34,086 nucleotides of DNA from a virus. Position 1 is the first letter of the stretch; each line of letters begins with the position of its first letter. The stretch spans positions 1 through 34,086 of the IMG/VR virus record IMGVR_UViG_3300026382_000040; one strand, given 5' to 3'. The notes below the pieces were generated by a model that made no database searches, was not told where the DNA came from, and saw nothing but the letters and a program-made list of their open reading frames with translations. The translations under genes were made by a program, and so were the position numbers. Shown piece after piece: positions 1 through 34,086 of the stretch.

Positions 1-360
1 GCTGGCCACAGAACTATCAAGTATTCCTCTATTAGCAAGTGCATTTATATTTTTCCTGAAAAGCCCAGCAATTACGGGGCGATAATTACTAATCCAATTT
101 TGAACGGCAAGGCTATTAAGTCTCGCAAGGCTGTTTAAAATATTTTGATTAGGTCTAGCATTTACGACATCACCAAGCAACGGGTTGAGGTTTGAGGTAA
201 GAGAAGAGAAAAAACCGCTTGCTTTTTTATAGGCATCTCCAGTTAACCCGCTAAAACTCTTTGAAAAAGAGCGAGACATTCCTTTAGAAGAGGAGAAAGA
301 AGAAGAAAGGTTTAAGTTTTTGGAGACTAGTTTATCCCAATTAGCTCCCGTTAAATCCAT
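1..360 (-). CDS. Virion-associated protein, N-terminal part (gene crosses the join)
   Basis: An ATG at 358-360 opens a frame that reads leftward to base 1 and continues across the circular join at 33959 to a stop at 33681, giving 212 residues. This entry holds residues 1-120; the rest is the entry at 33681-34086. The protein is rich in Ser, Asn, Ala and Leu, with no membrane segment or enzyme motif. Residues around 105-125 (ALANRGILDSSVASKTLAG) resemble an Ala/Ser-rich stretch I associate with small phage tail or ejection proteins. The start overlaps the end of the 351-965 gene by 10 bases. Its place among virion genes suggests a structural or DNA-ejection role, which is inferred. The family is not recognised. 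Confidence 0.7.
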   Translation of the reverse strand, partial: MDLTGANWDKLVSKNLNLSSSFSSSKGMSRSFSKSFSGLTGDAYKKASGFFSSLTSNLNPLLGDVVNARPNQNILNSLARLNSLAVQNWISNYRPVIAGLFRKNINALANRGILDSSVAS

Positions 361-965
361 GTTTCCTCCAATTTAGGAAAGTTAAGCCTAGCAACATCAA
401 CGAATTCACCAGCTAATATTTTCTTCTTTGCCTGCCTATAAACATCTTTAACCCTCTGAACCCAAGCAACCCTAACTGCAATCTTAATTAACTGCTCCCA
501 ATGTTTTCGCTCTACCTCAGAGAAAGTGTTAAGAATTTCATCAAGGGTCGTCTGTTTATCTAAAAGCCGATTAGCATACATTCCGCACTTCTTATAAATC
601 TCATCGCTTGTATAACTTGGGTTGATTAACAAAAGTGCAGCACCGTGATATTCTTTGTCTGCGACATCTGAGCGTTGCTTAACTTCTGGGTAATAACTTT
701 CTATATAACGCTTTGTTATACTTGAAAGCAGTTTAATGGTGTCGTCAAGTCTTTTCTTTCTCTCTCTCTCATCTACCAGTCTTTTTTCCTCATCAGATAA
801 TTCCTCTACAACAAAACTATTACCATCTCTAAAAACCCTGATGTAGAGAGGGTTGATTGTTTTTATATTGTTTGTCTCGATGATTTCAGTATTCAAAGAA
901 GCTCTGGGTCTTTTAGGAGATACCGCCAAAATCCTCAATGTTTCTTTGTCAATCTTAACAAACAT
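351..965 (-). CDS. Unknown virion-region protein (204 aa)
   Basis: This 204-residue protein lies directly after the receptor-binding protein gene, sharing an ATGA start/stop overlap at 963-967. Residues 1-55 look beta-rich. Residues 55-85 form a charged helix containing LSDEEKRLVDERERKKR, and the C-terminal half is helical with several Trp and Tyr. There is no signal peptide or membrane segment. A small gene just after a fibre gene is often a fibre-assembly chaperone or a second adhesin part, but nothing in the sequence proves either. I do not recognise the family. The ribosome binding site is moderate (GGAGAG about 10 bases before the ATG), and translation is probably coupled to the gene before it. 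Confidence 0.7.
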   Translation of the reverse strand: MFVKIDKETLRILAVSPKRPRASLNTEIIETNNIKTINPLYIRVFRDGNSFVVEELSDEEKRLVDERERKKRLDDTIKLLSSITKRYIESYYPEVKQRSDVADKEYHGAALLLINPSYTSDEIYKKCGMYANRLLDKQTTLDEILNTFSEVERKHWEQLIKIAVRVAWVQRVKDVYRQAKKKILAGEFVDVARLNFPKLEETWI

Positions 966-3181
966 CAGCCGAGCTCTCCTCTATTGTAGGTTAAACTAGC
1001 TTCACTTAAACTCCAAGAAGGAACGGATGCCCCCCAAGAATGAATTGTTGATGACCAAGTTTGAGGAACAACCGTAAAGTTAGCATCAGAAGTCGTTAGC
1101 GTTGCGTCTGAATATACAAAATCATACCCCCCAACAGTTGCAGTAAAAGTTCCCGACGGAATGGTTGATTCCAACCGAGCAACCATTCCCTTACAAACAG
1201 AATCATTTATTTCAGCGTTCACAAATAAAGTATCGTTTATAACAATACAACCTAAAACACTGGTTTCGACACCCGAATCCAAACCTTTCTCAGCTAGAAC
1301 TCCAAAATCATTATCCATCTTCACAATAAAACCGACTTTATGACCGCTGGTATAACTACCGCATACAAATATATTGCCGTTGGCGTCTGTTGTTATACCA
1401 ACAAAAATTGCTCCATCTTCGCTATCGATAGCTATTTGCTTTGCTGTGCCCAAATTGTTATCCATCTTCGCAATAAAGCCGACATTGTGGCTACCGTTAT
1501 TGATTCTGCCACATACAAACACATTACCATCGGAATCTGTAGTAATACCTGTAAGATAGAGATTACTCCCGCTATCAATAGCTACCTGTTTAACCAAGCT
1601 CAAGTTGTTATCTAACTTTGCAATAGCCCCAATATCACGGTCATTATGCTCTATCCAGCCACATACAAACACATTACCATCGGAATCTATAGTAATATCA
1701 GTAAGATAGAGATTACTCCCGCTGTTAATAGTTCTTTTGTTGATTGAATTTAATTCATTATCCAACCTAGCTACATATGAGATGTAGCTAGAACCATCCT
1801 TTTTATAGCCGCACACAAAAACATTACCGTTAGAGTCTATAGTGATATCATAGCAAAAAATCCAGTTATCACCACTAGTCGCAATAGTTATCTGTTTAAC
1901 CAGAGCCAAGCCATTGTCTAACTTGCCCACATAAATATCACTATCTGTATAGCCACACACAAATACATTACCGTTAGAGTCTATAGTAATACCTGTAAGA
2001 TAGAGATTACTCCCGCTATCAATAGCTACCTGTTTAACCAAGCTCAAGTTGTTATCTAACTTTGCAACAAAACCAACATTGTGGTTGCCATTGTAGAAAT
2101 AACCGCATACAAATACATTACAGGAATCTGTTTTTACGTCTCTAATAAAAACATTATTATCTTGGCTCAAAACTCCGATATATTCCTTAAAATCAAGAAC
2201 AGTTTTACTTTCAGTTAGTTTGCTCTCAGCAATACCATCACTAGCTGTATAGGTAAAATTAACAGTCGTATCTTCCTTATAATCGGGAAAAGTTATATGA
2301 AAAATGCTAGAGTCGCTAGAATCCTGTTTTATTTCCACATTAGGGTCGTCGCAGGAAACAGAATAACTTAACGGGTCGCCATCAGGGTCGGAGGCATTAA
2401 TTTTTACAGTATAGGATTTATTGTCATATAGAACATCGTCATTCCAACTAACGCTATTTATTGCTGGTGCTCGGTTAGCTGGGGTTGTAAAACTAATCGG
2501 CTCACTCCACAAAGAAGCGTGCCCCATAGACTTATAACGAACTCTAACATAGTAGGTAGTTGAAGGCTGAAGTCCCTTTCCTGAAACATCGAGAGAAGTT
2601 AAGTTAGTAGTATCGTCATAGCTTGAATAAACGACATTCGAAAAATCGGGTTGGTCTGAAATTTCCCAATCGCTAGCCTCGTGCTTACCATAAAACCTAT
2701 CGGAAACTGCATAAGGGGAAGATTCTACCGTCCCCATAAAATCAGTAGCTCCATCGCTGGGTGAAACTATTTTGGGCCTTTTGATTGGGGAAAGGTTAGG
2801 ATGAGCGTTTGTGTCGTGGTTATGAGCATAAATAACTGGGTCATTTACCCCATCGCTTTTAATAGTCCCATCAGGATTATGGGAAACCTCAAGAAAAGCC
2901 TTTAGGTTACTTGGAGTCCAATCAGGACTCACAACCTTATCAATTTTAACCGTTCCGTCTGGATTAATTGCGACCTTAAGCAAATCCTCAAGTTTTAAGT
3001 CCGTATATTCAAACTTAACTTTACTCGCAAGCGGATAGTGAAAGACCCCATCGTAGTCAAAGCTCTTAAAAAGCTCGTTAAAATTATCAATATACTGCTG
3101 ATGTTCGGCATTGTGTTCATTTGCTTTTATAGTTTCCCCAGTCGTATATACAGTAAGCCTATTTATTTTCTTGCTCCCCAT
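965..3181 (-). CDS. Receptor-binding tail protein with beta-propeller
   Basis: The 738-residue protein is probably the host-recognition (tail fibre or spike) protein. Residues 1-130 are likely the virion-attachment region. Residues about 130-235 look like a fibronectin type III domain (TTYYVRVRYKS, then SEPISFTTPANRAP). Residues about 236-330 look like a cadherin-like Ig domain (DPDGDPLSYSV). Residues about 335-650 hold six clear repeats of the type DSNGNVFVCGY plus a seventh degenerate one, as in SBBP-type repeats, which suggests a seven-bladed propeller. The last 80 or so residues form a separate Ser/Thr/Trp-rich tip. The ATG at 3179-3181 has GGAGG seven bases upstream and overlaps the nozzle gene stop. 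Two blades share an identical 83-bp DNA stretch. The receptor-binding role is inferred from position and architecture. Confidence 0.75.
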   Translation of the reverse strand: MGSKKINRLTVYTTGETIKANEHNAEHQQYIDNFNELFKSFDYDGVFHYPLASKVKFEYTDLKLEDLLKVAINPDGTVKIDKVVSPDWTPSNLKAFLEVSHNPDGTIKSDGVNDPVIYAHNHDTNAHPNLSPIKRPKIVSPSDGATDFMGTVESSPYAVSDRFYGKHEASDWEISDQPDFSNVVYSSYDDTTNLTSLDVSGKGLQPSTTYYVRVRYKSMGHASLWSEPISFTTPANRAPAINSVSWNDDVLYDNKSYTVKINASDPDGDPLSYSVSCDDPNVEIKQDSSDSSIFHITFPDYKEDTTVNFTYTASDGIAESKLTESKTVLDFKEYIGVLSQDNNVFIRDVKTDSCNVFVCGYFYNGNHNVGFVAKLDNNLSLVKQVAIDSGSNLYLTGITIDSNGNVFVCGYTDSDIYVGKLDNGLALVKQITIATSGDNWIFCYDITIDSNGNVFVCGYKKDGSSYISYVARLDNELNSINKRTINSGSNLYLTDITIDSDGNVFVCGWIEHNDRDIGAIAKLDNNLSLVKQVAIDSGSNLYLTGITTDSDGNVFVCGRINNGSHNVGFIAKMDNNLGTAKQIAIDSEDGAIFVGITTDANGNIFVCGSYTSGHKVGFIVKMDNDFGVLAEKGLDSGVETSVLGCIVINDTLFVNAEINDSVCKGMVARLESTIPSGTFTATVGGYDFVYSDATLTTSDANFTVVPQTWSSTIHSWGASVPSWSLSEASLTYNRGELG
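1541..1623. repeat. 83-bp exact direct repeat, copy A (propeller blade)
   Basis: Bases 1541-1623 are identical to 1985-2067, 444 bases away. Both copies lie in the same frame of the propeller-coding part of the receptor-binding gene and encode the turn between blades (a Val-Ala-Ile-Asp-Ser-Gly segment). Identity across all 83 bases, including synonymous positions, points to recent duplication or gene conversion. Confidence 0.9.
1985..2067. repeat. 83-bp exact direct repeat, copy B (propeller blade)
   Basis: Second copy of the repeat at 1541-1623. The neighbouring blades are similar but not identical: for example, a shorter shared stretch begins near 1510 and again near 1661. The repeat unit is therefore the blade, and recombination between these copies would delete or add blades in frame (444 is divisible by 3). 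Confidence 0.9.
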
Positions 3182-4788
3182 CAGGAGACCTCCAGAGAAA
3201 AGGAATCCAAAACAAACCTGTTCTTTGATGTGATGATAAAATAGATGTAGTCCCCACCTATTAGTTGCCTAAGAGGCTTAAAAAACACAGAAGGATTAGA
3301 CCACTTATCTGAATCCCAAACAGCAATGCCATACCTCGCAACCTTAGGCAAACTTAGAACAGCAAGGTTATATCCTGTATTTCTCCTAAACACAGACAAA
3401 AGTATTTCGGCATTGTCAATCCCTGCACCATAAAGAGAAAATCTCTTTAGTAAAACCCTTCTAAAACCTCCAGAATTAATAACCTTTGTGCTCAGTTTGT
3501 AGTAAACATCTTTGCCGTTATCTGTGTTAACATCAGCAAACTTAAAGACCGCGTTCTCTCCCCCAAGATAAACTTCATTTTCAACAACTAACGCAGAGGT
3601 TATCTTTTCCTGAGAAGCTAAAGAAGTAAAAGCTTTTCTAGTAGGAGTAAAGGTAAATCCAGAATAACCAGCAAAACCGAAGATAACATTAGCAATCGGG
3701 ATGGGAATAAGAATATAGTCGTTATCCTCTATTAAGAACTTCTGATTAATCTGTATAGGCTTTATGTCTCCGTATTCTACTATTGTTTTAAGACTGTAAA
3801 GCTGAGAGCCGTCCAGAAAATAAAGGTCTCCCAAAACGCTAACTATTTCCCTGTTTTTTGCCGAAACCCCTTTGGCTATCAAGCCAACAACAAAAGTTTC
3901 TTCAGAATTGCCAGACAGAGCATAGATTCCCCTATCCTTCCCTTCTTTAAAGACTATCAGCTTATCGTAGAGCTGGGCAATTGCTGAAATATCACTCTCA
4001 TCCTTTGAGGCAACTTTAATAAACCCCCAGCGTGAGGGGTCTCTTATCTCCGAATAATAAAGACTATCGCCTTTAGCAAGCCAAATCCTCTCTTGTCTAA
4101 ACTCTATAAAATCAGCTTTAACATCTAAAACATCTGAGCAAGAATAAATAATCCTAATCTCCGTTCCGTTATCAGGTGCAGTATCAAAGTTTAGATTAAC
4201 AGCTCCAGTATCATAGGCAACAGTTCCAGACAAGAAAGTCCCAGAAATATTGCCCTCTCCGTCGTCAACAGCCTCATACTGCGTTCCCTGAATTGTGTAT
4301 TTGACTTTTACGCTGTTAGGGCTAACTGGAACTTCAGAGGTGGAGTAAGCATACGATTTAGTAGTGCCGTTTCCAGTTCCGACTAGCTCGTCGTGGTAGA
4401 GAAAATCGTCAATAGTTCCAAAAGTAGAACCGTCCCAATACTTTAGCTTCCCTCCATCTGCAATCCAGAGCTTTCCGAGAGCAACCTGAAAATAGACATC
4501 TCTACCTTCGTGCTCTCCGATTTCTGATAAGGAAGAGCCGTCCCACTTATAGACCTTTCCATCCTTGCAGGCTACATAGAAATCGCCCTGAAACTTGGCG
4601 ATTCCTACAACTTCGGCTGGAGTATCAAAGAGCTTAATAAAACCCGGTCTAGCGACAAGTCTACCAGTATTGGAGACATAAAAATTAACGCAGGACTGAA
4701 GCTCATTATCTCTAATAAGTGCTGGGTCTTGCGTATTATTAACCCCTCTCCAGTCTCCGAAAGTTATAACCCTTGCTCTCCTATACAT
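3181..4788 (-). CDS. Tail nozzle / tail tubular protein B-like
   Basis: The 535-residue protein has the start typical of short-tail nozzle proteins: a GVNNTQDPALI segment, then ARPGFIKLF after a linker. In such proteins a Gly-Val-Asn/Asp motif and an RPG motif precede a beta-propeller-like body. The body is beta-rich throughout, with repeated short strands such as FYVACKDGKVYKWDGSSL and LWIADGGKLKYWDGSTF, which read as propeller blades. It has no signal peptide or membrane segment. The gene starts directly after the adaptor stop (TAAATG), and adaptor followed by nozzle is the usual order in podovirus-like phages. By family analogy it forms the end of the DNA ejection channel below the adaptor ring. 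Confidence 0.7.
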   Translation of the reverse strand: MYRRARVITFGDWRGVNNTQDPALIRDNELQSCVNFYVSNTGRLVARPGFIKLFDTPAEVVGIAKFQGDFYVACKDGKVYKWDGSSLSEIGEHEGRDVYFQVALGKLWIADGGKLKYWDGSTFGTIDDFLYHDELVGTGNGTTKSYAYSTSEVPVSPNSVKVKYTIQGTQYEAVDDGEGNISGTFLSGTVAYDTGAVNLNFDTAPDNGTEIRIIYSCSDVLDVKADFIEFRQERIWLAKGDSLYYSEIRDPSRWGFIKVASKDESDISAIAQLYDKLIVFKEGKDRGIYALSGNSEETFVVGLIAKGVSAKNREIVSVLGDLYFLDGSQLYSLKTIVEYGDIKPIQINQKFLIEDNDYILIPIPIANVIFGFAGYSGFTFTPTRKAFTSLASQEKITSALVVENEVYLGGENAVFKFADVNTDNGKDVYYKLSTKVINSGGFRRVLLKRFSLYGAGIDNAEILLSVFRRNTGYNLAVLSLPKVARYGIAVWDSDKWSNPSVFFKPLRQLIGGDYIYFIITSKNRFVLDSFSLEVS

Positions 4789-5352
4789 TTAAGCCTCAAA
4801 GGGAAGATTAAGAGGTATCTTGGAAAAGCCGTATCTGCTTATAAGTCTTATTAGCTTCTGCTCAAAAAGTGCCGATAAGCTCTGCTCAACAGAAGTGTTA
4901 AACTCATTCCTGTTAAGTGCAAAAAAGGCAACCATTTCAATCAAAAGGTTATTAAAGTAAGGCGGGAGGACTAAGTCATCATCTAAGCTCTTATAGTGAT
5001 GAGGATAGGCGTAATAAAGGAGAGTTAAGGGGCTAACTCCAGCTTCTATTTTATTTCCAATCAGCTTATAAGCCAATTCTCCCTGCTTTATCTGAGCTGA
5101 TGGCGAAACGGGCTTTAGCTTTTTGTCTTTCCAAAAGACTCCATCCTCTACAACAAAATCATCAGGTAAGGAATCACCAGAATTAAGAGTAGCCGTTTTG
5201 AGAAATCGGCTGAACTGCTTGTTAATACAGGTATCGGCTATGTAATCCTGAACTCTATTTAGTATCCTTAAAAGCTCGTCATCGCTATATTCTATTTTCG
5301 CCGTATCGTTTATCATTTCCCTAACTTGAATTAAGACATCGGCTACTTTCAC
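4789..5352 (-). CDS. Head-tail adaptor protein
   Basis: The 187-residue protein fits the phage adaptor family found beneath the portal. The helical N-terminus carries a pattern typical of that family: MINDTAKIEYSDDELLRILN, then a long helix, followed by LPDDF and a central beta-rich segment. The remaining helix is rich in Leu and Phe. The GTG start at 5350-5352 follows GAGG and overlaps the preceding stop (GTGA), so translation is coupled. By family knowledge it forms a ring joining the portal to the nozzle encoded next. No odd features. Confidence 0.75.
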   Translation of the reverse strand: MKVADVLIQVREMINDTAKIEYSDDELLRILNRVQDYIADTCINKQFSRFLKTATLNSGDSLPDDFVVEDGVFWKDKKLKPVSPSAQIKQGELAYKLIGNKIEAGVSPLTLLYYAYPHHYKSLDDDLVLPPYFNNLLIEMVAFFALNRNEFNTSVEQSLSALFEQKLIRLISRYGFSKIPLNLPFEA

Positions 5353-5594
5353 TTTAACCTCTTTAAGGTTTTAGCAAGGCTAGCCCTTTTGAGGAGTAAA
5401 GGAGTAACTTTTATTCTCTTCTTTTCTCCGTTAACGGTGTATTCTACGACGTCGCCTACTGCTGAGCTTAAAATCTTGTTCAGCAGGGCCATCGGTATCG
5501 GCTGATTCTCTGGTATCCCTAACTGCTTGTGAAGTGCTCCTTTCTTTATCCTTATCCTCTTGTTCCCCAATACTATCGTCTGATATTTCGCCAT
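5349..5594 (-). CDS. Small basic head-region protein (81 aa)
   Basis: This 81-residue basic protein contains KGALHKQLGIPENQPIP, a motif I know from small conserved phage proteins coded among head genes. In those, a Gly-Ala-Leu-His/Arg start is followed by an Ile-Pro and a basic tail; here the tail is KRASLAKTLKRLK. The molecular function of that family is not known to me. The ATG has an excellent GGAGGAATTAG leader. Its first 164 bases lie inside the end of the 5431-5736 gene in another frame, and its stop overlaps the adaptor start. A structural or DNA-contact role is a guess from charge and position. Confidence 0.7.
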   Translation of the reverse strand: MAKYQTIVLGNKRIRIKKGALHKQLGIPENQPIPMALLNKILSSAVGDVVEYTVNGEKKRIKVTPLLLKRASLAKTLKRLK

Positions 5595-5736
5595 CTAATT
5601 CCTCCACAGGCTTAAAGCCGAGTTTAAGGAATTCGGAAACTAAAACTTCTGGGACATCTACGATTTCTTTACCCCTTGTGTTAACACCGCAGACCATGCT
5701 TGCAGAAGCTAGATATTCAGGCTTTTTCATAAGCAT
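5431..5736 (-). CDS. Small head-region protein overlapping the next gene
   Basis: This encodes 101 residues. The first 50 or so (KKPEYLASASMVCGVNTRGK, then DVPEVLVSEFLKLGFKPVEE) look like a compact folded phage protein. The rest is charged and disordered, ending in a run of arginines. It starts at 5736 with TAATG coupling to the gene before it. The last 164 bases overlap the 81-residue gene in a different frame, so the tail composition may reflect constraint from that frame. Start is either this ATG or the second one two codons on. No function is assigned. Confidence 0.6.
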   Translation of the reverse strand: MLMKKPEYLASASMVCGVNTRGKEIVDVPEVLVSEFLKLGFKPVEELDGEISDDSIGEQEDKDKERSTSQAVRDTRESADTDGPAEQDFKLSSRRRRRIHR

Positions 5737-6023
5737 TACACATCCCCTTCAGAACAACGAAATTGCGGATTTTCCCTTAAGAACTTCCTTAAGGCGTTAT
5801 CGTCGTTCATTATTTCAAAAAACTTCTCAGGAGGAAGAGACATTAGGACATCTAGAGGGATAGAAGCCACTTTACGGGCTGTTTTCTTTTTAGAAAAACC
5901 TTTCCCCATAACCTTTTTCTCTTCGTAGTTATCCTTTACTGCATCCGTATAGTCAACCTTTTTAGCAAGGCGGAGCTCTCCGCTCCGCCTATCAAACTCA
6001 AGCAGAAAAGCCTTAGTCCTCAT
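5736..6023 (-). CDS. Unknown head-region protein (95 aa)
   Basis: This 95-residue charged protein has a basic central segment (KGFSKKKTARK) followed by SIPLDVLMSLPPEKFFEIM and a C-terminus ending in FRCSEGDV. There is no membrane segment. It sits between capsid-side genes and the adaptor, a place often used for head-completion, decoration or capsid-stabilising proteins. I do not recognise the family. A perfect 9-bp hairpin with a 5-base loop (5968-5990) lies in its N-terminal coding part. The ribosome binding site is weak, so coupling to the upstream gene, whose stop is one base away, is likely. Confidence 0.65.
   Translation of the reverse strand: MRTKAFLLEFDRRSGELRLAKKVDYTDAVKDNYEEKKVMGKGFSKKKTARKVASIPLDVLMSLPPEKFFEIMNDDNALRKFLRENPQFRCSEGDV
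5968..5990. repeat. Perfect 9-bp hairpin inside a gene
   Basis: AGGCGGAGC (5968-5976) and GCTCCGCCT (5982-5990) are exact inverted copies around a 5-base loop, inside the 5736-6023 gene. It lacks a following T-run, so it is not an ordinary terminator. It is one of a set of intragenic hairpins in this genome. Confidence 0.8.
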
Positions 6024-6024
6024 A

Positions 6025-6264
6025 CTAACCGTCCATGTTTATATAGTGCCACTTACCACCCACAAAGATATAAAGTCGCTTACCGGGAGTAGTAGAATTC
6101 GTGTCCTCAACGACCCTAATATCAAAGTCATGTGGAGGAGGGGGAGGGGGAACATAAGAAGCAAAACCTCCTCCAAAATCCCCTGAATCGTAAGCGATAA
6201 GCCCAGAAGCTACTGCATTAGGCTTGCTCTCCTTGCTATTCTGAAAAACTAAATTACTTCCCAT
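6025..6264 (-). CDS. Small protein with poly-proline (79 aa)
   Basis: This 79-residue protein follows the capsid gene. The N-terminal half is disordered (Ser/Gly-rich) and carries a run of six prolines (YVPPPPPPHDFD). The C-terminal part looks beta-stranded and ends KRLYIFVGGKWHYINMDG. The ATG is preceded by GAGGGAGAAA. Proline linkers ahead of a small beta domain are seen in phage head-decoration and fibre-anchoring proteins, which makes a capsid surface role possible. The family is not recognised. Confidence 0.65.
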   Translation of the reverse strand: MGSNLVFQNSKESKPNAVASGLIAYDSGDFGGGFASYVPPPPPPHDFDIRVVEDTNSTTPGKRLYIFVGGKWHYINMDG

Positions 6265-6275
6265 TTTCTCCCTCT

Positions 6276-7148
6276 TTATCCGAGATTAATTATCCTTGCC
6301 TGAGCCTTCTCAGCCCTAACTTCAAGAGTTAGCTCCCCAACAACAACTTGTTCAAACCTATCGGCTGCTACTGGAATTTCTTTTTTCTTAAACGGCCTAA
6401 GATAAGCAACTTTTAGGTATTGTTTGTCTAGAACAAATAGGTCTGTATCGGGCATCCACCTATCAGCTACAACCCTAACCATCCCGAAGTCGCTTTCGTA
6501 AATATCTATTCTAGCAACTAGCTTATTCTCATCGGCCTCAATTGTTTTCATAGCACCAGCAGTAAAGCTGGAAATCTTCCTTTTGTTCTTACCAGAGACA
6601 ACTACGACGTTGGGGTCTCCTCCAGCTTCCCAGCTCTTTTGAATAGCGTCGTTGAGCATATCCTCAGTAAGGGCACTATTTCCAGCGTCAATAACATTAG
6701 TAGAAACAAATGCTGGGATTCCTCCCATCTTTCTAGCAGTAGAGCTATCTCCCTCTACTGCTGAATTGTTCCTGATGATTGCATATTCAACGTCTCTACC
6801 TATCTCCTTGAGAGCCTTAGCCATCTGGTGAGCTAGCTCATCCTTAATACCAGCCTTGAGGACGGCCTGCTGGGTTTCAGAAACACCGTAGCCCTGAGCG
6901 AAAATCTGAGTCCAGTTTCCTTTTCTAACTCTAGGTTGAGGAGCTTCTACGGTATATTCTGAACCCTCAACAATAGCGTTATCTTTCGGTTTTCTGAGCT
7001 CTTCCTCAAGCCACTCGTGGTAGGTAGATTTAGCAGTAGTTCTACCAAACATAGAGTAAAGAGGAGTCTTATCTGGACTAATCATCGTAATAACATCGGA
7101 TAAGTCCTCTCTATTTCCAACTGCTGTATAGGTTGTTTCGTAAGCCAT
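6276..7148 (-). CDS. Major capsid protein (SU10/DUF5309-like)
   Basis: This is the 290-residue main shell protein. The N-terminus (NREDLSDVITMISPDKTPLY) and the following EWLEEELRKP and EGSEYT segments are typical of the SU10-type major capsid family (DUF5309), which has the HK97 fold. The length fits the family, and there is no long N-terminal delta domain, consistent with a separate scaffold gene just upstream. The ATG has a strong AGGAGGTAAAAG leader. The order portal, scaffold, capsid is the classical head cassette. I see nothing truncated. Confidence 0.88.
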   Translation of the reverse strand: MAYETTYTAVGNREDLSDVITMISPDKTPLYSMFGRTTAKSTYHEWLEEELRKPKDNAIVEGSEYTVEAPQPRVRKGNWTQIFAQGYGVSETQQAVLKAGIKDELAHQMAKALKEIGRDVEYAIIRNNSAVEGDSSTARKMGGIPAFVSTNVIDAGNSALTEDMLNDAIQKSWEAGGDPNVVVVSGKNKRKISSFTAGAMKTIEADENKLVARIDIYESDFGMVRVVADRWMPDTDLFVLDKQYLKVAYLRPFKKKEIPVAADRFEQVVVGELTLEVRAEKAQARIINLG

Positions 7149-7158
7149 CTTTTACCTC

Positions 7159-8193
7159 CTAAAGGAATTGTTTTAACATTTCTATTTTCTCCTCTTCAGG
7201 AGCGGTAGCAAAACGTCTTAAGTCAAACTGATTCTGAACCTGAGCTTGACCTTGACCTGAGGGCTCAACTTTTGGTGGCTGTGGTGCTTGTCTAGTTTGG
7301 GCCTGCGGTTGAACTTGAGGCTGAGACTGAGCCTTATTCAGGTTATACCATTCTCTTCTGCACTCATCCCAGAAAGATAGAACGGTGTCTAAGTCTCCAG
7401 TTTGAAGAGCGTTAACTATCTTCATAACCTCTTGAAAAGGCATCTGGGCCAACTTCTGCTGAGCGTAAACATCAATCTCCTCAAAGTGAGGCTCAGACTG
7501 TTTAACCTGAAGTATTTTATGTTGGACGGCCTGCTGGCTTGCTATCTGGCTCTGGATGTTCTGAAGAGCTAGATTGAACGCCGCTATGTGCTTGGGGTTA
7601 AACTCGTCAAACTCCTCCCCAAGCTCAGCTTCAACTATCCTCTTTGCTTGCTCAGTAATAACATCTAAGAAGTTCTGCTGTTGCTCAGACTGTGCCATTT
7701 GGCTTACAGCCTGAAATTTCTGGGCAAGCTCAGGGTGCTTTTGTGCTAAAGACACAAGCTCAGGGTCGTTCATAAACTCTTTAGCAAGCTCTGGATGGCT
7801 TAACGCCTTGTCCAGAAGCTTTTCAACGACTTTCCTTTCCTCTGCTAGAGCTTGTGTCTTACGGGTGTAATCAGCCTGCATTGACTTGTAGAAGGGCACA
7901 AGCTCAGGAGGAATGCGGTTAGGGTCTAGCCCACCAATCCCTAACTGCTCAATTTCCTCCTTTGTGTAATAGCGTTGCTCTTCCTGAGGCCCGTTCTGTT
8001 CGCTAGCCTCTCCAGCTTCGGGTTGCTCTCCGCCCTCGGAGAGTCCCAGAGCCTCATCAGACACCACTAAATTGCCGTCCTCGTCTAAAAACACTTCAGG
8101 CTTTTGTTCTACTTGCTCCGTTGTTTGTTCCTGCGTAGCGTTAGCGTCTTGGCTAACGGGTTGCTCCATCTGCTGGAGTCCCTGATTTTCCAT
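7159..8193 (-). CDS. Scaffolding protein
   Basis: The 344-residue acidic, Gln- and Glu-rich protein has no globular core. Residues 1-75 are acidic and disordered. Residues about 75-245 are long helices with heptad-like spacing. Residues about 275-320 are a Gln/Pro linker, and the last 25 or so residues form a short helix (LRRFATAPEEEKIEML). That plan, a disordered acidic start, a coiled middle and a C-terminal capsid-binding helix, is typical of phage scaffolds, and the gene lies between portal and capsid. It would guide capsid assembly inside the procapsid and then leave. The ATG has a GGAGGAAAGTT leader. Confidence 0.82.
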   Translation of the reverse strand: MENQGLQQMEQPVSQDANATQEQTTEQVEQKPEVFLDEDGNLVVSDEALGLSEGGEQPEAGEASEQNGPQEEQRYYTKEEIEQLGIGGLDPNRIPPELVPFYKSMQADYTRKTQALAEERKVVEKLLDKALSHPELAKEFMNDPELVSLAQKHPELAQKFQAVSQMAQSEQQQNFLDVITEQAKRIVEAELGEEFDEFNPKHIAAFNLALQNIQSQIASQQAVQHKILQVKQSEPHFEEIDVYAQQKLAQMPFQEVMKIVNALQTGDLDTVLSFWDECRREWYNLNKAQSQPQVQPQAQTRQAPQPPKVEPSGQGQAQVQNQFDLRRFATAPEEEKIEMLKQFL

Positions 8194-8239
8194 AACTTTC
8201 CTCCTTACCTCTCTGTTTTATAAAGAGTTTTCGCTTATT

Positions 8240-8539
8240 TCAACCGTCGCTAGACGAATTTAACTCCTTCTTAAAGTGCTCCCTGAGCTCCTTTTCAGCC
8301 AATTTTCCGTTATTAATAACCCTGTTCAGGGCTGTTTCCAACCTCTGGAGGGCTCTGAGTTCCGAGAGTATCAGCTCCCACTTCTCCTTCGGACTCTCCA
8401 GCCACTCCTTGAATAGGGCCTCCTTGCATTCGTTGATAAGCTTCAAGAGCTCGTTCAAGCACGGCTCTAGGGCTTGCATCCTCTTGAATTGCTCCTGCAA
8501 GTGCTGGATTCTCTCCTCCAGCTTGCTGTAATACTCCAA
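8240..8539 (-). CDS. Coiled-coil protein overlapping the portal gene
   Basis: This 99-residue, all-helical Leu/Glu-rich protein (LEERIQHLQEQFKRMQ, then LRALQRLETALNRV) has heptad spacing. Its first 227 bases or so overlap the 3' end of the portal gene in another frame. Support for translation is strong: a TTG start at 8537-8539 lies five bases after AAGGAGG. No enzyme motif is visible. It precedes the scaffold gene and may assist portal or scaffold assembly, but that is inference. It could also be only a fortuitous frame, though the ribosome binding site and protein-like composition argue against this. Confidence 0.6.
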   Translation of the reverse strand: MEYYSKLEERIQHLQEQFKRMQALEPCLNELLKLINECKEALFKEWLESPKEKWELILSELRALQRLETALNRVINNGKLAEKELREHFKKELNSSSDG

Positions 8540-10280
8540 GTTGGCCTCCTTGTTGCATTTGAGGTTCTGTTAATAGTTTATCAACGGCCTTAAATCCTAG
8601 AAGCTGGAAGTAGCGTTTAACTACTTCATAAAGGTTTTTAGGTGTAGCAAGACCTAACTGCATCAGTTGAGGATACATACTCATTATCTCTTTCAGGTTT
8701 TGAAGCATTTGCTCCTTAGCCCCTACACCTACTCCAGCCTCAATTACCAAATCAAACTCACCCTTAAGGTCATCTGGTCTAATAACTAATGGCTCATTTG
8801 TAAGCCTTATCACAGTAGCTTGGTCTATAAAACGCTGATTAAGTTCAACTAGGAAACGGAATAGGTCTTTTACTCCGGTTTCAGCGAAAATACGAGCAAT
8901 AAGCTCAAGCCTTTGGTTGGCGGCCTGCATTATAAGCTGAATACCAGTAGCCGTTTTGTTCAACGACCTTGCGTCAAGCCCTTGATTGTAGCGGGTTATC
9001 CCAGTCCTGTTTTCCTTTATACCTTCCCAATATTCAAGGAAGTTATAAGTCCAGGGGGCTAAAGGCCTAACAGGGAAAGGCTGTATTGCCTGCTGAGGAT
9101 TACCGTCAACCCTGATATAGGAAGACCCACTTGAAAGGTCGTTAAGGTCAACTTTACTCCCATCTACAAAAACCTTCGGGTCGTTGTTGAGACCTATATT
9201 GACAATTATTTGCCTTATGATGGCCGTCTTAATATCTTGAACATCCTTAAGAACATCACCAAAACCTTTGCCCCAAATCTGGTAAGGCTCAAGGATTGGC
9301 GTTAAAACAAAGAACGGAGGGCGTTTGTAGATGTTCTCAACTACCCTCAGAATCTTATTTCCTACGACCGTTACGATTACATCTTCTAAAAGCCCGTCGC
9401 CGTTGATATCGTATTTCGTATAGCACTCATAAAGAGTAAAGTTACGCCTTGCATCGTCGGGTTGATTTACCATAAAATTCTTACTAGGCATTAAGGAAGG
9501 GTCAACTGAGGAAATAAAACTAGCTCCATTATCGCCTTCCTCTAGAAGCTCCCTAACTTTTTGCTCATCATACCAGCCGTCTTTTGCTCTTCTAAGTAAG
9601 TAATCAGCAGTAACAAGTTTTCTGTGAGCCACAAACGGGCTTTCTTCTATTCGCTTAGCATTCGGGTTAAAGATAAACTCAGAAGCGGGAATATTTTCAA
9701 GGATGGGCTGGTTCTTTGATAAGAGCTTGACCTTGAAGGTCAAGTCAATCATTCCGTTTTCAAGGGTTTTAGCCTCAATAATCTCAATGGCCGGGTCGTC
9801 TTTGGCCGCTAAATACTCGTCAATTCCAACAACTTGATTGAACTTCCTTTCCTCAAACTCCCTCACCCAGTAGGCCTTGATGATGCCCAGCCCTGTAATA
9901 AGTGCGTCCTTAAACCAGCGGTAGAAAATCATAAAGCCGGGATTTTGCCTCTGGATTTGCCAATTGATAAGTTTCTGCATTATTTCAGCCGACCTATCAT
10001 CCTCAACTGTTCTACCCTTTACAACTATTACATCCTGCCCGCCGAAAAAGATTCGCATCAGGCTAGGCATAGCCCACTCAATTTGGTCTGCGACATCGGT
10101 AGAGGTAAAGGAGTTGAGCTCAGCTAACTTCGGAAATTTCTTAGCGTAGTAATCCGGGTCTGCGTTATAAAGCTGATAGCGTTCTTTTACCTTCGGCTCT
10201 ATCTGAGACTGATAAAAACTCTCAGCATTCTGTATATCCTGCTGAACCTTACTTAAAAGCTCATCAGTGTTTACCTGCAC
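8313..10280 (-). CDS. Portal protein
   Basis: The 655-residue portal is the dodecameric channel at one capsid vertex through which DNA enters and leaves. Recognisable traits are an N-terminal helix rich in Tyr/Gln, the PSLMRIFFGGQDVI segment, WFKDALITGLGIIKAYWV (helical core) and EPYQIWGKGFGDVLKDVQD, followed by TGITRYNQGLDARSLNKTAT, a stretch typical of podovirus portals of the P22/SU10-like kind. The C-terminal 80 or so residues are low-complexity and Gln/Gly-rich. The GTG start at 10278-10280 follows AAAGGAG. Its 5' end overlaps the small membrane gene and its 3' end overlaps the coiled-coil gene at 8240-8539. Confidence 0.88.
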   Translation of the reverse strand: MQVNTDELLSKVQQDIQNAESFYQSQIEPKVKERYQLYNADPDYYAKKFPKLAELNSFTSTDVADQIEWAMPSLMRIFFGGQDVIVVKGRTVEDDRSAEIMQKLINWQIQRQNPGFMIFYRWFKDALITGLGIIKAYWVREFEERKFNQVVGIDEYLAAKDDPAIEIIEAKTLENGMIDLTFKVKLLSKNQPILENIPASEFIFNPNAKRIEESPFVAHRKLVTADYLLRRAKDGWYDEQKVRELLEEGDNGASFISSVDPSLMPSKNFMVNQPDDARRNFTLYECYTKYDINGDGLLEDVIVTVVGNKILRVVENIYKRPPFFVLTPILEPYQIWGKGFGDVLKDVQDIKTAIIRQIIVNIGLNNDPKVFVDGSKVDLNDLSSGSSYIRVDGNPQQAIQPFPVRPLAPWTYNFLEYWEGIKENRTGITRYNQGLDARSLNKTATGIQLIMQAANQRLELIARIFAETGVKDLFRFLVELNQRFIDQATVIRLTNEPLVIRPDDLKGEFDLVIEAGVGVGAKEQMLQNLKEIMSMYPQLMQLGLATPKNLYEVVKRYFQLLGFKAVDKLLTEPQMQQGGQLGVLQQAGGENPALAGAIQEDASPRAVLERALEAYQRMQGGPIQGVAGESEGEVGADTLGTQSPPEVGNSPEQGY

Positions 10281-10455
10281 GCTCCTTTACCTCCCTGAGA
10301 ATGAGTAAAAACGCAACTGCAAAGCAAATAATGGCGAATCCTCCAAAGACACCCGATGCAAAACAATGAGACTTTAAGAGATTTGATATAATAGCGTTGA
10401 CAATTCCTAAGCCTGCACTACCTAGTAAAACCTTTTCCTCAGCTGTAAATTTCAT
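10264..10455 (-). CDS. Small two-TM membrane protein
   Basis: The 63-residue protein has two probable membrane segments (about residues 9-26 and 32-53) and a charged C-terminal tail (REVKERAGKH). The ATG has GGAGG upstream. It is placed between terminase and portal, not with the lysis genes at 25553-27153, so a second holin or a membrane-acting virion factor are both possible. The family is not recognised. The end overlaps the portal start by 17 bases, which suggests coupled translation. Confidence 0.65.
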   Translation of the reverse strand: MKFTAEEKVLLGSAGLGIVNAIISNLLKSHCFASGVFGGFAIICFAVAFLLILREVKERAGKH

Positions 10456-10465
10456 TTCTAACCTC

Positions 10466-11917
10466 CTAAACTGGACTCCATTTCAGCGTCGGAGCTACCT
10501 CTACCCTGCGTGGTGCAGGGGGTTTGGCTATTTGCTCCTGATAAGCAAGGGCGTCAATCAGGTCGTCGTGCTTACCTCTCGGAAAAGTGAGAAGCTCCGT
10601 TTCCATCTCATCCAGCCAATCGGCTAGGTCTGGGAAGTAGATAAGCCCTTGCTGGAATCTAGGCTGAAGTGCTTTAATTCTAATCTCTTTCTGTTTTGAG
10701 GCCTTTAGCTCTTCAATGTTGAAAAAGATGTTACGACGACGCATTTCTTTCTCAAGGAAATGCTGAAATGCCGCCTGATATTGGACTTTTTCTATTCCAA
10801 CCAATACAGGACGGTATTTCTGAACGGCCCAGAATAGCTTTTCCATCGTCGTAGAGGGGTCAAAACGACCGTAAATCACATCAAGCACATACCAACGGTT
10901 GTTCTCATCCACAGCAACGACACAGATGGCTGTATAGTCTGCTGTTTCCTTTTCAGATATCGCAAGGTCAACCGTGATATAGACCCTGCAACTCTGGGCT
11001 AATTTCTGTTTTTCATTCGGCGAATAGTAGCGAAACCACTCACGCCTGAACACCTGATTTTCGGCCGCAATACTTTGGCATAGACGCTCTCTATACCAAA
11101 TTTCAAGTTTTCCAGCCTTACGGTAGGCCTCTTTTTCCTTTAACAGGTAGTCCAGCGAGAATTTTTCAGGCCAAGTTGGATTTCCAACCTCGTCAAGAGC
11201 GGGTATTCTCATCGTTTTAAAGCCTAGCTCTTTAGAGTGTTCAAAGACTCTCTCAATCAAGCACTTTTCGCCGAGATTATTACCTATCATAAAAATCCTT
11301 GAGTTCTTACCTAACGGCTTAACATCACTTAAAAACCAGTCCCAGTCCTTCTCTAAAATAGTTGGGCTCTGAGCGTCCTCAAAGTCTTGGACGTCATCCA
11401 TAATAACGATATCAGGCCTGCGACCGTTCCAGTTTATACCTCTTAGCGTAGCACCTTTTCCGTAGGCCTCAATCCTAACTCTACAATTCTCCCAGTCGTG
11501 CAGTTCTACCTCGTAAGCCTCAGCTGATTGCTCAACTACCTGCTTGGTATTGAGCTGAAAGAGGGGGTCGGACTGGTGAATAGCAGCGATTTCCTTTAGC
11601 TTCTTTGAAGCGTTGCGTTGATTTCGCAAGACTAAAACGATATACTGCTCAGCTTGTGAGGGAAACATCAAGCGATAAAGAGGGAAAGCTTTTGAGACAT
11701 ATTCGCTTTTAGCACTTTCCCTGAAGGCCTCAATTGCAAAGTTTTCCTTGCCGTGCAGGAGAATATCAGAAATTTGATAGTGAAAATCGGCGGGCTTTAC
11801 CCAGTTCTGGGTATCAGCAAGCAACAAATAATAAAAAGCGGGCAAAGAACTCCTAGCCCGCCTAAGCACTTCTACATAGAGATTTTCAATATCTACCTTT
11901 TTTCTACGCCTTCTCAA
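10466..11917 (-). CDS. terL: Terminase large subunit
   Basis: This 483-residue DNA-packaging motor has an N-terminal ATPase and a C-terminal nuclease. The Walker A-like loop is FRESAKS (residues 65-71), a deviant P-loop common in terminases. Walker B is DIVIMDDVQD (169-178), with the catalytic acid following. The RNase H-like nuclease shows TVDLAIS (D317), VGIEKVQ (E376) and KHDDLIDALAY (D451/D452/D455). Length is complete for the family. The start is TTG at 11915-11917 after GGGAG with five bases between, so the annotation relies on an uncommon start codon. It follows the small subunit, separated by a perfect 11-bp hairpin. Confidence 0.9.
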   Translation of the reverse strand: MRRRRKKVDIENLYVEVLRRARSSLPAFYYLLLADTQNWVKPADFHYQISDILLHGKENFAIEAFRESAKSEYVSKAFPLYRLMFPSQAEQYIVLVLRNQRNASKKLKEIAAIHQSDPLFQLNTKQVVEQSAEAYEVELHDWENCRVRIEAYGKGATLRGINWNGRRPDIVIMDDVQDFEDAQSPTILEKDWDWFLSDVKPLGKNSRIFMIGNNLGEKCLIERVFEHSKELGFKTMRIPALDEVGNPTWPEKFSLDYLLKEKEAYRKAGKLEIWYRERLCQSIAAENQVFRREWFRYYSPNEKQKLAQSCRVYITVDLAISEKETADYTAICVVAVDENNRWYVLDVIYGRFDPSTTMEKLFWAVQKYRPVLVGIEKVQYQAAFQHFLEKEMRRRNIFFNIEELKASKQKEIRIKALQPRFQQGLIYFPDLADWLDEMETELLTFPRGKHDDLIDALAYQEQIAKPPAPRRVEVAPTLKWSPV

Positions 11918-11938
11918 TCAATCTCCCTAACTTACTCA

Positions 11939-11964
11939 CTATAACAAATCAATATTTGTTATAG
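11939..11964. promoter_or_regulatory. Perfect 11-bp hairpin between terminase genes
   Basis: CTATAACAAAT (11939-11949) and ATTTGTTATAG (11954-11964) are exact inverted copies around the loop CAAT. The element sits right after the small-subunit stop and before the large-subunit ribosome binding site. It is AT-rich with no T-run, so it is a poor terminator. It could tune large-subunit expression, protect mRNA, or be a protein-recognised DNA site such as the packaging start. Confidence 0.6.
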
Positions 11965-11965
11965 C

Positions 11966-12358
11966 CTACTCAAGCCCTTGCTCTTCAAGGCGTTTCTTAA
12001 CTTCAAGCAGGCGATTTTGAACATTCAAATCAAGCCCGCCCGAGAGCTCTAGCTTTTCCGCTAGCTCTCCCCTCATCTTAAAAAATAGCTCTATTGCTCG
12101 TGTATTTCCTTTTCTTGCTTTTTCTATTAGTGCTCTCATTACATCAGAGTAGTATTTAGCTGATGCCTTTCTAACTAACTGAGCTCTGAGCTCGTAAAAA
12201 TCAGCAGAACCTATCTCAGCAATTCTTTTTCTGATGTAATTGTAGTTAAGCCCTGCTTTCTCGCAAGCTTGAAGCAGGTTAAGCTCCCAATTCTCGGGCT
12301 CACACCATACCAAGAGCAACTTCTGAAGTTTTTTAGGTAGCCTTTCAAACTCAAGCAT
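11966..12358 (-). CDS. terS: Terminase small subunit
   Basis: This 130-residue helical protein has an N-terminal helix-turn-helix-like region (residues about 25-50, NLLQACEKAGLNYNYIRKRI). A long central helix follows, then a segment GNTRAIELFFKMRGEL that is typical of small terminase subunits and related phage DNA-recognition proteins. It ends in a charged helix. The position just upstream of the large subunit, on the same strand, settles the call. By family knowledge it forms a ring that recognises the packaging site and stimulates the motor. The ATG is preceded by GAGAGGG. Confidence 0.82.
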   Translation of the reverse strand: MLEFERLPKKLQKLLLVWCEPENWELNLLQACEKAGLNYNYIRKRIAEIGSADFYELRAQLVRKASAKYYSDVMRALIEKARKGNTRAIELFFKMRGELAEKLELSGGLDLNVQNRLLEVKKRLEEQGLE

Positions 12359-12404
12359 TCCGTTACCCTCTCGCTACTCACTCTAACGACTGTTTTTCAC
12401 TTTT

Positions 12405-12668
12405 TCAACCGTCTCCAAGCGAACTAATCCATTCCTTGAGCTCTCTAGGGTCAAATCGCCATTTACCGTCGGGCAACTTCTTAGCAGGAATTACCCCCGC
12501 TTCAGCCAACCTCTGAACATATCTTTCCCCAACATTGAGCACAAAAGCCACCTCCACAGGTCTCATCAACCGTGAAAAACAAACTTCCGTTTCTAGACTC
12601 TCTATGTCCTCCCTCTCTCGTTCACCGATTCGCCCTCTATTCCCTTTTTCTCTCCTCTCTAATACCAT
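12405..12668 (-). CDS. Small MerR/excisionase-like HTH protein
   Basis: The 87-residue protein has a C-terminal DNA-binding domain (residues about 35-84: PVEVAFVLNVGERYVQRLAE, then a wing with GKWRFDPRELKEWI) of the type seen in excisionases and MerR-like helix-turn-helix proteins. The first 33 residues are charged and may be dispensable. An internal ATG (residue 36, in LMRPVEV) would give just the domain. A role in late transcription or DNA packaging is plausible from its place between resolvase and terminase, but is not shown. The sequence coding SRLMR is part of a 17-base repeat shared with the resolvase gene. Confidence 0.75.
   Translation of the reverse strand: MVLERREKGNRGRIGEREREDIESLETEVCFSRLMRPVEVAFVLNVGERYVQRLAEAGVIPAKKLPDGKWRFDPRELKEWISSLGDG
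12560..12576. repeat. 17-bp direct repeat, copy A
   Basis: GTCTCATCAACCGTGAA at 12560-12576 recurs exactly at 12959-12975. On the coding strand both encode Ser-Arg-Leu-Met-Arg in frame, in two unrelated proteins. Confidence 0.85.
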
Positions 12669-12713
12669 CGCACCCCCAAATCGGATTTGAGCGAATATAT
12701 CAACGCTGGAGTG

Positions 12714-13175
12714 TTATTCCGATTTTATGGTAAATTTCCGACGGCCGAACTCGGCAATCAGCACGGCTTCCGCCCGTCCATCCTTCTTTTTTATATCAGC
12801 GTGAGGAAAAAGGGAAAGTGCTTTTTGAATGGAAAAGAGTTTGCGTTCTTTTTTGTTGAGCTTCCCAGGGTAGTGGAACTCCTTTTGCCAAGTCCGGGGT
12901 GGAACTTCCTCTAACGGTATTTCAAGAGCAATAAGGGAGCCTAATAACTCTCCGTAGTGTCTCATCAACCGTGAAGTTGAGACAACACCTTGTTTCGGAA
13001 AGGGTTGCTGTTTCTCTATAAAGACACGCAAGATTTTATTCCTTCTCTCTTTTATTAATTTTACAAACTCAAAAAGCGAAGGCATATCAAAAAGCTCAAG
13101 ACTTGAAGCGTCTAGCGACAAAAAGCTGATTGCTCCTTTTTTTCCAGGGTCTATTCCAACTATCAGCTTTTCCAT
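12714..13175 (-). CDS. RuvC-like Holliday junction resolvase
   Basis: The 153-residue RNase H-fold nuclease cuts branched DNA made during replication or recombination, clearing it before packaging. Visible motifs are LIVGIDPGKKGAISFL (first acidic residue D9), VFIEKQQPF (second acid, E54), and a C-terminal DGRAEAVLIAEFGRR helix carrying the last acids, in the usual RuvC order. The Lys-rich stretch before it would bind DNA. Length fits phage RuvC-like enzymes. The start ATG has a GGAGG leader, and it is the first gene of the leftward arm, just downstream of a good promoter (13195-13223). Confidence 0.82.
   Translation of the reverse strand: MEKLIVGIDPGKKGAISFLSLDASSLELFDMPSLFEFVKLIKERRNKILRVFIEKQQPFPKQGVVSTSRLMRHYGELLGSLIALEIPLEEVPPRTWQKEFHYPGKLNKKERKLFSIQKALSLFPHADIKKKDGRAEAVLIAEFGRRKFTIKSE
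12959..12975. repeat. 17-bp direct repeat, copy B
   Basis: Second exact copy of the element at 12560-12576, 399 bases away, here inside the resolvase gene and in the same codon phase. Confidence 0.85.
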
Positions 13176-13194
13176 TGTTTCCTCCAGCTCAATT

Positions 13195-13223
13195 ATTTTA
13201 CACTAGTTAAATCAGAAATGCAA
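13195..13223 (-). promoter_or_regulatory. Leftward (late arm) sigma70-type promoter
   Basis: On the minus strand TTGCAT (13218-13223), a 17-base spacer and TAAAAT (13195-13200) make a good vegetative promoter about 20 bases before the resolvase start. It is the only clear leftward promoter seen between 13176 and 13558, and could drive the whole structural and lysis arm. Confidence 0.65.
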
Positions 13224-13287
13224 GTTTCTTTTACTCTCAATTATTCTCTCTAAATAACTCTTACTTAAATCTCTCTCTTTTAAATAG

Positions 13288-13325
13288 AGAAAGGCGAAGC
13301 GCTATAAAAAGCGCTTCGCCTTTCT
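13288..13325. terminator. Long perfect hairpin between divergent arms
   Basis: A 14-bp perfect inverted repeat (13290-13303 with 13310-13323, loop ATAAAA) extends to 16 bp. A short T-rich stretch follows on both strands, so it can act as a weak bidirectional terminator. It lies between divergent promoters, where it would insulate one arm from stray transcription of the other. A replication or packaging site is an alternative. The surrounding 13224-13406 holds no gene I can support. Confidence 0.6.
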
Positions 13326-13406
13326 TAAAGAATTTATAAGGGCGTGGAGGTTTTGTGAGAAAAGGGCTCGGAAGGTGGGTTTTGTTTTCGTTAAATAGAT
13401 TTTTGG

Positions 13407-13480
13407 TATCGTAAAAAAGAAGTCTGATATAGTGAACGGTGGTCTAACTATCGTAAAAAAGAAGTCTGATATAGTAAACG
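13407..13480. repeat. Two 32-bp iteron-like direct repeats
   Basis: A 32-base unit (13407-13438) returns at 13449-13480 with one mismatch, 42 bases apart, which is four helical turns. Each unit has ACTAT/ATAGT-type ends in opposite orientation around an A-rich middle. A shortened third copy starts near 13487 (TAACTATAGCGAA). Phased repeats directly before a gene that looks like a replication initiator are typical of iteron origins. They could equally be operators of the promoter at 13500. Confidence 0.7.
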
Positions 13481-13499
13481 ATAACTTAACTATAGCGAA

Positions 13500-13527
13500 T
13501 TGCTTTTTCCTTTTCATTATATATAAT
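13500..13527 (+). promoter_or_regulatory. Rightward promoter for the Rep-like gene
   Basis: TTGCTT (13500-13505), a 16-base spacer and a consensus TATAAT (13522-13527), directly downstream of the 32-bp repeats. A protein bound to the repeats would control it. Confidence 0.65.
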
Positions 13528-13558
13528 TAAGGAAAACAACTTTTAAAGGAGGTGCAGG

Positions 13559-14248
13559 ATGTATACAGCAACCTTTTTAGCCGATGTCCCTCTTTGTCGT
13601 GCGACACTCTCAAAAGGCAAGAGAGTGCTAAAAGACTACGAGGTGAGACACACGGTTTCACCGCTCACTTACAAGCTCATCCTTGCGTCGTGGCAAGACA
13701 AGAGAATTACTAGTAGCCTTGTTTCCCAACTTACAAAAGCTCCGACTAGCCTAGTTTTCAGAAAACTAGAGGAAGAGCTTAGGTTAGTTTCTCTCTCAGA
13801 GAGAAAAGAGAAAGAAAGTCCCTTCCTCCAGGTTTTTGAAGTAAGCGAAATAAAGCCATTTGGCCGGGAAAGACGCATAGATTACGAGTTAAAGAACTTC
13901 AAAGAGCTCTTTGAGGATGGCCGTCGCTGTAAATTTTCTATTGAGGAACTACGGGCGTGTGGAAGCAATACGCCCGTAGATTTGTTAGTGTTGCTACTTT
14001 CAAAGCGTCCACAGAAAAAAAATTATAGCGAATTCCTTGCTATGTATCTACTTGGTATCCCGCTTGTTTTCCTAGATGAGCTTGAGAAGGAAGGGTTAGC
14101 TTTTTCTTATGTCCAGCGAATCAACCGGGCTCGTGAACGGGTTTTGAAGGCCTGCAAGCTATTGAATCTCAGTGTCTCCTACGAGCTCACCCGCATTCCA
14201 GTCGGCCGTTATACAGCCCGTTGGTTTAAAGTTTTAGAGTTTAAATAA
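13559..14248 (+). CDS. Putative replication initiator (Rep-like, winged helix)
   Basis: The 229-residue protein looks like two winged-helix domains, as in plasmid Rep_3-type initiators. Residues 36-80 (TYKLILASWQDKRITSSLVS, then LVFRKLEEELRLV) would be the first domain. Residues 150-229 end in a helix, then LLNLSVSYELTRIPVGRYTA and a final strand WFKVLEF, much like the C-terminus of that family. No catalytic motif is needed for such proteins. Support from context: phased 32-bp repeats and an AT-rich promoter lie just upstream, and the primase-helicase is downstream. It could instead be a transcription regulator. A 10-bp perfect hairpin (13949-13979) lies inside the gene. The start follows AAGGAGGTGCAGG. 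Confidence 0.5.
   Translation: MYTATFLADVPLCRATLSKGKRVLKDYEVRHTVSPLTYKLILASWQDKRITSSLVSQLTKAPTSLVFRKLEEELRLVSLSERKEKESPFLQVFEVSEIKPFGRERRIDYELKNFKELFEDGRRCKFSIEELRACGSNTPVDLLVLLLSKRPQKKNYSEFLAMYLLGIPLVFLDELEKEGLAFSYVQRINRARERVLKACKLLNLSVSYELTRIPVGRYTARWFKVLEFK
13949..13979. repeat. Perfect 10-bp hairpin inside the Rep-like gene
   Basis: CTACGGGCGT (13949-13958) and ACGCCCGTAG (13970-13979) are exact inverted copies around an 11-base loop, inside coding sequence and without a T-run. Confidence 0.8.
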
Positions 14249-14303
14249 GCCTTGAGACACAAGACTTTAACGCTTTTCGTTCTTTAAAAGTTGAATAAGG
14301 GGG

Positions 14304-14332
14304 TTGACAAAGGAGGAGGGAGGGAATATCAT
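14304..14332 (+). promoter_or_regulatory. Consensus sigma70-type promoter
   Basis: TTGACA (14304-14309), a 17-base spacer and TATCAT (14327-14332), ahead of the two small genes at 14365 and 14649. It lies in the 116-base gap after the Rep-like gene, so the two small genes form their own unit, ended by the terminator at 14933. Confidence 0.75.
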
Positions 14333-14364
14333 TAGTGATAGAAAAACGATTAAGGAGGTGTGAG

Positions 14365-14634
14365 ATGGTAAAAAAGATTGAAAGAATTTTGAAAAAATTA
14401 AACGAGGTAGGGTTAAAGTCGTTTTGCGTCAATGACGAAAATGACAAGTATTACATAGATTGGTCTAGCTCCCCTCTCCGTATAGAGGTGAGCGAATTAG
14501 ACGAATACGAAGACCCCTCTTGGCCCATTTGGGGTCAGGAACTCAGGGAGGAGAATGGAAAACTCCTCCTTGAGGAAGGTCGCCCGTCTCTAGACGGTTC
14601 TTTCGGGAGGGTTGAAGAGGGAGTAAAAAACTGA
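14365..14634 (+). CDS. Unknown small acidic protein (89 aa)
   Basis: The ATG at 14365 is chosen because it lies four bases after AAGGAGGTG; an earlier in-frame codon at 14335 has no binding site. The 89-residue product has a short basic helix (KKIERILKKLNEVG), a beta-rich middle (YYIDWSSSPLRIEVSEL) and an acidic, Trp-containing end. It has no membrane segment or known motif. It is likely an early, host-directed or regulatory protein from its own promoter and size. It has the same style as the genes at 14649, 18280 and 18611, with which it shares its start cassette. Confidence 0.65.
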   Translation: MVKKIERILKKLNEVGLKSFCVNDENDKYYIDWSSSPLRIEVSELDEYEDPSWPIWGQELREENGKLLLEEGRPSLDGSFGRVEEGVKN

Positions 14635-14648
14635 AAAGGAGGTGCGAG

Positions 14649-14909
14649 ATGAGAAGGTTTAGCGAGGAAGTAAGCTGGAGGAAAATATACCCTCTTTTAA
14701 AAGAACTTGAGGGAAAAGATATCTCCTCCTTTTGGGGCTGGTATAGAGGAGGAGATTTCCCAGTCTCTTATACAATCAGGAAAGTAAGATATAACAAAAT
14801 AATCGTTAGATGCAAACAAGGTGGGAGAGTTTGGGACTTAGCACTAAAGCCATCCAAATTTCTAGAAAGAATAGATTGGGATATTGCTAGGTTTGAGCTG
14901 AATTTTTAG
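14649..14909 (+). CDS. Unknown small basic protein (86 aa)
   Basis: This 86-residue protein, rich in Arg, Lys and Trp (SSFWGWYRGGDFPVSYTIR, then RYNKIIVRCKQGGRVWDLA), probably forms a small beta-barrel-like domain followed by a helix. It follows the 14365 gene after 14 bases, with the same AAGGAGGTG-CGAG-ATG start cassette, and is the last gene before a strong terminator. The family is not recognised. A small aromatic, basic beta protein could bind nucleic acid, which is a guess. Confidence 0.65.
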   Translation: MRRFSEEVSWRKIYPLLKELEGKDISSFWGWYRGGDFPVSYTIRKVRYNKIIVRCKQGGRVWDLALKPSKFLERIDWDIARFELNF

Positions 14910-14932
14910 AGGGCTTCAGCCTTCTTTTTGCT

Positions 14933-14959
14933 AAAAGCCCCTTTAAGGGGCTTTTTTTT
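14933..14959 (+). terminator. Intrinsic terminator
   Basis: AAAAGCCCC (14933-14941) and GGGGCTTTT (14947-14955) pair around a small loop and run into a T-tract. A second hairpin (TGCCC with GGGGCA, 14961-14980) follows at once. The unit ends the two small genes and separates them from the primase gene. Confidence 0.85.
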
Positions 14960-14985
14960 ATGCCCTCGTTTTTGGGGGCATTATA

Positions 14986-15006
14986 ATTTCACTTACTCCA
15001 CCTCAA
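14986..15006. repeat. 21-bp direct repeat, copy A (primase leader)
   Basis: Bases 14986-15006, just before the primase ribosome binding site, are identical to 15393-15413 inside the primase coding sequence. Key words are ATTTCACTTAC then TCCACCTCAA. Confidence 0.9.
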
Positions 15007-15023
15007 GCCGAAGGAGGTAAAAA

Positions 15024-17012
15024 ATGAACCTTGAACAGGCCGTAGAGATTTTTCAGAAGAGGTTTCTAGACCATAATTTCAATTGGCGTTTTTATCCCAC
15101 AAGAGCGATGGGCTTATGTCCGTTTCACGACGATACCCGCCCGTCGTTTAACATCTACGAGATGGACGGGCGATTTTACTATAAGTGCTTTGCCTGCGGG
15201 AAATCCGGGATGGTTGGTAAAAGCGGGGGAGAAGTCCCCCGTGGTTTAAAGGAGGTGCGAGATTGGTTACGGATTGCGTGCCAATCCGCACTTAATAATT
15301 ATAAGTCAACAGCTTTGATTGTCAAGATAGGCAAGCCAAACCTTGAGGATGCCATCAAGTTCTACCGAATCGGCCTCATCACGCAAGACCTGATTTCACT
15401 TACTCCACCTCAACTTAAAAAACTGTTTGACGAGAAGCTGGGAGGGTTAGAAAAGTATCTAGGCTGGTTTGTTTTTCCTTACTTCAGCCTTACAGGACAT
15501 TTGGTAGCACTTAAGCTTAGAAATGTAGAGGAAAATTCCCGCTCTTCTAGAGTGCTGAAGCTGGTTAAAAAGCCCGTTCCTTGCTATTTCGGAGGAATGG
15601 GATTCCTCAAGGACTTCATTAAACAGCAGGACGGCTGGGTTTACCCCTGCGTGATAACCGAAGGGGAAACGGACGCTATCTCTGTTTATGCTGATAGCTC
15701 AATCCCAGCCCTAGCAGTTGGCTCAGCATCAAATTACCGATTTCTCCTAAAAGAAAGACTAAGCCAATACAACTATTTCCCCCTAATCTTTCCTGATTTT
15801 GACCAGCCTTCTTTAAAAAGTCCCGGTGCAGGGATTGAGGCTCTCTTCAAGTTAGAAGAGCTCAGAAGGAAAGAACAAGTAAAAGAGAAAATCTACTGCT
15901 TGGTTTCCCGTGAGGTTTACGGTGGTGGTAAGGATGTAAACGACGCCATAAGGAGCGGGATTAGGGTTCAGGATATTCTCAAGGAAGGAAGGATAGAGGA
16001 GCTCTCTACTGCAGTTCAGGACTTCAAAGAGGAATGGACGGCGTATAAGAGGGAGAGATATAGGAAAGTCGCCGATAAGCTCAAAGAGGAGCTTCCAGCC
16101 CTAGCTCCTGTTTACCCAGACTTTTTAGGCCTTGAGGAAACGCCTTATGAGGTTAACGCAAGAGACTTATTACAGATGCAGGTTATACAGGAAGAGGCTA
16201 TTTTAAGCAGGTTTCCCGTTCGGAAAATTAGCGTTATATCGGCTTTTGGAGGTATAGGAAAAACAACTTGGGCGATGATAACAGCACTTAGAATAGCAAG
16301 AGATGAGGGACTTAAGTGCCTTCTCTGGACTACTGAGCACGACGAGAACAGCTTAGCTGAGAGACTAAGAGTAGTTGTAGCACTAAAAGAGTTCTGGGAA
16401 GAGAAAGGGTTGGAGCTGGTGAGCTTCAGAATAAACAGGCCTGAGCCTTTTATAACCCTTGACGGCAAGGAGCTTAATAAAAAAGCATTCTTTGAGCTGG
16501 AAGAGCTCCTTGAAAAATACGATGTGCTTTTTCTTGACCCTCTCCTCTCTTTCGTTGGCGGAGAGGAGAACGACAACACCATCATTAGGCAAGTCTTTGA
16601 TGCGATCCACGAGATACTTAAAAAAGAGAAATTTCAAGGCAAGCGAAAAGCTGTTATTTTCCTGCACCACTTTAACAAATATGCCTTGAGGGACGCTAAG
16701 ATAACAGAAAAGGACATACAAGAGGAGAAAGACGGACAAATTTACCTGAAAATGGAAGCCGTGCAGAAGTTAGAGGCTTCCGTGAGGGGTGCTTCAGCTA
16801 TAACCGATAGTGCCCGATATGTAGAGGCGTTAATAAAAACAGATACCGCCCGCTACTGCGTTACCATAAAAACAAACGAGAGAACAAGGAAAATGGGCTA
16901 CGGGGAGAGAATCCCTGAACTCCCAAAAGTTGACTACGATTCCCAGCCGATAGAAGAGCCTCAAACCGAAGCCGAAACCGATTATGAGGATTTTGAGAGC
17001 TTTGACTTTTAG
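15024..17012 (+). CDS. Primase-helicase (CHC2 zinc, TOPRIM, RecA-type ATPase)
   Basis: The 662-residue protein should make RNA primers and unwind DNA at the fork, working with the host polymerase. Domains run: a CHC2 zinc ribbon (C32, H35, C55, C58), then a TOPRIM fold with ITEGETDAIS (E213, D217) and FPDFD (D258, D260). The C-terminal RecA/RepA-like ATPase has Walker A GGIGKTT (409-415), Walker B VLFLDP (D505) and a sensor-like IFLHHF near 545. An acidic tail ends the protein. Length fits a fused primase-helicase. The ATG follows AAGGAGG. Odd points: a perfect copy of the genome's AAGGAGGTG-CGAG start cassette at 15249-15261 with ATT in place of ATG and out of frame, a GC hairpin before it (15224-15241), and a 21-bp repeat shared with the leader. 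Confidence 0.88.
   Translation: MNLEQAVEIFQKRFLDHNFNWRFYPTRAMGLCPFHDDTRPSFNIYEMDGRFYYKCFACGKSGMVGKSGGEVPRGLKEVRDWLRIACQSALNNYKSTALIVKIGKPNLEDAIKFYRIGLITQDLISLTPPQLKKLFDEKLGGLEKYLGWFVFPYFSLTGHLVALKLRNVEENSRSSRVLKLVKKPVPCYFGGMGFLKDFIKQQDGWVYPCVITEGETDAISVYADSSIPALAVGSASNYRFLLKERLSQYNYFPLIFPDFDQPSLKSPGAGIEALFKLEELRRKEQVKEKIYCLVSREVYGGGKDVNDAIRSGIRVQDILKEGRIEELSTAVQDFKEEWTAYKRERYRKVADKLKEELPALAPVYPDFLGLEETPYEVNARDLLQMQVIQEEAILSRFPVRKISVISAFGGIGKTTWAMITALRIARDEGLKCLLWTTEHDENSLAERLRVVVALKEFWEEKGLELVSFRINRPEPFITLDGKELNKKAFFELEELLEKYDVLFLDPLLSFVGGEENDNTIIRQVFDAIHEILKKEKFQGKRKAVIFLHHFNKYALRDAKITEKDIQEEKDGQIYLKMEAVQKLEASVRGASAITDSARYVEALIKTDTARYCVTIKTNERTRKMGYGERIPELPKVDYDSQPIEEPQTEAETDYEDFESFDF
15393..15413. 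repeat. 21-bp direct repeat, copy B (inside primase)
   Basis: Exact copy of 14986-15006 inside the primase-helicase gene, coding the Ile-Ser-Leu-Thr-Pro-Pro region, 407 bases downstream of the first copy. Confidence 0.9.
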
Positions 17013-17019
17013 AAGGAAA

Positions 17020-17048
17020 AGAGAGCTGGGATAAATTCCCAGCTCTCT
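17020..17048. terminator. Bidirectional terminator between primase and repressor
   Basis: AGAGAGCTGGG (17020-17030) and CCCAGCTCTCT (17038-17048) form an 11-bp perfect stem around a 7-base loop, between the convergent primase and repressor genes. T-runs are short, so termination may be partial in either direction. Confidence 0.7.
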
Positions 17049-17052
17049 AAAA

Positions 17053-17286
17053 CTAGGAAGAGGAGGGAAGGACTTGGTTATTTATTTTATCACATTTTTG
17101 ATTCTTTTCCCAGTCTTCTATCCCTACTTCTCCATTGGTTGCTTTATATATCTTCATTATGTAATTAGCACGAGGTCTAAATCTCCCGGTAATCCAGCGG
17201 TAAATATTCACCTCTGGAATTCCTGTTCTTTTTGCAAACTCCTTAGCTGTTATTCCTTCTTTCTTGAGCCATTCTCTAAGCGTCAT
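17053..17286 (-). CDS. Cro/CI-type HTH repressor
   Basis: This 77-residue protein is essentially one lambda-repressor-type helix-turn-helix domain: EGITAKEFAKRTGIPEVNIY (helices 2-3), then RWITGRFRPRANYIMKIYKA. There is no C-terminal peptidase or long dimerisation domain, so it is Cro-like in size. The ATG has a GGAGGAGAAA leader. It is the only leftward gene in the rightward arm, fired by a promoter sharing its -35 with the rightward one at 17336. That arrangement predicts control of the leader RNA, the DUF5131 gene and everything after it, plus autoregulation. The target may be the 10-bp inverted repeat flanking both promoters. Confidence 0.82.
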   Translation of the reverse strand: MTLREWLKKEGITAKEFAKRTGIPEVNIYRWITGRFRPRANYIMKIYKATNGEVGIEDWEKNQKCDKINNQVLPSSS

Positions 17287-17313
17287 TTTCTCCTCCTTAC
17301 TTTGTTTTCTTTT

Positions 17314-17342
17314 AATTTATTTCTTGCTATCACTATTGACAA
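17314..17342 (-). promoter_or_regulatory. Leftward promoter of the repressor gene
   Basis: On the minus strand TTGTCA (17337-17342), a 17-base spacer and TAAATT (17314-17319). Its -35 overlaps the rightward promoter's -35. Confidence 0.65.
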
Positions 17343-17364
17343 CCTAGCAGATATGATATATATT
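17336..17364 (+). promoter_or_regulatory. Rightward promoter of the DUF5131 unit
   Basis: TTGACA (17336-17341), a 17-base spacer and TATATT (17359-17364), close to consensus. It predicts a transcript starting near 17371 with a leader of about 145 bases before the ATG at 17519. Confidence 0.78.
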
Positions 17365-17403
17365 ACAAAGTAAGCTAAAGTTCTTTGACAGCAGAATAAG
17401 GAG

Positions 17404-17490
17404 ACCAGAGGGAGTAGGGTTAAGAGCCCGAAGCCCAGCAGGTTTATCCTGCGAGGGTTAGCAAGCCCTCCGTAAGTGGTCGCCTCTGGT
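17404..17490 (+). ncRNA. Structured leader RNA, yybP-ykoY-like signature
   Basis: The leader of the DUF5131 gene folds by eye. GAGGG (17408-17412) pairs with CCCTC (17466-17470) and closes a junction with a GGG/CCC arm (17417-17429) and a longer arm (GCCC-A-GCAGG with CCTGC-GA-GGGT, 17433-17458). The unpaired AGTAG after the first strand and TAGCAAG before the last match the arrangement of conserved bases in yybP-ykoY (Mn2+) riboswitches. A second stem, ACCAGAGG (17404-17411) with CCTCTGGT (17483-17490), shares GAGG with the first, so the two exclude each other, as in a switch. The match to the family is from memory and partial; an unrelated leader or a processed small RNA is possible. It is not tRNA-like. 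Confidence 0.5.
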
Positions 17491-17518
17491 TGTGAAGAAA
17501 AAATATAAGGGAGTTGTT

Positions 17519-18253
17519 ATGGCTAAGACCAAAATTGACTGGTGCGATGCGGTTTGGAATCCCGCTTGGGGTTGTCTCCATAACTGCTCTTTCTGCTATG
17601 CTAAGCGGTTTGCAGGTAGGTTCTACGAGAAAGTAGCAAAGAAAAACAACCTTTCCCCCGAAGAGACGGAGAAGCTCCGTGATTTTGAACCAATCTTCCT
17701 ACCTGTAAACTACAGCAGGAAGTTTGGGAAACGAGAAAAGATAATTTTTGTCAACTCAATGTCCGACCCTGCTTTTTGGGAACAGGAGTGGATAGACAGG
17801 ATTTTTGAGAGGATAGCAAGAGAGAGAAACAGGGTTTTTCTCTTTCTAACAAAAAATCCTACAAGCTACAGGAAGTTTCCTGTTCCTCTTTCTTCTAATG
17901 TGTGGTTGGGGATAAGTGCTACTGATACCGTTTCTTTGGTAGAAAAAGCGAAGAAGCTTTTTGGGAGATATGATACTCCTCCTACTTGGAATCTTTTTGT
18001 CTCTCTTGAACCTATTCACGAAAACATTGTTACTCCTAGGGTTGTTCCGTTTCTTAAAAAGTTTGGATGGATAATCGTGGGTCCTGAAACTGGGAGCTTA
18101 AAAAGGGAGCTCCGGGAGAGTTACTCACAGAACCTCAAAAAATGGGTAAACAATTTGAAAGACTTCTGTTCCCACTTTGGAATTCCGCTTTTTACCAAGG
18201 AAGCGTGTGTAAGCTACGGAGTGAAGCTCCAGCAAGAATTCCCGCTGATGTAA
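17519..18253 (+). CDS. Phage Gp37/Gp68 family (DUF5131) radical-SAM-like protein
   Basis: The 244-residue protein starts TKIDWCDAVWNPAWGC, the N-terminus typical of phage Gp37/Gp68 (DUF5131) proteins. It then has C19-x3-C23-x2-C26 (CLHNCSFCYAKRF), the spacing of a 4Fe-4S radical-SAM cluster. Further family landmarks are FVNSMSDPAFW, VFLFLTKNPTSY, VWLGISATD, LFVSLEPIHENI and WIIVGPETGS. The substrate of this family is not known to me. The ATG at 17519 (GGGAG six bases upstream) is preferred over a GTG at 17492, because the family N-terminus begins here. It follows the folded leader and repressor switch, so its expression appears tightly controlled. Confidence 0.85.
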   Translation: MAKTKIDWCDAVWNPAWGCLHNCSFCYAKRFAGRFYEKVAKKNNLSPEETEKLRDFEPIFLPVNYSRKFGKREKIIFVNSMSDPAFWEQEWIDRIFERIARERNRVFLFLTKNPTSYRKFPVPLSSNVWLGISATDTVSLVEKAKKLFGRYDTPPTWNLFVSLEPIHENIVTPRVVPFLKKFGWIIVGPETGSLKRELRESYSQNLKKWVNNLKDFCSHFGIPLFTKEACVSYGVKLQQEFPLM

Positions 18254-18279
18254 AGTAGAAAATCTGAAGGAGGTGTGGG

Positions 18280-18621
18280 ATGGAGAAGAAGATTGAAGAG
18301 TTAAGAGAACTACTAAAAACATATAACGGAGCATTTAGTCGCAACCTATTCGGAGAAGTGATAATCCATATTGGCTATGACGAAAAAGAAGAAAAGGGCT
18401 TCATTGAGGGAAGTGTATATCATGCGAGGATATTAGGCAAGTTTGACTTTAAAAATTCTCATTTTTTTGTAGAGTCTTCAACGATGGATGATACTAGAGA
18501 GTTTTACGGAGAAAAGGCGATAAATAAAGGGATAGGAATAATCAACTTCTGGAAGGAGAGTTACGGCTATCTCTGGGAAGAGGCGATAAAAAACTTAAAG
18601 GAGGTGCGGGATGAGTGTTGA
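18280..18621 (+). CDS. Unknown small protein (113 aa)
   Basis: The 113-residue mixed protein has an N-terminal helix (KKIEELRELLKTYNG), a beta-rich middle (GEVIIHIGYDEKEEKGFIEG) and a C-terminal helix with Trp/Tyr. No motif is recognised. It starts 26 bases after the DUF5131 gene, with the AAGGAGGTG-TGGG-ATG cassette, and its last 11 bases overlap the next gene. The next gene's start cassette encodes its final Lys-Glu-Val-Arg-Asp. It probably belongs to the same transcript as DUF5131. Confidence 0.65.
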   Translation: MEKKIEELRELLKTYNGAFSRNLFGEVIIHIGYDEKEEKGFIEGSVYHARILGKFDFKNSHFFVESSTMDDTREFYGEKAINKGIGIINFWKESYGYLWEEAIKNLKEVRDEC

Positions 18622-18865
18622 ATTCTTAGGAAACTATGAGTTACCGGGAGTAGATTGCCTTCCACCTTTTGAGCTAAAATGGAAAGACGGCTCAATGAAT
18701 TTAGAGGTTGAAGAGCTAACAATCAAGTTTGGATTGAGGAAGATTTACTTAAAAGAAGACAAGATAATCGTTGAGGCATTCAGAAAGAAGTTTATTATCA
18801 AAGGCGGTTCAATAACTACTTGTGATAAGTCCGAACCAGAAGATATTAACGACATTGAATTTTAA
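18611..18865 (+). CDS. Unknown small protein (84 aa)
   Basis: The 84-residue, probably all-beta protein has alternating Ile/Leu/Val strands (FELKWKDGSMNLEVEELTIK, then KIIVEAFRKKFIIKGG) and a disordered acidic end. The start follows AAGGAGGTG-CGGG. It is similar in style to the products of 14365 and 14649 but without clear sequence identity. Function unknown; co-transcribed with its neighbours. Confidence 0.65.
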   Translation: MSVEFLGNYELPGVDCLPPFELKWKDGSMNLEVEELTIKFGLRKIYLKEDKIIVEAFRKKFIIKGGSITTCDKSEPEDINDIEF

Positions 18866-18876
18866 GGAGGTGTGAG

Positions 18877-19092
18877 ATGTGGGTTGAGACTTATAGGGGG
18901 ACTATGATTAACGCTAAAACGATAGAGGCCGTTTGGGTAGGAAAGAAAGACTCTCGTGATGCAGTTATAGTGCGAACTATATCGGGGAATGTTTATTTTG
19001 TTGACCTCTTTAACTCTAAGAATGAGGCGGAAGAAGCAAAGGCTAGGCTATGTGAACAACTATTGGTATTAGAGGTTCAGAATGAACTTTGA
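18877..19092 (+). CDS. Unknown small protein (71 aa)
   Basis: The 71-residue protein consists of a small beta sheet (TMINAKTIEAVWVGKKD, then DAVIVRTISGNVYFVDLF) followed by a helix rich in Glu and Ala. This is the shape of short nucleic-acid or cofactor-binding beta-beta-alpha proteins, but no motif proves it. The start follows AAGGAGGTG-TGAG, and its end overlaps the next gene by 11 bases. No function assigned. Confidence 0.65.
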   Translation: MWVETYRGTMINAKTIEAVWVGKKDSRDAVIVRTISGNVYFVDLFNSKNEAEEAKARLCEQLLVLEVQNEL

Positions 19093-19273
19093 ATTTATAC
19101 TCAAGACTGAGGAGAAAGCCTTAGCCAAGAGAGAAGCCGAAATGGAGCTAGGTAAGGCTAAAGCCCATCTTAAGGGTCTAAAAGAAAGTTTAGAATTATT
19201 AGGATTTGGTTTTTCAGCCCAAGAGGTTCAGGAAATTATAAGCAAACTAGAGGAAATAAGGAGGAGGTTATGA
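19082..19273 (+). CDS. Small coiled-coil protein (63 aa)
   Basis: The 63-residue, almost wholly helical protein has alternating Glu/Lys and Leu (KREAEMELGKAKAHLKGLKE, then VQEIISKLEEIRRRL), which suggests a coiled coil or helical hairpin. The ATG at 19082 follows GAGGTTCAG and overlaps the previous gene; its stop overlaps the dUTPase start (ATGA). It probably binds a partner protein. Not recognised. Confidence 0.6.
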   Translation: MNFEFILKTEEKALAKREAEMELGKAKAHLKGLKESLELLGFGFSAQEVQEIISKLEEIRRRL

Positions 19274-19713
19274 GAGTAAAGAAGCTAGACCCGCGAGCGA
19301 AACTTCCGACCTTAGCTTATGAAAGGGCGTTAGGCTACGACCTTTATGCTCTTGAAGATGTAGAAGTTCCCGCCATTAGCGAAGATGGCGGGATAGGGAT
19401 GACAAAGGTGAGGACGGGGATTGCCATTGAGCTCCCGCCAATGTGGGGAGCTTTTATTAAAGATAGGTCGTCAATCGCTACTAAGCGTAGGTTGGTTTGT
19501 ATCGCTGGGGTAATTGACCCCGATTATAGAGGGGAAATAATCGTTTGCCTTGAGAATCATTCGGGTAGGGTTCAGAAAATCAAGGCTGGAGAGAAAATAG
19601 CCCAATTAGTTCCTATCCCTGTTTTAGGTGCTCCAGTAGTAGAGGCTGAGGAATTATCGGAGACCAAAAGAGGAGCTAACGGCTTTGGAAGTTCTAATAA
19701 GGGAGGTGAATAA
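19270..19713 (+). CDS. dut: dUTPase (dUTP diphosphatase)
   Basis: The 147-residue trimeric enzyme turns dUTP into dUMP and diphosphate, keeping uracil out of phage DNA and feeding thymidylate synthesis by the ThyX encoded downstream. All five family motifs are present in order: ERALGYDLYA, DRSSIA, GVIDPDYRGEI, GEKIAQLVPIP and RGANGFGSS. Length is standard. Residues about 33-43 form a longer loop before motif 2, whose DNA is a perfect 9-bp hairpin (19368-19393), with another 7-bp hairpin nearby (19430-19452). The ATG follows AAGGAGGAGGTT and overlaps the previous stop. Confidence 0.93.
   Translation: MRVKKLDPRAKLPTLAYERALGYDLYALEDVEVPAISEDGGIGMTKVRTGIAIELPPMWGAFIKDRSSIATKRRLVCIAGVIDPDYRGEIIVCLENHSGRVQKIKAGEKIAQLVPIPVLGAPVVEAEELSETKRGANGFGSSNKGGE
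19368..19393. repeat. Perfect 9-bp hairpin inside the dUTPase gene
   Basis: TCCCGCCAT (19368-19376) and ATGGCGGGA (19385-19393) are exact inverted copies around an 8-base loop, in the segment coding a loop between motifs 1 and 2 of dUTPase. Confidence 0.8.
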
Positions 19714-20525
19714 TGGAAGTTAAGACTATTGAGGAAGTAAAAATTAAAGTGGCTGAGGAGATGCAGAAGAGATGGCTTGACTTGAGCCAAATCAAAGGAT
19801 GGCTGAACGGCCATAAAGGGATTCCTCAAGAGGCTCAGGAGCAGATAGCTGAGCAGATTAAGGCTCTCTTTGCTGAATATGGCCTACGTCCGGATTTAGG
19901 CCATATCGTAGTTTTGGGCGATAGGCCATATGTAACAAGAGAGGGTTTGCTCTACTATGCACGCAAAAGCGGTCAACTTCAGGGCATCAAAGTTGAGATA
20001 GTTGAGCGTCAAAAGGATTTCTGTTTAGTGAAAGCTACCGTCTTGACTAAAGACGGCGGAGAATTTGAGGCCTATGGAGATGCCTCTACGAGCAACACCA
20101 ACAGGATGGTTAGCCCTCACCTTATCAGGATGGCTGAAACGAGGGCTATAAATAGAGCTCTTAGGGAGGCCTTCCCAATAGGTTTATGTAGCTACGAGGA
20201 ACTTGGAGAGGCTGATATAGATATATCGGTAGAACCTGCTACAGGTGAACCGAATCCTACCCCTTCATCTTCCTCTTCGCCTGCTAAAGCTTCAAACGGA
20301 GGGGTTAGTAAAAAACAAATAGGTTTCATGAAGAAGCTCCTTAAAGAGGTTTTCGGAGAGAATGCAGAGGAAGAGGGCAAAAGGATGATTGCTGTTTATG
20401 GCAAATCCTCCTCAAAGGAGCTTACCTCTAAGGAGGCATCGGAGATTATTGATACGCTTAAAAAGTTAAAGGAAAATAAGGAGAAAAAGGAAGAAGGAGG
20501 AGAGCATGACTACGATTTTGAATAG
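19713..20525 (+). CDS. Putative ssDNA-binding/annealing protein
   Basis: The 270-residue protein has an N-terminal domain of about 170 residues ending in RMAETRAINRALREAF and GLCSYEELG, a signature I know from phage proteins coded among recombination genes, some thought to be single-strand annealing proteins of the Rad52-like kind. A Ser/Pro linker (about 180-200) leads to a small helical domain (KKQIGFMKKLLKEVF, then LTSKEASEIIDTL) found at the end of many such proteins. It finishes with an acidic tail, HDYDFE, like those SSB-type proteins use to recruit partners. Start is TAATG-coupled to dUTPase. The annealing role is inferred; it could also be a plain ssDNA-binding or unknown replication protein. 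Confidence 0.55.
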   Translation: MEVKTIEEVKIKVAEEMQKRWLDLSQIKGWLNGHKGIPQEAQEQIAEQIKALFAEYGLRPDLGHIVVLGDRPYVTREGLLYYARKSGQLQGIKVEIVERQKDFCLVKATVLTKDGGEFEAYGDASTSNTNRMVSPHLIRMAETRAINRALREAFPIGLCSYEELGEADIDISVEPATGEPNPTPSSSSSPAKASNGGVSKKQIGFMKKLLKEVFGENAEEEGKRMIAVYGKSSSKELTSKEASEIIDTLKKLKENKEKKEEGGEHDYDFE

Positions 20526-20591
20526 CTTGGACTAGATTTATTTTTGTAGAGAACTAAAATAATTAAGTCCATAATTCCAGCTCCTTTTCAG

Positions 20592-20640
20592 TTAGAGGTT
20601 TGGATTTCAAGGAGGGCCCCCACCCTCCTTGAACCTCTAA
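20592..20640. promoter_or_regulatory. 18-bp paired hairpin before the RAMP-like gene
   Basis: TTAGAGGTT (20592-20600) pairs with AACCTCTAA (20632-20640), and CAAGGAGGG (20608-20616) with CCCTCCTTG (20623-20631), leaving a 7-base bulge (20601-20607) and a 6-base loop. TTTTAG follows, so it can terminate transcription. CCCTCCTT is also complementary to the AAGGAGGG binding site of the next gene (about 20661-20668), so it may hide that site in an alternative fold. The remainder of the gap (20526-20673) shows no gene. Confidence 0.7.
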
Positions 20641-20673
20641 TTTTAGAACCATTAAAAACAAAGGAGGGAGACT

Positions 20674-21411
20674 ATGCAAAGTCTTATTCAAGATAGAAAA
20701 AAAGTAGTTTTGCGATTTATCAGGGATATACTTGGAGTAGCCCCAAGCTCCCCTCAAATTTACGAGAGATATCTCCTTGAAAAGCTCAATAAGGAGATAG
20801 ACAAGATAGAGCGGAAGCTGGGGAAAAAGAGTTTAAGAGAAGAGGAAAGGGCAATACTTGAGAATCAGTTAAGGAGCTTACAGGATGAGTTAGCGAATCT
20901 TCCTGAAGTCATAGAGAACACGGAGAAAGCTACTCAGTTTTACAGAGCTCCTTATGGGAAGTATGAAGTCCCAGTAATCCGAGCCCATCAAGTTCAGGGC
21001 TTTTTCAAAGAGGCGGGCAACAACTTCAAGGATGTCTTTAAAATTAAGGCTCTAAGAGACAAAATAAGCAAGTATGTCCGAGTTCAACCTATAAATATAT
21101 TCATTTACGATGAGGAAATACGAGAGGATAACCTAGTTGATGAGCCCGATGGATTCCTTGAGCGTCCCATACAAGCCATGACCCTACAAGGGCCCAGAGT
21201 GTCAATAGCGAAATCGGAGGTTATCTATTCAAGCGAAGAGAAAGGTTTTAAGCTGATAGAGTTTGAGGTAATCCTATTTAAGAATCCTCACTTTGACTTT
21301 TCGCTACTTGAAACGCTTATGAGAGAACTAGGGCCTTACGGTGGAATAGGACGATGGAGGAATGCGGGCTACGGGGCGTTTGAGGTTGTTAAAATAGAAG
21401 ATGTTAATTAA
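20674..21411 (+). CDS. RAMP-fold-like protein beside the periodic array
   Basis: The 245-residue protein opens with about 90 residues of charged helix (coiled-coil-like, about 25-80). The rest reads like a RAMP protein (the RRM-like fold of Cas5/Cas6/Cas7). VPVIRAHQVQGFFKEAGN resembles the 'I-P-G-x-x-L-K-G' helix start, LQGPRVSIAKSEVI the following strand, and LIEFEVIL a core strand. A helix then leads into a Gly-rich loop, LGPYGGIGRWRNAGYGAFEV, which looks like the RAMP signature near the C-terminus. I see no catalytic His pair typical of Cas6, so binding without cutting is more likely. The ATG follows AAAGGAGGGAGACT. The stop codon overlaps the first unit of the 433-bp array. The fold call is by eye; no known family name is claimed. 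Confidence 0.55.
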   Translation: MQSLIQDRKKVVLRFIRDILGVAPSSPQIYERYLLEKLNKEIDKIERKLGKKSLREEERAILENQLRSLQDELANLPEVIENTEKATQFYRAPYGKYEVPVIRAHQVQGFFKEAGNNFKDVFKIKALRDKISKYVRVQPINIFIYDEEIREDNLVDEPDGFLERPIQAMTLQGPRVSIAKSEVIYSSEEKGFKLIEFEVILFKNPHFDFSLLETLMRELGPYGGIGRWRNAGYGAFEVVKIEDVN

Positions 21412-21842
21412 TGGCGTTGCTATGCAAGACGCAGTAGTGGTGTAGCGGAGCAGAACGAGGCGTTGTAATGGCGTGGTAAAGTGAGGCTGGGTTTTGGTTA
21501 AGCTGGGCTTCGGTTAAGCACAGAGTGGCCGAGTAATGGCAAGGCTTCCTATGGCTTTGTGCCGGTATGGCTTTGCCGTGTATCGGTTAGGCCAAGTAGG
21601 GCGACGGCCGAGTAGAGCACGGTTCTGTCAAGCAGAGGCAAGGAGGAGCAAGGCAAACCCAAGTAAAGGCGGGGTTGGGCAAGGTTAGGGCACGGCCGAG
21701 CAGAGAACCGCTTCGGTAAAGGCGATGTCCAGCTTTTCTATGCACAGGCACAGCGGTGAACTGCTTAGCATCGGCACAGCAGAGAACTGCGTCAGCTAGG
21801 TACGGTAGTGTTTAGTGCGGGCATGGCCAAGCCTAGTTGCGT
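21410..21842 (+). repeat. Degenerate 5.2-base periodic array, non-coding
   Basis: All 433 bases can be cut by hand into 83 successive units of 5 or 6 bases. 73 of them end in GC or GT, most often as GGC, GGT, AGC or AGT (for example AAGGC, TTCGGT, TAAGC, TGGGC). Six-base units, nearly all NNNGGY, come after every 3-5 five-base units, so super-units of 21, 26 or 31 bases recur, 26 being commonest. The mean step is 5.2 bases, half a DNA turn. The region is G-rich on this strand, unlike its neighbours, and has no supported gene. It has no spacer/repeat structure of a CRISPR array. It follows the RAMP-like gene and precedes thyX. Confidence 0.85.
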
Positions 21843-21845
21843 GTT

Positions 21846-21871
21846 GGGGGGGGTCTATGCCCCCTCTTCTT
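21846..21871 (+). promoter_or_regulatory. G8/C5 hairpin in the thyX leader
   Basis: Eight G (21846-21853) and five C (21860-21864) can pair around TCTATG, followed by the T-rich TCTTCTTT. It is a small terminator-like or leader hairpin between the array and the thyX binding site. Confidence 0.55.
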
Positions 21872-21897
21872 TAAACTACCAAAAAAAGGAGGGAGTA

Positions 21898-22830
21898 ATG
21901 AAAAAGCTAAAGTATATTAAAAAACTTGGAGCGAAGAGCGTTTATCCTTATGAAAATCCACCCATCGGCAAGGTAGAACTCTGGGATTTTAGTAGGGCTA
22001 ACGAAAACGACGAGGCAAGGAAAGAGGCCGTTTGCCTTGTGGCCTCTATTAGCTATGGGAATGGATTTTGCAAAGACCCAGAGAGGTTATGGAACTTGCT
22101 TATAGAAAAGGGACATGAGAGTCCATTTGAGTTTGTAAGGGAACCTGAATTTGAGCTTAAGCAAAATTTAAGAAATACAGATTTTATGACGGACAGTAGC
22201 TTTTCTGTTTATGTTTATGGAAGAGAAACAAAGAGAATAAAAGAAGATAGACTGGAAAGAAGGAGGAGAAGAGTTGCCACCTTCAAGCTCAAGGTCCCCA
22301 TCTTTGTCGCCCGCCAAATCCAAAGGCATAGGGCTTTTAGCTATATGGAAATGAGCAGGCGATATGTAAAGGGAGAGAAGGTGAAATTTGAGTTTTGGAA
22401 GCCAAAAGATTTTTCTGAGCCCTTACTTGCTTTTCACGGTATTGCCCCACACCTAGATGAGGAAGATCAATGCGATTTGTTTGAGCACAGCGAAGCACTT
22501 TACGAATATTTACTTGAAGAAACGTTCACAAGACCCGAACAAGCCCGTGCATTTTTACCGTTAGGCCTCTATACCCAATTCTGGATGCAGGGCGACTATA
22601 AGGCTTGGCTGAATTTCTTTATCCACCGTTTACATCCAGAAGCACAGGAAGAGACCCGTTTGGTTGCTCAATCAATGTGGGAGCTCCTCAAGGAACATCA
22701 GCCTGAGATTATAGAAACGATGGCTGATTACCTTAAAAAGTGGATAAGAGACTGCAACCCGATGTTTAGAGTAGCGAGAGAGAAGAAAGCCGAGTGGTTT
22801 AGAGAAAACTTTTTAGGAGGTGAGCAATGA
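21898..22830 (+). CDS. thyX: Flavin-dependent thymidylate synthase (ThyX)
   Basis: The 310-residue enzyme makes dTMP from dUMP using FAD, NADPH and methylene-tetrahydrofolate. The ThyX signature RHR-x7-S is exact (RHRAFSYMEMS), followed by RRYVKG. The flanking QIQRHRAF and QARAFLPLGLYTQFWMQG segments and LHPEAQEETR also fit the family. It is longer than the usual 220-260 residues, with an insert between about 185 and 215. The ATG at 21898 with AAAGGAGGGAGTA is chosen; an upstream in-frame codon at 21808 would read the end of the array and the poly-G hairpin. It works with dUTPase, which supplies dUMP. Confidence 0.93.
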   Translation: MKKLKYIKKLGAKSVYPYENPPIGKVELWDFSRANENDEARKEAVCLVASISYGNGFCKDPERLWNLLIEKGHESPFEFVREPEFELKQNLRNTDFMTDSSFSVYVYGRETKRIKEDRLERRRRRVATFKLKVPIFVARQIQRHRAFSYMEMSRRYVKGEKVKFEFWKPKDFSEPLLAFHGIAPHLDEEDQCDLFEHSEALYEYLLEETFTRPEQARAFLPLGLYTQFWMQGDYKAWLNFFIHRLHPEAQEETRLVAQSMWELLKEHQPEIIETMADYLKKWIRDCNPMFRVAREKKAEWFRENFLGGEQ

Positions 22831-23042
22831 GGTTGATTCTAAATGCTTGGAAGAAAAGACTAATTAGAAACGATTTGTTTGCTAAGAGCCCTTATTGCTA
22901 TTATAAAGACAATAAGGGAATCATGAGGTTGGCATTTCTTAGTGTCCCTCAATATAAAAGAAGGTGGTTTAACACCTTATTTGACTATTGGCATAAAAAG
23001 GAAAATGGGGAAGAGATTTATCTTCTTTATTTTAGGAGGTGA
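22827..23042 (+). CDS. Unknown small basic protein (71 aa)
   Basis: The 71-residue basic protein is rich in Arg, Lys, Tyr and Trp (NAWKKRLIRNDLFAKSPYCY, then QYKRRWFNTLFDYWHKK). Its ATG overlaps the thyX stop (ATGA) after GGAGGTGAGCA. The aromatic and basic residues fit a small nucleic-acid-binding or host-takeover protein, but no family is recognised. The gene carries the second type of start cassette (AGGAGGTG-AGCA-ATG). Confidence 0.6.
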   Translation: MRLILNAWKKRLIRNDLFAKSPYCYYKDNKGIMRLAFLSVPQYKRRWFNTLFDYWHKKENGEEIYLLYFRR

Positions 23043-23045
23043 GTA

Positions 23046-23246
23046 ATGAAAATATACAGACAGCCAATTTGGGAAGAAGCAAGAACAATAGTTGAGTTAT
23101 TGAGCCAACACCATATCAACAAAAGCGAAGCAATTGAACGTATTTTATTTGCAATTGCAGAAGCTACAGAAGAGGAGAGAAAGATAATTAAGGATTGTAA
23201 TGCGAGTTATCAAGAAATAAAAATAAAACTTGATTTAGGGTGTTAG
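23046..23246 (+). CDS. Unknown small helical protein (66 aa)
   Basis: The 66-residue helical protein (WEEARTIVELLSQHHINKSE, then IERILFAIAEATEEERKIIK) may have a helix-turn-helix-like core, but no reliable motif. Its ATG has AGGAGGTG-AGTA. A frame just past its stop, one base off, reads as a further 25 protein-like residues (to 23319), so the gene may once have been longer. Function unknown. Confidence 0.6.
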   Translation: MKIYRQPIWEEARTIVELLSQHHINKSEAIERILFAIAEATEEERKIIKDCNASYQEIKIKLDLGC

Positions 23247-23392
23247 CAAGATAGAAGCCGATTTTCCAGAGTTTGTAAAAGCTCGTTTTCCAGCTGTTTA
23301 CGACAAGTGGATAAAATGAGTACTTGTTGGATTATTTGATTAGGATGTTTGTAGAGAGTTGACCTACGGAAGCCCAGTTTAGGAGGTTGGTT
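23247..23392 (+). other. Gap with a possible frameshifted coding remnant
   Basis: From 23242 to 23319 a frame without a start codon reads as a convincing protein tail (EADFPEFVKARFPAVYDKWI), one frame off from the 66-residue gene just before it. This looks like a former C-terminal extension lost by a one-base shift, or an undetected frameshift site. From 23320 to 23392 I see nothing beyond the binding site of the next gene. Confidence 0.4.
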
Positions 23393-23560
23393 GTGGATTT
23401 CAATATTTATGAGTTGTTATATACAATAGGTATAATAGCTGGGATGATTAGTTTTATTGGTGGGTTGTTCTCAGATTCATGCAAGACTACTGGAGTATTT
23501 ATAATTACTCTCCTTTTATCTGCAATGCTAATGATATATGGAGGGCATTCTAAACCATAG
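23393..23560 (+). CDS. Small two-TM membrane protein (55 aa)
   Basis: A GTG at 23393 with AGGAGG about six bases before it opens 55 codons. Residues about 8-27 (LLYTIGIIAGMISFIGGLF) and 34-50 (VFIITLLLSAMLMIYGG) are clear membrane segments with a short polar turn between (SDSCKTT). The product is probably an inner-membrane hairpin. Its place in the early arm argues for a role in superinfection immunity, membrane takeover or as a small toxin, not late lysis. The family is not recognised. Confidence 0.65.
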   Translation: MDFNIYELLYTIGIIAGMISFIGGLFSDSCKTTGVFIITLLLSAMLMIYGGHSKP

Positions 23561-23702
23561 ACTTAAACAAAAATTAGTGAACGACTATATAGCAACGCAC
23601 AACTTGAATAGGTGCGAAGTGTTAAAAGAGTTGTCAAAGTTTGATAAAAACGATTGGCTAGATGTTTATTATAGGGAATGCATTAAAGGAGGTGAGCAAT
23701 GA
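23538..23702 (+). CDS. Unknown small protein (54 aa)
   Basis: The 54-residue soluble protein (KLVNDYIATHNLNRCEVLKE, then KNDWLDVYYREC) overlaps the end of the membrane gene in another frame. Protein-like composition supports it, but the ATG lacks a clear binding site and must depend on coupling to the gene before. Its stop overlaps the start of the next gene, as is usual here. No function assigned. Confidence 0.45.
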   Translation: MEGILNHRLKQKLVNDYIATHNLNRCEVLKELSKFDKNDWLDVYYRECIKGGEQ

Positions 23703-23830
23703 AATTAGTCAAAATGGCGTTTTGTTTAATAGAAATCTTTGCACTAATTATTACATCTCCTTTGTTTATTATTGTTAATGGTGATTATAGGGAGGTAAAA
23801 TCTCAGGAGGTAAACAATGGGACACTCTAA
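23699..23830 (+). CDS. Small single-TM protein (43 aa)
   Basis: 43 residues with one membrane segment (about 5-28, MAFCLIEIFALIITSPLFII) and a polar tail. The start is well supported: AAGGAGGTG-AGCA-ATG. It overlaps the genes on both sides. The family is not recognised. It is probably a membrane-anchored small early protein. Confidence 0.55.
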   Translation: MKLVKMAFCLIEIFALIITSPLFIIVNGDYREVKSQEVNNGTL

Positions 23831-24116
23831 AGACAAAGACTTGGAAGCGATTAAAGCGTTTGAGGAGTACATTGAGGCTTTCCGTAAGCGTTTAGTTAAA
23901 TCCTCCGCCCTCCAAAAACAGGAGGGCGGTAATCACTACAAGGACTTCGTTATACAACCCATTGAGTTTATCTATAAGAACAATTTAGGCTTTTGCGAGG
24001 GGAATATAATTAAGTATGTGTGCAGGCATAGGAAAAAGAATGGAATTGAGGATTTAAGGAAGGCCAAGCATTACTTGGAGATTTTGGCTGAACTTGAATA
24101 CGGGGTGAAGTTATGA
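23817..24116 (+). CDS. DUF3310 family protein
   Basis: The 99-residue protein has the conserved core of phage DUF3310: QEGGNHYKDFVIQPIEFIYK, then GNIIKYVCRHRKKNGIEDLR, and a final helix (KAKHYLEILAELEYG). The family is common near phage nucleotide-metabolism genes, and its activity is not established to my knowledge. The ATG follows AGGAGGTAAACA. The 9-bp hairpin at 23905-23929 lies just upstream of the family core, in the linker. The N-terminal 35 residues are variable and charged. Confidence 0.82.
   Translation: MGHSKDKDLEAIKAFEEYIEAFRKRLVKSSALQKQEGGNHYKDFVIQPIEFIYKNNLGFCEGNIIKYVCRHRKKNGIEDLRKAKHYLEILAELEYGVKL
23905..23929. repeat. Perfect 9-bp GC hairpin inside the DUF3310 gene
   Basis: CCGCCCTCC (23905-23913) and GGAGGGCGG (23921-23929) are exact inverted copies around AAAAACA, inside coding sequence. 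The right arm resembles a ribosome binding site. Confidence 0.8.
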
Positions 24117-24907
24117 TTGAGAAGGTTGTTTTTGTGAGTGTGAGCGGAGGTAAGGACTCTACTCTTTGTCTTGCTCTTGCCCTTGAGGAGTATAAAGAAA
24201 CTAGTGTTCCCATTGTTGCCGTTTTTGCAGACACTAACTGGGAACACCCGTTAACTTATCAATACCTTGATGAGCTTGAGGAATTTTTTGGGATTAGAAT
24301 TTATAGAGTTGGCTATGAAGGTGGTTTACCTGCTTTACTCAAAAAACTCAAAATCTTTCCCTCCCCACGCCGACGGTTTTGCACGAGCGAGTGCAAAACC
24401 GTCCCAACTTACCGTTTTTATGAACAACTCTATTTTCACTTTCCTTTTAGGGTTGCTGAAGTCTGGTATGGACTTCGCCGAGACGAAAGTGTAGCAAGAA
24501 GGAAGATAGAAGACTGGGAGCTCCCGGCTGGTTCAAAAACTCGTTTTGGAGAGAGATTCCCCTTTGCTATCCATTTTCGCTATCCAATAAAAAACCTTAC
24601 CAAAGAGCAGGTCTTTCGGGAGCTTAAAAGAAGAGGGATACCCCTAAACCCACTCTACTTAATGGGATATAGTAGAGTGGGTTGTTATCCGTGTTTCTTG
24701 TCTCAAAAAGATATAAAACAAGTGATTTTGTCAGCTCTGAAGGGCGATGAGGTTGCTCAAGAAAGAGTTTCTCAGCTCATTTGCTGGGAAAGGGATTATG
24801 GAAAAACAGTAAACATAGATACTTCTATTCGTGTGCTTATAGAAAAAGCAAAGAGGGAATATGAACAAACATCCAAAATGCTAACCCTTCCTTTTGAGGG
24901 GGTATAA
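24113..24907 (+). CDS. PAPS-reductase-like PP-loop protein
   Basis: The 264-residue adenine-nucleotide alpha-hydrolase-fold protein has the PP-loop SGGKDS at residues 11-16 and VFADTNWEHPLTYQYL. It also has two cysteine pairs, RRRFCTSECKTVP (C90, C94) and GYSRVGCYPCFL (C191, C194), which could hold an Fe-S cluster or zinc. Such phage proteins are usually annotated as phosphoadenosine phosphosulfate reductase-like. Related PP-loop enzymes work on sulfate, on tRNA thiolation or on DNA phosphorothioation (DndC). I cannot tell which applies; no Dnd partners are coded here, so whole DNA phosphorothioation is unlikely. The ATG overlaps the DUF3310 stop. The DNA coding the two Cys motifs is folded into two perfect 13-bp hairpins. 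Confidence 0.82.
   Translation: MIEKVVFVSVSGGKDSTLCLALALEEYKETSVPIVAVFADTNWEHPLTYQYLDELEEFFGIRIYRVGYEGGLPALLKKLKIFPSPRRRFCTSECKTVPTYRFYEQLYFHFPFRVAEVWYGLRRDESVARRKIEDWELPAGSKTRFGERFPFAIHFRYPIKNLTKEQVFRELKRRGIPLNPLYLMGYSRVGCYPCFLSQKDIKQVILSALKGDEVAQERVSQLICWERDYGKTVNIDTSIRVLIEKAKREYEQTSKMLTLPFEGV
24372..24403. repeat. Perfect 13-bp hairpin over the first Cys motif
   Basis: GACGGTTTTGCAC (24372-24384) and GTGCAAAACCGTC (24391-24403) are exact inverted copies around GAGCGA. The DNA codes residues 87-97, including C90 and C94 of the PP-loop protein. Confidence 0.9.
24647..24683. repeat. Perfect 13-bp hairpin at the second Cys motif
   Basis: AACCCACTCTACT (24647-24659) and AGTAGAGTGGGTT (24671-24683) are exact inverted copies around an 11-base loop. 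The DNA codes residues 179-190, ending right before C191 of the same protein. Confidence 0.9.
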
Positions 24908-25309
24908 ATGGAGGAGGTAGAGAGCTTTAAACCAGAGGCTTTAAAGAAATTTAGTTTTCAATTCTTTGGAAGTAGAGAGACTGCTAGAGAGCTAAAGAGG
25001 ACGTTATGGAAAGCAATTAAGGGCGGGCTTGAGTTTCCGCCCTTTAGAGTTGACGCTTACGCTGGAGAGATTTGGCTTATTCTATACGACGAGGTTGACG
25101 AGGAAAAACTTAGCCAAGTCTTAAGCTCAGTCAAGTTTAAGGAAAAGCCCAAGTCAAAACCTAAGCCTAAACCTAAGCCTAAACCTAAGCCCAAACCTAA
25201 AGCTAAACCCAAGACCAAAAAACCTAAAAAGGAGGTGCGGGATGAAAGAAGGGCTGGTGGTATCAAAAAAAGACCTCGTAAGATTCGGTTCACTCTTGAG
25301 CTCAGCTAA
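24908..25309 (+). CDS. Protein with Lys-Pro repeat tail (133 aa)
   Basis: The first 80 or so residues look folded (KFSFQFFGSRETARELKRTL, then EIWLILYDEVDEEKLSQVL). From about 85 to 108 the chain is Lys-Pro repeated, and the tail is strongly basic. The DNA of the repeat has a 12-base period (AAACCTAAGCCT-like). Lys-Pro tails are rigid and bind acidic partners such as DNA or ribosomes, or act as periplasm-spanning arms (TonB-like), though no membrane anchor is seen. Its last 68 bases hold the start cassette and start of the next gene. Function unknown. Confidence 0.65.
   Translation: MEEVESFKPEALKKFSFQFFGSRETARELKRTLWKAIKGGLEFPPFRVDAYAGEIWLILYDEVDEEKLSQVLSSVKFKEKPKSKPKPKPKPKPKPKPKAKPKTKKPKKEVRDERRAGGIKKRPRKIRFTLELS
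25145..25216 (+). repeat. 12-base-period Lys-Pro coding repeat
   Basis: Copies of CCTAAGCCTAAA-type units follow each other with few changes, coding alternating Lys and Pro. The likeness to eukaryotic CCTAAA telomere units is a coincidence of the Lys-Pro codons. Confidence 0.8.
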
Positions 25310-25544
25310 GAGTCTAATTAGGCTTAAGATTCTGCTTTACCTATACCAACACGAGACTTTTAAGAGAATAGAAACAGTAGAAAGGGATTTAAAGTATGGG
25401 AGCGACAGAATCGCCGAAGCCATCAGAGGGCTTGAAAAATGGGGTTTAGTTAGGCGTAGGGAAATGTTTGTAGAGCTTACAAACTTAGGCGAGGTTATGG
25501 CCAAAAGCATATTAAACATCATTTCAGAAATGAAGAGGGAGTAA
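25242..25544 (+). CDS. Winged-helix regulator (ArsR/MarR-like)
   Basis: This 100-residue single winged-helix domain runs: helix (SSAKSLIRLKILLYLYQHET), helix-turn-helix (VERDLKYGSDRIAEAIRGLE), wing (KWGLVRRREMFVELTNLGEV), end helix. This is the plan of ArsR/MarR-type DNA-binding proteins. The start cassette AAGGAGGTG-CGGG-ATG lies inside the previous gene. As the last gene of the rightward arm it may time the switch to the leftward late arm, whose first genes are far away at 13175, so it would act in trans. Inferred. Confidence 0.75.
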   Translation: MKEGLVVSKKDLVRFGSLLSSAKSLIRLKILLYLYQHETFKRIETVERDLKYGSDRIAEAIRGLEKWGLVRRREMFVELTNLGEVMAKSILNIISEMKRE

Positions 25545-25556
25545 ATCCCTCTTCAT
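25530..25556. terminator. Bidirectional terminator shared by converging arms
   Basis: ATGAAGAGGGA (25530-25540) and TCCCTCTTCAT (25546-25556) form an 11-bp perfect stem around GTAAA. It includes both stop regions: the rightward gene ends at 25544 and the leftward one at 25553. T-rich sequence is modest on both sides. It is the meeting point of the two transcription arms. Confidence 0.75.
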
Positions 25557-25801
25557 AACCCCATTAGCTTAATAATATACCTAATAACAATTACTTGGAT
25601 AATGCCTGCAATTGTTAAGCCTGCATAAACAATTCTTTCAACTTTCCTAAGCCTTTCCTCTAAATCCTTCATGCTTGAAACATGTCTTTCGTGTTCAGCC
25701 TTCATATTTCCCATTTCCTCCTTCATTCCTTTAATTTCTATCTTGATTTCCTTCACAGCTCCGTGAATCTCTAGAAGTAGCTTCTCAATGTCAAACGGCA
25801 T
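25553..25801 (-). CDS. XhlA-like membrane-anchored lysis protein
   Basis: This 82-residue protein has an N-terminal coiled coil (EIHGAVKEIKIEIKGMKEEM, with heptads to about residue 55) and one C-terminal membrane segment (IVYAGLTIAGIIQVIVIRYI). That is the layout of XhlA-type hemolysin-like proteins, found beside phage holins. It is the last gene of the leftward arm, right after the holin. It should sit in the inner membrane and help the holin/lysozyme pair. The ATG follows AAAGGAGTAGGGAA. Confidence 0.75.
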   Translation of the reverse strand: MPFDIEKLLLEIHGAVKEIKIEIKGMKEEMGNMKAEHERHVSSMKDLEERLRKVERIVYAGLTIAGIIQVIVIRYIIKLMGL

Positions 25802-25805
25802 TTCC

Positions 25806-26222
25806 CTACTCCTTTTTTGTTTTTATCGTTTGAGCAAGCATAGGGATAGTCTTTTCTGCACTTCTCCCGATTATGTAGCCCCCTATCCCCAGTTTTAAGA
25901 GAGCCCACATATCGGGAGGAATAGGTAAGTATTTTAGCGAAAAGAGAGGGGCAATGATGTAGTTGTGGGCTATGATATAAACAAATACGAGCATCGTTAT
26001 TGGTCTCCAGTTTCGCTGAAGCCAACTATGTCCGGTAGCCTCAGCTATGATTATTTCTTTTTGCGACTCTAGTTCCTGTTCAATCCTAGAGTATTCCTTA
26101 GACAAAAGCTCGTTGGTAAGCTCAGCCTTTATCTTATTAGCTAAATCCCTATCTTCCACCTTTTTATCTATAACATCAGCAACCTTATTAATTATCGTCG
26201 CTACTATCGGTAGCCAAACCAT
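25806..26222 (-). CDS. Holin, 3-TM GTA-type
   Basis: The 138-residue protein has a charged N-terminal helical region (residues 10-65). Then come SWLQRNWRPITMLVFVYIIA, a second membrane segment around 83-97, PPDMWALLKLGIGGYIIG, and a polar end. The WLQRNWRP and PPDMWALLK...GGYIIGRS landmarks fit the 3-TM holin family of gene transfer agents and phages. It would make the inner-membrane lesions that free the lysozyme encoded just upstream. TAATG couples its start to the lysozyme stop. Confidence 0.85.
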   Translation of the reverse strand: MVWLPIVATIINKVADVIDKKVEDRDLANKIKAELTNELLSKEYSRIEQELESQKEIIIAEATGHSWLQRNWRPITMLVFVYIIAHNYIIAPLFSLKYLPIPPDMWALLKLGIGGYIIGRSAEKTIPMLAQTIKTKKE

Positions 26223-26659
26223 TAAACACCTCTATAATCAGGGTGAATTTCCCCTGTTTCCATCATGTAAGCTAGCCTTTCAGCCCTCTTACCTACCTGC
26301 TTAGCCCACTTAGAGTTGAGCATCTCGTAGCTTGCTTTCTTAAAGTCTTTCTCTTTAACAGCCTGAATAAACTTCTTAAAAGTAAGGAATCTGGGTTTTC
26401 CTAAATTGAAGAGCATATCAATAATAACAGCTTGCCTTACCTCATCTAAAGAAAGCCAAACGGTTGAGCCGAAAATCTTTGAGGCTTCTCTTATGGCTCT
26501 CTGGATGTCGTTTTCAAGTAAGTAAAGAGCCTCTTCCTTAGAAATCCCTACATCATCAAGGTTTCTGCCTACCCCGATGGTAAGCTTGCCTACCGTATCC
26601 CTGTAAGGTTTCAGCCTCAATCCCTCGTCTGTTATGAGCATCTTCTTAACCAATTCCAC
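26222..26659 (-). CDS. Endolysin, T4-type lysozyme (GH24)
   Basis: The 145-residue muramidase cuts peptidoglycan between MurNAc and GlcNAc. The catalytic triad has the exact T4 spacing: E12, D21 and T27 in DEGLRLKPYRDTVGKLTIGVG. The later landmarks RQAVIIDMLFNLG and RAERLAYM are also present. No signal peptide or SAR segment, so it depends on the holin. Start is GTG at 26657-26659 after AGGGGGATAAAA; the next in-frame ATG (residue 7) would leave too short a helix. It fits a Gram-negative-type lysis set, though no spanin genes are visible. Confidence 0.92.
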   Translation of the reverse strand: MELVKKMLITDEGLRLKPYRDTVGKLTIGVGRNLDDVGISKEEALYLLENDIQRAIREASKIFGSTVWLSLDEVRQAVIIDMLFNLGKPRFLTFKKFIQAVKEKDFKKASYEMLNSKWAKQVGKRAERLAYMMETGEIHPDYRGV

Positions 26660-26661
26660 TT

Positions 26662-27153
26662 TTATCCCCCTATTGAAACTCCCGAATATTCAAACCTTAA
26701 AAGAGGTGATTTTAAAAAAAGTCTAGGACTAACCTCTGCTGGGTGAGTGTTCTTTAGGAGCTCTACTCCAGCCTGCTTAAAAGCCGTAAAAACAAGCTCT
26801 GAACAGAACCACCGATTTTTTCTTTCCAGCTTCCGACTGCGGAGAGGAAAACCCAGAATGCCAAGCCAATCGTAAGGCTTACCTATTTGCTCTTTCAAGA
26901 AGCTCTCTATCTTTTCTTTTTGGCTTGGGCTAACATCAACGGAATAAACACTGAATTCTGTTCCCGGAGTGTGGACTTCCGAGAACCAACCTTTTCTAAC
27001 CCCGTTCCACCAAGCCTCTATTACTACTGGGTCGTTGCAGTCTGCTATATCTAAGCAGTAGGCTATATGGGTGTAAGGAAATCCCCATTGCCACCAGCGA
27101 ATTATTCTAGATGTAGGGCTTATACCTTTAGAAGCTAAGACATAAGCCTTCAT
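26662..27153 (-). CDS. Permuted NlpC/P60-like papain-fold protein
   Basis: The 163-residue protein has the order of permuted NlpC/P60 (YiiX/YebB-like) enzymes: His first (FPYTHIAYCLD, H29), a Glu (VIEAWWNG, E46) and Cys last (RWFCSELVFTAF, C117). The family acts on peptidoglycan peptides or acyl groups. KPYDWLGILGFPL is a typical segment before the Cys. The position between the ejection protein and lysozyme fits a virion-carried wall-opening enzyme or a lysis helper. The ATG is preceded by GAGGGAGAACTAAA. Which substrate it has cannot be read from the sequence. Confidence 0.75.
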   Translation of the reverse strand: MKAYVLASKGISPTSRIIRWWQWGFPYTHIAYCLDIADCNDPVVIEAWWNGVRKGWFSEVHTPGTEFSVYSVDVSPSQKEKIESFLKEQIGKPYDWLGILGFPLRSRKLERKNRWFCSELVFTAFKQAGVELLKNTHPAEVSPRLFLKSPLLRFEYSGVSIGG

Positions 27154-27154
27154 T

Positions 27155-30100
27155 TTAGTTCTCCCTCAATAAGTCCCTGTATTCCTGTATTAGCTCCTTA
27201 ATCTCTTTCCTATACTCCTCAGGACTTATTTTACCTTTAGCTCTCAAAGCTCTAACCCTGTTGATTTTCTTTCTGATATCCAAGAGCTTTTCCTTCTTTG
27301 AGATGGCCTTAAAGGTTCTTAGCTCCTGAGTTGTGTATTCGTAAGTCGGAAAGCCGAATGCACGAGGAAGTATAGGGTGGCGTGTTCTCTGTAAATTCAT
27401 TAAATTGGTAATTAGTCCGGGCATTATTGTCTGTTGCAGTATATACCATAGAACACTTGTAGCCACCTTACCTATGTATTTCGGATGCAGGCGAGAGGCT
27501 AAATAAGCGTCTGCTGGGTCGTATATATGCCTTCCAAACCTATCTTTATTGGCAAAGACCTGATAAAGCGTATAGGTAGGTAAGCCGAATGCTCCAATGT
27601 CTTTTAGAGCCTCTCCTCCTTTAAAGTGAACTAAATCGTCAACCGTATCAACTAACCAGCCCTGAGGTATAACATAACTTAACGGAATGTAATACCACCT
27701 TTTGCCGTCGTTGCTCCAGACAAGAGTCTGTTTTTCAGGTAGCCATTCAGGTTTATTCTTAAACGCCTCCTCTACCTTTTCTTTCCCGAACTTCTCCTCT
27801 AGTTTTTTCTTTACTGCGTGAATAACGAGGTAAGGGAAAGCGAGGGTTAGCGTAGTCTGAACGGGCCTCTTTGTGAGAGAGTAAACTAGTTGACTCCAAG
27901 ATTTTTGCATGTATGTAGGGAATAGAGGAGCAAAGAGCTTCAAAGCCCCTCCGATGCCTACATTAGGGTCTCTCATAGCCCTAACTAGAACGCCAACAAG
28001 CGAGTAATCATAGTGAGCGTCTTGGGCTGTTTTAATCGCATCGGTTATGCCTTTCTTTTCCCTTTCAAGGGCATAAATAAAGCGTGCGAGCTTCCAAGTG
28101 TCGTCAATAGCTGAGTAAAACTTTATTAGAGCTTCAGCAGGCTTAGACTGGTAGATTTCAGTTAGTTTTTTGAGATATTTATTTTTACTTGTGTTGTGAA
28201 GCTCCCTGATAACCCTTGCGACTTCCTCATCTGTGAAATTAGTATGAAAAAGCCCTCTTTCCTTAGCTAGCTTATAGTAGCGTCCGTTAGTAGCTATCTC
28301 CCTCAAAGCCTTGCTGAAGTAAGTAAGAGGCCTGTTAGCTCCGCTGTAATAATACTGGAATATGTTAGAGGTAAAGTTTCTAGGGACGGCGAACGGGTTA
28401 AGAGGCACTTTAGCAGTCTTAAACATAGCAGTCCAGACGGTCATCGTTTTGTCAAAAGCACTAACTAACCCGTCTGAGTCATCTGTTAGCCTCATAAATC
28501 CTTTCAGCCAACCCGCAAACTTTCTATTAACGGGAAGTCCAGACAATACCCCATATCTGAGCTTATCCTTATCCCCTAAGCTAATCCAACCTTCTCTTTC
28601 TAGTGCTTTTTTGTTTGCCTCTATTAGCTTTATCTTACTATTAGCTTCCTTAGCTAAACTTCTCAGGGTTTTAGTATCTACCCCTTCAGCCTGAAGCCAT
28701 TTAATTAGCCTGTTTTTGACAAAGTAGGGAGAAGCCTCTTCAGGGAGTTTCGGGAACTTAGCCCTTATCTCTTCTGGAATCTTAACAACAAAACGCCTAT
28801 CAACTATTTCAGGGATTTTGATTAAGTCCCTGAACCAGTAATCAAGCCCTACCGTTTTAGCTGATTTTGCTATTGTGTCCAGTATAGCAATAGGAGCGTC
28901 CTCTACATAACCTAGCTTTTCCCTCTTTTCTTTCGGTAGGGCCATTATGTTCTCTATCTTACGTCCGCTCTTAATTTCGGCCTGCTTGAAGCGTGAAAGG
29001 GCGTCAAGCCCTACCTTCTCGTCAATCTGATAAAGCCTAGAAAGGTAGCGTCCCTTCCACTTGTTATACTGGTGTTTAGTGATGTATCCTCTTTCGTAGA
29101 GCTCCTTTGAGAGGGCGTCTATGTGATTGCCTACCTCATCAAGCTTTTCGGCTATCTTTCTAAGCTCAGGCTCTTTTTGAGATGCTAGCTTTACCTTTTG
29201 CCTGAATTCTGGGCTTTCTAGGTATTCAATAATGAAGCCGTGAGAGACCTTATCTCCTACCCATTTTCTAATGGCGTCAACATATCTATGCCCTCTTTCA
29301 GTATTACTTGCGAAAACAGGCCTAGCTTTATCGTAAAGGCTGTAAACGATATTATCGGCTGTTTCCTCTTTTAAAAACCCCAGTCCGTATTTATCAGCAC
29401 CTAGATACTTTCTAAACAGTTGGCGTATGCTGTAAAAGAGTTTATTATCGCCTACTTTATTATCAATAGCCCTTATTACATCGTGAACGGCATCAAAGGC
29501 TTTAAATGGGTCAATACCTGAGTGGAGGGTTGTTCCCCCTCGTCCTTCTTTTTTCAAGAGCTTAGCGATTTTTGCGTCTCGCTGAAGAGTCTTTATGAAA
29601 TCTCGTAGCTCTATATCAACCCCAGACCTAAATAATCTATCTCTTATAAGAGGCGTTTTAAGGCTTTCCGCTATTTCGCTGTATTTCTTTACAGCCCATT
29701 CTGGGTAATTGAGTTCTTTAAGTAAACGCAGAATTTTGTTCTGTACTTCGGGTTTAATCCCTTCCAGTTTTGGAAGTTCTATATTCCTATTAGGAGCTTC
29801 AATATTCTTTTTTATACCTAATACATAATTAACTACATTGTCATCGCCATAATAAGCCAAATTAAGAAACTCATCATTACTTAGCGCTTTTTTAGCAATA
29901 TTAAGCGCTTTTTGCTTATTGAGGGAAAGTTTTTTAGCATCAGCTTTATCTAAAGGTTCAAGTTTGTTTTCTTTAAGACTCTCTAACCCCAGTTTCCTTA
30001 TTATCCTATCTGCAAGTTCTGTTTTGTCATTCTTTCTTAAAATCTCCCTTATCTCATCAGGAGTAAGCTCATTAGGAGGCTTTACTTCAGGAAGAGCATT

Positions 30101-31513
30101 TTTTAGGAAACTAGGAGGTTCGCTCCCCTCATAAACCCATTGCTCCCCATCCCATTTGAAACCCTCTTTCTTTAGCTCCTCTTTAATAGGATAGCTCCCT
30201 CGTTTGGCATAGACAAAAACCTGCTGTTTTTCGGGAGTTTTTCTGATTGACACTTCTATATCAGCCCCTTTATACTTACCCTCAAAATCCACCCAGCGGG
30301 CCTTGTTCTTTGCATAAATACTTTCGCCCTTATATTTAAGCTCTAAATCAGGGGTTTTAATAGACTCAGGTAGTAAGTTAGGTTTAGATAACGAAGGCTC
30401 TAGAAAGCTTTTATTTTTTTCTAAAATCTCCTTAACTCTAGCTTTCTCATCTACCTCAGGTTTAATGTCCGAAATATCATCAACCTCATTGGTAATAACA
30501 TCTTTTGGAGGCTCTTTTTCTCTAACCTTCTGAGTTATCTCCTTTACCTTTTGTTCCCAGAGTTCTTTGTCTTTCTGGAGTTTGCTAACTATCTTTTCTC
30601 TCAGTTCCTCTTTTGTAGGCTGTGCAGGTCTAATATCATCAATAGGCTCTGTTATATCTTCCGTAATCTTCGAAGGCTCTTTCTCCCTAACCTTAGAAAC
30701 AACCTGCTCCTTAAACCTTTCCCATTCTTTTTTCTTAATATCGTCAACTTGCTTTAACCCTTTCGCTATAAACTCAGCTTTATTTTTCCTATATTCCTCT
30801 TTAAGCGTTCTAGCTACCTTAAGACCTTCGGCTATGGCTTTTGCCTTATCCTTATCTCCAGACTTAACAGCCTCTTTGTAAGCTGTTTTAATCTCCTGCT
30901 CTACTCCATCTATTAGCTTATCTACATCGTCAATAGTAACGGTCTTTTTACTCCCGATTTCAGCTACAGTCTTTTTAGCTAACCTATTCTTTAGACCATC
31001 TACCACTTCTTTTGGGAGTTTGTTAGTTAACTTATCTGCAAAGTGCCCAACAATAAAACTAAAGGCTACATCAGCGGGGATCTTAACTACATCAGGAAGC
31101 CTATTCCTAACCGTGTTCTCATAAGCAGTAAAAGCCTCTCCAAGTATCGGCTCAGAAGCTAAGGCTGATACTGCACCCTTTACTATTCCTTTAACTCCTC
31201 CTGATGCTCCACCGAAAGCACCACCTACAACCGCAGTCTCAGGCTGTATATTAGACTCTACTACTCCTCCAGCTCCAGCAAACTTGCTGATTATTTGCTT
31301 ATAATAAGGCCTTAGGCTGGGAGTGTTTTTCACCATGTCGTCTAAAAACATTAAGAGCTGGTCGCCGTGTAGTGTTTGAACCTTCTCTTTTATCTTAGGA
31401 GCATAAGGCTTGAGTTCAGGGACTTTCTCTGTTGCCTCTAGGAGAAATTGTTTTAAGCTATCTTGAGTGTCTTTAACCTGCTTGCCTTCATCAAATATAT
31501 CTAAAATACCCAT
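27155..31513 (-). CDS. Internal virion (DNA ejection) protein, 1452 aa
   Basis: This is the largest protein here. Residues 85-150 include Gly/Ala-rich membrane-active-looking stretches (GGAFGGASGGVKGIVKG). Residues about 180-400 are Lys/Glu-rich helices with a repeated 'VREKEPSK..I/EVDDI' pattern. A small domain around 410-470 ends in KEEGFKWDG-type and WVYEG words. Residues 600-1452 are mostly helical with aromatic and Pro/Gly-rich loops and no obvious lysozyme motif. Size, position and composition are like the large ejection proteins of podoviruses (T7 gp16-type), which leave the capsid and build a channel across the envelope. A tape-measure role is less likely without tube genes. Start is ATG with GGGGAATAG. 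Confidence 0.6.
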   Translation of the reverse strand: MGILDIFDEGKQVKDTQDSLKQFLLEATEKVPELKPYAPKIKEKVQTLHGDQLLMFLDDMVKNTPSLRPYYKQIISKFAGAGGVVESNIQPETAVVGGAFGGASGGVKGIVKGAVSALASEPILGEAFTAYENTVRNRLPDVVKIPADVAFSFIVGHFADKLTNKLPKEVVDGLKNRLAKKTVAEIGSKKTVTIDDVDKLIDGVEQEIKTAYKEAVKSGDKDKAKAIAEGLKVARTLKEEYRKNKAEFIAKGLKQVDDIKKKEWERFKEQVVSKVREKEPSKITEDITEPIDDIRPAQPTKEELREKIVSKLQKDKELWEQKVKEITQKVREKEPPKDVITNEVDDISDIKPEVDEKARVKEILEKNKSFLEPSLSKPNLLPESIKTPDLELKYKGESIYAKNKARWVDFEGKYKGADIEVSIRKTPEKQQVFVYAKRGSYPIKEELKKEGFKWDGEQWVYEGSEPPSFLKNALPEVKPPNELTPDEIREILRKNDKTELADRIIRKLGLESLKENKLEPLDKADAKKLSLNKQKALNIAKKALSNDEFLNLAYYGDDNVVNYVLGIKKNIEAPNRNIELPKLEGIKPEVQNKILRLLKELNYPEWAVKKYSEIAESLKTPLIRDRLFRSGVDIELRDFIKTLQRDAKIAKLLKKEGRGGTTLHSGIDPFKAFDAVHDVIRAIDNKVGDNKLFYSIRQLFRKYLGADKYGLGFLKEETADNIVYSLYDKARPVFASNTERGHRYVDAIRKWVGDKVSHGFIIEYLESPEFRQKVKLASQKEPELRKIAEKLDEVGNHIDALSKELYERGYITKHQYNKWKGRYLSRLYQIDEKVGLDALSRFKQAEIKSGRKIENIMALPKEKREKLGYVEDAPIAILDTIAKSAKTVGLDYWFRDLIKIPEIVDRRFVVKIPEEIRAKFPKLPEEASPYFVKNRLIKWLQAEGVDTKTLRSLAKEANSKIKLIEANKKALEREGWISLGDKDKLRYGVLSGLPVNRKFAGWLKGFMRLTDDSDGLVSAFDKTMTVWTAMFKTAKVPLNPFAVPRNFTSNIFQYYYSGANRPLTYFSKALREIATNGRYYKLAKERGLFHTNFTDEEVARVIRELHNTSKNKYLKKLTEIYQSKPAEALIKFYSAIDDTWKLARFIYALEREKKGITDAIKTAQDAHYDYSLVGVLVRAMRDPNVGIGGALKLFAPLFPTYMQKSWSQLVYSLTKRPVQTTLTLAFPYLVIHAVKKKLEEKFGKEKVEEAFKNKPEWLPEKQTLVWSNDGKRWYYIPLSYVIPQGWLVDTVDDLVHFKGGEALKDIGAFGLPTYTLYQVFANKDRFGRHIYDPADAYLASRLHPKYIGKVATSVLWYILQQTIMPGLITNLMNLQRTRHPILPRAFGFPTYEYTTQELRTFKAISKKEKLLDIRKKINRVRALRAKGKISPEEYRKEIKELIQEYRDLLREN

Positions 31514-31514
31514 T

Positions 31515-32618
31515 CTATTCCCCTAAGATTCCCCAATTTTTAAGAAAGGCTTTAGTTTCGTCTGGAGTTGAAAGGTTTAAAGATTGGCTCTTTTGAGCAT
31601 TCTCAATACCGAGCTGTTTATTTGTTAACAGTTTTCTTTGTTCATAAAGCCATTCTAACCTTTTAGCATCCTCAATAGCCTCAGGGCCTCCAGTCTGAGC
31701 AATTAAGTTAACGATATTCTGAACCGCTTTAGGGTCATCACTTCCTAAGAGCATCATACTATCAAGCCGATACTTCTTCATCAGTTTGTTAATCTCACCA
31801 TCCACCGCCTTAATCTTTTTCTCAAGCTCGTTGTTTTGTCGTTGTGTTTTCTGCTTTTGTATCTCGTTGCGTTCTTTTTGAATCTTAAGGTTCTCCATCT
31901 TATACCACTTATCTAAGGCTAATTCTTTTGTCTCTTTGAACCTACGCCAATTAAACTTTTTAACCTCAAGCCCGTATTTCTTTTTGGCTAGCTTCAGTTT
32001 CTCCCTTGTCTCTGGAGAAAGGCCGACAACAAACTCTTGAGGGATGATGCTCTTTATCTGTTTCCCGTCGTTAATAATAAGAAGAGGAACTTTGCGGTCT
32101 CCTAAGTCTAGAACCTGAAACTTCTCTAACTTTGGTTCTGGAGGTTTAGGGGGAGAAGGAAGCCTTCCTGTTAAAACAAAGATAGACCTAGCGTAAGGAG
32201 TAAGTTCCCCATAAACCTTATCAAAAGGCCCTTTCCAGTCTTGGGTCATATCAAGGTAAGCACCGAAAGTTTTGGGTTTAACGCTTGATAACAGGCCTAT
32301 ATTATCGCTGGGAACATAACCCAGCTCACTCTCAGCTATACTTCCGAAATCAGAAGCGTTTAGTCCATATTTATCGGGATTAAGAATAGGACGGTTATCT
32401 GTGTAGGTTGGAGAGTTGAGCCTATCAAACCATTGGGCCCTTCTCCGAAGTTCAGCATTCGCAAGCTCTTGCTCTATTTCAGCCTGTTTTCTCATTCTAT
32501 CAATAGCTAACTTATTCTGAAGCTCCATCATCTTCTTTTTATAAGCCTCCTCTAGTCCTGAAAGGAGGCCTCTAGTAAACATATCGGACCATATAGCCTC
32601 TCTTGACTGCAAAATCAT
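31515..32618 (-). CDS. Internal virion protein, coiled coil (367 aa)
   Basis: The ATG at 32616-32618 is chosen because it overlaps the preceding stop (ATGA), the habit of this operon; a TTG five codons upstream lacks a good binding site. The protein has a helical N-terminus (GLEEAYKKKMMELQNKLAID), a middle with Pro and Tyr (about 70-160) and a long Lys/Gln coiled coil (about 210-300, KIQKERNEIQKQKTQRQNNE). It sits between the 255-codon gene and the 1452-residue gene, where podoviruses code the smaller ejection proteins. No enzyme motif seen. Family not recognised. Confidence 0.6.
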   Translation of the reverse strand: MILQSREAIWSDMFTRGLLSGLEEAYKKKMMELQNKLAIDRMRKQAEIEQELANAELRRRAQWFDRLNSPTYTDNRPILNPDKYGLNASDFGSIAESELGYVPSDNIGLLSSVKPKTFGAYLDMTQDWKGPFDKVYGELTPYARSIFVLTGRLPSPPKPPEPKLEKFQVLDLGDRKVPLLIINDGKQIKSIIPQEFVVGLSPETREKLKLAKKKYGLEVKKFNWRRFKETKELALDKWYKMENLKIQKERNEIQKQKTQRQNNELEKKIKAVDGEINKLMKKYRLDSMMLLGSDDPKAVQNIVNLIAQTGGPEAIEDAKRLEWLYEQRKLLTNKQLGIENAQKSQSLNLSTPDETKAFLKNWGILGE

Positions 32619-33373
32619 CCTATCATCCCCCAAATCTTATTACCTAACTTACCTCCTAAGGCATTCCCAGCTCCAGCCAATACAGAACCTAAGAGGCCTC
32701 CCGAACCGCTTATCCCTATCGGCGTAGCTTGAACTCCGTAGCGTGCTAAATCTTCTTTTAAGAACATGTTAAGAGGAGTAAGGTATCCGACCTCATACTC
32801 CACAGAAGCGGGCTTTAAGGCTGTAAGTGCCGTATTTCCTATTAGACTATATAAATCAGCTTGCTTACCTATCAAGTTTGCCGTCTGTTCAGCTAGAGCT
32901 TGCCCTAGAGCAAGACCTTTAAGGTAGTCTTGTCTATTTCTTAGAGCAGAACGCTGAAGGCCATAAGCGGGAATTTCCCCAAAAGGAGTTTTAATAATAG
33001 GAGCTTCTGGGATGCTTTTAAGGTAATTAATATCAGGGAGTAAGCTCTTAGAATAACTTGCTAAATTCTGGTGTTCAGGGACTAAGTTCTGGAGAGAGCC
33101 GACCAAAGAACCTAAAAGCCCTTCTGTTTGTTTTAACTTATTTAAATAGTCATCTTTATAAGAAAGTAACTTTTCTGGGGGGAAGGAATATCCCACTATA
33201 TTATTCTGGTCGTCTGTTATTATACTTCCTCCAAGTGCTGGAGCAAAAACATGAGCGTAAAAGCTACTCAATAAATCATCTCTTGGTAAGACCATTTTTT
33301 TGGGGTCTGGATATTTTACTTTAGGAGAAGAACCGAATAGGAGCTTCTTAGCCCCCTTAGCTATACCGCCCAT
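32615..33373 (-). CDS. Small internal virion protein (252 aa)
   Basis: The ATG at 33371-33373 (AGGAGG nine bases upstream) is preferred over a TTG three codons earlier, which would touch the binding site. The 252-residue protein has a basic N-terminus (GGIAKGAKKLLFGSSPKV), an Ala/Leu-rich helical middle (LGQALAEQTANLIGKQADLY) and a Gly-rich end (GSGGLLGSVLAGAGNALGG) that could insert in membranes. Such Gly/Ala-rich tails are frequent in DNA ejection proteins. Family not recognised; the role is inferred from position. Confidence 0.6.
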   Translation of the reverse strand: MGGIAKGAKKLLFGSSPKVKYPDPKKMVLPRDDLLSSFYAHVFAPALGGSIITDDQNNIVGYSFPPEKLLSYKDDYLNKLKQTEGLLGSLVGSLQNLVPEHQNLASYSKSLLPDINYLKSIPEAPIIKTPFGEIPAYGLQRSALRNRQDYLKGLALGQALAEQTANLIGKQADLYSLIGNTALTALKPASVEYEVGYLTPLNMFLKEDLARYGVQATPIGISGSGGLLGSVLAGAGNALGGKLGNKIWGMIG

Positions 33374-33374
33374 C

Positions 33375-33680
33375 TTATTCAACCTCCTTTTCTAACACAT
33401 AGCCAACCACCTTATAATTATACTTTCTCACAAAACCTTCAGGCCTTCGCCTAGTTGCGAACCTTATCTTTTTAGCTCCTATTTCCTTTGCAAGAGAGTT
33501 AATGAACTTATCCATCTTTTTGCCGTTTCCTTTCGTCGCGTAAACATGCAGGAGACCTAAAACATCACCGTCAACTTCATAAATAATGAAGCCGTAGGGA
33601 AGCAAAAGAAGATTCCCGTCTAAAAGCTCCGTGTCTCCGCTTTTCCTGAGGTAATCTTCAAGCCACTCTTTAGGTATCAT
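33375..33680 (-). CDS. GNAT-fold-like protein in the virion cluster (101 aa)
   Basis: 101 residues with a strand-helix-strand plan: LLLLPYGFIIYEVDGDVLGL, a helix DKFINSLAKEIGAKKI, then RFATRRRPEGFVRKYNYKVV and GYVLEKEV. The RRPEGF-Lys/Arg-Tyr...VGYVLEKE ending is like small phage proteins with a cut-down acetyltransferase (GNAT) fold coded beside internal virion genes. The acetyl-CoA loop is missing, so a structural use of the fold is more likely than catalysis. It begins next to the stop of the wrap-around gene, with GGGGAT upstream. Confidence 0.6.
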   Translation of the reverse strand: MIPKEWLEDYLRKSGDTELLDGNLLLLPYGFIIYEVDGDVLGLLHVYATKGNGKKMDKFINSLAKEIGAKKIRFATRRRPEGFVRKYNYKVVGYVLEKEVE

Positions 33681-34086
33681 CTAAATCCCCATTAGTGAGC
33701 TTAGAAAGCCAATAGCTGGTGCAGGATTGTAAGAATAATTCAAGGAGTTTCTGGTAGAACTTGCTACATTTGAGGAATATGCAGAGGAAGTTCCTCTACT
33801 TATTCTCGACAACCCTCCATAAATTTCAGCAAGACGGCCCAGTAATCCGAGCGTCCTTGACGGATATTCAAGCGATTTTCGTATCCTCTCCATCTCAAGT
33901 TGGCTTTCTAAATTAGCTAAATTCTGTAAATAGCCACTTGAAATCCCAGCTAAAGTTTTGCTGGCCACAGAACTATCAAGTATTCCTCTATTAGCAAGTG
34001 CATTTATATTTTTCCTGAAAAGCCCAGCAATTACGGGGCGATAATTACTAATCCAATTTTGAACGGCAAGGCTATTAAGTCTCGCA
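33681..34086 (-). CDS. Virion-associated protein, C-terminal part (gene crosses the join)
   Basis: Continuation of the gene starting at 360. The unique part is 33681-33959 (residues about 121-212); 33960-34086 repeats bases 1-127. This half has a helical stretch (LANLESQLEMERIRKSLEY), a Leu/Gly segment, a Ser/Asn-rich region and a hydrophobic end (IGFLSSLMGI). A frame starting at a GTG near 33968 would look like a separate 95-residue gene, but it has no binding site there and the frame is open upstream, so the longer gene is the right reading. It is followed at once by the GNAT-like gene. Confidence 0.75.
   Translation of the reverse strand, partial: ARLNSLAVQNWISNYRPVIAGLFRKNINALANRGILDSSVASKTLAGISSGYLQNLANLESQLEMERIRKSLEYPSRTLGLLGRLAEIYGGLSRISRGTSSAYSSNVASSTRNSLNYSYNPAPAIGFLSSLMGI
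33960..34086. repeat. 127-bp terminal overlap (circular contig)
   Basis: Bases 33960-34086 equal bases 1-127 exactly. A direct terminal overlap of exactly 127 is the usual mark of a circular path in a graph assembly with that word length, so it is probably an assembly feature and not a biological terminal repeat. The molecule in the cell is circular, or the packaged DNA is circularly permuted. Confidence 0.9.

Follow-up and report, generated by a model that had tools for sequence, protein, structure and literature searches.

The window, by which we mean the whole stretch of viral DNA that was analysed (34,086 nt, IMG/VR record IMGVR_UViG_3300026382_000040), belongs to a hot-spring phage and carries on its plus strand the gene for a RAMP protein of 245 residues (20674-21411), followed directly by a candidate guide array (21412-21845). 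The reading that we favour, with a probability of roughly 0.7, is that the two make up a system of the VIPR type, that is, a RAMP protein with array-encoded guides, one per block and each specifying a contiguous target, which represses genes of rival phages. VIPR (Viral Interference Programmable Repeat), reported in 2026, consists of solitary phage RAMPs and guide RNAs of alternating GGY/NN pentamers, and in that experimental work the guides recognised double-stranded DNA with a 1-nt skip and repressed rival phages (PMC13142463). The vrRNAs were expressed, bound by protein and had a structured 3' tail, while an accessory vap gene was described as typical of VIPR and not universal (PMC13142463). 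The sequence-only reading of the window had proposed an undescribed system. As to kind, this must be given up, as VIPR is already described, while the block-punctuated, contiguous-triplet form proposed here does not feature in the main text of that report (PMC13142463). It is likely a new variant of the VIPR kind, and one that may already be typed in the same report.

The gene is preceded by a ribosome-binding site, AAGGAGGGAG, and has a RecT-like gene and ThyX as its neighbours; no nuclease gene adjoins it in the window, and no vap gene was recognised next to it. The early region also encodes a PAPS-reductase-domain protein (24113-24907) and a DUF5131 (radical-SAM-like) protein (17492-18253). 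In sequence searches with the 245-residue protein none of the specific Cas families rose above its own cut-off, and the C-terminal YGGIGRWRNAGYGAFEV segment resembled Pfam RAMPs (E 0.009) and Csm4 (E 0.0035) at sub-threshold level. An AlphaFold2 model built from an alignment of 68 homologues reached a pLDDT of 92.8 and a pTM of 0.77. The PDB matches listed by Foldseek were Csm, Cmr, type VII Cas7 and Cas7-11 entries, and the second-best match in a viral library was a phage protein named 'Cas system-associated RAMP superfamily protein'. The predicted fold is of the Cas7/Csm3 RAMP type, with a coiled-coil insertion at about residues 29-74 and a C-terminal Gly-rich loop at residues 219-234, in the region of which G220, G224 and G234 were invariant across 68/68 aligned homologues. 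The sequence-only reading, which had ascribed a RAMP fold with such a loop to the protein and had named structure prediction and a fold search as the check, was thus borne out by both.

Fourier analysis of the array gave a spectral power of up to 18 at a period of 5.2-5.25 nt, where the median for the window is 2.5, and the array contains all of the window's strongest stretches of this periodicity. Segmentation with an HMM resolved it into 84 units of the form N-G-Y-N-N, each made of a G-Y separator and three variable bases. The spacing from one unit to the next is 5 nt in 66 cases and 6 nt in 17, and 94% of the units have G as their anchor base, with a pyrimidine-rich base after it. An extra G sets off about 17 blocks, mostly of three to six units, with one 6-nt step between blocks, and the unit that follows such a step nearly always begins with GG. 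Because the 5-nt steps are broken in this way, the array does not repeat with a simple period of 5 or 6 bases. As the cause of the 5.2-nt period, half-helical DNA phasing (10.4/2) was set aside, since this mean comes from 5- and 6-nt steps and from blocks of variable length. Neither did the array fit the Cas7 geometry that had been invoked for it, five paired bases and one flipped, its period being 5.15-5.25 and not 6. Apart from the array, tandem 21/42-bp repeats (TATCGTAAAAAAGAAGTCTGATATAGTAAACGATAACCTAAC) occupy 13380-13493, the gap between the oppositely oriented genome halves, and are possibly an origin or operator array.

The boundaries of the array were largely as previously described: the gene's stop codon abuts the first unit, and the end had been placed at 21842, correct to a few bases. 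The array is closed on the same strand by a terminator-like hairpin (21846-21866) followed by TTCTTT. This hairpin had escaped mention; it is the only structured element seen 3' of the array, and its stem recurs in the near-twin phage L001 with a different number of G. The strong hairpin noted ahead of the gene was found as a perfect 11-bp stem on the plus strand (20606-20633, z -3.6), which may belong to a leader or act as terminator of the preceding gene. Gene and array lie on the same strand, and the proposal that they share one message is probably right.

Phage RNA anti-CRISPRs exist, and a phage-borne solitary protein of RAMP fold adjoining a non-coding repeat RNA could be taken for a lone Cas protein whose companion, an RNA anti-CRISPR, blocks a class 1 CRISPR complex of the host. 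We regard this as extremely improbable, as no CRISPR-type repeat was found in the window, Rfam returned nothing above threshold over 20500-22000 (the sub-threshold matches being implausible), the specific Cas families all stayed below cut-off as mentioned above, and the grammar of the array is common to phages and prophages of very different hosts. Nor does the window hold the cas operon and repeat-spacer array that go with a class 1 CRISPR-Cas effector. What it does have are several features by which VIPR is recognised, namely a solitary RAMP with an RRM core and G-loop, a tandem pentanucleotide array adjoining it, and carriage by a phage or prophage with neither CRISPR array nor cas operon.

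Homologues of the protein are found in the near-twin (95%), in phage G002 (53%), in Hydrogenobaculum phage 1 and in human gut phages, and a profile search placed the family at 167 viral loci as well as on 42 bacterial contigs, among which Clostridia are common. The association with arrays was surveyed at 124 homologue loci picked by protein only, a tract being counted when its periodicity exceeded the 99% point for stretches at a distance of over 2.5 kb. A tract with a period of 5.1-5.25 nt lay within about 1 kb of the RAMP gene in 118 of the 124, downstream in 84 and only upstream in 34, and some of the six loci that had none are contigs ending beside the gene. The sequence-only reading had paired gene and array and had named such a survey as its check, homologues regularly lacking an adjacent array being the counter-case; the pairing proved real throughout the family. 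In one member (L069) very regular arrays flank the RAMP gene on both sides (4005-4821 and 5520-6108), with decoded units that are self-repeating (AAAAGAACAT...), unlike those of other arrays. In the gut phage L015 a periodic tract lies 5' of the RAMP gene (4281-4800), and the following gene contains tandem repeats GCATCGTCAGCGACAGGAGACTACGG.

The family profile also matches a protein of Escherichia phage SUSP1, whose agp039 is presumed to be Vipr from its size, fold motif and flanking arrays. The relationship is distant, with agp039 aligning to the family profile over 172 columns (hhalign E 3e-5, probability 73%) and scoring 12.8 bits in hmmsearch, and the intergenic arrays of SUSP1 read GGY-NN. 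Since agp039 matches the profile and the SUSP1 arrays are of this form, the window system is VIPR-like.

Comparison of close relatives was used to ask which positions of the unit are constrained. Between the window and its near-twin, 10 of the 17 array substitutions fell on the base after G, none on G itself and few on the N bases; nine of the ten stay C or T and the remaining one restores a pyrimidine. A second hot-spring pair agreed with this pattern, and the two pairs pooled gave 23/139 on the separator base against 17/418 on the N bases (p 5e-6), with N3 conserved as well as N1 and N2. The separator base drifts while the N bases are kept, so that in the hot-spring clade the N bases are the information and the separator is free within its class. 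In gut members the separator changed no faster than the N bases and N1 leaned towards purines; on account of both, the reading rule may differ there. Relative to the window, the L001 array further carries a 31-nt insertion at about window position 21501, which amounts to exactly six units and lies between short in-phase repeats, and arrays seem to gain or lose whole units through slippage or recombination.

These data bear on the proposal that the array RNA pairs with no target and instead offers the RAMP protein a binding platform, whether structural or protective, or acts as its autoregulatory 3' UTR. An array on the gene's strand, straight after the stop and ahead of a terminator-like hairpin, is what such a role would lead one to expect. 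However, close relatives keep the variable bases while the separator base drifts, about a quarter of the arrays lie only upstream of the gene, decoded blocks resemble gene starts (see below), and relatives of the same architecture were shown to be guides (PMC13142463). We thus consider it very unlikely.

To decode the arrays, NNN was read from unit to unit within blocks and the separators were dropped. A Shine-Dalgarno sequence with ATG was present in 18 decoded blocks, against 7.9 +- 2.4 when units were shuffled and 7.7 +- 2.6 when N3 alone was permuted. Across the separator, the pairs N3|N1, N3|N2 and N3|N3 best fitted genomic distances of 1, 2 and 3 (z 5.3, 5.1 and 8.2), and this neighbour-pair signal was small across block boundaries. 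In one decoded block of 39 nt (L118), what reads as a ribosome-binding site precedes codons for MRCPACAN. These statistics favour a reading in which each block would encode a single contiguous target, every unit contributing three letters and no 1-nt skip occurring. That this amounts to a second VIPR code, of contiguous triplets G-H-NNN in which an extra G separates independent guides and no target base is skipped, we hold to be slightly better than an even bet.

The competing view is that of a standard VIPR that follows the SUSP1 rule: only two bases of every unit are read, a 1-nt skip follows, and the role of the third variable base and of the extra G is purely structural. Such a code is the published one for type II VIPR, the same report allows GGY/NN 'or a related consensus' in other types (PMC13142463), and either reading advances along the target by three bases per unit. 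We nevertheless find it unlikely for the window, as permuting N3 alone abolished the Shine-Dalgarno-ATG enrichment, and N3 is statistically paired with N1 of the next unit and conserved like N1 and N2 in the hot-spring pairs. When N1N2 or N2N3 was taken as the pair that is read, with a skip of 0-3 nt, no convincing excess of matches appeared among local relatives and hot-spring phage genomes. A 21-nt target match, described next, takes in all seven of its N3 bases.

In this match, a block of the L023 array agrees with the related phage G009 at 21/21 positions from boundary to boundary, and covers the Shine-Dalgarno sequence and the ATG with which an AlpA-like gene begins, some 400 nt ahead of the G009 RAMP gene; among 2.9 million viral contigs, G009 was the sole contig to contain the 21-mer. 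A second match falls in the window itself, where the stretch 20587-20601 (minus strand) equals the decoded first complete block of the G007 (L020) array at 15/15 positions. It sits in the leader, 73 nt before the RAMP start codon, and is present in the RAMP leaders of both the window and its near-twin, from the metagenome of which G007 also derives; it is a possible target site of a rival system. When hot-spring arrays were compared with genomes, these two block matches were obtained against 0.16 expected, and two were reached in 6 of 500 shuffles. The 21-nt match carries most of the weight and the 15-nt match is weak by itself, since matches of that length arise by chance in larger sets. Both lie just upstream of RAMP genes in related phages; if they are genuine targets, such phages would be directing guides against one another's guide systems.

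For the window's own array, no targets were found among viral contigs, local relatives and hot-spring phage genomes. The window pattern CGAAGAACGTCTCAAAGA had no match in viral contigs, and another pattern, which ran over a block boundary, had two contig matches of 20 nt; these lay in phages from unrelated isolates and were put down to chance. Some fifty gut and rumen phages with such systems showed no excess of block matches among themselves. Decoded blocks of individual members behaved likewise: that of L080 had no match, that of L112 none in its own genome or in 397 family genomes, and that of L118 four near-matches, all at ordinary gene starts and judged to be chance. A BLAST search of phage records with a 1980-nt string of decoded blocks also returned no match.

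For the window system we infer that the array is transcribed and processed and that the system binds and represses; that guides are bound, DNA recognised and genes silenced is carried over from the published type II VIPR systems alone, by analogy. The RAMP protein would bind RNA from the array on the same message, probably with one subunit per 5-nt unit; it would hold the G-H or G-G-H separators, which go unread, and leave the N triplet of every unit to pair with target DNA. A block, bounded on either side by an extra G, would then act as one guide, matching a contiguous target of mostly 12-27 nt at three letters per unit, and the complex would settle on the start regions of rival phage genes or on their leaders, those of rival VIPR loci among them, and so repress them. 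Given that no nuclease lies nearby, repression by occupancy is proposed. A store of RNA guides by which DNA is recognised, as in the related VIPR (PMC13142463), fits better than the roles guessed at earlier, namely RNA protection, a decoy or a mark for packaging. If the favoured reading is correct, RNA-guided DNA recognition in phages has more than one code, the reading rule of this RAMP family has diversified, and well over a hundred arrays that lack annotation, from phages of gut, rumen and hot springs, could have their targets read by computer. The window system would also be a natural intermediate, with the gapped code of VIPR on one side and gapless pairing, as in CRISPR, on the other.

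Amongst known systems, the backbone subunits Csm3/Cas7 of type III and type VII CRISPR-Cas are the best structural matches to the window protein and have the RAMP fold and C-terminal G-loop in common with it, albeit at TM-scores of 0.4-0.5 and an identity near 10%. In contrast to those systems, the window has no cas operon and no CRISPR repeats, and the period of its RNA would be 5.2 nt rather than 6 nt. In Hydrogenobaculum phage 1, protein ALG96927 (KP282676) is about 30% identical and is followed by an array of about 700 nt with a G-W separator (GT or GA), unlike the G-Y of the window. The protein is annotated as hypothetical and the adjoining array is not annotated as such; the latter (L012, 3911-4598) comprises about 130 units beside the RAMP homologue, and a small CDS called inside it (4146-4316) is probably spurious. 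With the type II VIPR of SUSP1 the window shares a solitary phage RAMP with a Gly-rich loop and no CRISPR array or cas operon, an adjacent non-coding array of pentamers in which G with a pyrimidine after it forms the core, an alternation of fixed and hypervariable bases, and three target bases per unit. The two differ in that SUSP1 units are GGY-NN with GG fixed, whereas those of the window clade are GH-NNN, the first G persisting only as the extra base at block boundaries, where alone the full GGY is seen. SUSP1 has separate vrRNAs of about 100 nt with a structured tail and the window a single 84-unit array after the gene, and while SUSP1 guides are read with a 1-nt skip, the reading in the window clade appears to be contiguous.
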